NCBI GenBank assembly: GCA_021845575.1
Contig: JAJZVQ010000002.1
Span: forward strand, 1 to 64,000
Direction of reading: 5' to 3'
Origin: Microcaldota archaeon
GTDB lineage: Archaea > Micrarchaeota > Micrarchaeia > Micrarchaeales > Micrarchaeaceae
DNA: 64,000 bases
In this document: positions 1 through 64,000 of the stretch, one piece after another
Position numbering within the stretch: the first letter of the stretch is position 1
How the letters are laid out: the number at the start of each line of letters is the position of its first letter
Notes under the pieces: generated by a model
What the model was told of the DNA's origin: nothing
Database searches by the model: none
What the model saw: the letters and a program-made list of their open reading frames with translations, nothing else
Translations under genes and position numbers: made by a program

Positions 1-182
1 ATCTATAATTAATATTATTTATAAGTAAAGAAATTAATAATCGGAGATTAATGCCATTTTAATGACTCAGATAAATGAAATAATTTCTGAAAATTAAATA
101 CAAATACTACAATTTTGTCCCAGAGCCGCCGTAAAAGATAATGCTAAATATTTGATTGGAAAGTAGTATAAGTTGTGGGATT

Positions 183-692
183 ATGGAAAGAACGTGTGAT
201 CAGGATGCGGCGAAAAATATTGGTGCTGAAAAGGAATATCCGCTCGCTGCAAAAGCTATGATGTCTTTCAGAAAGGCAGGGCAGATTCTAAAGGGAGGTA
301 AAAGGCATAAATTCATCATGCATGATATAAAGGAATTGGTCACCGAATTATCAGAGGGGTTGAAATCGGACAAATTGGCAGTTTCGGATGTTGTCGATAT
401 AATATCAAATTTTCCGAATGATGCAACCAATAGAGAAAGGGTTAAAAGCGGAGTTTACGATTTGAAGGTAAAATCGATTGTTAAGATACTAAAGGATTAC
501 AAAACCTTTAGGACAGAAAAAATAGATGCTGCATGGATGTTATATAAACTTACTGAATTTGAATCGACATATGAATCATTTAAAACTGGTTTGATAATCC
601 AGATGAAACATCCTGAAGTGGAGGATACTTATTTTAATTTGACACTTGAAATAGAGAAGGCAAAAAAAAGGTCAATTATGCGATTTTACTGA
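183..692 (+). CDS. Hypothetical protein
   Basis: I do not recognise this family. The predicted product (about 169 aa from the ATG at 183) is charged, Lys/Glu-rich and apparently all-helical, with no signal peptide or membrane segment. A TTG 27 bases upstream is an alternative start; I prefer the ATG because the residues before it look unlike coding sequence. The gene is alone, facing the MazG-like gene that ends just downstream on the other strand. The upstream 180 bases are AT-rich with no clear feature. Confidence 0.6.
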   Translation: MERTCDQDAAKNIGAEKEYPLAAKAMMSFRKAGQILKGGKRHKFIMHDIKELVTELSEGLKSDKLAVSDVVDIISNFPNDATNRERVKSGVYDLKVKSIVKILKDYKTFRTEKIDAAWMLYKLTEFESTYESFKTGLIIQMKHPEVEDTYFNLTLEIEKAKKRSIMRFY

Positions 693-712
693 GAGCGATA
701 TACCTCTGCCGA

Positions 713-1078
713 TTAGAGTTCATTGTATTTTTTGTTTGAGCCTTTTGCCTTGTCCAGAGGGTACTTCTGGCTGTTTTTCTTCATTTTTTCCCTGAGTTCG
801 TGCGCAAGATCGATTTTGTATTTCTGCGCAAACCTTAATACAAAATACAGAACGTCAGAAAGTTCCTCGTTCACTTCCTTTCTTTTCTTTTCATCGGCAA
901 GAATTTCATCCGCTTCGTTATCCGATTTGAAACGAAAATGGTCTATTAATTCCGCCGATTCTGTAATCATGCCTATGGAGAGTTCTTTTGCGCTGTGATA
1001 TTTGCCCCAATCCCTTTCATCGCAGAATTCCTTTATTTCATCCTTGAGTTCCTGAATTGTCGTGCGGTCATCATCCAT
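713..1078 (-). CDS. MazG-like nucleotide pyrophosphohydrolase
   Basis: A 121-aa all-alpha NTP pyrophosphatase of the MazG/dCTPase (RS21-C6-like) superfamily, which hydrolyses (d)NTPs to (d)NMP and pyrophosphate to clean the nucleotide pool. The metal-binding helices are visible as ESAELIDHFRF near residue 40 and EELSDVLYFVLRFA near residue 70; the paired acidic residues coordinate magnesium in the family. The length is typical of single-domain members. The tail is Lys-rich (KYPLDKAKGSNKKY), a common ending in this group. It lies next to tRNA-Val. The substrate cannot be read from sequence. Confidence 0.85.
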   Translation of the reverse strand: MDDDRTTIQELKDEIKEFCDERDWGKYHSAKELSIGMITESAELIDHFRFKSDNEADEILADEKKRKEVNEELSDVLYFVLRFAQKYKIDLAHELREKMKKNSQKYPLDKAKGSNKKYNEL

Positions 1079-1095
1079 TTGTTCGCCTTTTTAAG

Positions 1096-1185
1096 TGGGC
1101 CTGAGGAGAGTTGAACTCCTTTCTCCAGCGTGTAAAGCTTATGCGCGGTTATCCGCTTGGCATCGTACCGATGGACCACAGGCCC
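1096..1185 (-). tRNA. tRNA-Val (TAC anticodon) with a 19-nt intron in the anticodon stem
   Basis: Acceptor arms GGGCCTG and CAGGCCC pair perfectly with discriminator A. The T-arm is AGGAG-TTCAACT-CTCCT. The anticodon arm closes only after removing 19 nt: CCA + GC gives stem CCAGC/GCTGG around loop TTTACAC, so the anticodon is TAC. The intron therefore sits in the anticodon stem, about position 29/30 rather than the canonical 37/38. The D stem is short, as in some Glu/Val-like tRNAs. No CCA is encoded. The gene lies just 3' of the aminotransferase gene. Confidence 0.88.
1139..1157 (-). other. tRNA-Val intron (19 nt, noncanonical position)
   Basis: The intron contains a perfect GCGG-ATAA-CCGC hairpin, flanked by exon/intron bases that can pair (ATGC with GCAT). 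This leaves a bulge on one side only, a relaxed bulge-helix-loop rather than a strict bulge-helix-bulge. The boundary is ambiguous by one base because an A is repeated at both ends. Removal restores a perfect five-pair anticodon stem. Confidence 0.8.
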
Positions 1186-1188
1186 TTT

Positions 1189-2415
1189 TTAGCGTTTTGC
1201 GTTCTTTCTGCAAAATTCATTAATCCTATTTAAAGAGTAATCTAATATTTCTTTCGGTGGCAAAGAGACTATTCTGAAATGATCCGGGTCGCCGAAACCC
1301 GAACCCCTTGTAAGCTGTATGTACTCTTCTTTGAGCACTCTGCTGACAAATTCCTTGTCGTTCTTGATTTTCAAATCCTTTATATGCAGCCTCGGAAAGA
1401 TATAATACGCCCCATTAGGCTCTACGACATCGATATATTCGTTTTCCTTCAGTATCTTCATCGAATGATTGACGCGTTTTTCTATTTCCTTTACCATATA
1501 AGTTATGGCTTTTTTGTGCTCCTGCGTGTTCCTCATCGCCTCTGCGAACGCGTATTGCGAGGGCGTATTGACGCTGAGCCGTATTCTCGCAAAATCCGTA
1601 AATTTTTGTTTTAATTTGGTTGACAGGTCGTCATCCTCGGGTATTATCGCCATTCCGAGCCTGAACCCGGTAGAATCATAATTCTTTGAGGCGCCGTTTA
1701 GGATTATGTGGGGAACTCCTTTTGCAAGATTGCTTATGCTTGTGAATTTTGCGTTGTTATACACTATTTCATCATAAATTTCGTCGCTTATCAATAATAT
1801 ATTATTTTCGTTTGCGATGTCCACTATCTCCTCAAGAATTTCTTTTCTTAATACTGTGCCTGTTGGGTTATTAGGGTTTGTTATGAGCAGATACTTTACC
1901 TTTTTTATCTTTCCGCTTTCTTTTAATTCTTTTATTGATTTGTTGAGGTGCGACAATTCTATGTTCCAGTTATCTTTTTCATAATAGCTTTCGAATATCG
2001 GGGTTCCGCCTGAAAGTTGCAATTTTGGAAGGTATTGGGCATAATACGGCTTAAACAGGATCGCCCTGTCGCCCGGATTTATTAATGTATCGTTTATAAA
2101 GGAAAGCGCTTCCGATACGCCGATTGTGACTACTATGTCCTGTTCTTTTATGTGAAGCCCGTAAAGGCTTTTGTATCTCTGCATTATCGCGGCTTTTATT
2201 TCCTTGTTGCCCGTTGCATCGGAGTATTGGGTTTTCCCTTCTTTCAACGCTTTAACGTACGAGTCTATGATGTATTTTGGAGTTGGGAAATACACCGCTG
2301 GATCGCCCCTATTCAACTTGATTACCTTTTTTCCCCTTCTTTCAAGTTCAGCTGCGACTACATCTTCCTCCAATATCGGATTTACCGCATATCCGCTTCT
2401 CTTTGAAAGTATCAT
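1189..2415 (-). CDS. Class I/II aminotransferase (aspartate/alanine aminotransferase family)
   Basis: A 408-aa fold-type I PLP-dependent aminotransferase. Visible motifs are the N-terminal NRGDPAVYFPTP, the substrate/PLP region TNPNNPTGTV, the PLP-contacting SDEIYDEIVY, and the PLP-lysine segment NGASKNYDSTGFRLG, where the SK lysine forms the Schiff base; a Phe-Arg pair near the C-terminus (DHFRIV) fits the carboxylate-binding arginine. Full length for the family. It resembles archaeal alanine/aspartate aminotransferases linking glutamate to pyruvate or oxaloacetate; the exact substrate is uncertain. tRNA-Val follows after 3 bases. Confidence 0.9.
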   Translation of the reverse strand: MILSKRSGYAVNPILEEDVVAAELERRGKKVIKLNRGDPAVYFPTPKYIIDSYVKALKEGKTQYSDATGNKEIKAAIMQRYKSLYGLHIKEQDIVVTIGVSEALSFINDTLINPGDRAILFKPYYAQYLPKLQLSGGTPIFESYYEKDNWNIELSHLNKSIKELKESGKIKKVKYLLITNPNNPTGTVLRKEILEEIVDIANENNILLISDEIYDEIVYNNAKFTSISNLAKGVPHIILNGASKNYDSTGFRLGMAIIPEDDDLSTKLKQKFTDFARIRLSVNTPSQYAFAEAMRNTQEHKKAITYMVKEIEKRVNHSMKILKENEYIDVVEPNGAYYIFPRLHIKDLKIKNDKEFVSRVLKEEYIQLTRGSGFGDPDHFRIVSLPPKEILDYSLNRINEFCRKNAKR

Positions 2416-2450
2416 TTGACAACCTTTATTTTCTTTATTTATATATTTTT

Positions 2451-3116
2451 TTATTTATCAGTCAATTCCGCTTCTTCTATTATATATTTTCCGACACCGC
2501 CTTTCCATTCCTTCCGGAATTTTTTTACCTTTATTCTTTTCTTGAAAAGAGGCGCGTCAAGCACGAAGGTTTCTGCTTCTCCTCCTTCAAATGTCAGGTT
2601 TATCTTATACTTCATATTTAGATTTATTAGCCTTTCTATCAACTCGCTTGTTATTTGTACTCCAAGGAAACTTTCATCAAACCCTTCCGCGGATACCTGT
2701 GTTATAATCGCATTGAAATCCGAGGCTATCTCTTGCAGCTCGGTCACGGGCTCGATATGCCACAACGGCGAAACGTGCGCTATGGCCAATTTGTTGCAGA
2801 TGTCGTCTATACGTTTTTTCTGGTACATGCTTGCAGTGGCTCCTGTAATTATCTCCGTTACGTTATTTTTTGTTATTATTTTCTCCAAATCGTCCAGTTC
2901 CCTTTCCTTTTCTCCTTTCGTGTGCGCGAATATCTGTTTGATGCCGAGTGCGGCAGCCTGAAGCTTTGTGAATTCGATGTTTGGTTTGTGGAACATATAG
3001 CTGTATTCGTTCCTTGAATCCATTGTTATAAGAAGGTCTACATCTTTGCCGTTTTTTACATACTTGTGAATGGCGAGCGTAGAATCCTTTCCTCCACTAA
3101 ATAAACATGCAATCAT
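2451..3116 (-). CDS. dph6: Diphthine--ammonia ligase (Dph6 / ATP-PPase)
   Basis: A 221-aa PP-loop ATP pyrophosphatase beginning MIACLFSGGKDSTLAIHKY; SGGKDS is the pyrophosphate-binding loop. Further conserved segments are GIKQIFAHTKGEKERELDDL and the central EIITGATAS. The family amidates diphthine, the last step in making diphthamide on EF-2; this window also encodes EF-2 and diphthine synthase. The start is the ATG at 3116, overlapping the stop of nth by 4 bases (ATGA), so the two genes are probably co-transcribed. A longer reading upstream would just run into nth in another frame. Confidence 0.87.
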   Translation of the reverse strand: MIACLFSGGKDSTLAIHKYVKNGKDVDLLITMDSRNEYSYMFHKPNIEFTKLQAAALGIKQIFAHTKGEKERELDDLEKIITKNNVTEIITGATASMYQKKRIDDICNKLAIAHVSPLWHIEPVTELQEIASDFNAIITQVSAEGFDESFLGVQITSELIERLINLNMKYKINLTFEGGEAETFVLDAPLFKKRIKVKKFRKEWKGGVGKYIIEEAELTDK

Positions 3117-3847
3117 TTTATCACGCTGCTTGGGCAGATATCCTGCAGCACGCATCTTTCGCAATATTTTTTTCTTGCTGTGCAGGCATCCCTGCCGAGT
3201 GCGATGAATAGGTGTGTGGCATTGTTCCAATCCTCTTTTTTTATAAGCTTCATTAATTGCCTTTCTATCAGAACAGGATTCTTTGTTTCTACCATCCTAA
3301 GCCTATTCGAGACGGTTATGCAATGTGTATCTATTGCCATTCCTTCATTTATATTATATGCATTGGAAAGCACTACATTCGCTGTTTTCCTGCCGACTCC
3401 GCTGAGCTTTGTCAATTCTTCCATGCGCATTGGAACTTTATCATCGAACTTACGATGCAGCTCTTTTGCGGTCTTTATTATATTTTTAGTCTTATTCCTA
3501 TATAATCCTATGCTCTTTGTGTACTTATACAATTCTGCTGGTTTCATCACTGAAAAATCCTTTATCCTTCTGTATTTTTTAAAAAGCACCTTCGTGACTT
3601 TGTTTACCTGTTTGTCCTTGGCTTGCGCAGACAGTATTGTCGCTACAAGGAGTTCCCACGGATCTGAAAAATTGAGTGAGGTCTTCATATCTCTTTGGTA
3701 TCTTTTCTTCAGCCTTTTCAATACCTCGCAGGCATATTTCGGATTTTTATACTGTAAATTCTTTTTTTCTGACAAATAAACGCCATCGATTGTGTTTATG
3801 CATTTTGCATCTGCAATATACCGCACAATATAATGATAAAAAGGCAT
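3113..3847 (-). CDS. nth: Endonuclease III (DNA glycosylase/AP lyase)
   Basis: A 244-aa base-excision-repair glycosylase that removes oxidised pyrimidines and cleaves AP sites. The helix-hairpin-helix reads LSGVGRKTANVVL with the catalytic Lys, followed by AIDTHC with the catalytic Asp. The C-terminus holds the four-cysteine [4Fe-4S] motif, Cys-X6-Cys-X2-Cys-X5-Cys (CTARKKYCERCVLQDIC). The first 40-50 residues go beyond the usual family start (ACEVLKRLKKRYQ), so the true start could be internal. First gene of an nth-dph6 pair, divergent from the nuo operon. Confidence 0.92.
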   Translation of the reverse strand: MPFYHYIVRYIADAKCINTIDGVYLSEKKNLQYKNPKYACEVLKRLKKRYQRDMKTSLNFSDPWELLVATILSAQAKDKQVNKVTKVLFKKYRRIKDFSVMKPAELYKYTKSIGLYRNKTKNIIKTAKELHRKFDDKVPMRMEELTKLSGVGRKTANVVLSNAYNINEGMAIDTHCITVSNRLRMVETKNPVLIERQLMKLIKKEDWNNATHLFIALGRDACTARKKYCERCVLQDICPSSVIK

Positions 3848-3873
3848 AAATAAATTAAATTGTATCCTTTAAT

Positions 3874-4914
3874 ATGCAGATTGATTCGGGCTTTATAGAG
3901 AGCGTATTTTCATACGCTTATTCCTCCGTGTCTAATTATATGAATAATACGGCGGCTTATGCTGTCTCTTTGGTAATCGCATTTATCGTGTTTGCAATAC
4001 TTCTCAGTTTGCTGGTCGTGCTGTTTGTTTACCTTTTCGGCTGGGGGGAAAGAAAAATAATGGCAAGAATCCAGTCAAGACATGGCCCCACATATGTTGG
4101 AAAATTCGGCATACTGCAGAATATGGCGGATGTGGTGAAACTGCTTTCAAAAGAGCACATAATTCCGGACCAGTCGGACAAACCCCTTTTTCAGATGGTG
4201 CTTCCGATAATTTACGCTCTTTTTATGATGATCTTGGCTTTTATTCCGTTCACGGGCGGCTTTGTGGGGATTGGAAGCACGATAAGCCTGCTTGTTATTT
4301 TCGCGCTTCTTTCCTTTTCGCCGTTGTTGCTGTTTCTGGCGGGATGGACGAGCGGAAACAAATTTGGTTCTATAAGCGCCCAGAGGTCCGTAATGGTAAT
4401 GGTGAGCTATGAAATACCTATGCTTCTTGTTGTTGTGGCAGTCGCCATGCTGGCGCACAGTTTCAGCCTTATAAACATAGTCAACGCACAAGGGACCCTC
4501 TGGTTTGCCATATTGATGCCAATCGGATTTATTGTGTTTTTTATCACTATGCTCGCGGAGCTTGAAAGGCCGCCATTCGATGTCAGGGAAGCGGACAACG
4601 AACTTATCGCAGGCTGGCTTACTGACGTGAGCGCACCTTATTACAGCCTTGCCTTGTTTCTCGATTACACCAGAATGTTTGTGGGCACTTTGCTAATATC
4701 GATATTATTTTTGGGTGGGTGGGGTGGCCCTTCATTTTTGCCCGCCTTTGCCTGGATTTTTATAAAGGTAATCGCATTGAGCGTATTCATCATAATAATA
4801 AGGGCTACTACTGTCAGAATGAAAATTGACAGAATATTGAGGACAGGTTGGACATATATGATTGCGCTGTCGGTATTAAATTTGATTGCGACATTTTTGA
4901 TTTTTGCCAAGTGA
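3874..4914 (+). CDS. nuoH: NADH-quinone oxidoreductase subunit H (complex I)
   Basis: A 346-aa membrane subunit with about eight hydrophobic segments. Signature blocks are GERKIMARIQSRHGP after the first membrane helix and AELERPPFDVREADNELIAGW, the quinone-cavity loop. NuoH links the peripheral arm to the proton-pumping arm and forms much of the quinone site. First gene of a seven-gene operon transcribed away from nth; the short upstream gap is AT-rich with a possible TATA stretch (AAATAAATTAAATT). No nuoA-G lies upstream here. Confidence 0.95.
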   Translation: MQIDSGFIESVFSYAYSSVSNYMNNTAAYAVSLVIAFIVFAILLSLLVVLFVYLFGWGERKIMARIQSRHGPTYVGKFGILQNMADVVKLLSKEHIIPDQSDKPLFQMVLPIIYALFMMILAFIPFTGGFVGIGSTISLLVIFALLSFSPLLLFLAGWTSGNKFGSISAQRSVMVMVSYEIPMLLVVVAVAMLAHSFSLINIVNAQGTLWFAILMPIGFIVFFITMLAELERPPFDVREADNELIAGWLTDVSAPYYSLALFLDYTRMFVGTLLISILFLGGWGGPSFLPAFAWIFIKVIALSVFIIIIRATTVRMKIDRILRTGWTYMIALSVLNLIATFLIFAK

Positions 4915-4954
4915 GTAATTTTATATAAGTTATTGGTTATATTAATGTGATGAG

Positions 4955-5320
4955 ATGATTATGGAAAAGCCCGTCGGAAAATCGATAAAGGCGATGTTTG
5001 AAAAGCCGTTTACGCTTGAATACCCCGAAAAGAGGGAGAGGCTTACTGATAATTATAGGGGAATCCACAAGCTTGACATGAAAACCTGCATAAGCTGCGG
5101 TGCTTGCGCAAGAATCTGCCCAAACCAAACAATAACCATGGTTGACACTGAGACAGAAAAAGGGGTAAAGAAAATGCCCCTGGTCAACCTTGAAAGGTGC
5201 CTGTTCTGTGCATTTTGCGAGGAAGTGTGCCCTACTAAATGCCTGGTACTCACAAAAAGTTATGATTATGAGAGATACGACAGAAGGGAGTATGCGCTAA
5301 GACCCGAGGATTTGAAGTGA
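4955..5320 (+). CDS. nuoI: NADH-quinone oxidoreductase subunit I (2x[4Fe-4S])
   Basis: A 121-aa ferredoxin-like subunit with two Cys-X2-Cys-X2-Cys-X3-Cys-Pro motifs: CISCGACARICP and CLFCAFCEEVCP. In complex I these hold clusters N6a and N6b, passing electrons toward N2 and quinone. It lacks long extensions. The start is the ATG at 4955 or the one at 4961; a GTGATGAG ribosome-binding site precedes both. It is the only hydrophilic complex I subunit in the operon, so electrons must come from subunits encoded elsewhere or from a ferredoxin/F420-type donor. Confidence 0.94.
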   Translation: MIMEKPVGKSIKAMFEKPFTLEYPEKRERLTDNYRGIHKLDMKTCISCGACARICPNQTITMVDTETEKGVKKMPLVNLERCLFCAFCEEVCPTKCLVLTKSYDYERYDRREYALRPEDLK

Positions 5321-5324
5321 ATGC

Positions 5325-5837
5325 ATGATTATAGCAATTGTTATACTGATAATGGCTTTGGAGATTGCCGCCGCAATAATGGTATTCGCATTGAAGGATA
5401 TAATGCATTCCGCTCTCGCACTTTCCGTGCTTTTTTTTGGAAACTCTCTTGCATTTCTTTTCCTTTCGCAGCCCGTGCTCGCAATAATACAACTGCTTGT
5501 GATGGTAGGGGGCATAAGCACGTATATATTCATAGGGGTTTCTTCAGTTTCCTATTCTAATTTTAGGCATACGAGGTATGCGGCGCTTGCGGCATTGGCA
5601 ACGCTGATCTTTTTCCTGATCTCTTTTCCGTTGCTTATCCGACCAACAAATAACTTGTTTTACGGTACTGCAATGAACGAAAGTATTTTAAAAAGCGATT
5701 ATGTTAGCAGCTTTGCCGTTTCTCCGCCAAATTACATGACGGCAAATATCCCCTTCTTCTATCTTTTGTCTGTGCTTCTTTTCGGCGTTGCGCTTGCCTC
5801 TATAGTCATGATTAAAAAATTGGGTGAAGATAAATGA
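5325..5837 (+). CDS. nuoJ: NADH-quinone oxidoreductase subunit J
   Basis: A 170-aa membrane subunit with five hydrophobic segments. The block QPVLAIIQLLVMVGGISTYIF matches the NuoJ region around the pi-bulge third helix involved in conformational coupling. Its stop overlaps the nuoK start by 4 bases (ATGA), implying translational coupling. The starting ATG lies 4 bases after the nuoI stop. Confidence 0.9.
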   Translation: MIIAIVILIMALEIAAAIMVFALKDIMHSALALSVLFFGNSLAFLFLSQPVLAIIQLLVMVGGISTYIFIGVSSVSYSNFRHTRYAALAALATLIFFLISFPLLIRPTNNLFYGTAMNESILKSDYVSSFAVSPPNYMTANIPFFYLLSVLLFGVALASIVMIKKLGEDK

Positions 5838-6133
5838 TAGAATACTTTATGCTTTTGAGTATTGCCTTGTTTGCGATAGGAATAAGCGGAATTGCGGTAA
5901 GCAGGCATTTTTTGATAATGGTTTTCTCTATCGAGATAATGATTATCGCGAGCTCGCTTTTTGCACTTTCGGTATTCTCGGGATTCCTGTATTACGGAAA
6001 TATCGTGCTTCTGCTCGTGTTCTTTTGGAGCATAGCGGCAGTAGATATAATCGCCGCAATGGTGTTCTACAGATACCTTGTAAGAACAAAAATGAGCCTT
6101 GATGTTACAAAACTTTCAGAGTATAAAGATTGA
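5834..6133 (+). CDS. nuoK: NADH-quinone oxidoreductase subunit K
   Basis: A 99-aa three-helix membrane subunit, usual NuoK length. The second helix carries the conserved glutamate in VFSIEIMIIASSLFALSVF, and a second acidic residue lies in SIAAVDIIAAMVFYRY; these glutamate/aspartate positions form part of the antiporter-like hydrophilic axis. It overlaps nuoJ by 4 bases and is followed closely by nuoL. Confidence 0.92.
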   Translation: MIEYFMLLSIALFAIGISGIAVSRHFLIMVFSIEIMIIASSLFALSVFSGFLYYGNIVLLLVFFWSIAAVDIIAAMVFYRYLVRTKMSLDVTKLSEYKD

Positions 6134-6137
6134 TAAT

Positions 6138-7892
6138 ATGTTTGCGTTATTTGCTGTTTTGCCCGTTCTGATTTCTTCGCTGTTGATACTCGCTATAAGG
6201 AAAAACCGGGCGGCGAAATACATAGCTTTGGCTGGCAGCATAATCTCCCTTGCGTTTGCGGTGATTGTTTTCTTGACACCATCCGCCCAATATTCGGTGG
6301 ACTGGTTTTCGGCATCAAATCTCGTGTTTCATATAACTATTGTGACCTATGCCCTGAATAAAATCCTCCTGCTCCTGGTAGCTGCAATAACTCCATTAAT
6401 TTTTACATATTCTATCGGTTTTATGGATGTGCAAAGGGAGCAGAGCAGGTTTTATACCGAGATCGGCATATTCGCGGCGGCGATGATGCTTTTTGCGATA
6501 TCAGGAAATCTTATAACAATGTTTATAGCCTGGGAGGTGCTGGGCATTACGAGTTATCTCCTTATAGGTTTTTGGTATAATAAACAGAAACCCCCATTGG
6601 CAGCAAGAAAGTCTATAACCACTATCATAATAGGGGACATATTCTTCTTGATGGCCATAGTCGTAATACTCTCTGCTTACGGCACCACAAATATCGCATC
6701 GCTCATATCTACGGCGCAAAACAGCCATATTCAGCTGCCGCTTGATGCTTCCCTTATCTTCATACTGGTTGCAGTGTTTACCAAATCTGCGCAATTCCCG
6801 TTCCATGAATGGCTTTCAGATGCAATGGAGGGCCCTACGCCCGTTTCCGCATTCCTGCATTCTTCTACTATGGTAAAGGCGGGAGTATTTCTGGTAATGG
6901 TGCTGCTGCCATTGTACGCAATGGCGAATTTGGAATGGATATTGCTGGTTATAGGGATTGCCAGTGCGACAGTGGCGATAATGAACGCGCTTTCGGAACA
7001 CCACATCAAAAAAATTCTGGCTTATTCCACCATAGAGGATTTGTCGTTGATGTTGATAGCTTTGGGGTTGAATAACCTTCTTGCAGCCCTTCTGCTTTTC
7101 ATAGTCCAGACTTTTTATAAAGCCCTTTTGTTTATGGGCGCGGGTTACGTGATGAAAGCCAATGACGGAGAAGAGGATATATTCAAGGTATACAATATAA
7201 AGAAAAATAAAATGTTGTTTGCAACCGTGGTGATAGGCGTATTGTCGCTTGCGGGCGTGGCTCCTTTTGGAGGTTTCTTTGCAAAGGCTTCGCTTGATTC
7301 TTCTGCAACAGACATATATGTTTATGCGGCTCTGCTTGCATTTGACTTGCTGTCGAGCATGTATATATTTAGATGGCTGATTGTGCCTTCAGGCAAATCC
7401 GATAAAAACATGCAGTATAAAGCGCCGAGAAGCATGGCAATCCCTATGGCAATACTTGCCGCATTTACCGCCATTAGCGGAATTTCGTTTTTTGCGCTGG
7501 GCATGAATTCTGCACAGCCGTTAAACATCCTTGATATGGTTATAGAAAGCGGTTTAGTCATTTCAGGATTTATAATATCGTATCTGTTTTATGCAAAGGG
7601 CTTATTGCCTAACGTATCCTTATACTCCCTAAAATACAGAATCATGCACAACAGCTTCTTCTTGAATATCTTTTATTATAAAATTGCAGGATTTTTCGAG
7701 GAATTGGGGGAACAGTTCGATTTATTCGATCATTCGGTTAATAGACTGTTCAACATGTGCGGCGGAACCTTGGTGCGCTCTGGAAATTTTATTAGAAAGG
7801 TTGAAAACGGGAATGTGAATGTTTACGCGGTGATTTTCGTGTTCGGAATCGTCGCATTACTGGCGGTATTTGAGATTGTTGCGGTGCTATGA
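6138..7892 (+). CDS. nuoL: NADH-quinone oxidoreductase subunit L (antiporter-like)
   Basis: A 584-aa multi-spanning proton-pumping subunit. The core shows FIAWEVLGITSYLLIGFWY (conserved Glu of the pump channel), AQFPFHEWLSDAMEGPTPVSAFLHSSTMVKAG spread over residues 215-250 (with the channel Lys and His), and a later helix set. It is somewhat shorter than typical bacterial NuoL (about 610), probably in the lateral-helix region. I take the ATG at 6138, five bases after the nuoK stop, rather than one 39 bases upstream that would overlap nuoK. Overlaps nuoM by 4 bases. Confidence 0.93.
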   Translation: MFALFAVLPVLISSLLILAIRKNRAAKYIALAGSIISLAFAVIVFLTPSAQYSVDWFSASNLVFHITIVTYALNKILLLLVAAITPLIFTYSIGFMDVQREQSRFYTEIGIFAAAMMLFAISGNLITMFIAWEVLGITSYLLIGFWYNKQKPPLAARKSITTIIIGDIFFLMAIVVILSAYGTTNIASLISTAQNSHIQLPLDASLIFILVAVFTKSAQFPFHEWLSDAMEGPTPVSAFLHSSTMVKAGVFLVMVLLPLYAMANLEWILLVIGIASATVAIMNALSEHHIKKILAYSTIEDLSLMLIALGLNNLLAALLLFIVQTFYKALLFMGAGYVMKANDGEEDIFKVYNIKKNKMLFATVVIGVLSLAGVAPFGGFFAKASLDSSATDIYVYAALLAFDLLSSMYIFRWLIVPSGKSDKNMQYKAPRSMAIPMAILAAFTAISGISFFALGMNSAQPLNILDMVIESGLVISGFIISYLFYAKGLLPNVSLYSLKYRIMHNSFFLNIFYYKIAGFFEELGEQFDLFDHSVNRLFNMCGGTLVRSGNFIRKVENGNVNVYAVIFVFGIVALLAVFEIVAVL

Positions 7893-9277
7893 TGTTTCCG
7901 ATATTCTTGGCGTTGTTTGGCTTGCTTGTTGCGGCGCTTGCGGCAGGCATTGCTTTTAGAGAATTTACTAAAAAGATAGCCATCGTAGCATCTGGTTTTG
8001 TATTGGCTGCGATGACTGCTGTCATGTTAATCATGTTCTTTCTTCACATATCCATCTCGCAGAACTATATGTATATACCTCAATTAAATATGGGCCTCTC
8101 TTTCAGCATCAATCCTATATCCATCGTCCTTTTAATGATGTCCAGCATAGTGATATTTGTATCTGCTTTGATATCGAAGGATGGCGGGGCTTCGCTGCTG
8201 ACCATCATATTTGAAATTTCGGCATTAGGTTTATTTGCTTCATCCAACTTGCTCTTGTTTTATATATTTTGGGATATAGGGGTAATTGCGATATTTTTCA
8301 TAATAAACGTTTTTGGCTCTGCGGAGAGGAAAGGGGCGGCATTCAAGTTCCTCGTATACTCTATAGCGGCAAGTTCGCTGCTTCTCGCAGGCATACTCCT
8401 GATTTATTCTTATCTGCCCATTCATTCGTTTAATATTCAGTACATAATTCAAAACAGCCAATCCATACCTGAATTCGTACAATGGCTGATTTTTGTTTTC
8501 CTGGCCGCGGCTTTTATAATAAAAATGCCGATATTCCCCTTCCATTCGTGGATTGGTGGTGCTTATACTGAAGCACCGACCGGAGGTAGCATGCTTATTT
8601 CTGGCGTATTGTCTAAATACGGGGCGTATGGGCTGCTTCTATTGTTCCTCATGATGCCGATTGCACACCAGTTGGCAGGGTATATCGCGATTCTGGCCGG
8701 ATTTTCGGCTTTTTATGCCATATTCGTGGCAATCGGACAGATTGATATTAAAATGATGTTTGCATATCTGAGCATGGCTGAGATGGCGATAATAACCTTG
8801 GGGATAACGTCATTTACGGCACTTGGGGAGTCTGGCGCGCTTTACGGGATGCTTGCATACGGATTGGGAATGGCGTTGCTGTTCATGATTGCAGGTTCGG
8901 TGGAATACATGTTCAATTCGCGAAATATTTCAATAATAAAAGGTATAATCGAAAATTCAGTATCAACGACGTATTCCTTCCTTCTTGGGGCATTTTCTGC
9001 GACAGGCGTTCCATTAACTGCGGGATTTATTGCGGACCTGCTTATATTTATAGGGGCGTTCGAAGGATTCGGATTTTACGGGTTAATACCATTGGCTGCG
9101 ATTGTGTTGATTGGCGCATATCTTTATTTTGTGGCAAGCAAATCTTTTCTGTCGTCGCACAAACATACTGAAGCAGCCTTTTTAATAGAAAAGAAAGTGA
9201 AGGTAGGCTATGCAATACTTTTGTTTTTTATATTCTTTTTTGGAGTGTTCCCTTTTATATTTTTAAATGTTATATGA
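7889..9277 (+). CDS. nuoM: NADH-quinone oxidoreductase subunit M (antiporter-like)
   Basis: A 462-aa hydrophobic subunit with NuoM-type pump motifs: MPIFPFHSWIGGAYTEAPTG and the following SGVLSKYGAYGLL segment, where family members read PDAHTEAPTAGS and a conserved Lys lies in the discontinuous helix. The N-terminal pump position usually held by Glu appears as Asp (LFYIFWDIGVIAIFF), a conservative change worth checking by alignment. Starts in the ATGA overlap with nuoL. Confidence 0.93.
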   Translation: MMFPIFLALFGLLVAALAAGIAFREFTKKIAIVASGFVLAAMTAVMLIMFFLHISISQNYMYIPQLNMGLSFSINPISIVLLMMSSIVIFVSALISKDGGASLLTIIFEISALGLFASSNLLLFYIFWDIGVIAIFFIINVFGSAERKGAAFKFLVYSIAASSLLLAGILLIYSYLPIHSFNIQYIIQNSQSIPEFVQWLIFVFLAAAFIIKMPIFPFHSWIGGAYTEAPTGGSMLISGVLSKYGAYGLLLLFLMMPIAHQLAGYIAILAGFSAFYAIFVAIGQIDIKMMFAYLSMAEMAIITLGITSFTALGESGALYGMLAYGLGMALLFMIAGSVEYMFNSRNISIIKGIIENSVSTTYSFLLGAFSATGVPLTAGFIADLLIFIGAFEGFGFYGLIPLAAIVLIGAYLYFVASKSFLSSHKHTEAAFLIEKKVKVGYAILLFFIFFFGVFPFIFLNVI

Positions 9278-9287
9278 GTTGATCCTT

Positions 9288-10685
9288 ATGTTTTATGCTC
9301 CTGATATCGTAATATTCCTTGCAATTATTCTTATGGCTTCGGGGATTTGCGGAATGTTTTATAGAAAAAGGACTGCTTTGTTTTTGATTAATACGCTCAT
9401 ATTTTTGGCCATAGTCCTGATATCAGGGTTTCTTCTATTTTCTCAAACAAACACAATAGTCTTTGGGATATTCCACGTATTTCCATTCTCTGTGTTTTTC
9501 CTGACGCTATTTACTGCGGCAATCATGCTTGTTAATACCCTGTCCTACAAATACTCTAAAAATTTCGATGTTCTCTCTATGCTGATAAGCCTGTCGTATT
9601 TTGGAATGGTGTGCGTCGTCTCGTCAGTATCCTTCATTGCAATGGTTGTAGGTCTTGAAATTATCTCGTTGACTACTGCATTCATGATCCTAGTTGATGG
9701 GAAACGAAGAATAGAGTCTGCCATAAAATTGTTTATACTGGGCGCAATAGCAATCGCCACGATTACATTTGCTCTTGCAATCCTCTTTGCTTATGACCCG
9801 TCGCTGTCAATTCCTATCTCTTCATACCCTGTGATTTTAAACATTTCTGGAAATCCTTATTTCCTTGTGCTTGCACTGCTGTTGTTCGGAGTGGGGATCT
9901 CTTTTGAGGCGTCCTTATTTCCGTTCAATCTATGGGTTCCTGACGTTTACACAGGAGCGCCAACATATATCACCGCGTTGATGGCAGGAATAAACAAGAA
10001 GGTTGCGTTTGCTGCGATAATCCTGATTTTTTTTGCATTTGCAGTAAACTACTCTAAGATTTTTTCACTGCTGTTCCTTTTGCTTTCTGTATTTACAATG
10101 TTTTTTGGAAATATAATGGCGTCAGTACAAAAAAATGTAAAAAGGCTTTTTGCTTATTCGTCGATATCGCAAGCCGGTTACATAACAATAGGGATTGCTG
10201 TTGCCACCTCCTTTGGGATTGAGGCAAGCATCTTCCAGATTGTGGCGCATGTTTTTATGATAATAGGCGCGTTCACGATAGTGCTCTGGCTTGAATTTAA
10301 GGAAATAAACACTATCGAGGATTACGAGGGGTTGTATTACAGGAATAGGTATTCTGCCATAGCGCTAACAATCCTTATGCTTTCGATGGCCGGTATTCCT
10401 CCCCTAATGGGATTTTATGGCAAGTTCCTGCTATTCTCTAGCGCAGTAGAAGGAAATATGATGCTGCTCGCAATCATAGGAATACTCAATAGTTTTATAT
10501 CAATTTATTATTATGGAAAATTGATGAATTCGATTTACACGAAAAAAGAGCATAAAGCCCTTTTTGTTGACAGGTTTACTCTGCTGGTTATAACATTGTG
10601 CGTTGCGGTTGTGATAATTTTTGGTATTTATCCGACTCCGGTAATGGATGCGGCAGGCATTGCAGTAAAATCTATTCTTTTTTAG
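9288..10685 (+). CDS. nuoN: NADH-quinone oxidoreductase subunit N (antiporter-like)
   Basis: A 465-aa multi-spanning subunit; the VGLEIISLTTAFMILV helix carries the pump Glu, SLFPFNLWVPDVYTGAPT is the NuoN signature, and FAYSSISQAGYITIGIA the following helix. The start chosen is the ATG at 9288 just after the nuoM stop, with GTTGATC upstream; an in-frame ATG at 9267 would overlap nuoM by 11 bases. Last gene of the operon, converging on geranylgeranyl reductase with 1 base between stops. Confidence 0.93.
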   Translation: MFYAPDIVIFLAIILMASGICGMFYRKRTALFLINTLIFLAIVLISGFLLFSQTNTIVFGIFHVFPFSVFFLTLFTAAIMLVNTLSYKYSKNFDVLSMLISLSYFGMVCVVSSVSFIAMVVGLEIISLTTAFMILVDGKRRIESAIKLFILGAIAIATITFALAILFAYDPSLSIPISSYPVILNISGNPYFLVLALLLFGVGISFEASLFPFNLWVPDVYTGAPTYITALMAGINKKVAFAAIILIFFAFAVNYSKIFSLLFLLLSVFTMFFGNIMASVQKNVKRLFAYSSISQAGYITIGIAVATSFGIEASIFQIVAHVFMIIGAFTIVLWLEFKEINTIEDYEGLYYRNRYSAIALTILMLSMAGIPPLMGFYGKFLLFSSAVEGNMMLLAIIGILNSFISIYYYGKLMNSIYTKKEHKALFVDRFTLLVITLCVAVVIIFGIYPTPVMDAAGIAVKSILF

Positions 10686-10686
10686 G

Positions 10687-11802
10687 TTATTGATTTTTGA
10701 CAAGATTTCTGAAAAAAAATTTTTTGATCATTTCTTTCGGGCTGTCCATATCCCCGTATTTGCTGAAAAATTTTTCGCCTTTAAGTACCTTTATTGTTTT
10801 TAGAAGCATGTCCATTTGGTTATTCCCTAACAATGAATAGTAATTATGGATGAGTTTATGGATGTACAGATCTGCACCAAATTTTCTTCTCCATTCTGTT
10901 TCGTATATCCTTAGATCTTTTCCGTATGTTATATTTTCCCATATCGCATCTGCCGCTGTTTTCGCGCACTTGATTCCGAATATTATCCCGCCTCCCGTAG
11001 TCGCTTTTACCTGGCCGGCCGCATCCCCCACTAACAGCACATTCTTTATGACTGTTTTTTCCCTTGTATTTATAGGTATTAAGCTTCCTTGCCCATTGAT
11101 GATCTCGTTTTCACCTATAATATTAGAGATATCCGGGTTTTCTATAAACTTATCGAATGTGTTTTTGCTATTCTTTTTAAATTTCGAATCGACCCCGACC
11201 CCTATTTCTATAATTGAATCTGAATGGGGCGCAACCCAGCCGAAAAAACGGTTTGTTATGTTATTATCAAAATAAAGATCTACAACATTTTTGTCTTTTA
11301 CTTGCTTAACTGTGCACTTAGCTTTGTATGTAAGGATATAATCAGAAATATTTGGAAAATTAAAGGCGTTGGCAACTGTTGAAACGGCACCGTCTGCCCC
11401 GACTATTACCTTGTATTCTTTCTGCAATTCTTTTATCTCTTTTTTATCTATCTTCCGGCCCAATGAAATCTTCACTCCTTCCGCCTCTGCTTCCTTCTTG
11501 CATATCTCGGAAAGGGCGGCTCTGTCAAGTATAAATGCTTTTGTCTCTTTTGCCTTTATTCTCAATTCTTCATTCTTTGAATGTATGACTGCACCGTCAA
11601 GCGCATTCACAATGGCAGTGTTGTAATTGATTCCGGTGCTATCCAATCCTTTTTTTGACAAGATCCCTGAAGCCTTGTCTGCATTATCAGAAATCTTTCT
11701 TTTCATGTCGCATACTTCTACCTCCATTCCGCGTTTTGCCATTTCCTTGGCCAGAGCTAAACCGACGACTCCTGCGCCTATAACACATATATCTTTAGAC
11801 AT
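10687..11802 (-). CDS. Geranylgeranyl reductase family protein (archaeal lipid saturation)
   Basis: A 371-aa FAD-dependent reductase. The N-terminal dinucleotide-binding motif is VIGAGVVGLALAKEMAKRG; the second FAD motif is LLVGDAAGQVKATTGGGIIFG, characteristic of digeranylgeranylglycerophospholipid reductases, which saturate the isoprenoid chains of archaeal lipids. The central RFFGWVAPHSDSIIEIGVG fits the family substrate region. Start chosen at MSKDICVIG, eight residues inside the longest reading. The membrane lipid theme connects with the UbiA-type gene at 53.6 kb and perhaps with dxr nearby. Other isoprenoid substrates are possible. Confidence 0.88.
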   Translation of the reverse strand: MSKDICVIGAGVVGLALAKEMAKRGMEVEVCDMKRKISDNADKASGILSKKGLDSTGINYNTAIVNALDGAVIHSKNEELRIKAKETKAFILDRAALSEICKKEAEAEGVKISLGRKIDKKEIKELQKEYKVIVGADGAVSTVANAFNFPNISDYILTYKAKCTVKQVKDKNVVDLYFDNNITNRFFGWVAPHSDSIIEIGVGVDSKFKKNSKNTFDKFIENPDISNIIGENEIINGQGSLIPINTREKTVIKNVLLVGDAAGQVKATTGGGIIFGIKCAKTAADAIWENITYGKDLRIYETEWRRKFGADLYIHKLIHNYYSLLGNNQMDMLLKTIKVLKGEKFFSKYGDMDSPKEMIKKFFFRNLVKNQ

Positions 11803-11940
11803 ACTGCATCGCTTTCTCTGCTGCAAAATGCATATCCTCTATTTTTAATTAACCTTGAATGGCACCTAGTTATAAATCAATGGAAACATACACCTTTATA
11901 AAGATTGTTTTTATATATAAATATATTTGGTGATTAAACG

Positions 11941-12327
11941 GTGCAAAAAAAAGGTTCAAAAAAAATAATAAATAAGGAAAAAATTGACAATAAAAAAAAC
12001 AGCGACAACAGCGAATATTTAAAACCCGTAATTAAAATAGAGAACATAGTGGTCAGCGCCTCCCTGCATGCTGTAATAGACTTATACGAATTATCTAAAA
12101 ATGTTAAGGCGGTTACATACGAGCCTGAACAATTTCCGGGGGCAATATTTAAGGTAAGCGAACCTAAAGCGGTTATAATATTATTTAAAAACGGCAAAAT
12201 GATATGCACTGGGGCAAACAACGAACCGAATATAAGGAAGGTGCTGGAATACGCTGCAGGCATAATCTCAAAATATGTGCTTGAAGTTTTGCCTGCCGAG
12301 AAAAAGACTGCTGAAAAAAAGAAATAA
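11941..12327 (+). CDS. tbp: TATA-binding protein-like, single TBP repeat (half-length)
   Basis: Residues about 33-112 match one repeat of TBP: KIENIVVSASL, then YEPEQFPGAIFKVSEPK and LFKNGKMICTGA, including the phenylalanines that kink DNA in TBP. Normal archaeal TBP is about 180-190 aa with two such repeats; this 128-aa protein has only one, plus a Lys-rich N-terminus and a Lys-rich tail. The flanking sequence has no remnant of a second repeat. If functional it would have to bind DNA as a dimer. The start is GTG at 11941, following TGGTGATTAAACG. It may be the main TBP or an accessory factor. Confidence 0.82.
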   Translation: MQKKGSKKIINKEKIDNKKNSDNSEYLKPVIKIENIVVSASLHAVIDLYELSKNVKAVTYEPEQFPGAIFKVSEPKAVIILFKNGKMICTGANNEPNIRKVLEYAAGIISKYVLEVLPAEKKTAEKKK

Positions 12328-12331
12328 AATT

Positions 12332-13462
12332 TCAGGATTTGGCAATTTTTCGTACTTTTTCGTCAAAGGTTTCAAAAAACTTTTTCCACGAATAATACTT
12401 CTTTACCCTCTTTAGTCCCTCTTTTCCGATATCACTTGCTATCAATTTATGCTCTGCGATGAATAGCATTTTGTCCGCCATTTCTTCAGTGTTATTCACA
12501 AGGAAACCAGTCTTGTTATTGATTATTGTATCTTTTGGGCCTCCTTCATTAACTGCTATTACCGGTTTCGACGAAGCCATTGCCTCTAATGGCACAAGGC
12601 CATAATCTTCGTTTATCGGGGGGTATAAGACTGCGGTGGCCTTTGAAAAGAGTTCTTTTTGCATTTCTTCGCTGACATTTATCAAAATTTTGACGTCACG
12701 TGTTTTTTCTGCCATTCTTTTTATCTTTTCGTAGTAGGATTGGAAGAGGAGGTCTTTGGACAGCGCACCCGATATCACAAGCTTGTAACCCTTCTTTCTT
12801 CTTTTGAATTTTTCAAATGCGGTTATTGCATAATCCTGCCTCTTGTTTGGGGATATCCTGGAAGGATAAAAGAAGTATTTTTCATCTCCTGAATTTTTAT
12901 ATGACTCGTAATCGATGCCGCCATTCAATACTTCCGAATCCCGTTTATAATATTTTAGGATTCTGGATTTCGTGTTTGCGCTATTCGCAAATATGAACTC
13001 AATCTTCTTTACCACTTGGCTGTCAATGAGCTTTACTCCTTTTGCGCCAAGGGCGTATACTGGCTTTTGATGCCATTTTTTGAGTGCAAGCCTGAATTCG
13101 TATAAATCGTAGATATCCCTCATTGGCGTATGGCAATACCAAAGGACCCTTTCATTTTTGTTTCTTATCCAGTGGCTTGGAGACATGTGCGCGTTTATTA
13201 CGTCGTAGTCCTCCTTTATCTTAAAATTATAGAAAGTCAGGCCGTAATTAAGCCCCTGCATCACTCTTCCGTATGGGATAATCTTTTTTATGCTATTGTT
13301 TCCCACCACCTCTATATCCAAATCCTCAAACTCTGGAAATGTGGTTTTCTTGTTGTACTCCGCAGTGTATATTTTTGCATTATAATGTTGTGCTATTTTT
13401 AAAAGGACCCTTTCTGCACCGCCGTAAAGTGTAAGATTTGATTGCGCTATTACCAATTTCAA
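12332..13462 (-). CDS. Glycosyltransferase family 4 (GT-B)
   Basis: A 376-aa GT-B fold glycosyltransferase. The N-terminal acceptor domain starts with LTLYGGAERVLLKIAQHY; the C-terminal nucleotide-sugar domain has YPSRISPNKRQDYAI and the EX7E-type motif EDYGLVPLEAMASSKPVIA. It resembles ALG2/ALG11-like mannosyltransferases used in glycan-lipid or N-glycan assembly; such a role would suit the Asn-X-Ser/Thr-rich secreted proteins encoded nearby, but the donor and acceptor are unknown. Start: TTG at 13462 after an AAGGTGGG site; a GTG at 13471 lies within that site. Confidence 0.88.
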   Translation of the reverse strand: MKLVIAQSNLTLYGGAERVLLKIAQHYNAKIYTAEYNKKTTFPEFEDLDIEVVGNNSIKKIIPYGRVMQGLNYGLTFYNFKIKEDYDVINAHMSPSHWIRNKNERVLWYCHTPMRDIYDLYEFRLALKKWHQKPVYALGAKGVKLIDSQVVKKIEFIFANSANTKSRILKYYKRDSEVLNGGIDYESYKNSGDEKYFFYPSRISPNKRQDYAITAFEKFKRRKKGYKLVISGALSKDLLFQSYYEKIKRMAEKTRDVKILINVSEEMQKELFSKATAVLYPPINEDYGLVPLEAMASSKPVIAVNEGGPKDTIINNKTGFLVNNTEEMADKMLFIAEHKLIASDIGKEGLKRVKKYYSWKKFFETFDEKVRKIAKS

Positions 13463-13582
13463 AATTCCCACCTTGAATAATTTTTATTGCTTATTTATAC
13501 AAGAATTACTAGCAATTAATAAATAAGATAATGTTTAAAGAATTTATTATTTCTTTGTAAGCTTTAATCGCTTTGTGGTATA

Positions 13583-14707
13583 ATGAAAAATATTGTCATT
13601 CTTGGGAGCACAGGATCTATTGGAAAACAGGCACTCGACGTGGTAAGGGCAAACAGGGATAAATTCAAGGTTGTTGGGCTTGCTGGAGGAGAAAATGTTG
13701 AAGCCCTTTTGCAACAGGTAAAGGAATTTTCGCCTATTTATGTAAACTCGCCCAATATAAAAGAAAAGTCATGGAATAACGCAAAGGTAGTTTCCTTGGA
13801 AGAGATGGCAGTAGTGCCTGAAGCGGATCTTGTATTGATATCTACAGTAGGCTCTGTGGGGCTCGTTCCGACTTTAGAGGCAATAAGAAGCAAAAAGGAG
13901 GTCGCTCTTGCAAATAAGGAGGTATTGATAATGGCCGGAGAGCTTGTAATGGCGGAGGCAAAGAAATACAACGTGCAGATTCTTCCGGTAGACAGCGAGC
14001 ATAATGCGGTATGGCAATGCCTTATGGGAGATTGCACGTTTGGCTCTGGCTCTGTTTCCGGTCCTGTGAAGAGGATTATTATCACTGCATCAGGAGGTGC
14101 ATTTCGCGACTGGCCTGTAGAAAAGCTTGATTCCGTTACTCCTGAAGAGGCGCTTGCGCATCCAACATGGAGCATGGGAAAAAAGATAACCATAGATTCT
14201 GCCACATTGATGAACAAGGGATTTGAGGTAATTGAAGCGAGATGGCTGTTCGGCATGGATTACGACAGGATCAGCGTGTTGCTGCACAGGGAAAGCATAA
14301 TCCACGCGATGGCCGAGTTTGCCGATGGTTCGTTCAAAGCTGTCTTGAGCTATCCGGATATGCATATTCCGATACAGCATGCACTTTCCTATCCGGAACG
14401 TTTTGGTGTTGTATGGAAACAGCTTGATCTGGAAAATTTGGAAAAGCTATCGTTTGCAAAAATGAATTATGGTAGGTATCCATGCTTCAATCTTGCGATG
14501 GAAGCGGCAAAGAAAGAAGGAAGTTATACGGCAGTATTGAACGCTGCGGATGATGTGGCGGTGCACAAATTCCTCGATGGCAAGATAAAGTTTACAGACA
14601 TAGAGAAAATAGTAAGGAAGGTGCTGGATGAGCACAAACCTATACCCCACCCGAGCATAGAAGACGTAATTAGAATAGATGAGGAAGTTAGGAATTCGCT
14701 GAAGTGA
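13583..14707 (+). CDS. dxr: 1-deoxy-D-xylulose 5-phosphate reductoisomerase
   Basis: A full-length (374 aa) bacterial-type DXR, which converts DXP to 2-C-methyl-D-erythritol 4-phosphate with NADPH. All hallmarks are intact: NADPH loop GSTGSIG (8-14), ALANKE (108-113), metal ligands in PVDSEHNAVWQ (D137, E139), GGAFR (171-175), the flexible loop HPTWSMGKKITIDSATL (193-209) and NKGFEVIEARWLF with the third metal ligand E218. Archaea normally make isoprenoids by mevalonate, so the gene is unexpected. No other MEP gene is in this window. A single gene, reading divergently from the glycosyltransferase, with GTGGTATA before the ATG. Confidence 0.95.
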   Translation: MKNIVILGSTGSIGKQALDVVRANRDKFKVVGLAGGENVEALLQQVKEFSPIYVNSPNIKEKSWNNAKVVSLEEMAVVPEADLVLISTVGSVGLVPTLEAIRSKKEVALANKEVLIMAGELVMAEAKKYNVQILPVDSEHNAVWQCLMGDCTFGSGSVSGPVKRIIITASGGAFRDWPVEKLDSVTPEEALAHPTWSMGKKITIDSATLMNKGFEVIEARWLFGMDYDRISVLLHRESIIHAMAEFADGSFKAVLSYPDMHIPIQHALSYPERFGVVWKQLDLENLEKLSFAKMNYGRYPCFNLAMEAAKKEGSYTAVLNAADDVAVHKFLDGKIKFTDIEKIVRKVLDEHKPIPHPSIEDVIRIDEEVRNSLK

Positions 14708-14858
14708 TTTGGAATTGACGGGATTTAGGGCATGAAGCTCCGCTCTTTAACATTATATAACAGGATTCTGCTTTTGCTCAGTTGCATTACGATATCGCTT
14801 CCTTATAAAAGGAGCATTCGGTAACAGAAAAATTGAATGCATAACTTATGTTCCGGAT

Positions 14859-16157
14859 TCAACTTGGCGGAATAGTTATAACGTTAGAACTTGATGATGT
14901 AGTTATAATATTGGAGCTAACAGGGACGATCGAGGAAGTTGGAAGGATTGTTGTAGTTGTTGAAGTTGTGGGAAGTTTTGGCGCAGTAACAAAACTTGGC
15001 GCACATGAAGTGGTTTCAGAATTGTTGTTTATCTGAATTGAGACACTGTCATTGATTATATCCTGCGTAAATGAAAAGGTTTCATAATAACTATTAAAAG
15101 CGGTATACTCTCCATTTAAGACCTTGTTGAATGCTGCCACGGTTATTGGAGTAGGAGTAGTTGAATTGTGGCCTATTACAGTTAATTTAAGGGTGGGATT
15201 GGAAAGATTTTGGAATGGGATAAAATTAAAGGATAGTGTATGCGTAGTGCAGTTTATTTCATTGCCATTTGTATATGCACCCAAACCAAATGAAGTCGGC
15301 AAGGCAACATCAGAAGCATTGACTACGCCGATGGAGCCGTTTGTGAGGTTTGCAGAAAGCAGTTGGGTTGGCGGTCCCCTAAAATAAGAAATTTTTGTAG
15401 ATATTGAAGAGGGGAAATCAAACTGTGCGTCGATGCATTCGGTTATGTTTGCCGCACCATTTTCACTTATCTTGTCTATAGTTAGATTGTAAGGCGTAGT
15501 TATAACGAAATTATTGCAGGTTCTTTTGTTGATTGTTGCTTGGCCTTTATATTTTACTTTAGTGCTTGAATTCGCTATAAACGCCACATTATTTATTATT
15601 GGAAAGTTTTGGATTGCTGGAATTTGTTTGGTAATGTTGCAGCTTTCAGATGTATTATGCGTGTTGTTAGACTGCACATTGCATACTACTGTTTTGTTAT
15701 TGATAACATAATAAGTTGTGTTTGACTCTGAATTTGTTGGAAATAATCGCGGGTTGTGCTGTACAATTTTCATTTTGTTTCCTAATTTGTATATTGTTAT
15801 GTAATAAGGAATATTATAATAAGGTAAATTAATGTACGGAAGAGGATAGAGAGATTTGCTTGGATAACTTGGCTGTGAAACTGGCGAGAATACCCCATTG
15901 ACCTTATAATTTATAATAATGTTATTTATTGAATCAAATCTTTGGATATACCCTAAAAATCTTGTTTTTGGGGTGTAGTTAAATGGGATAGTAGAAGTTA
16001 TTGTAGTAGGGTAATGGGTTATTGTGGTTGTGGAATTGCGTGGTGGTGTTACCGTAAAGGGTTTTGACACAAGAAATACTACAACAATTAGCGCTATTAA
16101 GATTATTGAAATGATTATTGCGGCAAGGCGTTTTTTGTGAAAAGTATAAAAGTACAT
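14859..16157 (-). CDS. Secreted/membrane-anchored glycoprotein-like protein, Ser/Thr-rich tail
   Basis: About 432 aa from the ATG at 16157. A short basic N-terminus precedes one hydrophobic segment (AAIIISIILIALIVVVFLV), then an extracellular region rich in Asn-X-Ser/Thr sequons and ending in a low-complexity Thr/Ser/Pro stretch. The middle to C-terminal part is paralogous to the gene at 25121: shared are GSIGVVNASDVALP versus NSVGMVNNSEFLLP, LSNPTLKLTV versus LSNPKLIINI, and FNKVLNGEYTAFNSY versus VNKILKGNYISFGNY. Paired cysteines suggest disulfides outside the cell. Function unknown; probably a surface protein. Confidence 0.75.
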   Translation of the reverse strand: MYFYTFHKKRLAAIIISIILIALIVVVFLVSKPFTVTPPRNSTTTITHYPTTITSTIPFNYTPKTRFLGYIQRFDSINNIIINYKVNGVFSPVSQPSYPSKSLYPLPYINLPYYNIPYYITIYKLGNKMKIVQHNPRLFPTNSESNTTYYVINNKTVVCNVQSNNTHNTSESCNITKQIPAIQNFPIINNVAFIANSSTKVKYKGQATINKRTCNNFVITTPYNLTIDKISENGAANITECIDAQFDFPSSISTKISYFRGPPTQLLSANLTNGSIGVVNASDVALPTSFGLGAYTNGNEINCTTHTLSFNFIPFQNLSNPTLKLTVIGHNSTTPTPITVAAFNKVLNGEYTAFNSYYETFSFTQDIINDSVSIQINNNSETTSCAPSFVTAPKLPTTSTTTTILPTSSIVPVSSNIITTSSSSNVITIPPS

Positions 16158-16261
16158 ATATCTATATAAAAAACAACAAATATAAATTTGTATTATAATT
16201 GCCTGCTTTATTTTATAAAGCATGAAGTTCCCTTAAGAGGTCACTAAATTTAAGTGCTAGA

Positions 16262-17119
16262 ATGGATATAAATAATGGCTTTGAAAAATTTTTTTCTGGG
16301 AGATGGATTGCCGGTGCGCACATAGAAGACGCCTTGGAAGTCGCTAAAAAGTTTAATTCTAAGAACATAACTGCGATAATAAACTATTTGGGGGAAGCAA
16401 TAAGGGATAAGGATAAGATTGAGGCAACTGTAGATCGTTACTTATTTATTATAAGCAAAATAAAGGAAAACAATCTTAATGCCGAAATCTCACTCAAGCC
16501 CACGCAGCTAGGGCTTGGTTTTGATGAAAAACTTCTTTTTGATTCGTATGCAAAGATAGTGGGCGAAGCTAGGAGAAACAATATTTTTGTGTGGTTGGAT
16601 ATGGAGGAAAATAACTTTGTGGATGACACCATAAAATTATACTACTCGCAAATAAACAGCAAAAACACCGGAATATGCATACAGGCTTATCTTAAAAGAA
16701 GTATTATTGACGTAAAAGATATAACAAAAAAGGATGGAATAATAAGACTTGTAAAAGGAGCGTATAAAGAATCTAGCGATGTGGCGTTTCAGGATATGGA
16801 GGAGATTACAAAAAATTATGTTGAATTGATGCGTTACCTGTTTGAAAATTCTAAAAGATTTATGATTGCAACGCATGATTTATCGATTATCGAATTGGCA
16901 AAAAATCTTAATAAAATATATAACAGGACAATAGAATATGCGATGTTGAATGGAATAAGAAATAGATACGCGGTAAGGCTTGCAAAAGAAGGCAAAAATG
17001 TTTACATTTATGTTCCTTTTGGGGAGCAATGGACAAAATACGCGTATAGAAGATTAAGGGAGGGAGGGCATGCTTTATTAATTTTAAAGTCGTTATTTGA
17101 AAAGCAGAGTATTGATTAG
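16262..17119 (+). CDS. Proline dehydrogenase
   Basis: A 285-aa monofunctional proline dehydrogenase (FAD, TIM barrel) oxidising proline to pyrroline-5-carboxylate and feeding electrons to quinone. Barrel motifs in order are ISLKPTQLGLGFD, VWLDMEEN, CIQAYLKRS, IRLVKGAYKE, IATHDLS, EYAMLNGIR and YVPFGEQWTKYAYRRLREG, the last with the paired arginines that bind the proline carboxylate. Length is typical of small bacterial PRODH. proS follows after 9 bases, probably co-transcribed; no pyrroline-5-carboxylate dehydrogenase is present here. Confidence 0.92.
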   Translation: MDINNGFEKFFSGRWIAGAHIEDALEVAKKFNSKNITAIINYLGEAIRDKDKIEATVDRYLFIISKIKENNLNAEISLKPTQLGLGFDEKLLFDSYAKIVGEARRNNIFVWLDMEENNFVDDTIKLYYSQINSKNTGICIQAYLKRSIIDVKDITKKDGIIRLVKGAYKESSDVAFQDMEEITKNYVELMRYLFENSKRFMIATHDLSIIELAKNLNKIYNRTIEYAMLNGIRNRYAVRLAKEGKNVYIYVPFGEQWTKYAYRRLREGGHALLILKSLFEKQSID

Positions 17120-17128
17120 GGTAATTTT

Positions 17129-18562
17129 ATGAATGATGATGGAATGACAAGCAAAAAGGGCGAAAATTTCTCGGAGTGGTATTCACAAGCTGTGCAAAAG
17201 GGAGAACTTGCGGATTACGGGCCCATACAAGGAACTATAGCGTTCAGGCCATATTCTTATGAGATATGGGAAATGATACAAAAAGAATTTGATGCCAGAA
17301 TTAAAAAGTTGGGGCATAAAAATGCATATTTCCCGCTGCTTATTCCTGAGAGTCTGCTTGACAAGGAGGCAGAGCATTTTGAGACATTTGTGCCTGAAGT
17401 CTTTTGGGTGGCATATAATGGGAATGCAAAGCTTGCCGAGAAATACGCAGTAAGGCCCACTTCAGAAACGATAATTTATTACTTTATGTCAAAATGGATA
17501 AGGAGCTGGAGGGATCTCCCATTGCTGCTTAACCAATGGTGCAATGTTCTTAGGGCAGAAATAAAAGCCACAAAGCCGTTCATACGAACGAGCGAATTCC
17601 TCTGGCAGGAGGGGCATACCGCACACGCGACAAAGGAGGAAGCTGAAAAAGAAGTTTTTACAATCTTGAGTATTTACAAGGAAATTGTGGAGGGATTGCT
17701 TGCTGTTCCCGTAATAATAGGAAAAAAGTCGGAAATGGAAAAATTTGCTGGAGCGGTATACACTACGACGCTTGAAGCCATGATGCCTGACGGCAAAGCC
17801 CTTCAGTGCGGCACCTCGCACTTCCTCGGGCAGAATTTTTCAAAGCCTTTTGAGGTTTCGTTTCTTGACAAGGAAGAAAAAAATGATTTTGTGTATACCA
17901 CATCGTGGGGGATATCGACAAGGCTTTTGGGTGCATTAATCATGGTGCACGGAGATGACAAAGGATTGGTGCTGCCGCCAAAAGTTGCGCCAATACAGGC
18001 GGTTATAGTCCCGATATATTATAACGAACAAGACAAAAAGAGGATTCTTGGCGAGGCAGAAAAGATAAAAGAAGAGCTGGGCGGTATAAGAATAGAGATG
18101 GACACCCGAGAAGGATATACTCCCGGTTGGAAATTTAATTATTGGGAGTTGAGAGGAGTGCCGCTGAGGATTGAGATAGGACCAAAGGATATTGAGAATA
18201 ATCAAGTGGTTATCTCCAAAAGAATAGACGGAAAAAAAGAAAAGGTTGGGCGAAGTGAATTAAAACAAAGGATTAAAGAGGAGCTTGAAAATGAGCAGGA
18301 ACAGATGTTTAAAAAGGCGAGGGCTTCACTTGATGGCAGCATAACGCAAGTTAGGACCTTTGATGAATTCAAAAAGGTATTGGAAACAAAAATGGGGTTT
18401 ATAAAAGTGAGCTGGTGTGCTTCGAAAGAATGTGAGGAAGGAATTAAAAATGAAACTACTGCGACATGCAGGGCGATACCGTTTGGCGAACAGGTGTTTT
18501 CAGACTGTGTATACTGCGGGAAAAAGGCAATAGAAGTAGCATTCTTTGCAAAATCCTATTGA
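17129..18562 (+). CDS. proS: Prolyl-tRNA synthetase (archaeal/eukaryotic type)
   Basis: A 477-aa class IIa synthetase attaching proline to tRNA-Pro. Motifs: RPTSETIIYYFMSKWIRSWRD, motif 2 region RTSEFLWQEGHTAHA, CGTSHFLGQNFSKPF, motif 3 WGISTRLLGALIMVHGD, followed by the anticodon-binding domain. The C-terminal zinc-like domain has CASKEC, TCRAIPFG and CVYCGKKA, and the chain ends in Tyr, as in the archaeal type. No bacterial editing insertion. Its end overlaps the convergent aminotransferase by 7 bases. Confidence 0.96.
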   Translation: MNDDGMTSKKGENFSEWYSQAVQKGELADYGPIQGTIAFRPYSYEIWEMIQKEFDARIKKLGHKNAYFPLLIPESLLDKEAEHFETFVPEVFWVAYNGNAKLAEKYAVRPTSETIIYYFMSKWIRSWRDLPLLLNQWCNVLRAEIKATKPFIRTSEFLWQEGHTAHATKEEAEKEVFTILSIYKEIVEGLLAVPVIIGKKSEMEKFAGAVYTTTLEAMMPDGKALQCGTSHFLGQNFSKPFEVSFLDKEEKNDFVYTTSWGISTRLLGALIMVHGDDKGLVLPPKVAPIQAVIVPIYYNEQDKKRILGEAEKIKEELGGIRIEMDTREGYTPGWKFNYWELRGVPLRIEIGPKDIENNQVVISKRIDGKKEKVGRSELKQRIKEELENEQEQMFKKARASLDGSITQVRTFDEFKKVLETKMGFIKVSWCASKECEEGIKNETTATCRAIPFGEQVFSDCVYCGKKAIEVAFFAKSY

Positions 18563-19872
18563 CGCTGTATTTTCAGTTTTTTCACAGCGTCTTCAAGTAT
18601 ATCCAATCCTTTCATAAGCGATTGTTCTGATATCGTGAGTGGCGGGATTATCCTTATCGAGGATTGCCCAGCAGGCAAAAGAAGCAGACCTTTATCGAAT
18701 GCATATTGTTTAAGCTTATCTCTTTCTTTTATTGCGGGTTCTTTTTTCTCTTTTGTTTTCACCAACTCAAGTCCTATCATCATGCCTATGCCCCGCACAT
18801 CGCCTATAATCTCATATTTGTCCATCATTTCATTAAGCCTTTTTGTTATTATTCCGCCTTTGTATTTTGCCATGTTTTCAAGGCTTTTTTTGTTTTTTGA
18901 TATATATTTTAATCCTTCAAGACCGCCTGCGATAGGCACTAAATTGCCTCCAAACGTCGTTGCATGGCTTCCTGCCGGAATGTCTCCTAATGCGGTTTTA
19001 GCTATTGTCACCCCTAAAGGCAGCCCCCCTCCAATAGCCTTGGCCATTGTATATATGTCTGCGGTAACATCGAAGTTGTCCAGTGCAAGAAATTTTCCAG
19101 TTCTCATATACCCTGCCTGGATTTCGTCATCGACAAGTAGAATTCCGTATTCGTCTGCTAACCTTTTTAATTCTTTGAAGTAATCCTTTGGAGGAACGAT
19201 ATAACCGCCCTCTCCTTGTATTGGTTCAAAAAATATTGCTGAGACTTCTTCTCCAGCGACTTCTTTGGAAAGAGGATACTTTCTTATGTAATCTATGCAT
19301 GAGAAGCCGCACCCGGGGTATTTCTGGTTAAAAGGGCATCTATAACAATAAGGGTATGGGGTGTGAACCGTGTTTGGAAACGGGCCGAAATGCTCTCTTT
19401 GCACTATTCGTGATGCAGTCAAACCTAACGAGCCCGCGCTTCTTCCATGAAATGAATTATAAAATGCGAGGATGTACTGCCTTTTTGTAAATAATTTGGA
19501 GAATTTTATTGCAGCCTCATTGGCTTCTGTTCCGGAATTGGAAAGAAACATTCTTCCAAAACCTCTCGGCAAAAACTTGAGCAGGTATTCGGCGAATTCG
19601 AGGGGAAGTTCGGAATAATAATCAGTAAACGCGGCGTGCATGAGCTTGTCTATCTGCCTTTTCATCGCATTTTTTACGTTTAAGGATGAATTTATCCCTA
19701 AATTGTATACAGATATAAAACTCGAAAAATCTATGAATTTTCTGCCAGTTATATCATAGGCAAAATCTCCTTCGCCTTTTTCTGCGACAAAATTATAAGA
19801 TTGTCTTGTGGTTGTCATAAAGAGCTGTTTGTCTTTTTTTATTATCTTATTTATTTTATCTTCAGCTTTCAT
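18556..19872 (-). CDS. Class III aminotransferase (4-aminobutyrate/ornithine type)
   Basis: A 438-aa PLP-dependent omega-aminotransferase. Seen are the SNSGTEANEAAIKFSKLFT cofactor-binding block, FYNSFHGRS, EPIQGEGGYIVPP, VDDEIQAGYMRTGKF, and MAKAIGGGLPLGV with the Schiff-base Lys. The Cys-rich insertion TPYPYCYRCPF resembles archaeal ornithine/4-aminobutyrate aminotransferases and amino-acid racemases of this class. The real substrate could be ornithine, GABA, lysine or another amine. Faces proS; the ADP-forming synthetase genes lie just upstream in the same direction, 4 bases apart. Confidence 0.87.
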   Translation of the reverse strand: MKAEDKINKIIKKDKQLFMTTTRQSYNFVAEKGEGDFAYDITGRKFIDFSSFISVYNLGINSSLNVKNAMKRQIDKLMHAAFTDYYSELPLEFAEYLLKFLPRGFGRMFLSNSGTEANEAAIKFSKLFTKRQYILAFYNSFHGRSAGSLGLTASRIVQREHFGPFPNTVHTPYPYCYRCPFNQKYPGCGFSCIDYIRKYPLSKEVAGEEVSAIFFEPIQGEGGYIVPPKDYFKELKRLADEYGILLVDDEIQAGYMRTGKFLALDNFDVTADIYTMAKAIGGGLPLGVTIAKTALGDIPAGSHATTFGGNLVPIAGGLEGLKYISKNKKSLENMAKYKGGIITKRLNEMMDKYEIIGDVRGIGMMIGLELVKTKEKKEPAIKERDKLKQYAFDKGLLLLPAGQSSIRIIPPLTISEQSLMKGLDILEDAVKKLKIQRQ

Positions 19873-19876
19873 TTTG

Positions 19877-21310
19877 TCATCTTTTTATCCTTGCTGGTTT
19901 GCCTTCATTTTTTGACTTGTATTCGTAATAATTCAAAAGCGCTGCCAATGCCCGGGCAGCCCTTTCCGGAGAAGGGTAAACAGGGATTCCTGAACTTTCC
20001 ATCATATCCTTGTGGGCTTTGGTGTAGTTGCCACCAGGGCTTACCACAACCATTGGTTTTTTCATCAATGTGCCAAAATGTATCAGGCTTGCAGCGACTC
20101 TGGAATCTGCACCGGGAGTCTGAAACAGCGCTACTGCCATAATCGCATCAACATTCGGATCATTGCTAATTATATTAAGTGCGTCGTTGAATCTTTTGTC
20201 GTTTGCATCGCCTGCCATATCTAGTGGGAGCTTGATATTTACTATTGGCGGCATTGATTCCCTTAGCTGTTTTTTTGATTTGTCTGCCAGCTCTGGCTGG
20301 ATTAATCCATTATTGTATATTGAATCGGTCGCAAGGACACCGACTCCCCCGCCATTCGTAATTATTGCAACCCTTTTTCCTTTTAAAAGAGGTTGTGTTT
20401 CAAATATCTTTGCAAAATCCAGAATATCATCAAGGCTGTCCGCTTTTATTATCCCTGTCTGCTTGAATACCGCTTCGTATGCTTCGTAACTTCCAGCTAA
20501 TGATGCAGTGTGAGAATGGGCAGCCCCGGCACCCGCATTGGTAGTTCCTCCCTTTATGACAATTATCGGCTTTTTAATGCTTGTAGACTTTGCCGCCTTC
20601 ATGAATTCTTTCCCGCGCTTTACGCCCTCTATATAAAATATGATTACTTTTGTATCATTATCCTTTTCCAGGTACTCCAATATGTCTACTTCATCTATGT
20701 CTATGGCATTGCCATAAGAGATAAATTTGGCAAGCCCGAATCCCTCATTTGCGATCATATCTAATACAGAACTGCCTACTGCACCGCTTTGAGATGCAAA
20801 ACTTACTCCGCCTATTCTCGGTCTGTCTATTTTAAATGTTGGAAGAAATAGTGTGTCGACCCTGGATTTCGGATCCATGACTCCTAAGCAATTTGGACCT
20901 AAAATCGTAAAATTATGTTTGTTTGATATTTTTAACAGGCTTTCTTGGAGGTTTATCTCTCCGACCTCTGCAAAACCTCCGCTTACTATTATAGTTGTCT
21001 TTACCTTCGCAAGCCCGCATTCTTCAAGAATTTTTGGCACGACTTTTGCCGGAACCGCGATAACTGCCAGATCTATGTCTTCTTTTATATCTAGAATTGA
21101 TTTGTATGCATCTATCCCTATGATTTTGCCTCCTTTTTCTACATTTATATTTACTGGATATAACTTGCCCGAATAACCAACGTCAAGATAATTTTGGGTT
21201 ATTATGTGACCCACTTTATCCGGATTGTTTGACGCGCCTATTATCGCAACGCTTTTGGGGTGCATCATATATTCAAAACTTTTGTATTTGCTTGTCATAC
21301 CTACCATCAT
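19877..21310 (-). CDS. ADP-forming acyl-CoA synthetase, alpha subunit
   Basis: A 477-aa alpha subunit of acetyl-CoA synthetase (ADP-forming), converting acyl-CoA, ADP and phosphate to acid, ATP and CoA. The CoA-binding N-terminus reads SVAIIGASNNPDKVGHII; the middle has GPNCLGVMDP and SFASQSGAVGSSVLDM; the phosphohistidine segment is AHSHTASLAGSYEAYEAVF; then IITNGGGVGVLATD. Length is right for a separate alpha subunit. Overlaps the beta gene by 4 bases. Gives substrate-level phosphorylation from peptide or sugar breakdown. Confidence 0.92.
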   Translation of the reverse strand: MMVGMTSKYKSFEYMMHPKSVAIIGASNNPDKVGHIITQNYLDVGYSGKLYPVNINVEKGGKIIGIDAYKSILDIKEDIDLAVIAVPAKVVPKILEECGLAKVKTTIIVSGGFAEVGEINLQESLLKISNKHNFTILGPNCLGVMDPKSRVDTLFLPTFKIDRPRIGGVSFASQSGAVGSSVLDMIANEGFGLAKFISYGNAIDIDEVDILEYLEKDNDTKVIIFYIEGVKRGKEFMKAAKSTSIKKPIIVIKGGTTNAGAGAAHSHTASLAGSYEAYEAVFKQTGIIKADSLDDILDFAKIFETQPLLKGKRVAIITNGGGVGVLATDSIYNNGLIQPELADKSKKQLRESMPPIVNIKLPLDMAGDANDKRFNDALNIISNDPNVDAIMAVALFQTPGADSRVAASLIHFGTLMKKPMVVVSPGGNYTKAHKDMMESSGIPVYPSPERAARALAALLNYYEYKSKNEGKPARIKR

Positions 21311-21930
21311 TTTAATATTCTTATGTCGACTGCATGATAAGTTCCATCATGAAGTATTATCGGATTCAGGTCGAGTTCCTTGATATCGTTATTTACCAAC
21401 ATACTCGATGTCTTAAGTAAAATTTCTTCGAGCATTTTTTTTTCTTCTTCGGTTTTTGCTATTATATCCTTGGATTTTAATTCGCCTATCATTGCTTCTG
21501 CATCATTTTTGCTTATTGGGCATACCCTTAACGAGAAATCTTTGAATGCTTCTACATATATCCCGCCTAAACCAATTAAAACGAGTTTCCCGAATTGAGG
21601 GTCTTCTCTTCCCCCCACAATAATTTCTTTGTTTTCGCTGTTGTGCTGTATCATTTTCTGTATTATCATTTTGTAGGGCTTGTATTTCGCGGCTTTTTCT
21701 TTAAGAGATTCGAAGGTTTTTTTGATTTGATTTTCGCCGTTTATATTTAGCGCAACCAGGCCGCTTTTTGTTTTATGCAGGGCTTTATCCGAAAGTGCTT
21801 TCATAACTATCGGTTTGCCGTCTGAAAACTTTATTGCTTCTCCTGAATTTGATATGTATCTGCTTTCTATCGATTTTATTTTATATTTTTCTAGTAGCGC
21901 ATGCGCTTCGATATAGTCCATTAGTTTCAT
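21307..21930 (-). CDS. ADP-forming acyl-CoA synthetase, beta subunit (ATP-grasp)
   Basis: A 207-aa ATP-grasp protein, the nucleotide-binding partner of the alpha subunit encoded next. Motifs: MKALSDKALHKTKSGLV, the second-loop IIVGGREDPQFGKLVLIGLGG and the C-terminal KELDLNPIILHDG, in which Asp/Asn bind metal. The size (usual about 230) and the order beta-alpha with a 4-base overlap fit an archaeal heteromeric enzyme. Confidence 0.92.
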   Translation of the reverse strand: MKLMDYIEAHALLEKYKIKSIESRYISNSGEAIKFSDGKPIVMKALSDKALHKTKSGLVALNINGENQIKKTFESLKEKAAKYKPYKMIIQKMIQHNSENKEIIVGGREDPQFGKLVLIGLGGIYVEAFKDFSLRVCPISKNDAEAMIGELKSKDIIAKTEEEKKMLEEILLKTSSMLVNNDIKELDLNPIILHDGTYHAVDIRILK

Positions 21931-22045
21931 TATACCACAAATTCCTAAGTAATATTATATTTATACATAAAATAATAAAAAACAACCACTAATTTTATTA
22001 TAGCGGATTTGATAATAATCGTGTAATAAGGTCATTCGAATGGGC

Positions 22046-23299
22046 TCAATCAAGTTTTATAATATCTCCGACTTTTGGAGCGTAAGCCTCATAACCTTCT
22101 TCTTTGAGTTGTTCTGCAAAATGCATTGTATTTTCTTTATCCCCATGAACGCATATTACAATTTCAGGAGAGCTTTCTTTTATGTATCTATGTAAATCAG
22201 CATTCCCTGAATGCGCTGAAAAATCGTATATTTCGAAGGGGGTGGTTATCTTTGTTTTTCTGTTATCAGAAATTATATAGCTGTTATTTATAAGTGTATA
22301 CCCATTTGTCCCTTCTACCTGGTAACCGGTTATGAATATCTTTGATTTTGAATTTAGTCTTTTTATGTAATTCAATACCGGGCCGCCGTTTAGCATTCCC
22401 GCAGTAGTTAAAATTATATTAGGCCCGTTAGTCGCCTCTTTTCTTGTGTTAATGTCTTCTATCCATGTGGCCTCTTGCATTGCATTAGATAATATATCTG
22501 AATTTCTTATAAATCTTTGATTTGATAGCACTATTTTAGTGGCTGCCTTTGACATTCCATCAATAAATAAATTTTCTGCGAGATTGTTTTCATAAATTAT
22601 GGAAATTAGTTCTTGGCTTCTACCTACCGCAAAAGCGGGCAATAATGCTGTTCCTCCGCTCTCCAATGTTTCATTTATGTCTTTTATAAATTTTTTAATC
22701 AATTCTTCCCTGTCTGGATGCTCTTTAGACTCGTATGTTGATTCTGTTATAAGTACATCGCTTTTGACTATTTCAGCGCCTTTGTGAAGTGTTTGTGGGG
22801 ATAATTTAAAATCTCCGGTATACACAACTCTTTTATTTTTGGTTGCCTCTTTCCTTTCTATTGAAGTTATTGAACTGCCGCTTATGTGACCTGCATCATA
22901 AAGTTTTATATTAAAATTAGCAAAATTTAGCTCCTCGTGATACTCCATTTGAACGAATTCGTTCTTGAATAAATTAACTTGTTTCTTGTAATATGCAGGT
23001 TTTATTCGTTTCTTTTTCATGACGTTTATCGCATCATCAAGGAGTAATCCTGAAAGATCTAATGTAGGTTTTGTTCCGAATGTGGGGACATGCTGATTAA
23101 AATACAGGGCGGGTACATAACCGCTATGGTCTAGATGTGAATGGCTTAACACTAGAGCGTCTATTTTTGGTATTTCTATAGGATATTTGTTTTCATTGTC
23201 GATTTTTATTCCAAAATCCATCATTATGGATTTTTCATCCTTTAAAAGTATTGCAGATCTGCCGACTTCTTGCGCGCCTCCGAAAAATTTAAAAATCAT
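22046..23299 (-). CDS. Beta-CASP metallo-beta-lactamase RNase
   Basis: A 417-aa RNA-processing nuclease from the CPSF73/RNase J family. The start at MIFKFFGGAQEVGRSA is the family's usual beginning; the longer reading adds implausible hydrophobic residues. Metal motif SHSHLDHSGYVP, then DAGHISGS, YTGDF, ESTY, the beta-CASP block LLPAFAVGRSQEL, TTAGMLNGGPVL and FSAHSG, and the final His in VHGDKENT. There are no N-terminal KH domains, so it resembles archaeal aCPSF2/small beta-CASP nucleases. Probably acts in mRNA turnover or maturation. Confidence 0.92.
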   Translation of the reverse strand: MIFKFFGGAQEVGRSAILLKDEKSIMMDFGIKIDNENKYPIEIPKIDALVLSHSHLDHSGYVPALYFNQHVPTFGTKPTLDLSGLLLDDAINVMKKKRIKPAYYKKQVNLFKNEFVQMEYHEELNFANFNIKLYDAGHISGSSITSIERKEATKNKRVVYTGDFKLSPQTLHKGAEIVKSDVLITESTYESKEHPDREELIKKFIKDINETLESGGTALLPAFAVGRSQELISIIYENNLAENLFIDGMSKAATKIVLSNQRFIRNSDILSNAMQEATWIEDINTRKEATNGPNIILTTAGMLNGGPVLNYIKRLNSKSKIFITGYQVEGTNGYTLINNSYIISDNRKTKITTPFEIYDFSAHSGNADLHRYIKESSPEIVICVHGDKENTMHFAEQLKEEGYEAYAPKVGDIIKLD

Positions 23300-23415
23300 T
23301 AGATTACCAATAAAAAGAGCTTCAAATTTAAAATATCTAAAAAGTATGTATATACTAATTTGTCTGCATATGTATAAAAATATTACTTTACATATAAAAT
23401 AGACCAGTGGTTTAT

Positions 23416-24036
23416 ATGGCTGATGAACCAAATTTTGTAGATTTGTTTGCTTTGACTAAGATTACCTCGGAATCAGTAGTTGAAAGATTTGGAAGTTCTA
23501 TAAATTCTTCTTTCTTTGATGGTTCAAATATACTTGGAGGCTTGAGGATAAAAGGCTTGATAGACTTTACTACCACAATGGGCAGCCAGAATTCGATAGT
23601 TATAACAGATTCTGGGAGAAAATTACTTGATGACGCGAATAAAAAAGCCGCAGAACCTATCGACCAGCTTGATACTACAATCTTATTGCAGCTTTCAAAT
23701 GGCAAAAGAACTGTAAATGATATTTCAGGTGTGATTAACATAAGTAGCAAGGATCTTGCGGTACATCTTTATAAAATAAATGCTCAAAACTATGCATCTG
23801 CAGAATTTAGAAATGGAATATTAAATATAAGCCTGACAGAAAAAGGCTTCATGCAAATAAATAGTAAAAATGAACCCTCAGTAACCCTTAATAAGCCAAC
23901 AAACACAGGGATTAATACAAAAGAGAGTTATACTGTCGAAAATGAAGCAAAACATTTTAATCTTGAATTTATTGTTATAGGCGTAGTGATTATAGTTGTT
24001 ATTATAGCGATTTTGCTGTTATTTAACCTCGTATAG
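23416..24036 (+). CDS. Tail-anchored winged-helix protein
   Basis: About 206 aa. Residues 1-75 and about 85-150 look like two successive winged-helix units (LIDFTTTMGSQNSIVITDSGRKLLDDA and TTILLQLSNGKRTVNDISGVINIS; then LTEKGFMQI), followed by a linker and a C-terminal membrane helix (FIVIGVVIIVVIIAILLLFNLV). The layout is a cytoplasmic DNA-binding-like module fixed to the membrane. Start ATG at 23416, with GTGGT upstream. No known family recognised; divergent from the beta-CASP nuclease. Confidence 0.7.
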   Translation: MADEPNFVDLFALTKITSESVVERFGSSINSSFFDGSNILGGLRIKGLIDFTTTMGSQNSIVITDSGRKLLDDANKKAAEPIDQLDTTILLQLSNGKRTVNDISGVINISSKDLAVHLYKINAQNYASAEFRNGILNISLTEKGFMQINSKNEPSVTLNKPTNTGINTKESYTVENEAKHFNLEFIVIGVVIIVVIIAILLLFNLV

Positions 24037-24090
24037 CAGGTTTCCCTTCAATAATTGGAGGTATTTCACTATATAATTTATTGATTGTAG

Positions 24091-25056
24091 TCAAACTAAA
24101 TTTGCTGCGGCAGACATTACCGGAAGGATTATTGTGGCGTCTCCGTCTATTGTCACATATTTGGCTTTTTCTTTTACCTTTCCCCATGATACTGCTTCGG
24201 TTAGCCTTGCACCTGAAAGACTTCCATCAAACTGTGTTGCAGTCGTTATATAAACTGCATAATCCAGACCTCCCTTAAATTGATTCCACCATATTACATG
24301 ATGCTTGCTTATTCCGCCCCCAATCATCAATGCTCCTGTCTTCTTGTTGTCAAATGCGATATTGCTCAACATGAGTTCGTCCTTAATCAAATCGAGTTTA
24401 AATTTATGGTCTTGGGAAAATATTGCGAGCTGTGTTCCGAATGCTCCGTCCAATATGCCGGGATTGAATATTGGCACCTTGTGAAGATACGCTTGCCTTA
24501 GTATTGAGTCGTGGTCATTGATTCTTTTTCCAAATTCGTATGCAAGTTCGGATGGGCTATATTCGATTTTTGAATTTTCTTTTGAGTATATGTCTTTCAT
24601 TATCGCCCCGAATGCGTTTTCGACTTTTTGCCCGTATTCTTTATTTTCAATAAAAACATTTCCTAGTCTGTATATTCCTAATTCATGAAGTTTTGAATCG
24701 TCGGCCTCGAATCTGCCTATTGAATATTTTCCGCCAAAGGATCTTGCTATATCGTGATCGAGTGTTCCGCCTGTTGTGATTATTGCATCAAAATATTTGA
24801 CCAGTGAGGATATGACACCCCTTGTTCCGGTTGCGATTATATCCGCTGGGAAGGATAGAAAATTAAAAGAATTGCTGTCATTAATCATCTCTTTTAATAT
24901 TTTGGTTCCCTCTACCATATGTTGGCCGGAAAAGCCGCCTATTTTTTCCATTGAATTTAAAAGTGCTGAAACTTTCATGTCCTTTTTTATCTTTACGTCC
25001 TTTACTTCATATTTTATGAGCAATTTTTTCATTTTTTTATCTTTTATGGACTCCAT
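24091..25056 (-). CDS. dys: Deoxyhypusine synthase
   Basis: A 321-aa enzyme transferring the aminobutyl part of spermidine to a lysine of aIF5A. Motifs: FPADIIATGTRGVISSLVKYFDAIITTGGTLDHD spread over 68-102, FNPGILDGAFGTQ, GALMIGGGISKHHVIWWNQF, VYITTATQFDGSLSGA and TEAVSWGKVK, which carries the catalytic lysine. Full length for archaea. Single gene between two plus-strand genes of unknown function; aIF5A is not in the window. Confidence 0.94.
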   Translation of the reverse strand: MESIKDKKMKKLLIKYEVKDVKIKKDMKVSALLNSMEKIGGFSGQHMVEGTKILKEMINDSNSFNFLSFPADIIATGTRGVISSLVKYFDAIITTGGTLDHDIARSFGGKYSIGRFEADDSKLHELGIYRLGNVFIENKEYGQKVENAFGAIMKDIYSKENSKIEYSPSELAYEFGKRINDHDSILRQAYLHKVPIFNPGILDGAFGTQLAIFSQDHKFKLDLIKDELMLSNIAFDNKKTGALMIGGGISKHHVIWWNQFKGGLDYAVYITTATQFDGSLSGARLTEAVSWGKVKEKAKYVTIDGDATIILPVMSAAANLV

Positions 25057-25120
25057 ATTATAACCATAAATATTTGTATTACCTAATAATATTTATAAAT
25101 TTATTAATAAAGGCGGGTCT

Positions 25121-26254
25121 GTGGGTAATAGTTCGGTAAAAAATAATGGCATAAAAAAACACATTAAGAAAAAAAATCTTGAATCATCGGGACCATCTTA
25201 TGACCTGAAGATAGATAAATTACACCTTGCGATTGCGATCATTCTTATAGTGGCTGCGTTTATTGTAGTATTATTGTCTTTTTGGCATGCACAAAGTCAT
25301 ACAAATGCAAGTTCGACTACTACACTGCAAAATCAAAGTGTACAAAAAGTTTCTAGAAGCTTGTTTATAAATGGAATAAATAAATTTAACGAAACAAAAA
25401 ATATTGAAGTGTCATACACCTTAAACATGTCGGGTGAATATGGTTTTAAGATACCTGTTTTGATTAATTTATATAAACTATTTAATAATACAAAAATCGA
25501 CTTAAAAATTCCTTCGGTTAATTATGAAATAGCAATCTATTCTGAAAATAATGAAGAGGTAACATGTGATATCTCAAATTTAAGTAATGCTGCTTGTAAT
25601 ATAAGCAAAATAAACTATTATAAAAAGATAATGTTATTTGGCAAGAATGTGAGTTTTTTGGATAATATGTCCATTGATTATATTAACAAAAGCACAATAT
25701 TGGGGAACAGCTGTTCAGATTTTAATATAATGATACCTAATAATATAATGAAAAATATTAGTGGGTTGTCTAGTGAAATACAGCCTGCTTACCCCCAACA
25801 GTCAGATTTAACATATACCGAAAATATATGCCTTAACAAAACGTACGGATTCCCGGCTTATATTAATTTATTGCAATCCGCGAATTTTGGAAATGAGACA
25901 ACCTCTATTTTTTCCATGACTGCCACCAATAATTCTGTCGGAATGGTAAATAACAGTGAATTTTTGTTGCCAGTGCCTTTTTTGGTCAAGAGCGATGCGT
26001 ATTGCAATAGTAGTGGAATTACCCTCAATTTTACTCCTTTAATAAACCTATCTAATCCTAAACTCATTATAAATATTTCAAATTATAATTATAACAAAAG
26101 TATTGAAGTTAATAAGATACTGAAAGGCAATTATATCTCCTTTGGCAATTACTCAATAAATATTAATTCGACTTCTGATAAAGGTATGGAGCCGAATTAT
26201 TTGAATGTGTGCAGAGACAATTATTGCACACATAGTGTTTGTTACGCACCATAA
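25121..26254 (+). CDS. Secreted/membrane-anchored glycoprotein-like protein (paralogue of the 14.9 kb gene)
   Basis: A 377-aa protein from a GTG start, with a basic N-terminus, one membrane segment (LAIAIILIVAAFIVVLLSF, about residues 37-55) and a long external part full of Asn-X-Ser/Thr sequons. It shares with the 14.9 kb protein the spacing of cysteines and the blocks listed there, but lacks the Ser/Thr tail. The C-terminus ends in a Cys-containing segment (CRDNYCTHSVCYAP). Function unknown; likely surface-exposed. Upstream is an AT-rich promoter region with TTTATAAATTTATTAATAAA. Confidence 0.75.
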   Translation: MGNSSVKNNGIKKHIKKKNLESSGPSYDLKIDKLHLAIAIILIVAAFIVVLLSFWHAQSHTNASSTTTLQNQSVQKVSRSLFINGINKFNETKNIEVSYTLNMSGEYGFKIPVLINLYKLFNNTKIDLKIPSVNYEIAIYSENNEEVTCDISNLSNAACNISKINYYKKIMLFGKNVSFLDNMSIDYINKSTILGNSCSDFNIMIPNNIMKNISGLSSEIQPAYPQQSDLTYTENICLNKTYGFPAYINLLQSANFGNETTSIFSMTATNNSVGMVNNSEFLLPVPFLVKSDAYCNSSGITLNFTPLINLSNPKLIINISNYNYNKSIEVNKILKGNYISFGNYSININSTSDKGMEPNYLNVCRDNYCTHSVCYAP

Positions 26255-26314
26255 AAATGCAGAGTAAATTCATTAAGAAAGGGTATAGAATTTGGATAGG
26301 ATTTAATACGTTAT

Positions 26315-27112
26315 TTAAAAGCGCATAAAAGAAACAGGATCTTGCGTATTTACTTTATCTGATTGCTTAGAGGATATAGTTTTTTCGGATTTGAAGATTT
26401 TCTTTTCTTCGTACATTCTTTTGTCTGCAATTTTGAACATTTTTTCTGTAATCTCTTTAATTGTTTTTTCATCATATACCGAATCATTTATATCATGTAA
26501 AACTTCATGAACTGTGGAATAACCTGCTGAAGCACTAACCTTGATATCCGGTAAATTTATGTTTTTTTCTGCACACATTTTTTGAAATTCGTGATGTAAT
26601 TGCCTTTTAATCCTTTGTGCAACAATATGCGATTCCTTCATGTTTGCGTTGTCTATTATTACAACAAATTCGTCGCCACCTATCCTATATCCGTCAGTGT
26701 CCCCTTCTCTAGTATACTTTCTGATGGATTCTGAAAGGGAGTATAAGTATGTATCTCCGGCATCATGGCCGTACTTATCATTTATTTCTTTTAGGTTGTT
26801 GAGATCTAAAACGATTATGGCAGGGCCTTTGAGACCTATTACTCCATTCTGTTTCTCCCTTATATACCTAGAAACACTTGAGGATATATCTTTATTAAAT
26901 TTCTTTTTATTCCCTAATTTTGTTGAATCCTCGATGAGGCATTCCTTCCTAAGAATTTTGATAATTTCTTCATCCTCTTTGATTATCTCTAAAAGATCTA
27001 AAATTTGTTCGTTTAATGTGGCATTTGGCTTGGTTGTGACTTTTTCAATTTCTTTTTTTGTTGAATCCTCTATTTGGTTAGATGTTGTTGCTTTACTAAA
27101 TGTTGTATTCAT
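26315..27112 (-). CDS. GGDEF-domain protein (putative diguanylate cyclase)
   Basis: A 265-aa soluble protein: a helical N-terminus (about 1-60, coiled-coil-like) and a GGDEF domain (about 61-230). The active-site signature is exact, YRIGGDEFVVI (GGDEF at 145-149), and the metal/substrate loop reads VLDLNNLKEINDKYGHDAGD. The family makes cyclic di-GMP from two GTP. No canonical RxxD inhibitory site at the usual spacing and no sensor or membrane domain. GGDEF proteins are rare in archaea. It could instead be a c-di-GMP or other nucleotide enzyme with altered product. Divergent from the PD-(D/E)XK-like gene. Confidence 0.92.
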   Translation of the reverse strand: MNTTFSKATTSNQIEDSTKKEIEKVTTKPNATLNEQILDLLEIIKEDEEIIKILRKECLIEDSTKLGNKKKFNKDISSSVSRYIREKQNGVIGLKGPAIIVLDLNNLKEINDKYGHDAGDTYLYSLSESIRKYTREGDTDGYRIGGDEFVVIIDNANMKESHIVAQRIKRQLHHEFQKMCAEKNINLPDIKVSASAGYSTVHEVLHDINDSVYDEKTIKEITEKMFKIADKRMYEEKKIFKSEKTISSKQSDKVNTQDPVSFMRF

Positions 27113-27386
27113 AAAATTACCAATTATCTATAATAATGTATATTATTTTATGACATTTGATATATTTATATCTACCGATATTTTTTATATATCTGAAAAA
27201 CGGGGACCAATCCTTTGAATTATTTGGACTTGCTATTATAAGCAAAATTGATTTTTTATATTATTTTTATAGTATATCAGTATAGAGTACTAACATTTTG
27301 TAATTTTGTTTGACTTTTATATATGGCGATTTCAGTTTGCTATAAATACTTTTTGGATTAACTATAAATAAAAACGGTGTGGACTT

Positions 27387-28013
27387 TTGACCGTAACTGT
27401 ACTTAATAAAAAATTTGGATATGATTACAGTTCGATTATGAGAGGGGCAGAAAAAACTTCAACGAAAAACGCGTCTAATTTTGAGAAGAGAGTATCTAAG
27501 ATATTAGATTGCTTAGATATAAAATATACAAGAGAGCCTGTAATATTCAGCTATGAAGGTAAAAACAGGACATTGACCTTTAAACCTGATTTTCTCCTTG
27601 AAAATTTGATATTAAACAATAAAAAAATTGTTATTGAACCTCACGGAAAAAGGTTTTTTGATGAAAAATTTGTGATTAAATTAAACAAATTTATGAATTC
27701 CGAGGAACATGATAAATATTATTTGGTGTTGGTGACAGATGGGAAAACGGATAACATTGAAAAACGCATTAAAAAAAGAAATAAAAAATTGGGTATTGCG
27801 GATATCTGCGACGAGTTCATTGTTTCTAGTAAAGGTTCAAAGATAGAAAAACAACAAAAAATATATCTTCCTTTGATAAGAAAGTCAAGAAATGAATTGT
27901 CTGCAATCTATAAACAAATTGGCAAAAATATATACAACGAGAATGTTTTTATCTCGTTCTTACTTTCTATAGTTAATAAGAATAATGAGTACCAATTAAT
28001 CAGGCATGAATGA
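27387..28013 (+). CDS. Putative PD-(D/E)XK nuclease-like protein
   Basis: About 208 aa from TTG at 27387 (GGTGTGG upstream) or 191 aa from ATG at 27438. The arrangement FEKRVSKILDCLDIKYTREPVI, LTFKPDFLLEN, KKIVIEPHGK is the Glu ... Pro-Asp ... Glu-X-Lys-like pattern of PD-(D/E)XK endonucleases; the last motif is E-P-H-G-K, slightly unusual. The rest is basic and helical. Whether it is a nuclease for repair, restriction or something else is unknown. Confidence 0.6.
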   Translation: MTVTVLNKKFGYDYSSIMRGAEKTSTKNASNFEKRVSKILDCLDIKYTREPVIFSYEGKNRTLTFKPDFLLENLILNNKKIVIEPHGKRFFDEKFVIKLNKFMNSEEHDKYYLVLVTDGKTDNIEKRIKKRNKKLGIADICDEFIVSSKGSKIEKQQKIYLPLIRKSRNELSAIYKQIGKNIYNENVFISFLLSIVNKNNEYQLIRHE

Positions 28014-28040
28014 ATTTATATTGAATAGGTAGATGTACGC

Positions 28041-29225
28041 CTAATTTTGTGCTTTTGGATTGTTGATTTTTGAATTGAGTTTATGCGGATTGGTCGTATC
28101 AAAATACGAATCAATGAACCAATCCATTTTTCCTTTAAGTGTTTGCCACGCAAAATATTTCATATTCATTTTCATGAAGTAATTGAATCTGCTCGGCTTA
28201 AGTTTCACTACTGGCTCGGTATATGACCCTATTACAAATGTTGCCTTGGAGTATCCAACTTCCAGGGGGCAGTGGGTTCTCCCGTTGAATTTTGCGTCTT
28301 CTCCGTTTAACCTTTGTGCAACAACTTTGGATTCTAAATGTACGGTGACTCCGGATTTGGATGTTTGTATGTTTGTGGCGTCACCTATGCAGTATGCATC
28401 GTCATAATCGCCTATCAATAGGGTTTCTTTATTAGTTTTTACGAAACCGTCATCGTCACAATAATCTTTAACTATATTTGAACCTGCGTGCGGGGGTACA
28501 AGTGCGGCTAAGTCATATTTCAAGGCATCGCCTTCAATAGACTTGATTGTCTGGTTTTTGATATCTATTTCTTCCACATCATAAAATGTCGCTATTTCTA
28601 TTTTTCTGCTTTTCATTATCGGTTCCACTATCTCGTTCATTGGTTCGGCGGGATATGGGCGGGGAAATGGAGTTATAAATGTGATATTGGTTTTTTCCCT
28701 GATTCTTTTATTATTCGCGTATTCCTCGAACATCAATACCGCTTCCACTGGCGAGGGAGGACATTTGTATATAGGGTACGTTGGCCCGATTATTACATTT
28801 CCGCCTTTGAACGCTTTTACATTATTCCACAATTTTGAAGCTTCTTCTGAGCCACTATGAAAGTCCCCGAATCTATCATGCAGTGCTTTGTGCCCCGGAA
28901 TTTTGTCGTAGTCGCCACGGCTTCCGGTATCAATAACCACAAAGTCATACTGCAATTTCGTATCATCCTCAAGTTTAATGTGCCTGTTGTCTAAATCCAC
29001 TTCTTTTGCCTTTTTTATTATGAGTTTTGCTTTTGATGGCAGTAGCTTGCGTTTTTCTATGCTTTTTTCTTTCTTGCCTTCGAATGCCATATGCAATTGC
29101 CATGGTTGGAAATAATGCATTGTTTGACTGTCGATTAGGGTTATCTCAAATTCTTTGTTCTTTATGAGCCTATTCGCGAGCATTATTCCTCCATCGCCGC
29201 AGCCCACAATACATACTTTCTTCAT
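28041..29225 (-). CDS. sqr: Sulfide:quinone oxidoreductase-like flavoprotein
   Basis: A 394-aa FAD protein: Rossmann motif VGCGDGGIMLANRLI at 7-21, a second motif in YCIGDATNIQTSKSGVTVH, and a conserved redox Cys in YPIYKCPPSPVEA (about residue 155) that in SQR takes sulfane sulfur. The C-terminal amphipathic segment (FNYFMKMNMKYFAWQTLKGKM) fits monotopic membrane binding. It would oxidise sulfide and reduce quinone. Third gene of a dsrE-tusA-sqr operon. A general NADH dehydrogenase-like function is the alternative. Confidence 0.87.
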   Translation of the reverse strand: MKKVCIVGCGDGGIMLANRLIKNKEFEITLIDSQTMHYFQPWQLHMAFEGKKEKSIEKRKLLPSKAKLIIKKAKEVDLDNRHIKLEDDTKLQYDFVVIDTGSRGDYDKIPGHKALHDRFGDFHSGSEEASKLWNNVKAFKGGNVIIGPTYPIYKCPPSPVEAVLMFEEYANNKRIREKTNITFITPFPRPYPAEPMNEIVEPIMKSRKIEIATFYDVEEIDIKNQTIKSIEGDALKYDLAALVPPHAGSNIVKDYCDDDGFVKTNKETLLIGDYDDAYCIGDATNIQTSKSGVTVHLESKVVAQRLNGEDAKFNGRTHCPLEVGYSKATFVIGSYTEPVVKLKPSRFNYFMKMNMKYFAWQTLKGKMDWFIDSYFDTTNPHKLNSKINNPKAQN

Positions 29226-29230
29226 CGTAC

Positions 29231-29467
29231 CTACCTGTTAAGAATCTTAAAGGTTATTTTTATGACCCCGTTTTCTTCTTTTACACTTAAAATCTGATTG
29301 TGCGACCTTTCTGCCCAAGCTTGGGCATCGGATTTTATACCCTGATCGGTTGCCCATATTTCTATTATATCCCCAATTTTGGAATTTCTGTACGCTTTAG
29401 ATAATTCGGTTATAGGGCCTGGACAGGCGGACCCGCGCGCGTCTATTACTTTTTTTTCTTCCGACAT
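29231..29467 (-). CDS. tusA: TusA-family sulfur carrier
   Basis: A 78-aa protein with the sulfur-carrying motif SACPGPITEL; the Cys holds the persulfide. The sequence DARGSACPGPITEL opens the domain and the fold ends with GVIKITFKI. GTG at 29473 is the alternative start. It sits between dsrE and sqr, with 5-16 base gaps, so the three probably pass sulfur between them. Confidence 0.92.
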   Translation of the reverse strand: MSEEKKVIDARGSACPGPITELSKAYRNSKIGDIIEIWATDQGIKSDAQAWAERSHNQILSVKEENGVIKITFKILNR

Positions 29468-29482
29468 TGCCACCCGCCTGTT

Positions 29483-29890
29483 TTATATAAATATTATCTG
29501 CCCGCTAGAAGACTTCTGAAGAAATGTTGCCGCGCCAACTATTTCGTCTATTAAGTTACTCATATCTGTTTTATTTAAATTTAGTACAGTTGACATTGCA
29601 GAACACGCAAATATTTTTGCGCCGAGTTCCTTTGCTTCTTTTAGCATTTTGTCCCAGGTGGGCATATTCGCATGTTCCATGCCTTTCATAAAATCTGGTG
29701 CCATTTTTGTGAATTCTGCTGGAAATGGAAGTATTGGGGGGTTTTTGGTGAAACCGAGCAAAGCAAAACCCGTGACGAATATATTTACTTCGTACCCCAT
29801 TGCGGCCGCTGCCTGAGACAAGATGCCTAAAGGAATAAATTTATCTGCAGTGCCACTGAACATTATTATAGAAAACTTATTAGATTCCAT
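29483..29890 (-). CDS. DsrE-family sulfur relay protein
   Basis: A 135-aa DsrE/DsrF-like protein. It opens with IIMFSGTADKFIPLGILSQAAAAMGYEV and has the conserved Cys in KIFACSAMSTVLN, which in DsrE-type proteins receives persulfide sulfur; the FALLGFTKNPP part matches the DsrE2-like group often next to tusA. Start ATG at 29890 with GGGTGA 5-6 bases upstream; a TTG 12 bases before is less likely. First gene of the sulfur operon. Confidence 0.88.
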   Translation of the reverse strand: MESNKFSIIMFSGTADKFIPLGILSQAAAAMGYEVNIFVTGFALLGFTKNPPILPFPAEFTKMAPDFMKGMEHANMPTWDKMLKEAKELGAKIFACSAMSTVLNLNKTDMSNLIDEIVGAATFLQKSSSGQIIFI

Positions 29891-29983
29891 TATTTCACCC
29901 AATTTATATGTTGATATATATTATTAAATAATAGAATGTTTTTAATTCTTTTTTAGATATAATCTTATAAAGGAAGTGGTTTT

Positions 29984-31042
29984 ATGATAAAGGAAAATAA
30001 TGTAAGCATTGATGATGAGGAAATTCTTAAATTTATAGAAAGCGCAAAGCCAAAAATATACGTTGTAGGTTCAGGTGGAAGCGGTAGCAACACTGTAAAT
30101 AGGTTATCGGAAATAAAAGTTGATGGGGCAACGCTTGTTGCCATGAATACGGATGCACCCCATCTAGTAAAGATAAAATCTGAAAGGAAACTTCTTTTGG
30201 GGAAAAAGTTAACTAGAGGGTTGGGAGCAGGAAGTGATATAAAGGTGGGAGAAGAAGCAGCTCTTGAAAGCAGGGAAGAAATAAAACATATGCTTAACGA
30301 TGCCCAGCTCGTATTTGTTACTTGTGGGCTTGGCGGGGGAACGGGTACAGGATCGGTAGCCACAATAACGCATGAAGCGAAGGAGGCAGGTGCTCTTACT
30401 GTAGATATATTGACACTTCCTTTTTCAAGCGAGGGCCCAGTTAGAATGAAAAATGCGCTGGAAGGTCTTTCAAAAATCAAAAAGGTCGCAGATACGATAT
30501 TAGTTATACCTAATGATAAATTGCTCTCTGTGGCTCCTGACATGCCGTTGAATATGGCGTTTAGGATTTCGGATGAGGTATTGGCCAGTTCTGCAAAGGG
30601 TATCATAGAAATGGTAACAAAGCCAGGGTTGGTAAACATAGATTTTGCGGATTTGAAAACGGTGCTAAAGGATTCTGGGTATGCAGTTATAGGGATTGGA
30701 GAAGGCATGGACGGAAGCGATGGAACGAACAGGGCGGTGATAGCGGTCGAAAATGCGCTAAAGAGCCCTCTCCTTGACGCAGATTTATCAACAGCAAAAA
30801 AGGCATTGGTTAATGTTATTGGAGGCTCAAATCTTACGCTAAGGGAAGCAGAATCTATCTTTAGGGAAGTCGCTGATAGGATAAACCCCGAAGCTATGCT
30901 AAAGTGGGGAGCGAGAATAGACGAAGATATGAAGAAGGATTCGGTAAAGGTTATGGTTGTCATCAGTGGGGTCGAATTTCCTAACTATGCCGAGACCCTT
31001 GGAAAGGGTGTTGAGGGTAATCTTGGAGTCGATGAAGTCTGA
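29984..31042 (+). CDS. ftsZ: Cell division protein FtsZ
   Basis: A 352-aa tubulin-fold GTPase that forms the division ring. The GTP loop is exact: GLGGGTGTG (115-123); the N-terminal VVGSGGSGSNTVNRL and MNTD precede it, and the T7 loop is NIDFADLKTVL, the Asp needed for hydrolysis of the next subunit's GTP. The usual flexible C-terminal tail is very short. Ribosome site GGAAGTGG before the ATG. Monocistronic; divergent from the sulfur operon. Confidence 0.96.
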   Translation: MIKENNVSIDDEEILKFIESAKPKIYVVGSGGSGSNTVNRLSEIKVDGATLVAMNTDAPHLVKIKSERKLLLGKKLTRGLGAGSDIKVGEEAALESREEIKHMLNDAQLVFVTCGLGGGTGTGSVATITHEAKEAGALTVDILTLPFSSEGPVRMKNALEGLSKIKKVADTILVIPNDKLLSVAPDMPLNMAFRISDEVLASSAKGIIEMVTKPGLVNIDFADLKTVLKDSGYAVIGIGEGMDGSDGTNRAVIAVENALKSPLLDADLSTAKKALVNVIGGSNLTLREAESIFREVADRINPEAMLKWGARIDEDMKKDSVKVMVVISGVEFPNYAETLGKGVEGNLGVDEV

Positions 31043-31097
31043 TATTTATTCTGAATAGATCAAAAGTATAATTATGTTTTTGGTCAGGGCATCGTCT

Positions 31098-32624
31098 TTA
31101 TGTTGTATTTGCAGTTGCATTTGTGTATACTTGAATTAGATACGGGATGCTTTCGAATATTGGGCCATAAGTAAAGCCTTTGCCCGGATTGATTATTCCA
31201 AGCTTGTTGCTGACAACTTTATGCATTGGTATTTCGATATAATAACTCATATCCTCTTTTAAAGTGACATTTGTAGAGGTATTTGTAATTATGGTGTAAT
31301 AAACGCAATTCGGATTTTTGGTCATATTTATTGTCCAATTTGTGAATCCTATTTTACTCCTATAACTTTCATTCATGAAGCTTGATAGGTAATTGTTATA
31401 ATCCGCTGGGACGCCTGCAATCGCTTTGGAGAAATTTTTTGTGGAATTCATGAGGAAAAGACTTATAGGCATTGTTGAATTTATCTGAAGTTTAAAAACA
31501 CTAATGTTTGCCTCAGGGCATAATGTCTGTGGCAGATAATATGGGGATATTGTCATTTTTGTTTTTTTGGAGCCGTTTTCGAGTTGTAGAATGGAATAAT
31601 TTAGGGTTTTGTTTACGTTTTTGTAATTGGCGTTAACTATTGCAGAAATATTGTAATAAACCGTTGTGGAGTTCTTTTTCAAATCCAGAAATTCCTTGTT
31701 TGGTAGTTGTTTCAGTGTTTCGTTGAATGTTGTGTTATAAGGAAAAAAGTAAACATTGATATCGCTTGCGCTCGTATTTAGTATGAACTGAGAGATGTTA
31801 TTTATATTGCTTTCGGGCGAGATATACGCATTCAACTCTTTTCCGTTTGAAAAAAATCTGATATTATTAAGGTTGTAATTTTCAAAAGATGAAAAATTCT
31901 TCGGATTGAATGTGATATAAATTAATCCGCTGTAATTATTATCGATATGCATTGTTGCATACGGGATATTTCCTATCATTAGTTGATAATTCACGGGCCA
32001 AAACGGATAGAATAGAATTATGACGGCAATAAAAAGAGCCGCTAAAGAATACGGTTTTTTGTGGCTTGATATATTTTTTGATATCCTTGTCGATATTTTT
32101 GTTATTTTTTTCTCGCCAATTGCCATCCCTATTAAAATTCCAAAAACGGTGCTTATTAGCAGATAATATCCTACTATCGCAATATTGATGATAAAATCCT
32201 GGTAGGTATACAATTTTAGGATGTAAAATAAAATCGGAAGGAACGCAGCTAAAAATATATAAAATTTGTATTTTCCGAAAAGCTCAAATTTTAATGCTGT
32301 TGCCAACACGGCAAAGGCAACCAATGAATATAATGCGATATACGCTACCATTCCAGAATAAATAATTGCAGAAGATATTATGAAAATTATAGACAATGCG
32401 ATCATGTGCTCGATAAAATCTGGGAGGAACGCCAAAATGAAGGCAAAAATTATAAAAATAATAAAAGAATAAAGTATAAACAGGGGGTTGTTTAATATTA
32501 CGAAATAAGAGATAAAGGAAAGAATTATTATAAGATACAATAATACTGCGGCAAATCCCACCGCACTTGACCATTTTGACAATATACTTTTGTCTGCCGC
32601 TTTCTTACTTGCCAAATTTATCAC
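31098..32624 (-). CDS. Multi-spanning membrane protein with a sequon-rich extracellular domain
   Basis: A 508-aa protein. Residues about 20-215 contain six or seven hydrophobic helices, then a large C-terminal part (about 220-508) with many Asn-X-Ser/Thr sites (for example NTSASD, NYSGL, NMTKN) and few cysteines. No known family recognised. It probably sits in the cytoplasmic membrane with a glycosylated outer domain. Stands alone between ftsZ and the ribosomal cluster. Confidence 0.75.
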   Translation of the reverse strand: MINLASKKAADKSILSKWSSAVGFAAVLLYLIIILSFISYFVILNNPLFILYSFIIFIIFAFILAFLPDFIEHMIALSIIFIISSAIIYSGMVAYIALYSLVAFAVLATALKFELFGKYKFYIFLAAFLPILFYILKLYTYQDFIINIAIVGYYLLISTVFGILIGMAIGEKKITKISTRISKNISSHKKPYSLAALFIAVIILFYPFWPVNYQLMIGNIPYATMHIDNNYSGLIYITFNPKNFSSFENYNLNNIRFFSNGKELNAYISPESNINNISQFILNTSASDINVYFFPYNTTFNETLKQLPNKEFLDLKKNSTTVYYNISAIVNANYKNVNKTLNYSILQLENGSKKTKMTISPYYLPQTLCPEANISVFKLQINSTMPISLFLMNSTKNFSKAIAGVPADYNNYLSSFMNESYRSKIGFTNWTINMTKNPNCVYYTIITNTSTNVTLKEDMSYYIEIPMHKVVSNKLGIINPGKGFTYGPIFESIPYLIQVYTNATANTT

Positions 32625-32697
32625 TGGAACATATAAAGGTATTATAGCAAATCCGCAAGGTATACGATTATCGGATTTTACGGCGGGTTATTGAGGA

Positions 32698-32862
32698 TCA
32701 TTGTTTTTTGATTTTCGCTTCTTTTGCATTGAACTTCCTTTTTAACTTCACGTTGTTGGTAAAGCATCTGCCCGAGCAGTAGTATTTTATTGCCCCTGTA
32801 TTGTAAACATACATTAGCCCTCTCCCTTTTTTTATCTCTGATGAACAATATGAACATTTCAT
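32698..32862 (-). CDS. rpl24e: 50S ribosomal protein L24e
   Basis: A short gene of 54 codons. The product starts MKCSYCSSEIKKGRGLMYVY and continues with YYCSGRCFTNN, giving the CxxC ... CxxxC zinc-ribbon of L24e with the conserved GRG.MYV strand. It lies 18 bases after the S28e stop and completes the L7Ae-S28e-L24e cluster common in archaea. Confidence 0.93.
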   Translation of the reverse strand: MKCSYCSSEIKKGRGLMYVYNTGAIKYYCSGRCFTNNVKLKRKFNAKEAKIKKQ

Positions 32863-32880
32863 AAATATCATTTATTTGGT

Positions 32881-33144
32881 TTATTTTACCTTTATCTCTT
32901 TTGCTTCCCTGCTTGTATCTGGAAGTCTTATTACATCCCCTATTTTTATAGAGCCAAGCACATTTCTTCTTATAACCCTGTCCTTATCCCTTCCTTCGAG
33001 GATCCTGCAGCTTATCGAATATATCTCTCCATATATTCCGGTTTTTTTCCTCCTTTCTACTTCGACAATTTCTGCTAAAAATCCTGAGAATTGCTTTTCG
33101 CTGGTTGTTGCTTCTTTTTGCTTTTCGTTTTTATCTTCCGGCAT
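32881..33144 (-). CDS. rps28e: 30S ribosomal protein S28e
   Basis: An 87-aa S1-fold protein. The core has FLAEIVEVERRKKTGIYGEI, then CRILEGRDKDRVIRRNVLG and IGDVIRLPDTSREAKEI, clear S28e blocks. About 18 extra charged residues lie at the N-terminus. Second gene of the L7Ae-S28e-L24e set. Confidence 0.94.
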   Translation of the reverse strand: MPEDKNEKQKEATTSEKQFSGFLAEIVEVERRKKTGIYGEIYSISCRILEGRDKDRVIRRNVLGSIKIGDVIRLPDTSREAKEIKVK

Positions 33145-33165
33145 TGCATGGCACCTTTTTTATTT

Positions 33166-33525
33166 TTATGCTTTCCCCGTAACCATTGATATTATCCCTT
33201 TTATTTCGTTTTCTGCTTTTCCGGCGTTTTCGACTGCTATTACAGTACAGGGAACATTCAGGCCAATTGACTTTCCAAGCTCATCCTTTTTTGGGACGTA
33301 TGTGTACGAAACCTTTTTTTGCTCACATAATGTTGGTATATGCATTACAACTTCTTCAGGGGTTACGTCAGCAGCTATTACAACAAATGTTGCAAGCCCC
33401 CTTTCAATGCTTTTTGTTACCTCATTAACTCCTTTGCGTATGTTGCCTGAAGTTTTTGCGAGCTGCAGTACTTCATAGGTCTTCTTCGCGACCTCCTCTG
33501 AAACTTCAAATTTTATATATGTCAT
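33166..33525 (-). CDS. rpl7ae: 50S ribosomal protein L7Ae
   Basis: A 119-aa kink-turn-binding protein, part of the large subunit and also of C/D and H/ACA RNPs and RNase P in archaea. Seen are GNIRKGVNEVTKSIERGLA, VVIAADVTPEEVV and LPTLCEQKKVSYTYVPKK-like HIPTLCEQKKVSYTYV. First gene of its cluster, just downstream of EF-2 with an 82-base gap. Confidence 0.95.
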   Translation of the reverse strand: MTYIKFEVSEEVAKKTYEVLQLAKTSGNIRKGVNEVTKSIERGLATFVVIAADVTPEEVVMHIPTLCEQKKVSYTYVPKKDELGKSIGLNVPCTVIAVENAGKAENEIKGIISMVTGKA

Positions 33526-33607
33526 AAAAACACCTTGAATTTTAATATTTGTTTGAGAATCTATTTAAAAGTGTTGCACATGCAACTAACTTTATTTACT
33601 TGTTTTG

Positions 33608-35797
33608 CTAATCCATGAATTCTTCCGCTTTCGGAGGTTCTGGGGGCTGGCCCTTTCTCGTCCTTATTTCCCTAACGATTTTTATTTGCAAATCCTTGGG
33701 TAATTTTTCGTATCCTGCGAATTCTGGGTACCATATCGCCCTTCCTTGAGTTAGACTCCTCAAATCGTTTGAAAAACCTTTTATTACTTCTGACACTGGC
33801 ATTTTTGCGACTATTGTCACAAGATCTCTGTCTTGTCCCACTGTCAAAATCTGTCCTCTCCTGCTTTGCAGAAATGAAATTACTTCTGACATAGTGTCTT
33901 GAGGTATATTTATTGTATAATTCTGTTTAGGTTCGAGAAGCACGGTGTTCGACATTAACATGCCGGCGTATATCGCATTCCTTATGGCAGGTATTATCTG
34001 CGCGGGTCCCCTATGAACCGGATCTTCGTGTATGGTTGCATCTGTTATGCTTACTTGGACACCTACGCATTTTTCCCTTGCCAATGGCCCATCCTTCATG
34101 GCATTGTTGAAGCCGTCAATAAGCAGTTCCATTACCTCGTTTAGGTACTGCACGCCGTGAGTTGCATCGACAAGGATATTTCTATTTGTTACTTGGACTA
34201 CGCCTTTCGCTGTCTGCCTGTCAAGGCCAGCCTTTATGAATTCTTCTATCGCGGACTGCCCCTTCGGCTTACCTTCCCTTATTTTTCCCTCGTCAAGTGC
34301 CTTTTGCACTCCTTCGGGAAGCGGCTCGACGGTTATATAAAATCTTGAATGCTTGTTGGGTGATTTTCCCATTGATTCTGATTTTCCTTCCACTGTTTCA
34401 TTGTACACTACTATCGGTTCGCTCGTCAAAATAGGGATATTGAAATCGTCCCTGAGTTTTTGCTCTTTTATTTCAAGGTGCAGTTCTCCCATTCCGCTTA
34501 TGAGGTGTTCTCCTGTTTCTTGGTTAATCTCTACTATTATTGTCGGATCTTCCTTCTGCATGAGCTTCAGCGCTTCTATAAGTTTTGTTGTGTCCTTCGG
34601 ATCCTTGGGTTCTATCGCTTTTGTCACGACGGGCTTGGAATAGTGTATAATCTGCTCGAAAGGATCTATGACATTCTCACTTAGTGTGTCTCCTACGGTA
34701 GGATCTTTTAAACCGACGATTGCGGCTATGTTACCTGCTGAAATAGAATCCACTGTTATTTTGTTAGGTCCCATATATACTGCTACTTGTTGCACTCTTT
34801 GCTTTGCCTGCCTCCCCGATAAGTTAAATTCCATGCCCTTCTTTACGGAACCTGAAAAAACCCTGCCAATGGCGACTTCCCCACTATGCGGGTCATATAT
34901 TACCTTAAATATTACTATATTGGTTTTCGCATTTATTTCTGCGTTTACCATAGCAATTCCGTCTTCACTTTCTATAGGGCCATGCCAAATTTGGGGAATC
35001 CTGTATGGTTGTGCTTCTTTTGGATTTGGAAGATGTTTTAATATCATTGGCATTACGGTATCTTCTATTGGTGCTATTTCTTCTAATTTTGCCTCGTTTC
35101 CTTCGGCAGTATAAGCAAATACATCCTTGAATGAAACCTTTTTTTCTTTCATTACGTCAATTGATACTGCCCACCTTTTCATTGCGGAGCCAAAGCATAC
35201 GCTTCCATTTTCAACGCTTACTTTCCATTTATCCACAAACTCTATAGGAGCATATTCCTCAATAAGCCTGTTTATATTAGTTATGAGATCTGTCAATCTC
35301 TGTTGTGTCTGTTCCGGGGTTAGCCTCAATTCATTGAGAAGCCTATCTACCTTATTGACAAACAATACCGGCTTTGCTTTTTCCTTCATCGCCTGCCTTA
35401 ACACAGTTTCAGTCTGGGGCATTATCCCTTCAACAGGATCGACAACCAATACTACTCCATCAACTGCCCTCATGGAACGGGTTACGTCGCCCCCGAAATC
35501 TACGTGTCCTGGCGTATCAATAAGATTTATTATAAAATCCTTTTTATCATATTCAAAACCTAAAGAGATATATGCAGATTTGACAGTCATTCTGCGCTCC
35601 TTTTCCACTTCTTCATAGTTTGTGTATAAAACATCCCCGGCTGAAGATTTTGGGATAATTCCTGCTTTTGCAAGCAATGAATCCGTCAATGTGGTCTTCC
35701 CATGGTGAACGTGCGCTATTATTGCAATATTCCTTATGTTTTCGATGTTTCCCATTATCTTTGCGATTTCTTCTACAATAAACTCTTTTCTTGCCAT
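33608..35797 (-). CDS. fusA: Translation elongation factor 2 (EF-2)
   Basis: A 729-aa translocase GTPase. The G motifs are AHVHHGKTTLTDSLL (P-loop), DTPGHVDFGGDV and NKVDRL. Domains II-V follow, with the diphthamide loop near the end: TIHEDPVHRGPAQIIPA, where the His is modified. Dph6 and diphthine synthase are both encoded in the window. Last gene of the L30e-S12-S7-EF-2 operon, the archaeal counterpart of str. Confidence 0.97.
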   Translation of the reverse strand: MARKEFIVEEIAKIMGNIENIRNIAIIAHVHHGKTTLTDSLLAKAGIIPKSSAGDVLYTNYEEVEKERRMTVKSAYISLGFEYDKKDFIINLIDTPGHVDFGGDVTRSMRAVDGVVLVVDPVEGIMPQTETVLRQAMKEKAKPVLFVNKVDRLLNELRLTPEQTQQRLTDLITNINRLIEEYAPIEFVDKWKVSVENGSVCFGSAMKRWAVSIDVMKEKKVSFKDVFAYTAEGNEAKLEEIAPIEDTVMPMILKHLPNPKEAQPYRIPQIWHGPIESEDGIAMVNAEINAKTNIVIFKVIYDPHSGEVAIGRVFSGSVKKGMEFNLSGRQAKQRVQQVAVYMGPNKITVDSISAGNIAAIVGLKDPTVGDTLSENVIDPFEQIIHYSKPVVTKAIEPKDPKDTTKLIEALKLMQKEDPTIIVEINQETGEHLISGMGELHLEIKEQKLRDDFNIPILTSEPIVVYNETVEGKSESMGKSPNKHSRFYITVEPLPEGVQKALDEGKIREGKPKGQSAIEEFIKAGLDRQTAKGVVQVTNRNILVDATHGVQYLNEVMELLIDGFNNAMKDGPLAREKCVGVQVSITDATIHEDPVHRGPAQIIPAIRNAIYAGMLMSNTVLLEPKQNYTINIPQDTMSEVISFLQSRRGQILTVGQDRDLVTIVAKMPVSEVIKGFSNDLRSLTQGRAIWYPEFAGYEKLPKDLQIKIVREIRTRKGQPPEPPKAEEFMD

Positions 35798-35843
35798 GTG
35801 TACACCAATTATTTGTCATTTACGGATTAGGGAATGGGCGATA

Positions 35844-36614
35844 TTATTTTGCGCTTCTTGCCATGCGCTCTATCTCGTTTTTCCTTTTAATAGCATAACT
35901 GTTCATGTCGTTCTTTGCCGCAAGGATAATTTCGTTTGACAAGGTGTCCACAAAATTCCTTTTTGAAGCAAAAGCGCCTATTATGGTGGCATATGCTATA
36001 TTTCTCAATGCTATGTCAAGCCTTCTGCTTGCACTTACGTCTACTGCAACATTTGATATTATGCCGCCATACCTTACTCTTGTAGTGTCCTCAATCGGCG
36101 CACTGTTTTCAAGTGCATTTATAAATATTTGAATCGGGTTTTGCCCCGTATTTTTATGTACTTTGTCAAATGCTTTCTCTATGAGGTGCATTACCTTTAG
36201 CTTTTTTCCTTGCAGGCTTCCTTTTGTTCTTATAACTTTGCCACTGATCTTTCCACCTGTTCCTCCTTTCATTAGCGAATTTTCAAGCCTTTCTATAATA
36301 TTAATGTTTATTTTGGAAAACATTTTTTGGCTGTCCGTTCTTAGGGTGGTAGGGTATTCTAATGGTTTGAGATTTATGTAATTTTTAAGACTTATATCGG
36401 ATATAACTACATCGTCATAGCTGTATTTTTCAAAAAGCAACGCGGCTTGGGCTACCTTTTGGATCTTTTGTGCCTTTACTAAATTAGTATCTTTGGGTGC
36501 CGGTTCTACGATTGTTTCTTCCTTAATGGCATTTACTCCTGCAATTTTCTGATCTTTTGCTTCTGGATTTTCTGTTTTTTTTGTTGCGATTTTTTCTTTT
36601 TCTTCTTCTGCCAT
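35844..36614 (-). CDS. rps7: 30S ribosomal protein S7
   Basis: A 256-aa protein; the S7 core begins about residue 70 (KNYINLKPLEYPTTLRTDSQ) and includes VMHLIEKAFDKVHKNTGQNPIQIF, RVRYGGIISNVAVDVSASRRLDIALRNIA and a C-terminal IKRKNEIERMARSAK. The N-terminal 65 residues are a Lys/Glu/Ala-rich extension, longer than the usual archaeal S7 (about 190-220). Confidence 0.95.
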   Translation of the reverse strand: MAEEEKEKIATKKTENPEAKDQKIAGVNAIKEETIVEPAPKDTNLVKAQKIQKVAQAALLFEKYSYDDVVISDISLKNYINLKPLEYPTTLRTDSQKMFSKININIIERLENSLMKGGTGGKISGKVIRTKGSLQGKKLKVMHLIEKAFDKVHKNTGQNPIQIFINALENSAPIEDTTRVRYGGIISNVAVDVSASRRLDIALRNIAYATIIGAFASKRNFVDTLSNEIILAAKNDMNSYAIKRKNEIERMARSAK

Positions 36615-36675
36615 AATATGACCTTTGTTTTATCTCTTGATAAAGTTATATTGTTTCTTGTTGGTTCACACAGGG

Positions 36676-37104
36676 TTATCTCTTAGGTTTTTCTATTATG
36701 CTTCTCCTTACAAGATCCATGTCTGCTCCATTTACTTCCGCCACTTTGTACTTCATTCCTGGGATACATCCCATCTGACCTCTTTGAGACCCGCCAAGCC
36801 CTTCTATTGTGACTTCATCGTGTTCATCTATGAAATTTATCGAACCATCACCAGGAACAAATGCCCCGACTATTTTGTTGTTTTTGACTAGCTGGACTCT
36901 GACGCACTTTATCTGCCCAGAGTGGGGTTGCTTTTGCTCGACTATAAACTTTTGTAAAACAAGGCCCTTTGCTCTAGGCACGGTACCCATTGAATCATAT
37001 TTTTCCTTGAGTTTGAACATTCTTCTTTTTTGCGATTTCTTCAGAAGCCTTTGCCTCTTTCTTTGTCTTAATAATTTTCTTGCTGCAAATTCACCATTTG
37101 GCAT
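36676..37104 (-). CDS. rps12: 30S ribosomal protein S12
   Basis: A 142-aa decoding-site protein. Seen are the basic N-terminus, APRAKGLVLQKF-like VPRAKGLVLQKFIVEQKQPHSGQIKCVRVQL, and VPGDGSINFIDEHDEVTIEGLGG, with conserved RxQL and GDG loops. Starts one base after the L30e stop. Confidence 0.96.
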   Translation of the reverse strand: MPNGEFAARKLLRQRKRQRLLKKSQKRRMFKLKEKYDSMGTVPRAKGLVLQKFIVEQKQPHSGQIKCVRVQLVKNNKIVGAFVPGDGSINFIDEHDEVTIEGLGGSQRGQMGCIPGMKYKVAEVNGADMDLVRRSIIEKPKR

Positions 37105-37473
37105 TTATTCACCTTTTTCTAAACTAATTTCTTCGGTATTGATCTCTTCAGGTTCGGCTTCTATCTTTGATTCTTTGTTTGAAGTTTCCAGTATTCTTGA
37201 ATTTCCTGGTTTTATTATCGAAAGCATGGAAACTGAAAAGGGCTTTCCGCATAAAGCACCAAGTGCTATCGGATTTCCTTCAAAGGTTATTATTCTTGTA
37301 TTTGATATGGAAGCCAGATGTTTTATTTCTAGAAGGTTTTGCTCCTTGTTTTTGGACGTTGCTATTATGAGTTTCGTGGTGTTCTCTTTTATCGATTTCA
37401 GTACGCTTCTTAATCCGAAAACTACCTCTCCGCTATCAACAGCTAGTCTTATATCAGACGATAAATCAGCCAT
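37105..37473 (-). CDS. rpl30e: 50S ribosomal protein L30e
   Basis: A 122-aa L7Ae-fold protein: DIRLAVDSGEVVFGLRSVLKSI, LIIATSKNKEQNLLEIKHLA, and GNPIALGALCGKPFSVSMLSI mark L30e. An acidic C-terminal extension of about 25 residues follows. First gene of the L30e-S12-S7-EF-2 operon; nusA, which often lies here, is absent. Confidence 0.92.
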   Translation of the reverse strand: MADLSSDIRLAVDSGEVVFGLRSVLKSIKENTTKLIIATSKNKEQNLLEIKHLASISNTRIITFEGNPIALGALCGKPFSVSMLSIIKPGNSRILETSNKESKIEAEPEEINTEEISLEKGE

Positions 37474-37551
37474 AAATTCACTGTTTAAAAAGATATTAAT
37501 ATATCCTTAATAAAGTAAGGGAATATATTACGTCTTTAATTACATCTTAAA

Positions 37552-37562
37552 ATTTATATATC
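37552..37562 (-). promoter_or_regulatory. Probable TATA box of the L30e-S12-S7-EF-2 operon
   Basis: On the minus strand, GATATATAAATTTTAAG lies about 80 bases upstream of the L30e start, preceded by AAA, the right composition for a BRE/TATA element. This would place transcription start near 37530 with a 5' leader of about 55 bases. Confidence 0.5.
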
Positions 37563-37703
37563 TTTCTTAATATGTTTTGTCGTGCCATAATCGGATAAAT
37601 CTATAAAGTTTAATCTTTGTGTGCTATTCCTTTGATAAAATTTAATGATATTTTGATAGCTTCCACCTCCTTTATCCGAAGGTAAACGGTAGCTTATCCG
37701 CAA

Positions 37704-38192
37704 TTAATCCTTTCGCATCATGCCAAAGACATCTTCATTTTTTTCCTTTTTGTTATTTAATGCCATATCTATGATTTTTGTTGCGTCTTTGATTCCGATG
37801 AGTTTTGTTAATTTTTTTTGAAGGCGGTATGTCCTTTGCTTGGAGTGGATTGCTAACCCCAAAATAAACAATAGTGAACTTCCCCATCCTGCCATTAGGC
37901 CTGCGCTTAATGGCGAATTTGCCAATTCGGGATAGAAAATTGCTGAAGCCGCTGCCCCTAAAGTTACTCCGACAACCCCGGTAACTAATATACGATCCAT
38001 CATTTTTTCTTTTTCTTCTTTATGGATTTCGTTATTTTCCCTTCTTATTTCCAGCATTAATTTTAATGTCTTTTCTTGGATTTTTGTCAATTTTTTAGAT
38101 TTGGAGAGGTTGTTTGTTTTTTTGGTATCTAATTCTTTAGTGCCCTCTGAAAATCTATTCTCTGATACCTGATTTTTTGTTTTTGCATCCAT
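37704..38192 (-). CDS. Hypothetical membrane protein
   Basis: About 162 aa from ATG at 38192 (a TTG further upstream is less likely). A charged, coiled-coil-like cytoplasmic N-terminus (about 1-70) precedes two membrane helices (ILVTGVVGVTLGAAASAIF and LMAGWGSSLLFILGLAIH) and a basic C-terminal tail. An inverted repeat ATCATTAAAAATGAT sits just before the start. No family recognised. Confidence 0.6.
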   Translation of the reverse strand: MDAKTKNQVSENRFSEGTKELDTKKTNNLSKSKKLTKIQEKTLKLMLEIRRENNEIHKEEKEKMMDRILVTGVVGVTLGAAASAIFYPELANSPLSAGLMAGWGSSLLFILGLAIHSKQRTYRLQKKLTKLIGIKDATKIIDMALNNKKEKNEDVFGMMRKD

Positions 38193-38446
38193 AAAATCAT
38201 TTTTAATGATCTTTCTAAATATTATAAGTTTGTGGCCCAAGACTGTGTGGCACTGAAAGGGGTTTCTTTTGTCGATGCCTAAAATAGGAGTTGATATAAT
38301 ATGGTATTGGCAATTAAACTTATATATCTATTTGATATATCTTATGAATAAATGTCGAACAGTCAATACAGGGTGGTGATTTACAGTAAGTTGGAGTGGT
38401 TTTGTGTGTTTAGGATTTTGTAAGGATATTTGTGTTGGTGGGAACA

Positions 38447-40726
38447 ATGGAAAAAAATATCAAAGAAAGATTGGGGGAATTCTTACGCAATAATAAAAAT
38501 CAGAAAAATAAAAATAGTGTGAATCCTCTGAACTTGCTTCTTTTGTCTGAAATGGAACTTGCAACCAAGCTGACTGATCCTGAAGTGCTTGATAATATTG
38601 CTATACTCATGGAAAAATCTCCGAAGATAGATGCCATTATAATAAATGGGGCTGTACCATATGTTCCAAATAAATATAGCAAAAGGAGGGGGGAATATAT
38701 GGACTTACTTGAAGGAAATGTGAGAGACAGGTACGGAATGGATGCATATACCCTTGTCAAGGGGAATGATGGAACTTCTAATGGTAGTGAAGGAGGCATA
38801 GATACGCTTGTTGAGGCTTTTTCCCTTGCTAAATATTCTATAAGGAATATAACAAAAAAAGCTGAAGAAAAAAATATACCAATTTATTACGTTTACTCTG
38901 ACAAAGATTACGAAAACGTAAATTCCATAATAAATGCGCTCACAAAATTGACTGAAGAATTGAAAAGGCAGGACGGAGAAAAGGATTATGACTCGTACAA
39001 AGAAAAATTGATGGAAAAAATAGCGAAAATGACCAATATAGATTCTTCGATAGTAAATTTTGTAACGAATAATGAATCGGGTTTTGCGCCTTCCGAATGG
39101 AAAAATAAAAGCAAGAAAGGAATAAAAAATAGGGCAAACAGCATTTACAACGGGCTATTGAGGAATATGCTGAGTTCCAACGGTACCGGAAAGATAACCA
39201 TATTAAACGGGCTATTCAACAATATTGCAATAAACGGAGTAAAAATTAATGTAATGCATGCGGTAAACGGAAGGTTCATGGGAAATACGTTTGTTACTCC
39301 TGTGCTTAATGGGCAAAAAAGGATAATTAATAAAATAGACGAGGATAAACAAAGGGAGGATGTTGCCGACATATATTTAAGAAGCCATGAAGCCATGCTT
39401 GATTTTACCGCATTGGAACATAATGATAAACCGATATGGATACTTGCCACGCCACCTTTACAAAACTATAAAGCGTTAAACAAAAGAAGCAACAGATGGA
39501 ACAAAACAGTCGACATAAAAAGGTTTGATCAGCATTTTGATAGCGGATTGGTTATGTTTTCGATTGAAGAAAACGGAAAGGCTTTCATCAGGCATGTTAA
39601 TTACGAAATGATAAGAAATAACGTTGACGTGTTCGAAAAGGAAAAAGAAGCATATAAAATAATTTTAATAGGCGATGCACATATAGGTGCACCAAGTCTT
39701 AAAGGAGGGGGAAATAAAAAAACGGCGTATGAATTGTTAGAGGGCATTTTACATGACATCAAATACGATAATATTAAAAAAGAGGACAAATATATCTTCT
39801 TCCTTGGGGATATGATACATGGAGGGGAGGACAAAAGCAATAAGTCAGATATATTGGAAAACAAGGCATATGGACCGAGTAAACGCATTGAGGAATTGAT
39901 AAACTTAAACGAAAACGTTGATTACGATAAGATTATTAAAAATATCAGAGAAAATATTTATGGCGTCTCGGTATACAATATAGGGGAACAGATCAAGGAA
40001 TCATTCAAATGGATAAATGACGTCGGTTCGCTTGCGAGCAGGGTCGCCGTTTTAGATGGGAACCATGTTCAAAAAGCAGCGAACAATATGTCTGAGGCAG
40101 GTATTTTGGGAGGGTTTCTTGAAGTAAACGGAGTAAAGGTGGATTATCCTGACAAATTGGTTCTTAGAGACGAAAAACATTATATATTTGGTTACGAATC
40201 GAATTCTTTGCATAGTACCGGTTACAGATCAACAGATGGTGGCAGGGCAAATGTAGATTATATTGTAAAAACCGGAAGCAGTGCGGTGCTGCAATTTGCG
40301 GGAGACGAACATATGCTCCATCTTAATATTGCGGATAAGGGGATTAATGGAAAACAGGAGTCTCTTGTAGCAATAAAACCCCCAAGCATTCAAGAGCGTA
40401 CAACTTTTGAAGAAAAAATACTGAAGAAAGGAAAATCGATTCAGGGCTATGTTGCGTTATATATCCCGAAGGATCGCTCGATTGGAACGGGATACATAAA
40501 AGTGGAGGTTATACCAGAAAATGCGATTGGCCTTGTACTAGATAAGGTAGGGGGATCGGAAATAGAAAAGATTGCAAAACTGGAATTTATAGAAAGGATA
40601 TTGCCCAAAATTTCCGAAAAAAAAGAAACAAAGATAGGAAAAAAATATTATGACGAACTAATAAGAAAAAAAGAGGAGTTGAGAAACGGGCTGGGGCTTG
40701 CTTCAAGGAAAAAGGTTATTGGGTAG
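38447..40726 (+). CDS. Duplicated metallophosphoesterase protein (one degenerate, one active-looking domain)
   Basis: About 759 aa. The C-terminal half carries calcineurin-type metal motifs: IGDAHIGAP (residue ~409), FLGDMIHGGED (~454), VAVLDGNHVQKA (~537) and FAGDEHMLHL (~622). The N-terminal half has the same outline without the metal residues (IDAIIINGAVPYVPNK; IPIYYVYSDKDYEN), and both halves end in a similar ..PP.(I/L)Q... segment. This suggests an internal duplication with one dead unit, as in some nuclease or polymerase subunits. Start ATG at 38447 with GGTGGG upstream. Function unknown; a nuclease is one possibility. Confidence 0.78.
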   Translation: MEKNIKERLGEFLRNNKNQKNKNSVNPLNLLLLSEMELATKLTDPEVLDNIAILMEKSPKIDAIIINGAVPYVPNKYSKRRGEYMDLLEGNVRDRYGMDAYTLVKGNDGTSNGSEGGIDTLVEAFSLAKYSIRNITKKAEEKNIPIYYVYSDKDYENVNSIINALTKLTEELKRQDGEKDYDSYKEKLMEKIAKMTNIDSSIVNFVTNNESGFAPSEWKNKSKKGIKNRANSIYNGLLRNMLSSNGTGKITILNGLFNNIAINGVKINVMHAVNGRFMGNTFVTPVLNGQKRIINKIDEDKQREDVADIYLRSHEAMLDFTALEHNDKPIWILATPPLQNYKALNKRSNRWNKTVDIKRFDQHFDSGLVMFSIEENGKAFIRHVNYEMIRNNVDVFEKEKEAYKIILIGDAHIGAPSLKGGGNKKTAYELLEGILHDIKYDNIKKEDKYIFFLGDMIHGGEDKSNKSDILENKAYGPSKRIEELINLNENVDYDKIIKNIRENIYGVSVYNIGEQIKESFKWINDVGSLASRVAVLDGNHVQKAANNMSEAGILGGFLEVNGVKVDYPDKLVLRDEKHYIFGYESNSLHSTGYRSTDGGRANVDYIVKTGSSAVLQFAGDEHMLHLNIADKGINGKQESLVAIKPPSIQERTTFEEKILKKGKSIQGYVALYIPKDRSIGTGYIKVEVIPENAIGLVLDKVGGSEIEKIAKLEFIERILPKISEKKETKIGKKYYDELIRKKEELRNGLGLASRKKVIG

Positions 40727-40753
40727 CACATTAAATTGCAGTTCCGCCGGGAA

Positions 40754-41914
40754 TTAGGGTTGCAGCCAGTCTATCTCATAATATTCAAATTCACTGTTTT
40801 CTAATATTATCCTTTTTATTTTATAATATGTGACCGATGTTTCCCGGTCTGCAATCGCTATTATAAGTTCGCACTTTCTCGAATTTGCTTCGTTGATTAT
40901 TGCGGATAATTCGCTTCCACCGATATACTCTTCTTCGCTGAGAGAAAGCATTGCGTATTTTGGTTTGTTTTTTCCTGGAACTTCCGCATTGCCGCCGTTT
41001 CTGTAATACAGTAAGAAATCTATTGAAAGTTTTTTCTTTCTGCTTTTTCCAGGTATTGCGAGTATGAATGTTTTTCTCACGGAGTGGGCGACGCGTATCA
41101 CTCTGGCCCATTCGGATATAAGCAACTTCGCATCTCTCGGGAATACGTGAATGACGTGCTTGGAATGTATCCAATCGTCCTTGTTTTTTAGGGGTTGCGC
41201 CCCTGGGAAATAGAGTCTGAAGTGCGTTCCGAACTTGAACCCTGTTTTTATCACATATCCCTTGCTCCTCCAATCCGCATAGACCGAATATAATTTCTGG
41301 AAATCGGGGTGCCTTCTCGAAGATATCTCAATTAGCTCCTTTTCGGTGTAGTTTGTTTTCAGAAGGGCTTTTTCTGTGAGGAAAAGAGTTTCATAAACAT
41401 CGAGTTTGTTTAGTGTGCCATGGTCACTTGATTTATAAGTTCCATATTGCCCGAACCAATGGTCCTCATAGATTTTTCTTCCTTTTTCCTGATCATCTAT
41501 TACTGTGATTAAATCATCTGCATAGAAAACCCCATCCAGTTTGTAATCTTTTATGCTGAGCCTTTTTTCGGCGTATTTTTTTGTTTGCGTGGGTTGCTGG
41601 ACATTTTCCGTTTCGCCGGTTGGTTTTTTTATTATCAGTCCTCTGTCTCTCCAGTCTTTGTAAGTGAAGTACCTCGCCATAAATTTTCTGTTTTTCCCGA
41701 AAATTGAGGCAATGTCGTTAAAGCCCAATTTAACGTTTTCAGTGGATACGCAAAAGGCGTTCCTCGTATCTATAAGATAAAGCAGTTCCTCGATTTCAAG
41801 AATCAGCCTTCCGTCTTTTTTTGTGCCGAAATGTCCGTTGTTTAGGATATCTGCGGTTGACTGGTCAGCCGTACTTATCTCCCTTGTTTTTATGTTAAAT
41901 TTCAAAGAAAGCAT
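40754..41914 (-). CDS. endA: tRNA-splicing endonuclease, three-unit (epsilon2-like) type
   Basis: A 386-aa endonuclease with more than one EndA-type unit in a chain. The N-terminal part (YLIDTRNAFCV ... FTYKDWRDRGLIIKK) and the later part (FLTEKALLKTNYTEKEL ... VYADWRSKGYVIKTGFKFGTHFRLYFPG) are two copies of the N-domain/catalytic start; the final unit has HSKHVIHVFPRD and HSVRKTFILAI. Catalytic triad candidates are Y235, H250 and K281. Normal archaeal EndA is 170-190 or about 350 aa. This matches the three-unit enzymes reported from ARMAN archaea, which accept relaxed introns. Third gene after radA and dphB. Confidence 0.9.
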   Translation of the reverse strand: MLSLKFNIKTREISTADQSTADILNNGHFGTKKDGRLILEIEELLYLIDTRNAFCVSTENVKLGFNDIASIFGKNRKFMARYFTYKDWRDRGLIIKKPTGETENVQQPTQTKKYAEKRLSIKDYKLDGVFYADDLITVIDDQEKGRKIYEDHWFGQYGTYKSSDHGTLNKLDVYETLFLTEKALLKTNYTEKELIEISSRRHPDFQKLYSVYADWRSKGYVIKTGFKFGTHFRLYFPGAQPLKNKDDWIHSKHVIHVFPRDAKLLISEWARVIRVAHSVRKTFILAIPGKSRKKKLSIDFLLYYRNGGNAEVPGKNKPKYAMLSLSEEEYIGGSELSAIINEANSRKCELIIAIADRETSVTYYKIKRIILENSEFEYYEIDWLQP

Positions 41915-41939
41915 AATTTCACTTTGTTTATTTTACAAG

Positions 41940-42695
41940 TCAGTAGATGCTGTTGATTAGCTCTTTTTCTATTTCGGAAAGCGCAGCAGGTATTACCATT
42001 GTAGTAAGGCCTTTTGTATCTATTTCTTCGGCCTCTTCTATTGTTATATAGTATTTGGACTCTTTTTCTTGTGCCAGATTATTCATTATTATCACAAAAG
42101 TGTCATCTCTTATTATACCTTTCCCGAATTCGGATTCTGCTTTCTTCAACACAGTTATGGCTTCTTTTACGCTTACTGAGTTTCCGCTTTTCCAATCATA
42201 ATCAAAAAGCAGAATTGTGTGCAGATTGTTTTTGATGTTGTTTGATATTATATTATAAAAGGACATCGGTTTATAGTGCTCGCTCCAATTGGGCAGAGTA
42301 GTTATTTGCCCGAACCTATAAAAGTCAAGCCCCGAACCCCCTATTACTGCGTTGAGGATGGAGCCTGAATGAGAAATGGAAATTTTCACTCCTTTTTTTT
42401 TCGCTTCGAGAAATATCGTTTTGTGTGTGGTCGCCATTAAAGGGTCGCCGCCAACAAGCACGCACACATCATTGTTAATTGCCTGATTTACTATTTTTGA
42501 TGCCTTTTCTTCCATATCCTGCCTATAGAGCCCGCTAATGCCCTTGCCTATCTGTTCTTTTATAAATTCGATCTTTTCTGCGGATATAAAGCTTGTGTAC
42601 GTGTCTACATATACGAAATCAGAATTTTTGCACAGGTCTATTGCTTCTATTGTAATTCCTTTGGGGGATAATCCCGTCCCTATTAGATGCAGCAT
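41940..42695 (-). CDS. dphB: Diphthine synthase
   Basis: A 251-aa SAM-dependent tetrapyrrole-methylase-fold enzyme that methylates the EF-2 His side chain on the way to diphthamide. Motifs: MLHLIGTGLSPKGITIEA, VYVDTYTS, VLVGGDPLMATTH and ISHSGSILNAVIGGSGLDFYRFG. It shares the task with dph6 in this window. Starts 10 bases after radA ends, with an AAGGTG ribosome site. Confidence 0.95.
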   Translation of the reverse strand: MLHLIGTGLSPKGITIEAIDLCKNSDFVYVDTYTSFISAEKIEFIKEQIGKGISGLYRQDMEEKASKIVNQAINNDVCVLVGGDPLMATTHKTIFLEAKKKGVKISISHSGSILNAVIGGSGLDFYRFGQITTLPNWSEHYKPMSFYNIISNNIKNNLHTILLFDYDWKSGNSVSVKEAITVLKKAESEFGKGIIRDDTFVIIMNNLAQEKESKYYITIEEAEEIDTKGLTTMVIPAALSEIEKELINSIY

Positions 42696-42704
42696 TTTTG
42701 CACC

Positions 42705-43655
42705 TTAGCCCTTTATGCCCTCAGTAGTTATCCTTATTACACATTCGCCTTCGGGCATGCTCGGCGAATCGACAAGCCTTACAATCCTTTTGTCCTCCTT
42801 GCTTTTTCTCATATAAAGCCTTGTTGCGGCGGCGTGCGCCATTACGTTTCCTCCGATTGGGGTTGTCGGATCGCCGAACAATATTCCTGGATTGTCCATT
42901 ACTTGATTGGTGACATAAACCGCAAGATTGTACTTGTCTGCAAGGCCCTGAAGCCTATGAATATGCATATTGAGCTTTTGCTGCCTCTCTCCCAAGGCAC
43001 CCCTGCCTATGAACTCTGCCCTGAACAAGGCAGTTAGAGAGTCTATAATTATGAGTTTGATGTTCTTTTCCTGTATGAGCTTGTCTGCCCGCTCCAATGT
43101 AAGAATTTGCTTCTCTGTTGTTTCTGCCCTTACATAGATCACATTGTCTAGTGCTTCCTCTGCGTTCAGACCTTTGGCTTTTGCTATATCCTTCAACCTT
43201 TCCGGCCTGAATGTACCTTCCGTGTCTATGAAAAGCACGCGACCTTCCAAGCCCCCTTTCTCTTTTTTCAACTGCACATTTATGCAGAGCTGGAACCCGA
43301 GCTGCGTCTTCCCGCTTGAAAATTTGCCGTAGGTCTCGGTTATCGCATTGGTTTCTATGCCTCCACCTATAAGCGAATCTAAATCCTTTGAGCTTGTTGT
43401 AATTTTCCCCAATATAAGCCTCTTCTCCATTATCTGCGAGCCGGTTTCATAGTCTACTGTTGTGGCTTCTCTTGCCGTTTGGATAGCTTTTTTTGCCGCA
43501 TCTACCCCTATCCCTGCAAGTTCAGATAGCTCGTGGGGGGAGGATGTGGCGACCTTTTCAAGGTTGTCTATCCCTGCGCTTCTCAGCTTGGCGGCTGTTG
43601 TCTCGCCTATTCCTGGAAGGTCTTCTAGTTCTTTTACTGTCTTTTCTTTAGCCAT
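42705..43655 (-). CDS. radA: DNA repair and recombination protein RadA
   Basis: A 316-aa RecA-family recombinase for homologous recombination. N-terminal helix-hairpin-helix part ELEDLPGIGETTAAKLRSAG, Walker A GKFSSGKTQLG, Walker B-like IKLIIIDSLTALFRAEF, then NLAVYVTNQVMDNPG. Start at MAKEKTVKEL, seven residues inside the longest reading. First gene of the radA-dphB-endA operon. Confidence 0.96.
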   Translation of the reverse strand: MAKEKTVKELEDLPGIGETTAAKLRSAGIDNLEKVATSSPHELSELAGIGVDAAKKAIQTAREATTVDYETGSQIMEKRLILGKITTSSKDLDSLIGGGIETNAITETYGKFSSGKTQLGFQLCINVQLKKEKGGLEGRVLFIDTEGTFRPERLKDIAKAKGLNAEEALDNVIYVRAETTEKQILTLERADKLIQEKNIKLIIIDSLTALFRAEFIGRGALGERQQKLNMHIHRLQGLADKYNLAVYVTNQVMDNPGILFGDPTTPIGGNVMAHAAATRLYMRKSKEDKRIVRLVDSPSMPEGECVIRITTEGIKG

Positions 43656-43817
43656 AAAATCATTAGTTGAAAACAATTATTATTAATACGTAATAAATAT
43701 ATAAATAGGCATTTCATAAAATATTTAAAAATCTTTTTGACCTAAAAACGATTTTATGGCTTAAAAAGCAATTTATGTTTCAAATAACTATTAACAAAAG
43801 AAGGATAAAGGAAAGAA

Positions 43818-43890
43818 TTAGTGCCAGCGTGTTTTCCACGCTGGCAAGGCGACCAGTTCTTAACGATCTTCCCACAATGAGAATTCGTTA
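43818..43890 (-). ncRNA. Candidate structured small RNA (hairpin with promoter)
   Basis: In the 487-base gap between radA and the next gene, a perfect 10-bp hairpin (TGCCAGCGTG - 5-nt loop - CACGCTGGCA, 43822-43846) stands out in AT-rich surroundings. On the minus strand, a TATA-like CTTTTAAATATA (43907-43918) with GAAAG upstream lies about 30 bases before the start of a GC-richer stretch leading into the hairpin, with T-rich sequence after it. Could be an RNA gene or a leader of radA; no known RNA family recognised. The rest of the gap is featureless AT-rich DNA. Confidence 0.35.
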
Positions 43891-44142
43891 GTATTATTAT
43901 AAAAAGTATATTTAAAAGGCTTTCTGAATATCACAAATAGCGGAATTTTATCATAAAAATGGAATACTTGGGAGTAGGGGATTGTAAAAGAGGCATTTTC
44001 TTTGATTTGGCTTCTTCTTTATTTCCTTGTCGCATTAAATTTGATTACTTTAGGAGCAGAATGAACTTTTAGAGCAAAGCCTCTTTCAAGGAAAGTTATA
44101 TAAATGCTAATTGTGTATGCAATTTCATGACAGGCAGATAAA

Positions 44143-44568
44143 ATGCGTTTGAACAAAGCTTATAACAAAGTTCACTGGTTGCGTTTTTCGCTGGTATTTT
44201 TCGCTCTTCTTAATGTTGCTAGCCATTTATTTGCAAGCCCCGGTTTAAACAGCCAAGTTACCTTCTGGCTTGAAACAGAGGTGGCTTTTTACCTGATAAT
44301 CGGTGTCGTTTACCTGCTGGGGTTAAGGATATGGTACCTGCCCGCATTGCTGTATAACGTTTTGAATATAACTATATTCTTTGTATCGGCATTTGTGATA
44401 CTTCCTGGCATAACTCCGCAGTTGCTTGTAGGGCACATAGAATTTGCGCAGTTTGGTTATGGGAGGGCGGTATCGCTTATAGCATGGGTGTACCTAATAG
44501 TTTTCGGCGCCCTCGCTCTAAAGTATGACAAGGGATCTGAAATAAATACAATGCTGAGTAGAAGCTAA
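44143..44568 (+). CDS. Hypothetical membrane protein
   Basis: A 141-aa protein with four hydrophobic segments (LRFSLVFFALLNVASHLF; VAFYLIIGVVYLLGL; LPALLYNVLNITIFFVSAFVIL; VSLIAWVYLIVFGALAL) and short polar ends. Family not recognised. Single gene between radA and tRNA-Gly; the upstream TATATAAATGC could be a promoter. Confidence 0.65.
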   Translation: MRLNKAYNKVHWLRFSLVFFALLNVASHLFASPGLNSQVTFWLETEVAFYLIIGVVYLLGLRIWYLPALLYNVLNITIFFVSAFVILPGITPQLLVGHIEFAQFGYGRAVSLIAWVYLIVFGALALKYDKGSEINTMLSRS

Positions 44569-44634
44569 TTACGCCTTACGGTTATCCTCAACAATCGCAT
44601 CCTCTACTTCTGGATTGTTTGCTTTAAATTAGAA

Positions 44635-44722
44635 TGCGCTAGCCGGGATTTGAACCCGGGCCGTCAGCTGTTTCTGCCGAAGCTTGGGAAGCTGAAATCC
44701 TACCAGGCTAGATTACTAGCGC
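44635..44722 (-). tRNA. tRNA-Gly (CCC anticodon) with a 15-nt intron
   Basis: Acceptor GCGCTAG/CTAGCGC with discriminator A; D-stem ATCT/GGAT; T-arm CCGGG-TTCAAAT-CCCGG. The anticodon stem is TCAGC/GCTGA with loop TTCCCAA, so the anticodon is CCC, after removal of 15 nt. The intron ends carry a repeated AGCT, so the splice site may be at canonical 37/38 or a few bases on. It lies 3 bases from the PAC2-like gene. Confidence 0.88.
44670..44684 (-). other. tRNA-Gly intron (15 nt)
   Basis: The sequence AGCTTCGGCAGAAAC is inserted in the 3' part of the anticodon arm. Because AGCT follows the intron again, the boundary can shift over four bases (37/38 to about 41/42). It is very short for an archaeal intron, too small for the long helix of a strict bulge-helix-bulge. 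Confidence 0.75.
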
Positions 44723-44725
44723 ATC

Positions 44726-45499
44726 TTACCTAATATACGAAGGTTTTGAGGTATCTGGCATGATTTCCCCTGGCAAGCCTCCTATTGCCATTTGCCTCTC
44801 TGCCTCTTCTAAAGCGAGATTTGTTTCTTTGGCAATCTTGTCAAGCCCTTCTGTGTTTATCTTTATATGTAGTATTTCAGAAAGTGCCTCCAATACTGCC
44901 TTTGCCGCAAGAGCATCAAAACCAACAATAGATGTTTCTCCCATTATGCATATCCCTTCAAGACCGTATAATTTTGCGAATCCGATTATGAGGCCTGCTG
45001 AACCAAGGATATATCCTTTAGTTTTACCAAATATCACTTTGGTTTTTTTGAATTTGTCGACTGTTTTTAAGTTTGTGGCGTTGCCAAATACGCGTGGCGA
45101 GTCGCCGAGTTTTTCATTTGAAAGGTAACCTCCTATCGTGTAAATAAATTTGCCGTTAAGCTCATTCATAAAAAACCGTACTATTTTCTCATTTAATTCG
45201 TATTGTCCTTCCGGTAATGCCTGGAAGTCGCCAGTAAGTAAAATTATTTCTGTGCCTGCACCCTTCGGTTTAATAAGATAAAATTTATTGTTTATCATTT
45301 TAATTCCGCCGTTTTTGGTCATTGCAACTTGGTAAGGAAAATAGGGGGAGTAAAGAGTCGCTATTTTTTCTGCTTTGAACTCTTTTTTTATGTGCTCCGC
45401 CACTATCCTTCCTACATTTCCTATTCCGGGCAACCCTACTATTAGGATAGGGTTCTTCAATTTAATGTCCTTTTTCATTATTATTGTAGTTCCTTTCAT
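44726..45499 (-). CDS. PAC2-family protein (proteasome assembly chaperone-like)
   Basis: A 257-aa protein with ILIVGLPGIGNVGRIVAEHIKKE at the start, LTGDFQALPEGQYEL, TIGGYLSNEKLGDSP, and ICIMGETSIVGFDALAAKAVLEAL, the PAC2/ATP-grasp-like superfamily layout. Archaeal PAC2 proteins (PbaA/PbaB) help assemble the proteasome or related barrels. C-terminal part (TNLALEEAERQM) is coiled. ATG at 45478 is an alternative start. Confidence 0.82.
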   Translation of the reverse strand: MKGTTIIMKKDIKLKNPILIVGLPGIGNVGRIVAEHIKKEFKAEKIATLYSPYFPYQVAMTKNGGIKMINNKFYLIKPKGAGTEIILLTGDFQALPEGQYELNEKIVRFFMNELNGKFIYTIGGYLSNEKLGDSPRVFGNATNLKTVDKFKKTKVIFGKTKGYILGSAGLIIGFAKLYGLEGICIMGETSIVGFDALAAKAVLEALSEILHIKINTEGLDKIAKETNLALEEAERQMAIGGLPGEIMPDTSKPSYIR

Positions 45500-45670
45500 A
45501 AAAATCCCTATTGTATCAATTTCTTCGTCTTGATGACGATAATCGCAATGCCAGAATAATCCCTTTTGTTAATTTATCTTGAATTTGTGTCTTTGTGAGT
45601 TTTACTGCGTAGTTTCTTTTGACGCACTGATAATTATATGAAGATTTATATAAATTTTACTTATTTTATT

Positions 45671-45732
45671 CTGCGGTTCGCTCTCATCCCGCAATGAAAA
45701 CCTTTGCTAATTTCTAGGTAGGTTTTGTTTTT
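45671..45732 (+). ncRNA. Candidate structured small RNA
   Basis: In the 238-base gap between the PAC2 and aIF2alpha genes, GATTTATATAAATTTT (45643-45658) is a good TATA box, and a GC-richer segment begins about 20-25 bases later. It can form TGCGG/CCGCA (45672-45676 with 45689-45693) and AAAACCT/AGGTTTT (45697-45703 with 45720-45726), the second followed by GTTTTT, like a terminator. No known RNA family recognised; the TATA palindrome could also serve the minus-strand PAC2 gene. Confidence 0.35.
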
Positions 45733-45737
45733 AATTA

Positions 45738-46541
45738 TTACAAGGTGTTTAGTATGTCAGTCTTCTCTTTTTTCAGTTTTTCCTTTTCTAGAGAGTATTT
45801 TCCTTCTTTTAATTTGTTTTTTATTACCTCTATTGAATCCTTTATCTTGTTTTCGGCGATTATATAATCTTCTGCTTCTGCAACTAACCTGTATTTGGGT
45901 GCAGAAATGTATTCTACTGAGACTCCGTTGCCTTCTATTTCTGAAAGGATATTTTTTATTTCGGATATTCCTTTTTTGGTATTATATGAAACCAGGGATA
46001 GAGTATAAATTACTTTGTACACCTTTTCTTTTTTGTTGGATTCCAGAAGTTTTAGAACCATATCTTTCAGCTTTTTGGGTATTGCTGACTTTTTGAATTG
46101 TTCAGAATTTTCTGACGCATTTTGCATAAATTGAGTAAACCCTCCGAAGTCGGTCATTATGTAATTTACATACTTGTCCTTTTCGGTTTGGTCTATTATT
46201 TTTAGCTTTTTCATTGCTTGCTGAAATAAGGCTGAAAGTCTTTTTTCTAAATTATACGTATTAAGTTTTTCTTTTGATTCTTTGTTTGTAATTTTTTTGA
46301 TTGAAACGTCTATTGTTCCTTTCTCCTTGTCTATATAGATAACTTTGCATACTACTATCTGGCCGTTATGCACAAATTCGTGTATGTTTTTTATCCATCC
46401 TGAAGAAACTTCCCTTATCGGAAGAAAAACGTCAATGTCATTGTACTCTGGAAGTTTACAGTATGCACCGAACTGCGCCACTCTGATTACTTTCGCTATA
46501 ACACTACTGCCCACTTGTGGTCTTAAATTTATTTCACCCAT
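45738..46541 (-). CDS. Translation initiation factor 2, alpha subunit
   Basis: A 267-aa aIF2alpha, part of the factor that brings initiator tRNA to the ribosome. The N-terminal S1 domain reads PQVGSSVIAKVIRVAQFGAYCKLPEY and FLPIREVSSGWIKNI, then the helical domain and a C-terminal alpha-beta domain (KYRLVAEAEDYIIAENKI). It follows L44e in a GINS-L44e-aIF2alpha run; S27e and Nop10, often found here, are missing. Confidence 0.94.
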   Translation of the reverse strand: MGEINLRPQVGSSVIAKVIRVAQFGAYCKLPEYNDIDVFLPIREVSSGWIKNIHEFVHNGQIVVCKVIYIDKEKGTIDVSIKKITNKESKEKLNTYNLEKRLSALFQQAMKKLKIIDQTEKDKYVNYIMTDFGGFTQFMQNASENSEQFKKSAIPKKLKDMVLKLLESNKKEKVYKVIYTLSLVSYNTKKGISEIKNILSEIEGNGVSVEYISAPKYRLVAEAEDYIIAENKIKDSIEVIKNKLKEGKYSLEKEKLKKEKTDILNTL

Positions 46542-46562
46542 AAACTCCTTTAGATAATTATA

Positions 46563-46847
46563 TTATGCAGTTTCTAGTTTCTTTTTTGTTCTTGTGCCCA
46601 TAACCCTTTCTATAGTATAATTGCATTTTATGCATTTTAGCAATACTTTTTGCCGCTTTGATACTTTTTTTACTGGCGTAGGTCCTTTTATCTTGCCGTG
46701 ATAACCTAGCAGTTTGCGGTTTCTTCTTCTTGTCCCTATATTTAAACCTATCCCTCGACCAGAACCCTTAGAATAAACTTTTACAGCGTGTTTTGTGTGG
46801 GTATTGCATTTCGGACAGTAGGTTGTGATCTCTTTTGACATTTTCAT
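46563..46847 (-). CDS. rpl44e: 50S ribosomal protein L44e
   Basis: A 94-aa zinc-ribbon protein: YCPKCNTHTKH and LKCIKCNYTIER give the two CxxC halves, with RRRNRKLLGYHGKIKGPTP between. Start ATG at 46847, with GTGAT 5-6 bases upstream; a GTG overlapping the GINS stop is less likely. Confidence 0.94.
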   Translation of the reverse strand: MKMSKEITTYCPKCNTHTKHAVKVYSKGSGRGIGLNIGTRRRNRKLLGYHGKIKGPTPVKKVSKRQKVLLKCIKCNYTIERVMGTRTKKKLETA

Positions 46848-46855
46848 TTTTATCA

Positions 46856-47341
46856 CTATATAATTTTGCAGATATTGTTATTTATTAGAAACTTTTTATC
46901 TTCTTCGTTTTCCGCGAATATAAATTGGTCTTTCTCTAAAGGACCTATTTCATTGCCTGAAGGGAGTATTATTTTTGGGATTGATTGCAATGCCAATAAA
47001 TTTTTATTGTCCGTTTCTTCAAGGTTCAGCTTTTCTGAGTTTATGATAACTAATAGTTTTTCGTAATAGTTTTGTTCTATAACAGGCATTGGCTGAGGTA
47101 CTTGTTTATTATATGCCAAGTAAATTAATATCTTCTGCTTTCTTTTTTTATATATATTATATAACATTTTTAGCATGTTCTCTTTGACTGTATCAGTTTC
47201 TTCTGTCGATTTGACTGGTTTTTTTATAAAAGTTATAATTTCATCGTAAAATGTTTTAGGTATAAACTGTATTTCTGAAGTTTGCTTTTCTTTTTGCCAG
47301 ATTTTCCATACATTATCAAGAATTTCAGAATCGTTTATTAT
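46856..47341 (-). CDS. GINS-family replication protein (Gins15/51-like), non-standard start
   Basis: About 160 aa. The frame stays open from a TAG at 47348-47350 to the stop at 46856. The C-terminus is diagnostic: SIPKIILPSGNEIGPLEKDQ then EEDKKFLINNNICKII, like the GINS C-terminal domain. The N-terminal helical region (SEILDNVWKIWQKEKQ, FIPKTFYDEIITFIKK) lies upstream of the first ATG (47176), so a start there would truncate it. No ATG, GTG or TTG occurs in this upstream part; the candidates are ATA at 47341 or 47338, right after GGGTGGT. GINS works with MCM and Cdc45/RecJ at the fork. First gene of the L44e operon. Confidence 0.7.
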   Translation of the reverse strand: MINDSEILDNVWKIWQKEKQTSEIQFIPKTFYDEIITFIKKPVKSTEETDTVKENMLKMLYNIYKKRKQKILIYLAYNKQVPQPMPVIEQNYYEKLLVIINSEKLNLEETDNKNLLALQSIPKIILPSGNEIGPLEKDQFIFAENEEDKKFLINNNICKII

Positions 47342-47433
47342 ACCACCCTATTATTCCGTTATTATTTATATTCGTTTTAAGGTTTTTTTATATTTATTAA
47401 TAATGATTTTATTAACATATAATAATATAACAT

Positions 47434-47566
47434 ATTGGCTGATTAGTGGAACTGCAGGGTCTGGCTGTATTTAGCGAGGAGTGGATTTGAACCACCGATC
47501 TCCGGGTTATGAGCCCGGCGGGCACTCCAGACTACCCCACCTCGCTCTAAAAATATAATCAGCCAA
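47434..47566. repeat. 12-bp inverted repeat flanking the initiator tRNA
   Basis: ATTGGCTGATTA (47434-47445) and TAATCAGCCAAT (47556-47567) are perfect reverse complements lying 26 bases 3' and 9 bases 5' of the tRNA. The pre-tRNA leader and trailer could pair into a stem that encloses the tRNA. Confidence 0.6.
47472..47546 (-). tRNA. Initiator tRNA-Met (CAT)
   Basis: A 75-nt intronless tRNA. Acceptor AGCGAGG/CCTCGCT ends with an A1-U72 type pair typical of archaeal initiators, and the anticodon stem CCGGG/CCCGG has the three consecutive G-C pairs around loop CTCATAA. T-arm GGTGG-TTCAAAT-CCACT. Discriminator A; no encoded CCA. Confidence 0.92.
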
Positions 47567-47661
47567 TTAATATAGTCACAAACAATAATATTTGTAAAGA
47601 AAAGAATATAATAATAAAGGATTATAACAAGCCAGTACAATAAAACAAAAAAAGGGTATTT

Positions 47662-48261
47662 ATGATAAAATTAATAATATTTGACTTAGGAGGGGTAGTA
47701 ATAAATTATTACGAAGAGCAGTATTTTGATTTTTTGAGCAAAAAAACAGGCATAAATACAAAAAAAATAAAAGCAGCATTTTCTGACATAATAAAACAAC
47801 AAGAAGCAGGAAAAATAACTCTATCAGAAATGGAGAAAATAGCAATAAAGCGGCTCAATATAAACCGCAACGTCTTGGAGTGGTCAAACACATTCAAAAG
47901 AATAGCAAAACCAAACAAAAAAACCCTCATAACTGTCAGGCAACTAAAGAAAAATTATAAAGTCGTACTGCTAACCAATATAAGTTATAGTAGGTATATT
48001 TCCGCAACACGATTTATTTTTGACAAAACTCTTTTCAAAAAAAGGTTTGTATCCTGTTACTTAAAGATGAGAAAACCAGACAAAAAGATATACCTCTATG
48101 TACTAAAGGTGATGAAGGTTAAGCCGAGCGAAGCAATCTTTATAGACAATTTAAAAGAGAATGTTGCAGGTGCGGAAAAGGTAGGCATACACGGACTGCT
48201 CTTCACAAGCAATGAAAAGCTTATAACAGATCTCAAAAAAATCCGAATCCGTTTTAACTAA
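47662..48261 (+). CDS. HAD-superfamily hydrolase
   Basis: A 199-aa HAD phosphatase. Motif I IFDLGGVVINYYE holds the nucleophile Asp; motif II VVLLTNISYSR; motif III Lys in KMRKPDKKIYLYVLK; motif IV IFIDNLKENVAGAEKVGI. The LGG variant in motif I is that of YihX-like members. Alpha-helical cap between motifs I and II (type I). Substrate unknown. Divergent from the initiator tRNA. Confidence 0.88.
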   Translation: MIKLIIFDLGGVVINYYEEQYFDFLSKKTGINTKKIKAAFSDIIKQQEAGKITLSEMEKIAIKRLNINRNVLEWSNTFKRIAKPNKKTLITVRQLKKNYKVVLLTNISYSRYISATRFIFDKTLFKKRFVSCYLKMRKPDKKIYLYVLKVMKVKPSEAIFIDNLKENVAGAEKVGIHGLLFTSNEKLITDLKKIRIRFN

Positions 48262-48335
48262 TTCAAAACCTCTTTTCAAGCAACCTATAGAGTGGAAGAA
48301 AAAATGTGAGATGGGAGGGTCCATCTCGTTTGCAA

Positions 48336-48608
48336 TTACTTATATTTCCTCTCCTTTAACCTAGTTTTTATTCCGTTGCAGTCTACCTTAATCCTTACTT
48401 GATACTCTTTCCACCAACCGCTTCTTGCTCGCTCCCTCACCAAGCCATACGCAAATGCTGTTGTTTTGACTGCTTCATATATCTCACTCACTACTTTGCT
48501 TTCCACTTTCGGGTTAAGGATTTCACAGGTCTCCCTCAAAACCATTTTTATAGACTTTTCTGCATTTTCCGTAGCTTTCGCTAACTCTTTTTTCTTTTTT
48601 TCTTCCAC
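48336..48608 (-). CDS. Hypothetical small basic protein
   Basis: A 90-aa Lys/Glu-rich protein without membrane segments; a helical N-terminus (KKKELAKATENAEKSIKMVL) is followed by a basic aromatic stretch (ARSGWWKEYQVRIKVD). No family recognised. A clean reading frame next to the HAD gene. Confidence 0.5.
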   Translation of the reverse strand: MEEKKKKELAKATENAEKSIKMVLRETCEILNPKVESKVVSEIYEAVKTTAFAYGLVRERARSGWWKEYQVRIKVDCNGIKTRLKERKYK

Positions 48609-48682
48609 TCTATCACCCAGAGAATGAGACGGTTACCGCACCGTATTTTATGGCGTCGGTCACGCTCTTTCTTATATATATT

Positions 48683-48826
48683 TACTAAAGTAAAATATTT
48701 ATACTTTATTAAAAATAATTACCTCTAGTATCTATTAAAATTATGATACGAGAATAAAAGAGAGAAACGGTATAACACAACCGGCAAGTAAAAATATACC
48801 AACATCCTTATTTATTTACTTTAGTA
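48683..48826. repeat. Inverted-repeat pair in the 48.6-48.9 kb gap
   Basis: In the 329-base gap, TACTAAAGTAAA (48683-48694) and TTTACTTTAGTA (48815-48826) are perfect reverse complements, 120 bases apart. The first copy is itself near-palindromic (TTTACT-AA-AGTAAA). They could be operators or a folding element. The rest of the gap is AT-rich except for the candidate RNA. Confidence 0.45.
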
Positions 48827-48861
48827 GCAAGATTTATATATTTATATATTCATAATTATAT

Positions 48862-48914
48862 TGCCGGGTTTTTCTCGGTTTACCCAGAAATGAGGCGGCA
48901 ACATGCCGCCTTAA
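48862..48914 (+). ncRNA. Candidate structured small RNA
   Basis: Immediately before the 3' end of the lytic transglycosylase gene. A strong TATA-like TTTATATATTTATA (48833-48846) is followed about 20 bases later by a GC-rich segment with hairpins GGGT/ACCC (48866-48869 with 48882-48885) and AGGCGGCA-ACA-TGCCGCCT (48893-48911). The second is a perfect 8-bp stem, followed by TTAAATT. No known family. Confidence 0.35.
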
Positions 48915-48937
48915 ATTATAATGTTTACAAAATTTAT

Positions 48938-49936
48938 TTATCCTATATTTATGCTTGCCCTATCAATCTCTTTATTTTTGGCAATTTCAACTATCTGGCT
49001 TTTTTCTTGCAATCTTAATTTATAAATAAGCAGCGTTGCACCATTCACCGCATTAACATAATCTGCCTTTTCAAATGCAGAAGCACCTTTATAATTAACA
49101 TCCTCAATCACTCCAGATATCCCGCGATTATAACTAGCAATTACTAAAGAAACCATGTCCTGAAGTTTTGGATCAGGTTGCACCCCTTCCAACAAATCTG
49201 AAAAATATTTAATTATACTGTTTTTGCCATCATTACCAATTAATTTTGTTACTGCCTCATTTAAAATTGCAGTGCCTGCGCCGATATTCATTTTAGGATT
49301 AAATACATTTTCCCAATTAAGATTATACTTTTCAAAATGTATTGGATTTATCTGCATAAGCCCTGCTGCGCCAACATCTGATTTTTCATAATTTTTACCC
49401 GCAGATTCAATCATAATAATGCCACAGATAAGTTCTGGAGGGAGATTATACTCTTTTGCGATAGGTTTTACCTCCTCCCAGAATTTTTCTATGACGCCGC
49501 TTGCAATTTCTACATTAACATTTTTACTGTATTTGCCGTATTTTGCTATTATTTCATGGATCGGAATAGTTTTTGGTGCGTACATTAAAACGAAATTATT
49601 TTGTTTAACTCTCTGTCCTCCCCATAACTCTTTATTCATTTTAGTTGAATAAACAAAAGGCAATAAGGATATGTGATTTTTATTCTGTTCAACCAATCGA
49701 TAAGTCAACCTTTTCTTATTTTCAATATGCTTATATCCCTTGTTTAATAAAATAGTGGCTGCAGGTTTTCCTGATTCTGATACTGATACTGGTTTTGAAA
49801 TATTCGGTGCCGTCAAAGAAGCCACGCCAACAAATGCCGTAAGCGCAACTATACCTAAGGCTGCCTTGACTTTTTTAACCTTCTCTATGGCCTTTAAATT
49901 TTTCCTTGTTTTTTCTATGTCTATCGATTTATCCAC
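48938..49936 (-). CDS. Secreted lytic transglycosylase (SLT/lysozyme-like)
   Basis: A 332-aa protein with an N-terminal signal (KKVKAALGIVALTAFVGVASL) and a C-terminal SLT domain (about 150-310). The catalytic Glu is in CGIIMIESAGK (E177), followed by GAAGLMQINP and the far part LVIASYNRGISGV, the three SLT signatures. The enzyme family cleaves the glycan backbone of bacterial peptidoglycan. The middle (about 60-150) is of unknown type. The start is GTG at 49936; there is no in-frame ATG until residue 100. Very unexpected in an archaeon. Confidence 0.92.
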   Translation of the reverse strand: MDKSIDIEKTRKNLKAIEKVKKVKAALGIVALTAFVGVASLTAPNISKPVSVSESGKPAATILLNKGYKHIENKKRLTYRLVEQNKNHISLLPFVYSTKMNKELWGGQRVKQNNFVLMYAPKTIPIHEIIAKYGKYSKNVNVEIASGVIEKFWEEVKPIAKEYNLPPELICGIIMIESAGKNYEKSDVGAAGLMQINPIHFEKYNLNWENVFNPKMNIGAGTAILNEAVTKLIGNDGKNSIIKYFSDLLEGVQPDPKLQDMVSLVIASYNRGISGVIEDVNYKGASAFEKADYVNAVNGATLLIYKLRLQEKSQIVEIAKNKEIDRASINIG

Positions 49937-50082
49937 CGTTATGCGCCTCTTTTCAAACTTATCCTGTCCTAAATCTCCTAAATATCTAATAATCTTTTAA
50001 TATTCTATTTATCTAAATATTTATACCTAATCACAAAAACGGCGGCGCTATCAAATAACCTGTTCAAGGAAAACCAAGTTCC

Positions 50083-51012
50083 CTATTTTGTCATTACTTT
50101 ACATGAATCCTTTTCGACAATTAGCAAAACTTCTGATTGTGAAACAATTTTATTTCCCGTTTCGACCAGTACAGGGTTTCTTTTTAGCGCCCCTGTTTTT
50201 ACAAGTTCTTGTATTCCAGAATAAAGTGCAAATTTTGATCCCGCCATTTCCGCAAGCCACCTAGCAGCAAACGGCTCATTAGCGTATCTCTCTTTTATTT
50301 TAGCCAAAATATTTCTGGATATTTGGGATCTTGTCTGTGTATCCTCTACATATGTATATATTTCACATAGGTCTCCATCGGTCACAAACCCTTTTCCTGA
50401 AGAGATAGTGGCAAAAGGCTCTATGGCAACCACCATACCCTCTTTGAGTTCTGTTTCATTATCGTCCTCGTAGTTAGGTATAAATATTCCTCCATGCAAA
50501 TTATTTTTTTCGACACTGTGCCCGCCAAGATTTCTTATGGGAATCATCCCAAATTTTTTTATACTATCTTCTATAATTTTCCCCACCTCTTTTGCTTTTA
50601 TCCCGTCTTTTATGCTGCTTATTGCATTTTCAAGTGCACTCTCGGTCGCTTCCAAAAGATTTTGATTTTCTCCAGACAAATCAACAGTGACTGCGCAATC
50701 GCCATAAAATCCTTCCTTCTCTGCCCCAAAATCTATTTTTACGACGTCTCTCTCTCCAAATACCCTATCATCATCTAAAGACGGAGTATAATGTGCCGCC
50801 TCGCTGTTTATAGACAAATTCAAGGGAAATGCCAGTCCAAACCCGCTGTCTAAGACAAATTTTTCAATACTTTCGGCAATATCCAATGCCTTCGCCCCAG
50901 GTTTTACTATATCCTTCGCCTTCATGATTGCTTTGTACGAAATTCTTCCTACGTCTTCGAGAATTTTTTCGTTACCCGTTCCTGTACCATTTTCCGTTTT
51001 TTCTTCATTCAT
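50083..51012 (-). CDS. map: Methionine aminopeptidase (type II)
   Basis: A 309-aa metalloprotease removing the N-terminal Met of new proteins. Metal ligands are visible: KIDFGAEKEGFYGDCAVTV (two Asp), GGHSVEKNNLHGG (His), VVAIEPFATI (Glu) and the last Glu in LLIVEKDS. The winged insertion (NEPFAARWLAEMAGSKFALYSGIQELVK) marks type II. Follows polB with a 19-base gap, probably one transcript. Confidence 0.95.
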   Translation of the reverse strand: MNEEKTENGTGTGNEKILEDVGRISYKAIMKAKDIVKPGAKALDIAESIEKFVLDSGFGLAFPLNLSINSEAAHYTPSLDDDRVFGERDVVKIDFGAEKEGFYGDCAVTVDLSGENQNLLEATESALENAISSIKDGIKAKEVGKIIEDSIKKFGMIPIRNLGGHSVEKNNLHGGIFIPNYEDDNETELKEGMVVAIEPFATISSGKGFVTDGDLCEIYTYVEDTQTRSQISRNILAKIKERYANEPFAARWLAEMAGSKFALYSGIQELVKTGALKRNPVLVETGNKIVSQSEVLLIVEKDSCKVMTK

Positions 51013-51031
51013 TAATTCACCAAATATTCAA

Positions 51032-53470
51032 TCATAATTTTTTCTGCGTCCCAATCCCCTTAAGTTCATCCTCATTCAAATTCAATTCTTTTAGTATCCT
51101 CATTGTAGCTGGCATTATCTGGTTGTTGATATAATATTCAGCATCATAATCCTTCGCAAATTCCAAAAGTTCTGCCTTGTCTGATATGGAACTGCCTGCC
51201 TTTGTTATCACATAACCTATTACAGAATGTTCAATTTCACTTCTTTTTTTCCCGTTTTCGATAGCCTTTTTCGCCGCCGCAAGTTCTGGGGATTTTATGT
51301 CATAACTATCTATACCTTTTCTTAAATGTGTGTTTATTACAAGTTCGCTCAAAGGAACTTCTCCATCCCTCAATTTTTTAATAACATCTTTTATAATCCC
51401 TATTGATTTCTCAATACTGCCCTCTTTAAGTATTGTCTCCAATACCTCCCTTTGCGTATCTCGCGCAATCTTCGACCAATCCCTTCTGACAAGTTCAAAT
51501 CCCCTTATTTTTATCCTTCCCGATTCTGTAATCATTGCATATTTCTTCTTTGCACCCAAAGAATTCGATTTTTCATTTTTTTTGCTGACAAAGATTCCCC
51601 TAACATAAAAATTTTCAAGTTCAAGTTCCATCCCATCAGGAAGTTTTCCGTTAAACTTTTTTATTAATTCAAGTACATAATCCTTAGTCTTGCTTTCGAG
51701 CAACAAAACAACCGAATCTGTATCAGCGTATAGAACGCGTAATCCCCCATTTTCCACTTCTTTGATAGCTTCTTGGATATATCTGCGACTATAAGCGGTT
51801 ATGCTGGCCGCACATTCCCTAGAATACCATCTAGATCTTGAATACCCCAGATACCCATAAAACGCATTTGCAGGGATTTTTAGTGCCTGTGACCTCGACC
51901 CCAAGGAGATATCCCCTGGGTTTTGCTTGTAAATCTTTTTTACTTTTTTCCTTTCGTTTATCAATATTGTAAGGATTGTAGGCATTATACTCTTACGGTT
52001 TTTACTAAATTTTATCCCTATCGGGGATTCATAATACTCTTCACAATCTACACATATTGAAGACGGGTCTATGTTGTGGGCAATTATTACCGAAGGATAA
52101 AGACTTTTAAAATCAAATATCGCCAAATTATTGTACACTCCGGGATCAGGTGTCTTTACAAATGCCCCTTCAACCGGATTTTGCAGTCTTCTCCTTATTT
52201 CTTTTTCGTCAGGTTTATTGGGGATTATCTCGTTAAACAGGAACGCATACCTCATTAGCATATATTCCACAAGCTGCCCTGTAGTGGAAACGGATGTGTC
52301 GCTTATCATACTCCCAGTAATTCTTGAAAGTTCAATCATGATCGGAAAAAAGGTATCGTAAACCTTCTGTAGTGCGAAGGAATCATCAAGATTGTATTCT
52401 GCAAGGGTTTTCCTGTCCTCTTCTTCCCCGTCCCACATATTATAAATCTCTTGTTTTTGTATACTCAGTTTTTTCCCGCCTATCTCTTCATAAACATTCT
52501 TCAGCGTATAACTGTTAAGCTTGAGAAGATGTTCTGCCGCATCGACAACAGCAATAAATTTTATAACCAAATACATATCTATATGTACTCTTCCGCCTAT
52601 TTTTACCTTGTTCACAAGCCCGTGTTTTTCTATTCTGGTATCTCCAAAATTTCTACTTAGGTTAAATTTTATACCGAGTACATTTGCCCTTTTAATCAGA
52701 TAATCAATATCAAAATTTGCCGAATTATACCCCGACAGGACATCAACATCAAGCTCGTTTACCACATCTAAAAATCTTTTGATTGATTCTGCCTCATCCT
52801 TTACCTGTACCACAAAAGGCAATCCAATATTTTTATAAGTTATTACCTTGCTCTCTGTTTTTGATTGGGAACGGAAAGAATAGCTTATCATAAGGATAGG
52901 ATCTTTTTCAGGAATCGATTTTCCCCCAGGGTTATACGTTTCGATATCAAAACACATTATATTCAGTTCCTGTGCAGAATCTTCACTGCCATTTTCCATA
53001 GATATCAATTCATAATCCTCTTTTACAGCCACTCTGAATTTATATGTTTTAAATGGTATTATCCCCTTGTCTATCGCATACCTTTTCGCAAACGGAATGT
53101 CATATTCATAACATCTCCCATATCTACCAAGATATTCGCTGAATCGAGGAACTTCTGCGGGGTTGCTTAGGTATATCTGAAATAATTCTGTATTTACCCC
53201 TAATATTATTTTTGATACTTTTTTAATTTGAAGAGGTCTGATATTTTTCCCGTTTTCAGCAGGCAACGAAATTTTTTCAATATCTATGTTTTTTTCTGGG
53301 GAAAAATAAAAGTATGGTCTAAATTTCCTATCTATTATGTCATAGGAAAAAGCATCGTTGCCTTTTACGGTTATCCGTATATTGACCAATTCCATAGAAA
53401 AATAATCTATATTAAGCACTATACCCTCTACCTCCTTTATCTTCTCGCTATCAGAAAGTATTTCCCCCAT
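51032..53470 (-). CDS. polB: DNA polymerase, family B
   Basis: An 812-aa replicative polymerase. Exonuclease motif I is MCFDIETYNPGG, exo II YNSANFDIDYLI, exo III YNLDDSFALQKVY; polymerase motifs A FDFKSLYPSVII, B KIPANAFYGYLGYSRSRWYS and C YADTDSVVLL; then the thumb. No inteins. Reads with map downstream. Confidence 0.96.
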   Translation of the reverse strand: MGEILSDSEKIKEVEGIVLNIDYFSMELVNIRITVKGNDAFSYDIIDRKFRPYFYFSPEKNIDIEKISLPAENGKNIRPLQIKKVSKIILGVNTELFQIYLSNPAEVPRFSEYLGRYGRCYEYDIPFAKRYAIDKGIIPFKTYKFRVAVKEDYELISMENGSEDSAQELNIMCFDIETYNPGGKSIPEKDPILMISYSFRSQSKTESKVITYKNIGLPFVVQVKDEAESIKRFLDVVNELDVDVLSGYNSANFDIDYLIKRANVLGIKFNLSRNFGDTRIEKHGLVNKVKIGGRVHIDMYLVIKFIAVVDAAEHLLKLNSYTLKNVYEEIGGKKLSIQKQEIYNMWDGEEEDRKTLAEYNLDDSFALQKVYDTFFPIMIELSRITGSMISDTSVSTTGQLVEYMLMRYAFLFNEIIPNKPDEKEIRRRLQNPVEGAFVKTPDPGVYNNLAIFDFKSLYPSVIIAHNIDPSSICVDCEEYYESPIGIKFSKNRKSIMPTILTILINERKKVKKIYKQNPGDISLGSRSQALKIPANAFYGYLGYSRSRWYSRECAASITAYSRRYIQEAIKEVENGGLRVLYADTDSVVLLLESKTKDYVLELIKKFNGKLPDGMELELENFYVRGIFVSKKNEKSNSLGAKKKYAMITESGRIKIRGFELVRRDWSKIARDTQREVLETILKEGSIEKSIGIIKDVIKKLRDGEVPLSELVINTHLRKGIDSYDIKSPELAAAKKAIENGKKRSEIEHSVIGYVITKAGSSISDKAELLEFAKDYDAEYYINNQIMPATMRILKELNLNEDELKGIGTQKKL

Positions 53471-53595
53471 ACTTTTATTTGCATATAAAAGTTATTATTT
53501 GTTGTTTGTAAAGACGTTACGCCCATCACACCAAACTCAACAATTTATTTTGGGTATACACAAAATCTATTAACTTTACCTCCAAAAAAACATAT

Positions 53596-54477
53596 ATGTT
53601 TTCTTTAAAGGCGTTTCTGAAACTTACAAGGATAGAACACAGTATAATGCTGGTAATAGCAGTAATAGCAGGAGAGCTTATAGCAAACGGCGCAAGGCTT
53701 CCTAACACTGTGCCATTTCTACTAAGCCTAGTTACGCCTATTTTCATAAGTATGGGTTCATTCGCAATAAATGATTATTTTGATGTGGAGCTCGACACGG
53801 AGAATATGAGATTTGACAGGCCACTCGTTTCCAAGGCAATGAGCAAAAGAAGTGCCCTAGTAATATCCTATGTATCTTTCTCCTTAGGGGTAATCGCCGC
53901 CTTTTTTATAAACATTCCCGCATTCATAATTGCGTTCATATTCGCCTTTTTGGCGGCATTCTATAGCTACAAGCTCAAAGAAACCTTGCTGATTGGAAAT
54001 GTGTATGTGGCATTTTCCATGGCGATACCTTTCATATTTGGTAACTATGTGGTTTCATATGTAATAAATCCAAATGTTCTGATAATATCGGTGATAATAC
54101 TTTCAAGCGGTCTTGCAAGGGAAATACATGGCATGATAAGAGATTTCAAAGGAGACAGGAAAATACGAGACTTGAAAAGTGTGCCTTATTATATAGGGAT
54201 AAAAGAATCTTCCTTAGTGGCATTCGGGCTTTATATAGTGGCAATATTATTGAGTATTTTCATGTTTTTTTTCCTCCCTCCTTTTCACTCCAATCTCTTC
54301 TACCTTTTTGCGATAGCAATTGTTGATGCTGTACTCATTTATGTGAATATCGGCTATTTGTCGCTAAAAGGGATAAAAAACAGGAAAAAAATGTTCAAAT
54401 TGTCGCGAAATCTGAGTCTTGCTGCAATGAGCGCCGCGTTGATAATATTCCTTCTTTCAAATTTTATTTACATATAA
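53596..54477 (+). CDS. UbiA-family prenyltransferase (DGGGP synthase-like)
   Basis: A 293-aa membrane enzyme with eight or nine hydrophobic helices. The two Asp-rich motifs are NDYFDVELDTENMRFDRPL and IRDFKGDRKIRDLKSVPY, as in (S)-2,3-di-O-geranylgeranylglyceryl phosphate synthase, which adds the second chain of archaeal lipids. Single gene between polB and nrdJ. Other UbiA roles, such as quinone synthesis, are the alternatives. Confidence 0.85.
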   Translation: MFSLKAFLKLTRIEHSIMLVIAVIAGELIANGARLPNTVPFLLSLVTPIFISMGSFAINDYFDVELDTENMRFDRPLVSKAMSKRSALVISYVSFSLGVIAAFFINIPAFIIAFIFAFLAAFYSYKLKETLLIGNVYVAFSMAIPFIFGNYVVSYVINPNVLIISVIILSSGLAREIHGMIRDFKGDRKIRDLKSVPYYIGIKESSLVAFGLYIVAILLSIFMFFFLPPFHSNLFYLFAIAIVDAVLIYVNIGYLSLKGIKNRKKMFKLSRNLSLAAMSAALIIFLLSNFIYI

Positions 54478-54702
54478 TTTTGAATAAGTATTTACTTGTA
54501 GTACATTTATAAGCCCGCAAGAAGGACCCACCGCAGTTTTCTAGTTTAGTTTTTGTTTTATCTGCAAAAAGGATGTTTTTGAAGCCATTGACACTGGTTT
54601 ATACACACATAGCAGGTATGCGTAAGTCATGTCGCTGGATGAGGAATCATATCCATAAAATTGTATTGCAAGCCCCAGCGAAAATGCCGGAAGAATATCC
54701 CC

Positions 54703-57471
54703 CTAGCTACATTCGCTGTATCCGCATTTTGGGCACGTGAAGCAGCCTTCTGCGGCCACCATAGCCGTTCCGCAGTTTGGGCAATTCGCTTCCCTTACAG
54801 GAGAGAATACATAGTCGTTAGCCTGTTCCTTTATCGAGGACATAGTAGACTCCTCTTCAGTGTTTTTATGCAAATTTTTTACTTCCTTAAGGCTCTTTTG
54901 CGAGTTATCAATAGTTCTAAGAACCTGCGAACTTTTGCTGCTATCCCTATATACTGTTATTCCCTTGCATCCGAGCTTGTATGCCAACATATAAGCATTT
55001 TCTATATCTTGAGGGGTCGCATAACGCGTAAAATTTATTGTTTTTGATACCGCATTATCAGTATATTTCTGGAACGCAGCTTGCATCTTTACATGCCATT
55101 CAGGAGCTATGTCGTGTGCAGTAACAAACAATTTCCTTATCTGTTCAGGTATCTCTTCAATCTCTTGAATTGAAGTTTTTCCAGCAAGCTTCTTAATCAA
55201 CTCCTCAGAATAAAAATTTTGTTCGAGTGCATATCTCTCGAATTCGGTATTCACTTCTATTAAATTTGAACCAAGACTTTCTTTAACATTCCTCATATAG
55301 ACAACTGAAAATATCGGCTCTATTCCCTGCGAAGCGCCGCCAGAAATTATACTTATCGTGCCTGTTGGAGCTATTGTAGTCACTGTAGAATTTCTAAGGG
55401 GTTTGTATCCGAGTTTAGCCCATATGCTATTTTTGAATTCGGGAAATGGGCCCCTTTCCGTCGCAAGCTCCTCGCTAGTTTTCCTTGCAGTTTCGGTAAT
55501 GACTTTCATCACCTTTTCCGCAATCATTACCGCCTCGTTGCTGTCATATCTCACGCCAAGTTTTATAAGCAAATCCGCCCACCCCATGACCCCCAAACCG
55601 ACTCTTCTTATTGCCTTAGTAGTTTCTTCTATCTGTTTTATTGGATACTTGTTTACTTCTATAACATTATCTAGAAACCTTATTCCTATCCTCACCGTAT
55701 TTCTAAGTTCTTCCCAGTCTATCTCATAATTATGGTCAACTGTCTTGACCATTTTTGAAAGATTGATTGATCCGAGATTGCACGAATCATAAGGATATAA
55801 TGGTTGTTCGCCGCAATTATGGTTTATAAATCCATTGGCCACGTAGATATTGTATGCAGGGACAGAAAAATCAAAAAAATCATCTTCTATTGTAATAAGC
55901 TCCTTTATGGGCAGAAAATCCAGTTCAAATTTTTTTCTTTCTTCATTGAACGAAATATTTGCTATCCTATCATTAATAAAAAGCTTGTCCGCCCTGCTCC
56001 ATCCTCCCTCAGTCAGAATTCTATGCTCTAAAGTTACTGTTATCTCATTTCCGTCAACGATTATCCTGACTCCTTTTTTCTTTCCGACATGCCATATTGT
56101 TGCATTTTGTTCTATAAATACGACTTCTTTTGAATTTGTAGTTGCAGGAACCATAATTTTAGTAGGGTATGACAATTCGCCTGCACATTTTACAATGCCT
56201 CCATTAATCAAAATATTCATCTGTTTGTCGACTCTTGCAGCACATCTTGCAACTTCATATAACTCTTTCGCAGATTTTAATCCAGAAGAGGTAAATATCA
56301 TTGAATCTTTAGAAACACAAGGATTTGTGGATTCTATAGGTCCATAACTAGGAACAGGATTCGAATAACTCGAATTCATTCTGTCTATAAATACAATCCC
56401 AGGGTCTCCAGTCTTCCACGCCATTGTTATTATTAAGTTCCATACTGCCCTTGCATTTAGTGTTCCAACAGGTTTTTGCGTTTTTGGATTTATCAATTCA
56501 TACCCTTTATTATCGTTTAACGATTTCATAAATTTGTCTGTTATGGCAATTGATATATTGAAGTTTCTTAATGCTCCCTCGGTCTCTTTTGACATTATGA
56601 AATTAAGAATGTCCGGGTGATCCACCCTCAATATTCCCATATTCGCGCCCCTTCTCTTCCCGCCTTGTTTTATTTGTTCTGTGGCGCTATCAAATATCCT
56701 CATGAATGAAAGAGGACCGGAAGAAACCCCACTAGTTCCCCTCACAATATCATTTGCAGGTCTAAGTCTGGAAAACGAAAATCCCGTACCGCCCCCACTT
56801 TTGTGGATAATTGCGGTATATTTTAATGCATCGAATATCTCCTCAATAGAATCCCCTACTGGCAACACAAAACATGCACTGAGCTGTCCTAATTTTGTCC
56901 CCGCATTCATAAGAGTCGGTGAATTAGGCATGAATTTAAATGATACCATAATATCAAAAAATTGTTCTGCTATTTTTTCTATTTCAGCGTTAGTTTTTCC
57001 AAATTCTTTTTCTGCTTCTGCTATCGCCATCGCAACTCTTCGGAATAACTGCCCGGGCGTTTCCACTACCTTTCCGCTACTATCTCTTAAAAGATATCTT
57101 GCAGCTAACACAATAAGGGAGTTTATAGGCAATTTGAGATCGTCTTCAGGTATCCCTAGTGACGCTTTAAAAAACCTTATCTCTGCACGTTTATTCCTAT
57201 ACAATATATACGCTTTTGCAACTGTCGCATCTGCATCCATAAGAACATTTTCCACAATATTCTGTATCTCCTCTACTTCGATTTCTTTTTTTCCTGTTTT
57301 GTTTATTTTATCTATAACAAGTTCTGCAACATTCAATGCTTTACTCTGAAGTTCCTTATCACTGTGCATAGGATAAACATTAATAAATGCCTTTTTTACA
57401 GCATTTGCAATTTTGTTTTCGTCAAAATCTACTACGGTCCCATTTCTTTTGATAACATTTTCAATCGCCAT
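54703..57471 (-). CDS. nrdJ: Ribonucleoside-diphosphate reductase, adenosylcobalamin-dependent (class II), with intein
   Basis: A 922-aa precursor for the B12-dependent reductase making dNTP precursors. ATP-cone near the N-terminus (KRNGTVVDFDENKIANAVKKAF), core motifs SACFVLPVGDSIEEIFD, GGGTGFSFSRLRP, and after the intein CGEQPLYPYDSCNLGSINL with the thiyl Cys; later APTGTISIISGGASQGIEP. The C-terminus has a Cys-rich zinc-like module (CPNCGTAMV, CFTCPKCGYSEC). The ATG at 57471 follows GGGTG; a TTG 12 bases earlier is possible. Confidence 0.95.
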   Translation of the reverse strand: MAIENVIKRNGTVVDFDENKIANAVKKAFINVYPMHSDKELQSKALNVAELVIDKINKTGKKEIEVEEIQNIVENVLMDADATVAKAYILYRNKRAEIRFFKASLGIPEDDLKLPINSLIVLAARYLLRDSSGKVVETPGQLFRRVAMAIAEAEKEFGKTNAEIEKIAEQFFDIMVSFKFMPNSPTLMNAGTKLGQLSACFVLPVGDSIEEIFDALKYTAIIHKSGGGTGFSFSRLRPANDIVRGTSGVSSGPLSFMRIFDSATEQIKQGGKRRGANMGILRVDHPDILNFIMSKETEGALRNFNISIAITDKFMKSLNDNKGYELINPKTQKPVGTLNARAVWNLIITMAWKTGDPGIVFIDRMNSSYSNPVPSYGPIESTNPCVSKDSMIFTSSGLKSAKELYEVARCAARVDKQMNILINGGIVKCAGELSYPTKIMVPATTNSKEVVFIEQNATIWHVGKKKGVRIIVDGNEITVTLEHRILTEGGWSRADKLFINDRIANISFNEERKKFELDFLPIKELITIEDDFFDFSVPAYNIYVANGFINHNCGEQPLYPYDSCNLGSINLSKMVKTVDHNYEIDWEELRNTVRIGIRFLDNVIEVNKYPIKQIEETTKAIRRVGLGVMGWADLLIKLGVRYDSNEAVMIAEKVMKVITETARKTSEELATERGPFPEFKNSIWAKLGYKPLRNSTVTTIAPTGTISIISGGASQGIEPIFSVVYMRNVKESLGSNLIEVNTEFERYALEQNFYSEELIKKLAGKTSIQEIEEIPEQIRKLFVTAHDIAPEWHVKMQAAFQKYTDNAVSKTINFTRYATPQDIENAYMLAYKLGCKGITVYRDSSKSSQVLRTIDNSQKSLKEVKNLHKNTEEESTMSSIKEQANDYVFSPVREANCPNCGTAMVAAEGCFTCPKCGYSECS
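55816..56319 (-). other. Mini-intein in nrdJ (168 aa)
   Basis: The intein interrupts STNP-C...N-CGEQP, directly before the conserved active-site Cys of NrdJ. Block A begins CVSKDSMIFTSSGLKSA, with a block B-like segment (GNEITVTLEHRILTEGGW) and the end DFSVPAYNIYVANGFINHN, with penultimate His and terminal Asn, then +1 Cys. It is 168 aa, too short for a homing endonuclease, and no such motif is seen. Confidence 0.92.
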
Positions 57472-57747
57472 TGCAACACCCAAACACAGATAAGAATAAG
57501 AAATAAGATTTATAACAAGTATTGCATCGAATTAATTAGCAGTGTAATCAAAGAACAAGATAACCTTTTTATTTGTTATTTTTTACCCTCCTATTTTTTA
57601 TATGCAGAACTTAGCAAGCCTTCTTCGGAGACAGGATAAAAGCGGCATAGGAGAACCGAGAAACATATAAAACATATCCTGATGTGATGATTGCACGAAC
57701 ATATCAAAATCCCATTCTCTTCTAGGAGAAAATGGCACCTTTCTCGA

Positions 57748-58173
57748 TTATTCAAGTATTTTTTCAGCAGAATCAGACACTTCCAACTTTTTCTTAAGAT
57801 TAGCCCAAGCTTCTTTATAATTTTCATATTCCTTTCTTTCCACAGTATAATAAAGCCAACTTATGAATTTGGCTTGTGGTATATTTTTCTGCGAAATTTC
57901 ACTAATATCAAAAGAATTCACGGTTTTCCATCTTAAATTCTTTGCCATTTCAAACTCCTCCTTTATTTCGTCGGATTTCAAGTCGGAACAGTTTCCATTT
58001 ACCAATACCTTATGAGTTTTCCAAGAATGCCCAGAAGCAAAAGAAGCAATCAATACGGCAGTAGTATAAATCAACTTGTCATCATTGGTATATTCATTTT
58101 TTTCCTTGCCGGCAACTTTATAAATATCTTCTTTCAATAAGTCATATTTATTTAAATTATGTTTTATAGGCAT
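57748..58173 (-). CDS. Hypothetical protein
   Basis: A 141-aa soluble protein (start MPIKHNLNKYDLL); helical with conserved-looking aromatic segments (FISWLYYTVERKEYENYKEAWANLKKKLE). Not recognised. Region 57484-57747 upstream of nrdJ holds no gene that I can support. Confidence 0.55.
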   Translation of the reverse strand: MPIKHNLNKYDLLKEDIYKVAGKEKNEYTNDDKLIYTTAVLIASFASGHSWKTHKVLVNGNCSDLKSDEIKEEFEMAKNLRWKTVNSFDISEISQKNIPQAKFISWLYYTVERKEYENYKEAWANLKKKLEVSDSAEKILE

Positions 58174-58259
58174 AGGGGACCACATAAAAATTTCGCAACG
58201 CTAAACTATAATATATATACATAAATAAAATTATATAGGTATGTTTTAAAATACCCGGA

Positions 58260-58287
58260 ATTCTCTCTCTTTTAAAATGGAGAGAAT
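58260..58287. promoter_or_regulatory. 8-bp inverted repeat between divergent genes
   Basis: ATTCTCTC (58260-58267) and GAGAGAAT (58280-58287) form a perfect inverted repeat with a 12-base loop, between a minus- and a plus-strand gene. It could be an operator or a hairpin in a leader. Confidence 0.4.
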
Positions 58288-58440
58288 GTCAAGAAGATAA
58301 AGATGCACAACGCCCTTATATTCTCAAAATAAGATTTGTCGTCACAGACCTAAAAACATAATAAAGTTGCCTGAGCTAGCATAAACGGGAAAAAAGATAA
58401 AATATTTAAAAATGATCTTTAATAGTTATATTAAGATAAT

Positions 58441-58851
58441 ATGTCAATATTTGGTTTTTTAAGAAAAAAAGGCATAAACAATAATGTCGCTGAGCCACCA
58501 TACAAAATTGTTACTGAATGGTTCCCTTACAAACTTTATGCAAATAAAAAGAGTTCATCCTCCCTTTCAGTAAAAATAAAAAATAATTCAAAAGAACCAC
58601 AACTAACTTCCATTGAATTAGAGCTGCCAAATAAACTGAGTTTTGATGGAATGGGAATTTCGCGAAAGCGCGAAATGAAACTAGGAATTCTTCCTCCAGA
58701 TTCCGAAAAAGAAATAAAATTTGATGTTATTAACAGTCTTGATGCAGACAAAGGAGAATACTCTTTGATATTGACCGTATCCTCTCATTATAGAGATTAT
58801 GACCATTTTTTAAATATGGTTAAAAAGACAGTAGTGATAGAAGTAGTATAA
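58441..58851 (+). CDS. Hypothetical beta-sandwich-like protein
   Basis: A 136-aa soluble protein. After a short basic start, alternating strands such as SSLSVKIKNNSKEPQLTSIE, LPNKLSFDGMG and GILPPDSEKEIKFDV read like an Ig/CARDB-type domain used for protein contacts. No signal peptide. TTAATAGTTATATTAAG upstream may include a promoter. Not recognised further. Confidence 0.6.
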   Translation: MSIFGFLRKKGINNNVAEPPYKIVTEWFPYKLYANKKSSSSLSVKIKNNSKEPQLTSIELELPNKLSFDGMGISRKREMKLGILPPDSEKEIKFDVINSLDADKGEYSLILTVSSHYRDYDHFLNMVKKTVVIEVV

Positions 58852-58886
58852 AAACCTTCCAAGGTCGTCATCTCAATAAAGTAACA

Positions 58887-59207
58887 TTATCTTATATTCT
58901 TTTTTTCATCAGTAGAAATGCCCTTGTCATTATCTTTATTTTTTATGCTCTGTTCCTCCAATATGTTATATATACTATTCAACAATTCAGCTACTTTGCT
59001 TCCCTTATCTGTTAATTTCACTGTCTTTATTTTTCCATGCTTCTCATTATATACTAAATTAAGTTTTTCGCACGCGGAAATAAAATTACATGTATGCACA
59101 TAAGTGGTATTGGTCGCTCTCGCTAAGCTAGAGATATACCAGCTTTGTGACTGGTTTTTTAATGCAATAAGGATTTTCGCATGTTTTTCTTTTATTAATA
59201 TTTGCAT
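58887..59207 (-). CDS. Winged-helix DNA-binding protein
   Basis: A 106-aa MarR-like winged-helix protein. The recognition part YISSLARATNTTYVHTCNFISACEKLNLV and the wing EKHGKIKTVKLTDKGSKVAELL are visible, then a charged tail. Start ATG at 59207 with GTGGT upstream. Likely a small transcriptional regulator; target unknown. Confidence 0.75.
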   Translation of the reverse strand: MQILIKEKHAKILIALKNQSQSWYISSLARATNTTYVHTCNFISACEKLNLVYNEKHGKIKTVKLTDKGSKVAELLNSIYNILEEQSIKNKDNDKGISTDEKKNIR

Positions 59208-59313
59208 AATTACCACAAAATTTATAAATTAATATTATATATCAAGACATTATAAAAATAGCAAAGAATATTAATTCCTTTCGGTAAATAATTATATGTA
59301 AAAGGTGACCAAA

Positions 59314-59574
59314 ATGGCGAAATTTGTGATAGCAAAACAGCTTGTCGGAAAAAAAGTTATAAGTACTAGTGGATATGATCTTGGAAGGTTTGTCGATGCG
59401 GAAGTAAACAAGGTATCAGGCAAAATAACCTACCTCCTTGTAGAAGCGAATGTAGATAGTGCGCTTGCTAACAAACTTTCTGAAGACGGACAGGTAAAAG
59501 TACCCTATAACGCTGTAACTGCCGTAGCTGATTATATAATGGTGGATACCAAGAATATGAGTAGCGTATCGTGA
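59314..59574 (+). CDS. PRC-barrel domain protein
   Basis: An 86-aa single PRC-barrel: AKQLVGKKVISTSGYDLGRFVDAEV, GKITYLLVEAN, and QVKVPYNAVTAVADYIMV. Start ATG at 59314, 6 bases after AAAGGTGACC. Archaeal stand-alone PRC-barrel proteins are frequent and recent work ties some (CdpB-like) to cell division; this one may be such. rnhB follows. Confidence 0.82.
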   Translation: MAKFVIAKQLVGKKVISTSGYDLGRFVDAEVNKVSGKITYLLVEANVDSALANKLSEDGQVKVPYNAVTAVADYIMVDTKNMSSVS

Positions 59575-59599
59575 GCATATTAATTAACCGGTATGTTTC

Positions 59600-60298
59600 A
59601 TGATAGTGTGCGGCGGCGACGAAGCGGGAAGAGGGGCACTAGTGGGACCATTGGTAATTGCCCTAGTTTCAATTAAAAAAAGTTCAGTTCACAAGCTCCC
59701 TGAATTCGGGGTTAGGGACTCAAAACTTCTATCCCGAAAAAAGAGGGAACTGATATACAATAAAATTATAGACATAGCCGAAGATGTGCAGATAAACAAG
59801 ATAACCCCTACCGAAATAAACGACGCAATGAAGAATAATATATCTCTCAATGAGGTCGAAGCGATACATTTTGCAAAACTCTTCGATAAATTTGATACCG
59901 ATATAAGTACTCTTTACCTGGATTCGCCAGATGTGATAGAAGAAAGATTTGGCATGCGGATAAATGTTTTAAGTAACAAATCCACAAGAGTCAACGGTAC
60001 TGCAAAGAAAAAGGATAAAAACAGAAGGTTTACAAAGATTATTTCAGAGCACAAGGCAGACTCAAAATATTCAGTTGTTTCAGCCGCAAGCATAATAGCA
60101 AAAGTTGAAAGGGATTGGGAGATAGACAGGATTAGTAATTCATTGAAAATAGATTTTGGTTCGGGATACCCATCGGATCACAAGACAATAGACGCCGTAA
60201 GAAAAAATCTAAAGAATCCGGAGTTAAACAAGCATATAAGATCTTATTGGAAAACAATAAACAACATAAAACAGAAAAAGCTATTTGGTTTTGATTAA
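59600..60298 (+). CDS. rnhB: Ribonuclease HII
   Basis: A 232-aa nuclease cutting RNA in RNA-DNA hybrids. Motifs: CGGDEAGRGALVGPLVIA with the first catalytic residues, VRDSKLLSRKKRE, TLYLDSPDV (Asp) and SAASIIAKVERDWEI (Asp). Typical length for archaea. PRC-barrel gene lies just before it. Confidence 0.95.
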   Translation: MIVCGGDEAGRGALVGPLVIALVSIKKSSVHKLPEFGVRDSKLLSRKKRELIYNKIIDIAEDVQINKITPTEINDAMKNNISLNEVEAIHFAKLFDKFDTDISTLYLDSPDVIEERFGMRINVLSNKSTRVNGTAKKKDKNRRFTKIISEHKADSKYSVVSAASIIAKVERDWEIDRISNSLKIDFGSGYPSDHKTIDAVRKNLKNPELNKHIRSYWKTINNIKQKKLFGFD

Positions 60299-60355
60299 TC
60301 TCCTACACAAATAAAATCAGAAATGTTTTATATCTCTTTTTTGATTTATCCTTTA

Positions 60356-60460
60356 GGGCCTGTGGCGCAACTTGGACAGCGCACGCGGCTTCGGACCGCA
60401 CGGTTGCGGGTTCAAAATCATTTCTAACTACTAGAAATTATGAAAATCCCGCCAGGCCCG
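60356..60460 (+). tRNA. tRNA-Arg (TCG anticodon) with a 30-nt T-loop intron
   Basis: Acceptor GGGCCTG/CAGGCCC with discriminator G; D-stem GCGC/GCGC; anticodon stem GCGG/CCGC around CTTCGGA, giving anticodon TCG. The T-stem GCGGG/CCCGC encloses 37 nt in place of 7; removing 30 nt leaves TTCAAAT. A TATA-like TTTTATATCT lies about 25-30 bases upstream. Confidence 0.9.
60416..60445 (+). other. T-loop intron of tRNA-Arg (30 nt)
   Basis: The intron holds a perfect ATTTCTA-ACTAC-TAGAAAT hairpin, and exon TTCA can pair with intron TGAA next to it, giving a bulge-helix-bulge-like shape across T-loop position about 58/59 (A runs make the boundary ambiguous). Introns at this place are known in some archaea but uncommon. 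Confidence 0.82.
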
Positions 60461-60475
60461 CTTGCGATAAATCAT

Positions 60476-60889
60476 CTACTGTTCCTGTATTTTTATTTGG
60501 CTTATACCTAATGGAGGGATAAGTCCAAGCGAATAAGCAACAAGGGTTCCTGTGGCGCTGCATCTGAAATTGATTCCATTCATCACTTCTTCAGCGAGTT
60601 CTGTAGGCAGTATATGCTGCTCTCCCCATTTTTTCATTATTTTTTCGACATTATCTTTCGATTCTTTGAGCTCAACCTCTCCAGAAAGTTTCATCTGTCC
60701 AACACTTTTCGAATTCTGAGAATCGCCATTAAAATAATCTGCAACAAAACTATATTTTACAGAAATATTTTCATTATCTGCCTTTACATCTTCCAAATTA
60801 ACATTTATCTTTGGAAACCTTTGCAGGGCTAATTGTTCTACTGACTCCACTCTGCCTTCCACGCTATATATATTGAATCCCGTTATCAT
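60476..60889 (-). CDS. Hypothetical protein, SecB-like outline
   Basis: A 137-aa soluble protein. Strand pattern and parts such as FPKINVNLEDVKADNENISVKYSF and ILPTELAEEVMNGINFRCSA faintly resemble SecB-type chaperones (small archaeal ones exist), but I cannot assign it. Terminates just downstream of tRNA-Arg on the other strand. Confidence 0.5.
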   Translation of the reverse strand: MITGFNIYSVEGRVESVEQLALQRFPKINVNLEDVKADNENISVKYSFVADYFNGDSQNSKSVGQMKLSGEVELKESKDNVEKIMKKWGEQHILPTELAEEVMNGINFRCSATGTLVAYSLGLIPPLGISQIKIQEQ

Positions 60890-61053
60890 ACTATCACTTT
60901 TATACTTTTATACTTAAATTAATAATTAAAAATGTTATTATAAAAATTAAGAAGTATATTATAACATCCAAAAATTTAATCTGCAGCAAAAGCAGAAGGA
61001 AAGAATTAAAAATGTTGAAATGTAGAAAGAATTGACATTATCGAGGTGGTATA

Positions 61054-61827
61054 TTGACAGCGCAGTACAAATTGATGGTATTTATCTTCTTAGCATTGGC
61101 CCTTATATTATTTGCCAATATCTCAAATGCTTCATACACCGTTACTCAAATAAATACAACAGTGATAATTAATCTGAATTCTACTGCGCAAGTTATGGAG
61201 TCTATCAATATTTCGATAAGCAACGAATCCCTCAAACAATATAGCATAGACCGGGCAGGATTGAACCTCACATTAAGCAATTGGCAGTCAATTATAAGCC
61301 CACAAATAGTCCCACATATAATAAATCCAAAAAGCGGGGTGTACGGATTCAATCTTCTTCCCGGTCCGATAAAGAAAACTTATTACGGCGGAATAGCTAC
61401 AATATATATGAATTATTATGTCAAAAACGTGACTTCAATAAACCAGACTGGTCCGCGAAACTTTATATACACCTTTAATTCAGACGTATTAAACTTCGCC
61501 CATGGTTCAAACGGTGTTGTATTAGGTCCAAATACCAGGCTAAATATAATATTACCCCCAACTTCAAAAATCATATCTATATATCCGATACCAGATTCTC
61601 CGCAAACAACTCTCGGAAATTTTACTAATATTACAAAGGTATCATGGTTTGATGGCGAACCATTATACAACTTCAAGCTGGTTTTTGTGTCAAAAGAAAG
61701 CATTTTTGATGAAGTCATCAAGTTTTTCAATTCACTTTATGCCCAATTAGGTATATTCTTATACTTAATAATAATCGGAGTAGTGCTCGCCATAATTTTC
61801 TATACTTATATTAAAAATCATAAGTGA
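61054..61827 (+). CDS. Secreted protein with C-terminal membrane anchor
   Basis: A 257-aa protein. N-terminal signal (LMVFIFLALALILFANISNA), a beta-rich extracellular part with several Asn-X-Ser/Thr sequons, then a membrane helix (YLIIIGVVLAIIFYTYI) and a Lys tail. TTG start at 61054, just after GAGGTGGT. Overlaps pheS by 4 bases (GTGA). Function unknown. Confidence 0.75.
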   Translation: MTAQYKLMVFIFLALALILFANISNASYTVTQINTTVIINLNSTAQVMESINISISNESLKQYSIDRAGLNLTLSNWQSIISPQIVPHIINPKSGVYGFNLLPGPIKKTYYGGIATIYMNYYVKNVTSINQTGPRNFIYTFNSDVLNFAHGSNGVVLGPNTRLNIILPPTSKIISIYPIPDSPQTTLGNFTNITKVSWFDGEPLYNFKLVFVSKESIFDEVIKFFNSLYAQLGIFLYLIIIGVVLAIIFYTYIKNHK

Positions 61828-63263
61828 ATGTGGTTGCTTTGGAACAAATAAAAGTACTTAACTTGTTTAAAAAATCAGGTTTTATAAGTATTACTGATAC
61901 TTATTTAAAATTAGGGATTAGCGAGGAAGAATTGAACAAATTAATAAATGACTTAGAATCGCAAGGCTTAATTACCATTGTCAGAGGTAGGTCAAATACT
62001 ATCAAAATCACCGAAGAAGGAGAAAAAAATTTGGAAAAAGGCTTTCCAGAGGAAATTTTATTAAAGAAACTGGACAAAAAAACCGCAAAAATTTCCGAGA
62101 TAGACAATATAGCAGTAATATGGGCAAAAAAGAATGGCTGGATCAGAATATCTGACGGAATAGTAAGCTTAAGTGATAATGTTGATGCTAAGAATTATGA
62201 ACAGAGAGTAGTCCTAGAAAAAATAAAAACTTTAGGGAACAGTAAAGAAATTCAAACCTTCATAAACAGCAATATAAATACAATAAAAGAACTCGAAAAG
62301 CGGAAACTTATTCTGATAAAAGAAAATAAGGAAATCAATTCTATAGAGATTACAGAAAAAGGCAATTATGAAGTTGAAGAGGAGGGTATTTCTCAACTTA
62401 CAAGAATCATGATAAAAGAAAAATTGTGGGAAGGGAAAAAATTCAAGAGTTATTCAATAAACGAAAGAAGTAGAGCATACAACGCAAGGTTGCATCCAGT
62501 GCATAAATTTTTGAATAAGATAAGAAACATCTGGGTCGGGATGGGATTCAATGAAATGAGAGGACCGATTATCGAATCGGCGTTTTGGAATTTTGACGCC
62601 CTATTTTCACCTCAAGATCATCCCACGAGAGAAATGCAAGATACTTTTTTCCTTTCAAATCCGAAAGAGATAGGCATAAATGATTTGGAACTTCTAAACA
62701 ATGTAAAAAGAATGCACGTTAAAGGTTGGCAAAGCAAATGGAGTGGCGAGCTTGCAAAGCAGGCTCTTTTGAGGACTCATTCTACAAACGTTTCAGTGCG
62801 CCATATAATGAAGTTTGGAAATGAAAGCGTTTATCCAATAAAGTTGTTTTCTATAGGTAAGGTTTTTAGAAACGAAAGCATAGACTACAAGCATCTTGCT
62901 GAGCTTTTTCAGTGCGACGGCATAATAATAGGAGAATCCCTAAATTTATCAAATCTGATGTATACTCTCAAAATTTTTTTCCACGAGCTCGGGCTTGAAG
63001 TGAAATTCAAGCCGTCTTATTTCCCGTTTGTAGAACCCGGAATGGAGATATTTTATTACGATGAAAAGCACAAAGATACAATAGAATTAGGCGGCAGCGG
63101 AATAATAAGAAATGAGATAACGAAAGCGATGGGAACCGATAAAAAAGTGCTAGCATGGGGAATAGGTATAGACAGACTAATGTTTAATTCTTTAAATCTT
63201 GATTCTCTTTCCACCCTTTACAAGAATGAGATAGGGTGGCTTAGAAGCGTTAAAGATATCTAG
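61824..63263 (+). CDS. pheS: Phenylalanyl-tRNA synthetase, alpha subunit
   Basis: A 479-aa class II synthetase chain. Winged-helix domains fill the N-terminal ~200 residues as in archaeal PheS; the catalytic part has LHPVHKFLNKIRNIWVGMGFNEMRGP, the SALFSPQDHPTREMQDTF-like DALFSPQDHPTREMQ, LLRTHSTNVSVR, motif 2 GKVFRNESIDYKHLAEL, and motif 3 AWGIGIDRLMF. GTG start inside the previous gene's stop. Confidence 0.95.
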   Translation: MNVVALEQIKVLNLFKKSGFISITDTYLKLGISEEELNKLINDLESQGLITIVRGRSNTIKITEEGEKNLEKGFPEEILLKKLDKKTAKISEIDNIAVIWAKKNGWIRISDGIVSLSDNVDAKNYEQRVVLEKIKTLGNSKEIQTFINSNINTIKELEKRKLILIKENKEINSIEITEKGNYEVEEEGISQLTRIMIKEKLWEGKKFKSYSINERSRAYNARLHPVHKFLNKIRNIWVGMGFNEMRGPIIESAFWNFDALFSPQDHPTREMQDTFFLSNPKEIGINDLELLNNVKRMHVKGWQSKWSGELAKQALLRTHSTNVSVRHIMKFGNESVYPIKLFSIGKVFRNESIDYKHLAELFQCDGIIIGESLNLSNLMYTLKIFFHELGLEVKFKPSYFPFVEPGMEIFYYDEKHKDTIELGGSGIIRNEITKAMGTDKKVLAWGIGIDRLMFNSLNLDSLSTLYKNEIGWLRSVKDI

Positions 63264-63271
63264 GTAGTTGT

Positions 63272-64000
63272 ATGGCAGTTGTAAGTTTTGACATTTCTGA
63301 TTTCGAAAGAGAGGGCATTTCGTTAGATGAACTGAATAATATTATACCTGAAATAGGGATGGAAGTAGAATCCATTTCGGAAAACGAAATAAGGATAGAT
63401 ATAACCCCAAATAGACCAGACATGCTAGATTTTTTTGGATTGGTACGGGCAATAAAGTTAAAGGCAGTCAAAGAATTCCCAAAAAAATATAGTATAAAAA
63501 ATCCTCAATTAAAAGAAATTTACATAGATGCCAAAAGGCGTCCTTATATCTCCGCTTTAGTGGTAAAAAACATTGACCTTTCAGGAAATAAGCTAAAATA
63601 TCTGATAAACTTCACAGAAAAATTAGGCATCACTTACGGCAGAAAAAGGCAGAAACTTGCAATAGGGATACACGATTTTGACGAGATATCGGGCAATTTA
63701 AAATACAAAGACTCACAGGAAGGGGTAATTGTACCTCTAATCGAATTCAAGGCAAAGACATTTAAAGAAATTTTAGAATCCCATCCAAACAGCAAAAAAT
63801 TCCCAGAAGTCGTAAAAGCAAAAAAAATAACATTTTTGTCAGACGCGGAAAAAGTGATTGCGTTAATCCCGATAATAAATTCAAACAAGACAAAAGTTAC
63901 TGAGGATACAAAAAATCTTTTTGTAGACATAACAGGAACGGAAAAAAGCGTGGTGAACTCTATTGCAAATTTACTTGCGTGTTCATTTGCGGATCAAAAT
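63272..64000 (+). CDS. pheT: Phenylalanyl-tRNA synthetase, beta subunit (5' part)
   Basis: The frame runs off the window edge after 243 codons. It starts MAVVSFDISDFEREGISL, with the B1-like EIRIDITPNRPDMLDFFGLVRAIK, typical of archaeal PheT, which carries tRNA binding and editing domains. The ATG is 8 bases past the pheS stop. Confidence 0.93.
   Translation, partial: MAVVSFDISDFEREGISLDELNNIIPEIGMEVESISENEIRIDITPNRPDMLDFFGLVRAIKLKAVKEFPKKYSIKNPQLKEIYIDAKRRPYISALVVKNIDLSGNKLKYLINFTEKLGITYGRKRQKLAIGIHDFDEISGNLKYKDSQEGVIVPLIEFKAKTFKEILESHPNSKKFPEVVKAKKITFLSDAEKVIALIPIINSNKTKVTEDTKNLFVDITGTEKSVVNSIANLLACSFADQN

Follow-up and report, generated by a model that had tools for sequence, protein, structure and literature searches.

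Single-lobe TATA-binding proteins in Micrarchaeota and the apparent re-fusion of their lobes

Can a TATA-binding protein (TBP) with one lobe be complete and, if so, with what would it pair? The two-fold pseudosymmetry of TBP has long been taken as the relic of a homodimer, and the locus described here raises the question in a living archaeon. The window, that is the whole analysed stretch of 64,000 nucleotides from a Micrarchaeota genome, carries a gene that an earlier note had read as a TBP with one repeat, needing to homodimerise and thereby resembling the proposed ancestor of TBP.

A complete single TBP lobe in the window

The gene lies between two genes on the opposite strand, and encodes a lobe of the type that we call B, as distinct from a paralogue A found elsewhere in the genome:

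10687-11826, minus strand: neighbouring FAD reductase-like gene (name from sequence only)
11910..11925, plus strand: candidate TATA box of the window gene, TTTATATATAAATATA (from sequence; position inferred), at -31 to -16 relative to the start codon
11941..12327, plus strand: single-lobe TBP, paralogue B; ORF of 128 aa with a GTG start
12031..12276, plus strand: sole TBP lobe, a complete match to Pfam PF00352
12043..12045, plus strand: Asn35, central minor-groove contact in the NIV strand, invariant in 77 aligned single lobes
12118..12141, plus strand: stirrup YEPEQFPG including the first kinking phenylalanine, F65, near-invariant in A- and B-type lobes
12184..12186, plus strand: F82, the second kinking phenylalanine, invariant in the 77 aligned single lobes
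12332-13471, minus strand: neighbouring glycosyltransferase (name from sequence only)

The Pfam TBP profile matches the window protein once, at residues 31-112 and over the whole profile (2-85 of 85), with 82.7 bits (cut-off 22.9 bits) and an E value of 1.7e-23; in the whole-genome search the lobe scores 83.6 bits. Outside the lobe, paralogue B has an N-terminal tail of some 28 residues, rich in Lys and Asn, and a Lys-rich C-terminal tail. The EQFPG and GKMICTGA blocks and the kinking phenylalanines on which the single-repeat reading was founded are all present, and the DNA contacts, whose loss would have counted against a TBP, are conserved (N35, V37, F65, F82, I88 and T90). Based on established structures, we equate these contacts with N69, V71, F99, F116, V122 and T124 of yeast TBP, and we take YEPEQFPG to be the TFB-binding stirrup, which in canonical TBP belongs to the C lobe. 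A structure model of the window protein has a pLDDT of 95-98 across the lobe, and Foldseek aligns 84 columns of it to a single lobe of human TBP (1cdw) with an rmsd of 0.8 Å; the closest solved structure is that of Sulfolobus acidocaldarius TBP (37%).

The window protein thus shares with canonical archaeal and eukaryotic TBP the lobe fold, the DNA-contact residues, the stirrup and the co-occurrence with TFB, but lacks the two tandem lobes in one chain that characterise the latter. Searching the whole genome with PF00352 revealed no second lobe in the flanks of 11941-12327, bearing out the suggestion that no remnant adjoins the gene, and together with the sequence itself this rules out a frameshift or a lost second half. 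The same one-lobe architecture is found in 15 further orthologues of the same family and nine of the sister family, and nucleotide changes among them are overwhelmingly synonymous (dN 0.12-0.19 with dS saturated; 0.005/1.2 and 0.046/1.34 in closer pairs). An artefact of truncation or assembly might be suspected in a draft of 48 contigs, but dozens of genomes, five of them single-contig (G008, G009, G024, G030 and G039), share the architecture and the gene is under purifying selection, so that this explanation is refuted for practical purposes. The window ORF is a complete, conserved one-lobe TBP.

The remainder of the source genome, a 779-kb draft estimated to be 94% complete, contains exactly one other place matching PF00352, C14:2459-2704, which is unlinked to the window and likewise single-lobe. 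It encodes a 116-aa protein (P0002), the paralogue A, beside rpl21e. As to a full TBP elsewhere in the genome, no two-lobe TBP was found by the PF00352 search of the whole draft, but a second, divergent single-lobe one exists. A complete TFB of 356 aa with a Zn ribbon and two cyclin repeats is encoded as well, as is RNA polymerase subunit B', indicating that the basal apparatus is archaeal with its TBP in halves. Alongside TFB and archaeal RNA polymerase, the sole TBP is here the A/B pair, and in most genomes of the sister family it is A alone.

Two paralogues and the spread of single-lobe TBPs

In 30 of the 37 genomes of the window's family (f1) there are precisely two single lobes, at unlinked loci, and most of the other genomes are less complete; in the sister family (f2) one single lobe is found in 15 of 23 genomes and two unlinked ones in six. 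Type A is present in almost every f1 and f2 genome examined and is the sole TBP of most f2 genomes, single-contig G039 included; type B occurs in f1 and part of f2. As B has been gained or lost across f2, it is not essential everywhere. The two are sister clades in the lobe tree (98/90 together, 100/100 for B alone), and B would go back to a gene duplication in the order's ancestor. Each has its own neighbourhood: rpl21e adjoins A in 18 of 21 f1 loci and 27 of 29 f2 loci, and a glycosyltransferase adjoins B in 23 of 25. The gene for rpl21e also adjoins the two-lobe Micrarchaeota TBP in 19 of 20 loci, and the rpl21e-linked site is one orthologous locus carrying one lobe or two.

Both paralogues are under strong purifying selection. 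The residues N35, V37, F65, F82, I88 and T90 and the YEPEQFPG stirrup are identical in the two classes, and what sets the classes apart lies in the helices H1 and H2 and the strands S1 and S4-S5. In the central strand, A lobes as a rule have Ala at position 38 where B lobes have Val. Within f1, where B is fixed, A sits on a long branch of the lobe tree (0.31).

We surveyed 164 Micrarchaeota genomes of at least 85% completeness from 24 families. A two-lobe TBP is found in families f3-f12, and single lobes in f1, f2 and f13-f24, about 14 of the 24; the exceptions among the latter are G010, with a stray canonical TBP, and G059, with a young tandem. A phylum-rank lineage, here called 'X' (19 genomes; reached via locus L137, NCBI name Diapherotrites Zod_Metabat.1420), has one-lobe TBPs for the most part, many of them just 88-124 aa long, and Iainarchaeota have mostly a two-lobe TBP, with a single lobe in one genome (G284). 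Outside these three groups, in an archaea-wide sample of 150 genomes, TBPs are two-lobe among the matches listed. The number of TBP lobes thus varies across archaea, against the usual assumption that it is fixed.

Several loci met in the survey deserve mention in their own right. The TBP in G010 (L003, on C43) is a canonical full protein of 185 aa in a Micrarchaeota bin that also holds single lobes; it was rejected as a native full TBP since its lobes group with a Bathyarchaeota TBP (L187; 100/96 and 99/92), so that it probably comes from a stray contig. The tandem in G059 (L020/L114, on C39) is a very recent in-frame fusion of A type, in which the C-terminal 31 residues are the same in both lobes and which the contig end cuts. 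Genomes of family f14 (L047-L052; G116, G117, G119 and G120) carry up to three closely similar one-lobe TBP genes each, and in G120 two of these lie near each other. In Vulcanisaeta sp. JCM 14467 (L185; NZ_BBDM01000010.1) a canonical TBP extends over two overlapping frames with the break between the lobes, which may reflect a frameshift or a sequencing error, or be a true split. An ordinary archaeal TBP in a record labelled 'Proteobacteria bacterium' (L186; JAJPHT010000029.1) indicates a mislabelled or mixed MAG.

Monopartite TBPs have been reported before (Brindefalk et al. 2013; Ravarani et al.) and resemble the present ones in being lone TBP domains in archaeal proteins; single-lobe archaeal TBPs are also noted in PMC7221094, citing Brindefalk 2013. 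The parts of these reports known to us do not describe sole-TBP lineages, an A/B pair or re-fusions, and a survey of DPANN (PMC8407392) says of TBP only that it is conserved. Our literature search returned no account of a single-lobe protein as the sole TBP of Micrarchaeota, and we did not find an earlier description of sole-TBP status in large clades, of the A/B pair or of repeated re-fusion.

How the lobes would pair

As a saddle needs two lobes, genomes with A only must use a homodimer. The need for dimerisation put forward in the earlier note therefore stands, but not its restriction to a homodimer in the source genome, where the divergent one-lobe TBP means that the window protein may pair with its paralogue rather than with itself. 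We regard it as probable that the lobes pair as a saddle, most likely A:B here and A:A in A-only genomes, B having arisen by duplication and the lobes having been re-fused elsewhere. In the scheme that we infer, two single lobes would dimerise, with a preference for A:B, and come to lie side by side as the usual TBP saddle; this dimer would sit on the TATA box, bend the DNA there with its two phenylalanine pairs, bind TFB and bring in the RNA polymerase. The saddle of the source genome would most likely be a heterodimer of B from the window and A from C14, beside rpl21e, and that of A-only relatives an A:A homodimer. Elsewhere in Micrarchaeota, in Iainarchaeota and in the third related phylum, two lobes would have been joined again on a single chain, in events separate from the origin of canonical TBP. 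The structure model of L210, a naturally occurring tandem whose two lobes are very similar, is a TBP saddle with a pLDDT of 93 and TM scores of 0.91/0.93 to Pyrococcus woesei TBP; it makes dimerisation of such lobes plausible, and does no more than that.

The A:B saddle appears most likely in f1 because A and B are co-retained in nearly all genomes and A diverged once B was fixed; this pairing is read from co-retention and the sequence classes, and structurally B homodimers would be equally open. The paralogues might instead form separate homodimers, A:A serving as the general factor and B:B acting at a subset of promoters, comparable to haloarchaea and Methanosarcina, whose genomes likewise encode multiple TBPs, although theirs are each complete two-lobe proteins and the Micrarchaeota genes each a half. 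That A by itself suffices in most f2 genomes and that B resides at a different locus, is more divergent and has been gained or lost in f2 would fit such a division of labour, but we consider it rather unlikely given that f1 retains both in nearly every genome, that the long branch of A coincides with the fixation of B, as partners would show, and that position 38 differs so consistently between the classes.

A mechanism without the A:B or A:A saddle is harder still to accommodate. The single TBP domains of RNase HIII and DNA glycosylase are known to act without a second lobe, so that the window protein could in principle be a monomer or have another role, such as half-site binder or regulator, an unrecognised protein serving as general TBP. 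These domains are single copies of the same fold, but they are joined to enzymes and their sequences are distant, whereas the window protein closely resembles true TBP. With TFB present and no further TBP in these genomes, the DNA contacts and TFB stirrup retained and the same rpl21e-linked locus holding a two-lobe TBP in sister families, this reading seems very improbable.

The saddle of paired lobes also raises the question how a symmetric saddle keeps transcription one-directional. Counting TATA-like 7-mers upstream of genes, we observed a peak at -30 in A-only G039 (5 against 0.8 expected) and in G009, which has A and B (16 against 5 expected), both with small counts and uncertain start codons; a canonical control gave 23 against 8.6 expected at the same position. 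How symmetric the TATA motif is, which might betray a symmetric TBP, did not differ from the canonical control.

Origin of the single lobe and of the two-lobe proteins

Profiles that separate the canonical lobes well (N +18.6 bits, C -22.9 bits) give single lobes scores between -4.3 and +7.7 bits, B lobes scoring -4.3, and the window-type lobe thus has neither canonical N nor canonical C identity. A split canonical TBP, with A as the N lobe and B as the C lobe, is ruled out both by these scores, in which neither paralogue shows canonical lobe identity, and by their position as sisters among the single lobes.

Two origins were weighed. The clade may have split off before the TBP duplication without ever having had a canonical two-lobe TBP, in which case the single lobe would be the undoubled pre-duplication protein, kept as an obligate dimer, and later re-duplications would repeat the original event. 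In keeping with this, single lobes branch where the canonical N and C lobes part (100/100), their scores against the two canonical profiles are nearly equal and single-lobe lineages are basal in both Micrarchaeota and Iainarchaeota in the rpoB' tree. Against it, the profile scores of most single lobes favour the canonical N lobe by a small margin (+2.7 to +7.7 bits), the alignment of 85 columns is too short to choose between an N-lobe origin and a primitive lobe (AU p=0.395), and with an Asgard/Crenarchaeota outgroup the clade nests beside DPANN with canonical TBP (99/94 and 97/91). We consider a primitive lobe, and with it an undoubled ancestral TBP, to be distinctly unlikely. Because DPANN with canonical TBP lie outside the clade, the species (rpoB') tree favours a later loss of the C lobe followed by long change. 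Of the suggested resemblance to the ancestor of TBP, what survives is that the lineage passed through a one-lobe stage and re-fused its lobes; the rpoB' tree speaks against direct descent from that ancestor.

The two-lobe TBPs of the three phyla (Micrarchaeota, lineage 'X' and Iainarchaeota) differ from canonical TBP in inter-lobe spacing and, apparently, in independent origin. Their lobes are 51-81% identical to each other, compared with 37-59% in canonical TBPs, and one branch (100/99) parts all three-phyla lobes from all canonical N and C lobes; a tree joining their C lobes to canonical C lobes was rejected (AU p=0.004). All 81 canonical TBPs have six residues between the lobes, whereas all but two of 52 three-phyla proteins have 7-11, one of the two exceptions being a lipoprotein-like protein and not a TBP. 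Judged by their sequences, these proteins are not repeat-by-repeat orthologues of canonical TBP. A single fusion before the three phyla split was rejected (AU p=0.0006), a single fusion within Micrarchaeota was not (p 0.455 and 0.333), and on the rpoB' tree the lobe number must change five times within the three phyla. Very young fusions are seen in G191 (L246, with 81% identical lobes), G192 (L210) and G059 (L020, truncated where the contig ends), and the lobes have apparently been re-fused several times.

Some living organisms have one lobe as their only TBP, others have it as two gene products and several, apparently, as a newly fused chain. With all three states alive, the order homodimer, heterodimer, fusion and lobe specialisation becomes directly testable, and with it the origin of TBP from paired halves in living cells.

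Two further proteins extend the range of TBP-like lobes. Besides a normal re-fused TBP, genome G191 encodes a 726-aa ORF (L245; C8:8000-12500) in which four divergent TBP lobes are followed by an apparent membrane segment and an extracellular-type tail. In G199 (L247; C1:22500-26500), a 218-aa ORF carries a lipoprotein-type signal (LLAGCTSN) ahead of two divergent TBP-like lobes, and seems to be an exported TBP fold.

Follow-up and report, generated by a model that had tools for sequence, protein, structure and literature searches.

The MEP pathway is described as almost absent in archaea (PMC11052028). MEP genes have been reported in DPANN (PMC10936187), among them Woesearchaeota (PMC8204110), and PMC8421398 lists MEP genes, dxs included, among the genes gained in Woesearchaeota. 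For Micrarchaeota, PMC12892359 calls the pathway complete in three orders and ascribes most of the MEP genes there, with the exception of dxs, to horizontal acquisition. In bacteria, 181 species were found to lack only Dxs; 172 of them are left without explanation, and five have both shunt enzymes (PMC10663253). In Rhodospirillum rubrum and R. palustris, the MTA-isoprenoid shunt (PMC5893883, PMC4958253) leads to DXP through MtnP, MtnA, a RuBisCO-like protein (RLP) of the DeepYkr clade, and a cupin (PMC5893883). According to PMC5893883, the Photo-clade RLP2 of R. palustris has no detectable activity on 5-methylthioribulose 1-phosphate, and its function is left open.

The archaeal locus analysed here, like those of Woesearchaeota and Micrarchaeota, is a case of bacterial MEP genes acquired by DPANN. 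It differs in that dxs is reported as gained in the former (PMC8421398) and the pathway as complete in the latter (PMC12892359), whereas dxs is absent from all 18 dxr-bearing genomes of the order studied here. The possession of MEP genes without Dxs is shared with the Dxs-less bacteria of PMC10663253; however, the present case differs in that the organisms are archaea, all dxr genomes of one order are concerned, YjbQ co-occurs, and ispD, ispE, and ispF are missing in some genomes. A bacterial dxr in an archaeon is not new in itself. For the order-wide absence of dxs and the link with YjbQ, no paper was found among open-access ones searched by title, the beginning of the abstract, and term counts. 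We propose that the dxr gene of the window makes a working DXR feeding an MEP-type isoprenoid pathway without DXS, and that YjbQ takes part in the supply of DXP; the probability of this reading is roughly 50%.

The window, that is, the whole stretch of 64,000 nucleotides analysed, belongs to a contig of 64,940 bases in an assembly (G000) of 779,283 bases in 48 contigs, which is 94% complete with an estimated contamination of 0.02. The dxr gene is an uninterrupted ORF from ATG to the stop codon and encodes 374 aa. The protein matches the NCBIfam model TIGR00243 (Dxr) at model positions 1–379 of 389 with 469.8 bits (E 6e-141), the curated cut-off being 315.7 bits. Solved DXRs align with it nearly end to end; the best is 6mh4 (340 bits, E 1e-100), and 1k5h gives 306 bits. 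The GSTGSIG motif begins at residue 8, PVDSEHN with D137 and E139 at 135, HPTWSMGKK at 193, and MNKGFEVIEAR with E218 at 210; we take these to be the NADPH loop, the two Asp/Glu metal sites, and the flexible loop over the active site. The full set of catalytic residues named in an earlier note on this DNA is therefore present at the named positions. In passing the equivalog cut-off and keeping these residues, the protein resembles bacterial type I DXRs. It is the single dxr match in a profile search of the whole assembly. In the Methanocaldococcus jannaschii control, the N-terminal domain model PF02670 is over its cut-off and the full-length TIGR00243 is not, so a PF02670 domain alone is no proof of DXR.

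Table 1. Features of the window and MEP genes found on other contigs of the same assembly (C, contig).
Feature	Position	Strand	Evidence
tRNA	1096-1185		Rfam model, 37.9 bits; not found by ARAGORN
Complex I-type subunit NADHdh (NuoH)	3874-4914		
Complex I-type subunit, NuoM-type	7889-9277		264.1 vs. 263.8 bits
Complex I-type subunit, NuoN-type	9267-10685		under cut-off
Geranylgeranyl reductase family protein (downstream isoprenoid/lipid enzyme)	10687-11826	-	TIGR02032, 161.6 bits vs. 158.8
dxr, type I 1-deoxy-D-xylulose 5-phosphate reductoisomerase	13583-14707	+	TIGR00243, solved DXRs, catalytic residues
Proline dehydrogenase	16262-17119	+	PF01619, 104 bits; 1.5 kb from dxr
GGDEF (diguanylate cyclase) domain protein	26315-27112		84 bits vs. 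23.8
Lytic transglycosylase (SLT) domain protein	48938-49936		
UbiA-family prenyltransferase, candidate DGGGP synthase	53596-54477	+	PF01040, 122 bits vs. 34.2
ispG	C7:5596-6633		486 bits
ispH	C32:14081-14935		272 bits
ispD	C32:1908-2540		233 bits vs. 181

The dxr gene is flanked by a glycosyltransferase gene on one side and by an ORF without family matches on the other, with gaps of 111 and 151 bases. The earlier note described the surroundings as otherwise archaeal, and deoxyhypusine synthase, a protein of the Rad51/RadA family, a factor of the EF-G/EF-2 family, ribosomal protein S7, and tRNA-splicing endonuclease were indeed found in the window. As for the lipid genes that it saw nearby, the geranylgeranyl reductase stands as a member of its family, but the DGGGP synthase could be confirmed only as a UbiA-family protein, 39 kb from dxr. 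Thus, dxr is a real, intact gene set in archaeal sequence. A chimeric contig or a dxr brought in as a binning contaminant is very unlikely, close to negligible. The G+C content of dxr (0.449) is somewhat higher than that of the window (0.371); however, the RadA gene of the same window reaches 0.462, dxr is a lone gene closely flanked by others on one 65-kb contig, ispG, ispH, and ispD lie on two further contigs, and the estimated contamination is low. The window of this archaeal genome of 0.78 Mb also encodes Complex I-type subunits, a GGDEF domain protein, and a lytic transglycosylase domain protein. Proteins of the lytic transglycosylase type that may act on bacterial walls have been noted in DPANN (PMC8204110).

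Matches to dxr, this genome included, were found in 10 of the 60 near genomes and in 25 of the 301 genomes of the phylum. In 23 of the latter they are over the cut-off; the two others are G022, where the gene is a piece, and G139 (314.4 of 315.7 bits). The phylum is probably Micrarchaeota, for which MEP genes are reported in several orders (PMC12892359). Eighteen dxr genomes belong to the order, ten to the family of the window and eight to another family, and seven lie outside it (G135, G139, G160, G161, G280, G281, and G288). Bacterial DXRs for comparison came from ten loci found in one GTDB scan with six short peptide patterns of the query, so that a closer donor may be missed; the nearest of them, with 60% identity, is encoded by a Chloroflexi MAG, in which the dxr neighbourhood, as read from the ORFs, is an ordinary uppS-cdsA-dxr-rseP.

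A careful phylogeny of 34 DXRs places the window protein in a clade with that of G236 from the same family and the Chloroflexi protein (100/100), and ten other DXRs of the order form a separate clade (100/100). G011, G019, and G034 group together (94/89), the backbone is poorly supported (49/0), and G006 and G047 fall in no supported group. The partial G022 DXR (95 aa) and a short G034 fragment were left out, and the longer G034 fragment (323 aa) was used. Monophyly of the 17 DXRs of the order was rejected in a topology test (p-AU 4.6e-5). The IspG and IspH proteins of G000 are likewise separated from their counterparts in the order's other MEP genomes in quick trees with long branches, of which the IspG tree had one bacterial row and the IspH tree had none and omitted one G022 IspH fragment. 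According to the tree and the distribution, the window dxr is an acquired gene, and the DXRs of the order are not of one origin. This agrees with the earlier note, which had offered an acquired enzyme of bacterial type as one possibility and had called for a tree to find the donor: among the few bacterial DXRs compared, the window protein is Chloroflexi-like. A gene common and vertical in the archaeal clade, which the note had named as the case against it, is ruled out by the sparse distribution and the split tree. A proline dehydrogenase homologue, which in the window lies near dxr (Table 1), directly follows ispG in G043 and G218 and is about 3.8 kb from ispG in G224. This neighbourhood may hint that the window locus is an old MEP locus, and that the foreign dxr may have replaced an older one rather than founded it.

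The set of MEP genes in G000 is partial, as the earlier note had thought possible. The search that it proposed was made with profiles on whole assemblies for dxs, ispD to ispH, and, of the mevalonate genes, HMG-CoA reductase. It revealed ispD, ispG, and ispH (Table 1), no match over the cut-off for dxs, no HMG-CoA reductase, and no match for ispE or ispF in an assembly in which a gap is possible at 94% completeness. G000 shares ispD, ispG, and ispH with the bacterial MEP pathway but differs from it in the missing ispE and ispF, in the lack of dxs common to its order, and in the spread of the genes over three contigs. Ten of the 60 near genomes have ispG over the cut-off and are called MEP genomes below (G000, G006, G011, G015, G019, G022, G034, G043, G047, and G053). 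All of them except G022, with only a piece of the gene at a contig end, also have dxr over the cut-off; ispH is present in nine, being absent from G019 and in pieces in G022. HMG-CoA reductase is found in none of the MEP genomes vs. 29 of the 50 others (Fisher p 0.0009, each genome being counted as independent). The genes for the middle steps are patchy: ispD is over the cut-off in four MEP genomes, ispE matches (104–178 bits, one over the cut-off) occur in five, and ispF in four, all three being over or near the cut-off only in G043 and G053. In G006, G011, G015, and G034, dxr, ispG, and ispH are accompanied by none of these three genes, save for weak generic ispD matches. G031, a congener of G006, has ispD, ispE (under the cut-off), and ispF and none of the other MEP genes.

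Among the 301 genomes of the phylum, dxs is over the cut-off in nine. It was detected in none of the 18 dxr genomes inside the order vs. all seven dxr genomes found elsewhere in the class; in G280 and G281, dxs adjoins dxr and other MEP genes. G162 and G289, which are 54% and 61% complete, have dxs without a dxr match. At a threshold of E 1e-40, 107 of the 301 genomes have some match to the dxs model, and the 18 dxr genomes of the order are not among them. The search thus works in this phylum, since dxs was found in every dxr genome outside the order, and the lack of dxs characterises the order's dxr genomes as a whole rather than one gappy MAG. Partial matches to the dxs model reach E 7e-67 at 224 bits, far under the cut-off of 466 bits; by their position, they are probably split transketolases and E1 subunits. 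A split dxs in G000 was also considered and rejected: with a DXS profile using three of nine sequences, one of them short, the only matches were two ORFs of contig C46, read as E1 alpha and beta, and one ORF of contig C26, read as a 2-oxoacid oxidoreductase.

Clustering of neighbouring genes revealed YjbQ (UPF0047; PF01894, TIGR00149 with a cut-off of 67.75 bits), a family graded 'hypoth_equivalog' in NCBIfam, as a recurrent neighbour of dxr, ispG, and ispH in the order. It is present in 15 of the 60 near genomes, namely in all ten MEP genomes and in five of the 50 others (Fisher p 4e-8, genomes taken as independent). Nine MEP genomes have two or three matches and G053 has one, in a long protein; the five other genomes have a single match each. 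In the seven dxr stretches (6–16 kb) taken from the seven dxs-bearing genomes, no YjbQ was found. The family also occurs in 10 of 14 control genomes of bacteria and archaea: M. jannaschii, Haloferax, Sulfolobus, and Methanosarcina, which have HMG-CoA reductase, and E. coli, B. subtilis, and other bacteria, which have dxs. YjbQ must therefore have a wider role and is no general mark of a dxs-less pathway. No isoprenoid or RLP role of YjbQ was found in the open-access literature searched by title, the beginning of the abstract, and term counts.

The order dxr-yjbQ-yjbQ-ispH-ispG on one strand can be noted in G043, G047, and G218, with 1.2 kb between dxr and the pair in the last. The pair lies beside ispG and/or ispH in G011, G019, and G034 and elsewhere in G006. 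In G053, G208, and G209, a fused two-domain form is located one gene from ispG. A single protein of 391–419 aa with a C-terminal YjbQ domain is encoded by these three genomes and by G015, as assigned by Pfam for G053 and G015 and by clustering for G208 and G209; the G015 protein is under the TIGR00149 cut-off (33.7) and over that of Pfam. The N-terminal half weakly matches the YjbQ profile (hhalign probability 92%, four sequences), and judging by their sequences these proteins are the YjbQ pair in fused form. In an alignment examined by eye, in which the G051 row of three added non-MEP rows was ignored, one member of each of seven split pairs keeps a motif of the D-x-N-G-K-S-H type and has lost the W of G-x-W-Q; in the other, G-x-W-Q is retained and the former motif is largely gone. 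Such complementary loss suggests that the split pair may be a heteromer with a shared active site.

The two YjbQ proteins of G000, encoded on contigs C45 and C23, exceed the cut-off of the family (137.7 and 117.6 bits) and are of the undegenerated type, unlike the split pairs. They thus agree with the known YjbQ/UPF0047 family, from which the relatives differ by split or fused pairs with complementary motif loss. One of the two genes adjoins that of a UbiE-type methyltransferase, and a polyprenyl synthase follows one gene on. A relative of 6-phosphogluconate dehydrogenase (NAD-type, TIGR00872) is encoded within about 4.5 kb of YjbQ in seven genomes, including G000 (L166 12674-13594 on C23, 330 vs. 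297 bits).

In G015, G022, G043, and G047, a further copy of YjbQ adjoins an RLP. MtnA is encoded beside them in G015, G043, and G047, with 414, 309, and 289 bits vs. a TIGR00512 cut-off of 279; the same proteins score 148–166 bits against the ribose-1,5-bisphosphate isomerase model, vs. a cut-off of 314. MtnP accompanies them in G043 and G047 (292 and 283 bits vs. a TIGR01694 cut-off of 275). The G047 RLP gene (L180 4010-5516, G047:C3) is split over two frames, which indicates a sequencing error or a pseudogene. The RLPs of the relatives are far below the RuBisCO III and MtnW cut-offs. The nearest solved chains to the G022 RLP are 1tel/1ykw and 2qyg (507 and 485 bits), and the next gives 201 bits. 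We take 1tel/1ykw to be the RLP of C. tepidum and 2qyg to be RLP2 of R. palustris, both of the Photo clade. By its nearest solved chains, the G022 RLP would thus belong to the Photo clade and be set apart from DeepYkr. The three intact archaeal RLPs and the RLP of Thiodictyon syntrophicum are 50–54% identical. The RLP-linked YjbQs have a common N-(A/T)-H-(S/A)-H motif, with N a few residues on where most others have G. In T. syntrophicum, plasmid pTs485 (L208 8558-10293) carries idi-yjbQ-RLP, with yjbQ and RLP overlapping by four bases, within a photosynthesis gene cluster; phytoene synthase and desaturase genes come next on the other strand. This position beside carotenoid genes points to a function in isoprenoid synthesis for YjbQ and the RLP, each an orphan family.

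RLP and MtnA were sought among the MEP genomes in 91% of G000 and in the fetched stretches of G015, G022, G043, and G047; neither was found in the 711 of 779 kb of G000 covered. G000 does encode an MtnP on contig C17 (264 aa, matching PF01048 in a Pfam scan), which is 53% identical to the G043 MtnP, itself over TIGR01694. As a reading of G000 itself, the MTA-isoprenoid shunt thus finds no support in the 91% of the genome covered. Viral contigs gave no RLP.

The relatives resemble R. rubrum and R. palustris in carrying MtnP, MtnA, and an RLP. They differ from the shunt as described in PMC5893883 by an RLP of the Photo instead of the DeepYkr type and by YjbQ beside the RLP, where R. palustris has a cupin; in addition, there is no dxs as the main supply, and the shunt is not complete in the examined part of G000. 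In some relatives, a 5-substituted ribulose 1-phosphate would arise from 5'-methylthioadenosine or 5'-deoxyadenosine through MtnP and MtnA, and a Photo-clade RLP might isomerise it to a 1-substituted xylulose 5-phosphate. If 5'-deoxyadenosine were the start, 1,3-isomerisation of 5-deoxyribulose 1-phosphate would, by analogy with the chemistry of the known shunt, give DXP directly. YjbQ could assist or remove the methylthio group in place of the cupin of the shunt, and DXR would then convert DXP to MEP. MEP pathway activity and a DXP supply by a non-DXS route involving YjbQ are what we infer from these patterns. Such a route would account for the retention of DXR, IspG, and IspH in genomes that lack DXS, and for the position of YjbQ, RLP, MtnA, and MtnP beside isoprenoid genes or each other. 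For G000 itself, only the YjbQ part of the proposal would apply as a source of DXP, MtnA and RLP not having been found in the 91% of the genome covered.

Several points speak against this proposal. The absence of ispE and ispF from G000, and of ispD, ispE, and ispF from G006, G011, G015, and G034, leaves the middle of the pathway unexplained too. The wide occurrence of YjbQ in control genomes with HMG-CoA reductase or dxs also counts against it. Against the shunt part stand the lack of detectable activity of the R. palustris Photo RLP2 on 5-methylthioribulose 1-phosphate (PMC5893883) and the small supply that MTA or 5'-deoxyadenosine would offer for a main lipid precursor; for G000, only MtnP of that part was found in the 91% covered.

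A different view is that the archaeon, as an episymbiont with a partial pathway, receives DXP or some later intermediate from its host or a partner cell. The small genome (779 kb) and the patchiness of ispD, ispE, and ispF, all present in only two of the ten MEP genomes, fit this, as do the 21 of the 60 near genomes that have neither HMG-CoA reductase nor dxr/ispG. However, nine of the ten MEP genomes retain dxr, ispG, and ispH as a set if the pieces in G022 are counted (G019 lacks ispH), although an imported late intermediate would make this unnecessary, and the YjbQ link would be left without explanation. We also know of no transport of these phosphorylated intermediates, and on balance we regard host supply as unlikely, though worth keeping in mind. 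The decay of the pathway, with dxr, ispD, ispG, and ispH as relics or DXR in a shifted role, would account for the missing dxs, ispE, and ispF, but each of these four genes is full-length and exceeds its cut-off, the catalytic residues of DXR are kept, and the origin of DXR, IspG, and IspH in G000, different from that in most relatives, suggests uptake and not decay. This makes decay quite improbable.

DXP could also be made by pyruvate dehydrogenase E1, the closest of the TPP enzymes encoded, as it is by mutant AceE in E. coli; AceE, RibB, and YajO are given as dxs bypasses in PMC10663253. The two neighbouring C46 ORFs read as E1 alpha and beta are the best dxs-model matches of G000. Such matches, however, are equally frequent in genomes without the pathway (44 of 50 vs. 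9 of 10 MEP genomes), and the MEP genome G019, 89% complete, has none at all, so E1 has only a slim chance of being the source. The chance is slighter still that the pathway is canonical and its missing genes are hidden by gaps. The 94% completeness and the 48 contigs leave room for gaps, and ispE and ispF are neighbours or near each other in G043, G047, and G053, so that one gap could hide both. Yet the contrast in dxs between the dxr genomes inside and outside the order would not be explained, and ispD of G000 is not beside ispE or ispF; another ORF separates it from the start of the contig, at a distance of 1.8 kb.

The reading preferred here, a DXS-independent supply of DXP involving YjbQ, has a bolder form, which we offer tentatively and consider rather doubtful: YjbQ may be the missing partner of DXS-less isoprenoid synthesis, acting as a heteromeric pair in the order, together with a Photo RLP in part of that order and in purple bacteria, and yielding DXP from a pentose or a 5'-deoxynucleoside by-product. 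Whatever the route, claims of a complete MEP pathway in DPANN need to be checked for a true dxs, because matches well under the cut-off can have very low E-values. By gene presence, absence, and order, one archaeal order ties together the Dxs-less MEP pathway (PMC10663253), the Photo RLP (PMC5893883), and YjbQ. If the bolder form were true, YjbQ and the Photo RLP, both of them families long without an assigned role, would share one function, and the MEP pathway would have a second natural entry.

Follow-up and report, generated by a model that had tools for sequence, protein, structure and literature searches.

An intact, stand-alone GGDEF domain in a member of the Micrarchaeota, a candidate archaeal diguanylate cyclase

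Cyclic di-GMP (c-di-GMP) is regarded as an essentially bacterial messenger. In 2010 conventional GGDEF signalling domains were stated to be absent from archaea (PMC2904730), and in 2018 a single archaeal GGDEF protein was known, that of Methanocella, with contamination left possible for others (PMC5847659). The same paper reports that the GGDEF domain of the REC-GGDEF' regulators of Micrarchaeum is inactivated. A 2021 study gives more than 300 archaeal GGDEF BLAST hits, many of them from Asgard and DPANN archaea, and describes c-di-GMP as undetectable in Haloferax or Sulfolobus, the two archaea assayed (PMC8646023). A 2022 review holds that GGDEF proteins are almost completely absent from archaea and that confirmation is needed (PMC10086821). 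Since GGDEF domains in DPANN archaea are already noted in the 2021 study (PMC8646023), their occurrence there is not new. Judged on partial literature, what is new here is how often such genes occur across the phylum, that their catalytic core is intact, that some share a conserved neighbourhood, and that known partners were not found in the order to which the host belongs. Our literature search, which left subscription journals mostly outside its coverage, found nothing linking Micrarchaeota with c-di-GMP.

The gene, its product and the predicted fold

The gene described here lies in a 64-kb stretch of DNA (the window). Its reading frame starts with ATG and has no internal stops. The features discussed below are as follows.

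26315-27112 (-): gene for the GGDEF-domain protein, 265 amino acids, stand-alone, apparently monocistronic
26939-27016 (-): residues 33-58, N-terminal helix entering the GGDEF domain (AlphaFold helix, fold matches), probably a dimerising coiled coil
26393-26932 (-): GGDEF (diguanylate cyclase) domain, residues 61-240 (PF00990, TIGR00254, fold)
26753-26806 (-): first metal/nucleotide loop, residues 103-120, with D103, K108, N111, H116 and D120 (alignments)
26699-26710 (-): RxxD motif of the allosteric I-site, R135-E-G-D138, with one extra residue before GGDEF
26666-26680 (-): GGDEF signature, residues 145-149 (sequence, alignment)
26402-26404 (-): K237 (PleD K442, phosphate contact), followed by a degenerate loop, KKIFK

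The GGDEF match is far above chance. Residues 64-209 match Pfam PF00990 (83.8 bits where the cut-off is 23.8, E 1.5e-23), and residues 59-240 match TIGR00254, the model for diguanylate cyclases in NCBIfam (84.6 bits where the cut-off is 37.4, E 6e-24). The protein is soluble, and Pfam finds GGDEF as its sole domain, with no REC, PAS, GAF or other sensor domain, which agrees with the first-pass annotation that no sensor domain is fused. That annotation had also read the active site as exactly GGDEF and the metal loop as conserved, and both readings hold: the motif stands in the context YRIGGDEFVVI with D147 and E148 present, and in the alignment the loop, VLDLNNLKEINDKYGHDAGD, has D103, K108, N111 and D120 in place. 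No other GGDEF match was found in the host genome (779 kb in 48 contigs, 94% complete). The flanking genes at 25121-26254, which has no Pfam match, and at 27387-28013, which has a weak endonuclease likeness, both lie on the strand opposite the GGDEF gene, so that the latter is probably transcribed alone. An operon with an effector was rejected on this arrangement.

Several other features of the window may be recorded at this point. A full Dxr (1-deoxy-D-xylulose-5-phosphate reductoisomerase) is encoded at 13583-14707 (+) (TIGR00243, 470 bits, above cut-off); this enzyme belongs to the MEP route to isoprenoids, a bacterial pathway, and is unexpected in an archaeon. The product of 48938-49936 (-) has a lytic transglycosylase (SLT) domain (E 5e-18), and an archaeon should be without peptidoglycan. 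In the B12-dependent ribonucleotide reductase at 54703-57483 (-) the profile match is interrupted and picks up again near residue 556; the ends (CVSKDS ... HNC) resemble those of inteins, so that a small intein is probable. A third tRNA, at 1096-1185 (-), matches Rfam and was missed by ARAGORN.

In PleD numbering D103 corresponds to D327, K108 to K332, N111 to N335, H116 to H340, D120 to D344 and K237 to K442; the guanine and phosphate contacts of PleD (N335, D344, K332 and K442) are thus present as N111, D120, K108 and K237. Among 26 aligned proteins of the host's order, which are only about 19-33% identical to the window protein, D103, N111, R135, D147 and E148 are invariant, K108 and D120 are each kept in 24, and R143 and K237 in 25. 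The Asp at the PleD D344 position selects guanine and is a Ser in the Hypr enzymes that make cGAMP. No Ser of this type is there in the window protein, which has D120, or in its relatives, which have D or N, and this argues for GTP as the substrate over the GTP/ATP mix of the Hypr enzymes.

The AlphaFold model has a mean pLDDT of 90.5, and in it two helices, residues 7-26 and 33-58, lead into the GGDEF fold. The top PDB matches found with Foldseek are bacterial diguanylate cyclases, namely SiaD, GCN4-WspR, WspR, a phytochrome-activated cyclase, DgcB and PleD (E about 1e-10 for SiaD and WspR, 8e-9 for PleD). The best of them include cyclases with a coiled coil or helix linked to the domain (SiaD, GCN4-WspR and DgcB), and a sequence search of the PDB led to the same family. 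The suggestion made at first pass that the protein may be catalytic is thus in keeping with its residues and predicted fold, both of which resemble those of a catalytic diguanylate cyclase.

We consider the most likely reading, with a probability of roughly 55%, to be that the gene encodes a functional diguanylate cyclase feeding an unrecognised receptor. The strong Pfam and NCBIfam matches, the retention of core residues at low identity, the cyclase-like model and the recurrence of such genes across the order all support this prediction. The product would be a soluble archaeal diguanylate cyclase that may act as a homodimer held together by the N-terminal helices. With one Mg-GTP in each GGDEF domain, the dimer would join the two GTPs into c-di-GMP, and the RxxD site might serve for product inhibition. 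The c-di-GMP would presumably be read by a protein or RNA outside the known receptor families tested, and presumably be broken down by an enzyme that is neither EAL nor HD-GYP, such as a DHH-type phosphodiesterase of general function.

Some features of the sequence count against a working cyclase: the degraded loop after K237, the longer I-site spacing, and degenerate GGDEF sites in some relatives (loci L017 and L019). The equivalent of PleD R446 in the window protein is a Lys inside the degenerate loop. The loop that follows K237, K-x-x-G-R/K-N in bacteria, has decayed in the host's order generally: Gly is no longer a common residue at K+3, and K or R stands at K+4 in 15 of 25 proteins versus 64 of 76 bacterial controls. 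In allosterically inhibited cyclases RxxD lies five residues ahead of GG(D/E)EF; here R135 of the motif stands 12 residues from the second G of GGDEF, one more than the usual 11 seen in most homologues. The presence of RxxD is itself not special, because bacterial controls keep it nearly as often (R in 73 and D in 71 of 80). We dropped the I-site as proof of product feedback, its retention in the order being in no clear excess over these 80 controls.

The altered phosphate loop would also fit a domain that bound GTP or c-di-GMP without useful synthesis, serving as a nucleotide sensor or a protein-interaction module. Degenerate GGDEF domains act in this way in some bacterial proteins, the host's order also has a separate family in which REC is fused to a degenerate GGDEF domain (L020), and the known downstream parts of a c-di-GMP pathway were found neither in the host genome nor in its relatives. 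However, known sensor-type GGDEF domains usually lack an intact motif, whereas here the metal, base and triphosphate contacts of the catalytic core, and so more than the binding residues, are kept despite very low overall identity, and we think a purely binding role unlikely.

Archaeal origin and distribution in the phylum

A further reading is that the gene is bacterial DNA, either contamination of the assembly or a recent transfer without a role. GGDEF is a bacterial hallmark, at least two genomes of our phylum sample contain bacterial-looking contigs (G163:C42 and G280:C34), and the single sequence nearest to the window protein over the tree columns is bacterial, at 33% identity. Against this, the 64-kb contig also carries genes for aEF-2, PolB, RadA, deoxyhypusine synthase and FtsZ, and its tRNA-splicing endonuclease (EndA, 40754-41914) matches PDB entry 4fz2 over its full length with 565 bits. 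Entry 4fz2 is the tRNA endonuclease of ARMAN-2 (Micrarchaeum acidiphilum), which points to Micrarchaeota as the phylum of the host. The codon usage of the GGDEF gene is typical (rank 27 of 46), and its GC content is slightly low (0.325 versus 0.377, s.d. 0.039). Furthermore, GGDEF genes occur in many genera with a partly conserved neighbourhood, and in a tree of the domain the sequences of the host's order cluster together (6 label changes versus 21.8 in shuffles). The explanation by bacterial DNA is already largely refuted and in our estimate very improbable; the archaeal neighbours, the 4fz2 match and the native codon usage led us to reject bacterial contamination for the window. Carriage by a virus was also rejected, the phage matches being distant, with at most 33% identity among the matches listed. 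The placement of a GGDEF domain in an archaeon, as first annotated, is therefore upheld as that of a native gene by the archaeal genes of the contig and by normal codon usage.

The accompanying statement that archaeal genomes rarely carry such genes does not apply to Micrarchaeota. GGDEF matches above the Pfam cut-off were found in 22 of 60 relatives and, phylum-wide, in 109 of 295 genomes, more than one third, counts that include some weak REC-GGDEF' proteins with a broken motif and one bacterial-looking contig. In the host's order the good matches are mostly stand-alone proteins of 186-305 amino acids, and the copies checked lack membrane segments, apart from one whose start is doubtful. GGDEF genes are retained in both families of the order. 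In the second family about 14 GGDEF loci share one gene neighbourhood, whose members were recognised by eye as a methyltransferase, an endonuclease-IV-like protein and a small protein resembling rhodanese, and this conservation suggests that the GGDEF gene is resident and vertically kept there. The copy in the window sits outside that neighbourhood. A single clade for the GGDEF sequences of the order was not recovered: 14 of 25, together with three bacterial sequences, form a supported set in a tree whose long branches make deep placement unreliable.

A potassium channel is found near some of these loci. In genus g14 and at L022 the GGDEF gene has as its direct neighbour a K+ channel, recognised by eye from two TM segments and a TrkA-N-like region (L022, L028, L029, L148 and L149), and in several other loci a K+ channel lies 5-8 genes away (L034, L152, L153, L155, L159, L160, L162 and L168). 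The channel could be an effector, or the arrangement could be plain synteny.

Search for c-di-GMP partners

The first-pass annotation had proposed a search for EAL, HD-GYP and PilZ genes as a check. In profile searches EAL, PilZ, MshEN and HD_5 (HD-GYP) gave no match in the host genome or in any of 60 relatives; the same searches were positive in well-known bacterial control genomes. PilZ likewise gave no match in any of the 295 genomes of the phylum. The c-di-GMP-I riboswitch had no match in the host genome, but this is the weakest of the negatives, given stricter filters and no positive among 14 controls. It had also been held that a lack of receptors, together with a lack of GTP turnover, would speak against signalling; on the receptor side, the known families tested (PilZ, MshEN and the c-di-GMP-I riboswitch) were indeed not found in this genome. 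That neither these receptors nor the c-di-GMP phosphodiesterases tested for were found in the host genome counts against a functional cyclase.

Across the 295 genomes, EAL gave two matches, one a GGDEF-EAL protein above the cut-off on G163:C42 and the other a fragment below it, and the riboswitch gave a single match, on G280:C34 (contamination of G280, 6%). Both contigs (L212 and L213, respectively) look bacterial, the former carrying, besides GGDEF-EAL, other proteins with PAS- and REC-type regions, and the latter a ClpC-like protein and a transposase. The only EAL match above the cut-off and the only riboswitch match in the phylum are thus likely to come from contaminant contigs, and anyone surveying c-di-GMP genes in archaea would be misled by their presence in these two archaeal bins.

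HD_5 was found in 29 of the 295 genomes, all in other families of the class except one from the host's own family (G291), and the proteins have the GYP motif in several cases and GYYG in others. GGDEF is also present in 19 of these 29 genomes, with a hypergeometric p of 0.009 over all 295 and a within-class p that ranges from 0.44 to 0.00003 depending on the assumed class size; because of this swing we regard the co-occurrence as only suggestive. The HD-GYP-like proteins in which GYYG replaces GYP (L191-L193) come from sister families (G188, G066 and G268), and these three genomes also have a GGDEF protein with a long N-terminal region, for which Pfam gave no match in G066.

A putative diadenylate cyclase (DAC, PF02457, E 2.3e-10) is encoded elsewhere in the host genome (L211, G000:C38:10992-11330), so that c-di-AMP signalling may exist next to the GGDEF protein; among the relatives searched only 5 of 60 have a match to this family. 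Its presence implies that dinucleotides other than c-di-GMP may be made here, which bears on whether the window protein could be active as a nucleotidyltransferase, within the GGDEF/Thg1/CRISPR-polymerase superfamily, but yield something else, for instance pppGpG, another dinucleotide or a modified RNA end, in cells that have no c-di-GMP signalling. The family is related to Thg1 and to the CRISPR polymerases, non-signalling archaeal relatives of the MK0296 type have been proposed (PMC2904730), and no c-di-GMP network was found. Sequence and fold nevertheless group the window protein with conventional bacterial diguanylate cyclases, and the guanine-selecting N111 and D120 are kept, so that we judge a different product improbable, more so than a binding role. 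Returning to the reading as a diguanylate cyclase, a broader proposal is that Micrarchaeota run a true archaeal cyclic-dinucleotide pathway, in which stand-alone coiled-coil cyclases are joined by a receptor and a degrading enzyme from unrecognised families and which is kept in very small genomes, possibly controlling surface or biofilm contact with a partner organism that serves as their host. This wider scheme is tentative, and we hold it to be less likely than not.

Comparison with known systems

The window gene joins the diguanylate cyclase family, and its orphan setting is the interesting part. If the enzyme works, a whole phylum of small-genome archaea would make c-di-GMP, and at least one order would do so without known means to read or remove it; receptors and phosphodiesterases would then await discovery, and these cells, well defined and small in genome, would be a place to look for them. 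If it is inactive, c-di-GMP signalling cannot be deduced from an intact GGDEF motif met in a genome survey.

The closest likeness is to WspR, SiaD and DgcB, in which a helix or coiled coil precedes the GGDEF domain. The window protein has the same predicted fold, the core residues and RxxD, and its N-terminal helix enters the domain through a DxxTxLGN turn as in these enzymes. In contrast to them, it has no REC, PAS, GAF or other sensor domain, its C-terminal G-R/K loop is degraded, and its archaeal host is without recognised EAL, HD-GYP, PilZ or MshEN partners.

Among archaeal proteins, the REC-GGDEF' regulators of Micrarchaeum (PMC5847659) come from the same phylum and have a domain of the GGDEF fold. 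They are about 400-450 amino acids long, include a REC-like region and have lost the active motif (L020), whereas in the window protein REC is lacking and the motif is intact. The MK0296-type relatives (PMC2904730) share the palm domain of the GGDEF superfamily, are archaeal and are predicted to be active. They have been described as a separate small non-signalling family and are set apart here by that description, while the window protein fits the models of conventional diguanylate cyclases. The archaeal GGDEF proteins of the 2021 study (PMC8646023) and that of Methanocella (PMC5847659) are likewise conventional GGDEF proteins in archaeal genomes; to those accounts, whose available parts give no residue analysis, locus conservation or within-phylum survey of partners, the present work adds all three.

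Follow-up and report, generated by a model that had tools for sequence, protein, structure and literature searches.

A predicted exported lytic transglycosylase encoded among core archaeal genes of a Micrarchaeota genome

The window, i.e., the whole stretch of 64,000 nucleotides analyzed here, comprises positions 1-64000 of a contig that is 64,940 bases long; the genome to which it belongs measures 779,283 bases and is 94.11% complete and 0.02% contaminated. We found an ORF of 332 codons at 48938-49936, starting at a GTG that is the earliest ATG, GTG, or TTG downstream of the preceding in-frame stop. These coordinates are exactly those of a preliminary description of this DNA; the coding strand is the minus strand, and the plus-strand reading of the same interval is riddled with stops. 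The protein has a hydrophobic segment, an orphan basic stretch, and a C-terminal SLT domain. The features of the locus are as follows.

48938-49936, minus strand: lytic transglycosylase gene, 332 amino acids, GTG start (ORF, Pfam SLT match, and predicted fold)
49946-49949, minus strand: GAGG, a possible ribosome-binding site 9 nt upstream of the GTG, proposed from inspection of the sequence
49808-49864, minus strand: hydrophobic segment for putative export or anchoring, residues 25-43 (19 residues averaging 2.06 in hydropathy, basic start, helix at residues 7-34 in the model)
49532-49798, minus strand: orphan basic region, residues 47-135 (no Pfam match, low-confidence model)
49070-49459, minus strand: SLT (GH23-like) catalytic domain, residues 160-289 (Pfam PF01464)
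49406-49408, minus strand: predicted catalytic glutamate E177, invariant in a 49-row alignment and aligned with MltE E64 in an alignment with EmtA/MltE, Slt70, and MltC
49343-49372, minus strand: motif GAAGLMQINP, residues 189-198 (G189, A190, G192 to Q195, and P198 invariant in the 49-row alignment)
49121-49138, minus strand: motif ASYNRG, residues 267-272 (Y269 nearly invariant; aligned with AYNAG of Slt70)
49058-49060, minus strand: Y293, aligned with MltE Y192 (49-row and E. coli alignments)
50083-51012, minus strand: upstream neighbor, an M24 (methionine aminopeptidase-like) peptidase (Pfam PF00557)
51032-53470, minus strand: archaeal family-B DNA polymerase, PolB (NCBIfam TIGR00592)

The SLT domain was the sole Pfam domain found at E values up to 0.1, scoring 65.2 bits against a curated cut-off of 21.3 (E = 5.2e-18), well above anything expected by chance, and the full-length MltC, EmtA, and Slt models of NCBIfam gave weak matches far below their cut-offs. 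The three motifs named in the preliminary description were all present, namely MIESAGK with E177, GAAGLMQINP, and ASYNRG. Family-1 lytic transglycosylases are marked by a catalytic Glu in ES, GLMQ, the Tyr of YN, and a C-terminal Tyr, and the SLT score, the motif set, and the predicted lysozyme-like fold of the window protein are those of this family. The 49-row alignment, which was also the basis of the AlphaFold2 model, consists of the window protein and 48 phage SLT domains; since the viral rows were fetched with the motif GAxGLMQ[LIV]xP itself, the invariance of that motif results from selection. The Pfam match and the alignment with the E. coli enzymes are independent of this selection. 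In the latter, the counterparts of E177, S186, and Y293 in E. coli MltE are E64, S73, and Y192, which PDB titles give as mutated positions, with E64Q titled inactive. Eight residues were common to EmtA, Slt70, and MltC (E177, S178, G192, M194, Q195, Y269, G272, and Y293), whereas N270 was matched in Slt70 and MltC but is Ala in EmtA. The preliminary description had also considered a folded product without activity; the catalytic residues appear intact in the alignment, and the gene product looks like an intact lytic transglycosylase that is presumably active.

The AlphaFold2 model was confident at residues of about 140-280 and 290-310, whereas residues 28-121 had pLDDT values below 50. Foldseek with this model ranked MltE first (E = 2e-5). 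With VIA-align, the best row was MltF (Z = 16.6, rmsd 2.9 across 161 residues), in keeping with the SLT identity first assigned to the gene, although SLT domains had gone into the model itself, and those of P. aeruginosa Slt (16.1), Slt70 (15.9), MltE (15.8), MltC (15.8), and a g-type lysozyme (14.7) were also among the best; the Z scores of 15.8 to 16.6 are the best rows for each murein enzyme, other PDB entries of the same enzymes being lower. E. coli MltE/EmtA, MltF, Slt70, and MltC thus resemble the window protein in predicted fold and aligned catalytic residues at about 16-25% identity in structural alignments, but the window protein adds the orphan basic N-terminus and an insertion of about 25 residues (236-262) ahead of the third motif. 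The fold class also takes in g-type lysozymes, for which a structure with NAG oligomers is known (3gxk), and one laboratory ARMAN consortium is described as including a fungus (PMC5468238), so that the enzyme might cut chitin or another GlcNAc polymer, e.g., that of fungal walls in acid biofilms. We consider such a substrate improbable, as the nearest folds of the model are murein transglycosylases and Pfam shows no chitin-binding domain.

The hydrophobic stretch at residues 25-43 is the most hydrophobic of the protein. The N-terminal signal proposed earlier may correspond to this segment, which by hydropathy stands out behind a basic start and has an ambiguous cleavage site. The product is probably exported, as far as its sequence indicates, and possibly tethered by an uncleaved segment. 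MltE carries a lipoprotein anchor, and an anchor of that type is absent here, since the window protein has zero cysteines. The catalytic part (residues 140-312) is acidic, with a pI of 5.0, and residues 47-139 have a pI of 10.1. As the preliminary description had stated, the 5′ half of the gene encodes no known domain, all Pfam matches at E = 0.1 being confined to residues 160-289; accordingly, no cell-wall-binding domain was found by Pfam at this threshold in the 332-aa protein. Modeled alone, the N-terminal region was strand-rich at low confidence (pLDDT 56), and this poorly modeled region may conceivably hold a novel binding domain. Its similarity to a profile of six relatives' N-termini was no better than that of shuffled sequences: 65 and 104 of 500 shuffles (two cuts) equaled the score of the window N-terminus, and 465 and 398 of 500 scored as high with the hydrophobic segment removed. 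An N-terminal domain common to the other small SLT proteins of the family, suggested by a 'YGKY' likeness to L039, was rejected because shuffles matched it.

The genes around the SLT gene are archaeal. One flank holds RadA, diphthine synthase, aIF2-alpha, and L44e, and the opposite flank holds PolB and RNase HII. A HAD hydrolase and two tRNAs are also in the surroundings; no viral or secretion genes were recognized among the scanned neighbors. Relatives of the M24 peptidase were found in all 41 genomes searched, its own included, and PolB directly adjoined it in 21 of 25 fetched loci (own included), two of the others having no PolB and two larger gaps. Of the 80 named PolB loci, which include short ones, 72 held the M24 peptidase, 66 next to PolB; these loci may overlap with the 25 M24 loci. 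The best 80 of 180 confirmed PolB relatives, obtained with search patterns derived from close kin, were Micrarchaeota-type records, including Candidatus Micrarchaeum sp. A_DKE (66%), six records labeled Marsarchaeota, and one labeled 'bacterium'. In the NCBI taxonomy, Candidatus Micrarchaeum belongs to the Micrarchaeaceae within Candidatus Micrarchaeales. A misassembled bacterial contig, named earlier as a possible source of the gene, was ruled out by the core archaeal flanks, the conserved M24-PolB pair, and the Micrarchaeota-type PolB relatives, and the genome can be taken as a real archaeal one. Among the 25 loci, an SLT relative beside the M24 peptidase occurred in the window's own locus only, and the 80 named PolB loci contained no SLT domain at E = 0.01 with a custom profile.

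We found a single copy of the SLT domain in this genome. The Mur ligase family PF08245 was not found in this 94%-complete genome, with the control positive in 12 of 14 named genomes; this agrees with the earlier view of an archaeon without murein, for which Mur ligase is the one marker family of murein synthesis considered. LysM, M23, and NlpC/P60 were likewise not found (controls positive in 10, 10, and 9 of the 14 named genomes, respectively), so the enzyme appears to stand alone rather than in an arsenal of these families. The absence of Mur ligase suggests that the cell probably has no murein of its own to remodel, and since the enzyme also looks intact, bacterial murein is its likeliest target.

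Building on the domain, the predicted fold, the conserved catalytic residues, the archaeal context, and the Mur ligase absence, all computed here, we favor, with some confidence, a family-1 lytic transglycosylase that is exported, probably membrane-tethered, and cuts bacterial murein. We infer its export, activity, extracellular bacterial target, and benefit as follows. The basic and hydrophobic N-terminus would direct the chain through Sec and then serve as an anchor or be cleaved, leaving the SLT domain facing outward. E177, as acid/base, would break the MurNAc-GlcNAc bond of murein; lytic transglycosylases cleave this bond leaving 1,6-anhydro-muramic ends. The wall of a touched or nearby bacterium would be weakened, and the gain may be nutrients from a lysed or leaking bacterium or the removal of a competitor. 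The interpretation given earlier, an intact and probably exported enzyme with a likely bacterial target, is supported in this form, whereas a recent bacterial or viral origin is not supported (see below). In a bolder version of the bacterial-murein reading, which we regard as unlikely, the cutter would be membrane-anchored and contact dependent, its orphan basic N-terminal domain would grip the bacterial surface, and some Micrarchaeota, cultured to date with archaeal partners, would additionally prey or live on walled bacteria.

Both the enzyme class and the idea of targeting bacteria are already published for Micrarchaeota. Chen et al. (PMC5864196, ISME J, online December 2017) described three Micrarchaeota genomes encoding a Sec-exportable lytic transglycosylase, which they took as evidence of targeting bacteria. 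Those enzymes share the phylum, class, and proposal (Sec export, aimed at bacteria) with the window protein; the passage describing them gives neither a sequence nor a test of fold or catalytic residues, and any of the three might be this very gene. The surprise is therefore smaller than the preliminary description had it. In other DPANN archaea, proteins with a transglycosylase domain have also been proposed to attach to or degrade bacterial walls, as in the passages on the large transglycosylase proteins that Pacearchaeota and Woesearchaeota encode (fam00969, with members of as much as 3,000 aa; Castelle et al., PMC8204110) and on a 'vampiristic' gene set (Vigneron et al., PMC9723730). By its described size, fam00969 is set apart from the 332-aa window protein. 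Three DPANN MAGs with a lytic transglycosylase are mentioned in PMC10936187, and PMC12352652, whose title states that archaeal peptidoglycan hydrolases kill bacteria, describes modular hydrolases in 175 archaeal genomes out of 3,706. These hydrolases, such as Woldo, are likewise archaeal murein cutters of patchy spread, for which action on bacteria is proposed or has been demonstrated; as described, the Woldo type combines a binding and a catalytic domain (M23 in Woldo), whereas the window protein has no recognized binding domain. As a hint of archaea attacking bacteria or feeding on them, the gene is thus solid but has precedents. The cultured relatives of this lineage are described with archaeal partners, Thermoplasmatales or Cuniculiplasma (PMC8975820, PMC5498576). 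If active, the window protein would be a compact, intact, and testable addition to a small set of archaeal wall-cutting proteins and would support reduced DPANN archaea interacting with bacteria too; with the idea itself in print, its value is that of a clean assay candidate, and in its lineage the cultured members rely on other archaea.

Among relatives, the same gene class was sought in sister genomes, as had been suggested earlier, and PF01464 was found in 7 of the 85 family genomes and in 58 of the 301 phylum genomes, the cut-off being exceeded in 54 of the latter; for genomes of at least 90% completeness, the counts are 3 of 32 and 20 of 96, respectively. Since many of the counted genomes are incomplete, part of this patchiness reflects sampling. 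A search with the protein itself matched 4 of 60 genomes, including its own, and its identity to nine related SLT proteins was 15-23%. Two other genera of the family each retain the SLT gene in a constant neighborhood (L036 with L038, L039 with L040), with 26-42% identity between the SLT proteins vs 44-81% between the neighbors; the two genera had no neighbor in common with each other or with the window. This spread suggests that the gene was gained or moved on several occasions and then diverged rapidly. The retention of the gene between the same neighbors in two other genera strengthens the bacterial-murein reading, as does the patchy spread, which resembles that of the weaponized hydrolases described in PMC12352652. 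The reading is weakened by the lack of a wall-binding domain by Pfam and of LysM, M23, and NlpC/P60 in the genome, by the described partners of cultured relatives being archaeal and not bacterial, by export being judged from hydropathy, and by the replacement of MltE S75 with V188, although Slt70 has V at this position too.

The strong divergence from the nine related proteins and a broken motif in one copy of the family would also suit a decaying relic that has lost its activity. We regard this as very improbable, given the full-length ORF, the intact catalytic positions, and the catalytic fold modeled with confidence. The copy with the broken motif belongs to a tandem SLT pair in L040 (G224; 7047-7865 and 7934-8779), the first member of which has a degenerate motif II, GQAGINI instead of GLMQxxP, and is perhaps losing activity. 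Three consecutive SLT frames lie at 5980-8275 of L045 (G140), and in the first of them a stop interrupts the match. Giant ORFs at 161-6220 of L042 (G010) and 3-5015 of L036 (G011) are 30-40% alike over stretches. That of G010 holds its SLT domain inside 2,019 aa and, unlike the window protein, is nearer to fam00969 in being large; in G011, two ORFs separate the 1,670-aa ORF from the SLT gene of that genome.

SLT domains are common in viruses. Thirteen PHROG families matched the window protein (best E = 2.4e-13), the majority of them being phage transglycosylases, endolysins, and lytic tail proteins. Matches were also obtained in 98 phage records, the top ones to SPbeta YomI-type proteins (E = 1e-6); SLT-domain relatives were found in at least 227 viral contigs, and the PRD1 transglycosylase was among the viral fold matches of the model. 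The gene might therefore have been captured from a virus, as a transglycosylase for virion entry or for lysis, and would then be either domesticated or the remnant of a provirus. We give this only a small chance: none of the 98 phage matches covers 80% of the query (the 15 listed cover 36%), a scan of viral contigs, which reaches no further than near relatives of the entire protein, gave no match, the flanking genes that could be recognized belong to the archaeal core or encode tRNAs, and codon use is unremarkable. The SLT gene ranked 34th of the window's own 41 ORFs from the odd end (z = +1.05 toward typical), with a lowish GC3 (z = -1.7), and recent transfer is thus unsupported by codon use; if the gene was acquired, this was probably not recent. 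As for the bacterial or viral origin considered in the preliminary description, a recent one is not supported, given the typical codon use, the nonviral scanned neighbors, and the empty scan of viral contigs for close relatives of the whole protein. A whole-protein search of genome contigs found no SLT relatives in named bacteria. An old viral origin is conceivable, since viral domain relatives abound. The SLT-domain phylogeny called for earlier was run with 61 rows: 33 of 80 phylum match rows (omitting L033 and 46 others), 22 of 80 phage loci, SPbeta YomI, two plasmid sequences, and three E. coli sequences. Its bootstrap has not settled, 32 of 58 inner branches were drawn open, and the window copy is unplaced; we claim no origin from this tree, and it does not count against a viral one.

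Three of four matching plasmid records were annotated as lytic transglycosylase domain proteins, and the genome has three matches to PF00437 (pilus/secretion-type ATPases). Both would fit a house-keeping role, in which the enzyme locally opens the surface glycans of its own cell or of an archaeal host for pili or secretion, as VirB1-like enzymes open murein. This role seems doubtful to us, with no secretion gene recognized among the scanned neighbors and no match in 78 of the 85 family genomes, some of them incomplete; moreover, we know of no archaeal envelope glycan that is a GlcNAc-MurNAc polymer. We rank the bacterial murein cutter above all four rivals, namely self-use, chitin cleavage, a virus origin, and decay.

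Several other loci of the window were observed. The ribonucleotide reductase large subunit gene at 54703-57483 on the minus strand (PF02867, E = 3.6e-138) carries an in-frame intein-like insert, which matches PF14890 below the cut-off (E = 5.6e-4, residues 461-556) and in translation starts with Cys and ends with HN-Cys. A 764-aa orphan ORF at 38432-40726 on the plus strand gave weak matches, the best to a PHROG DNA repair exonuclease (E = 2.3e-4), and its translation contains what we take to be metallophosphoesterase-like motifs. Complex-I-like genes (NADHdh, Proton_antipo_M) lie at 3874-7892 on the plus strand of this 779-kb DPANN genome.
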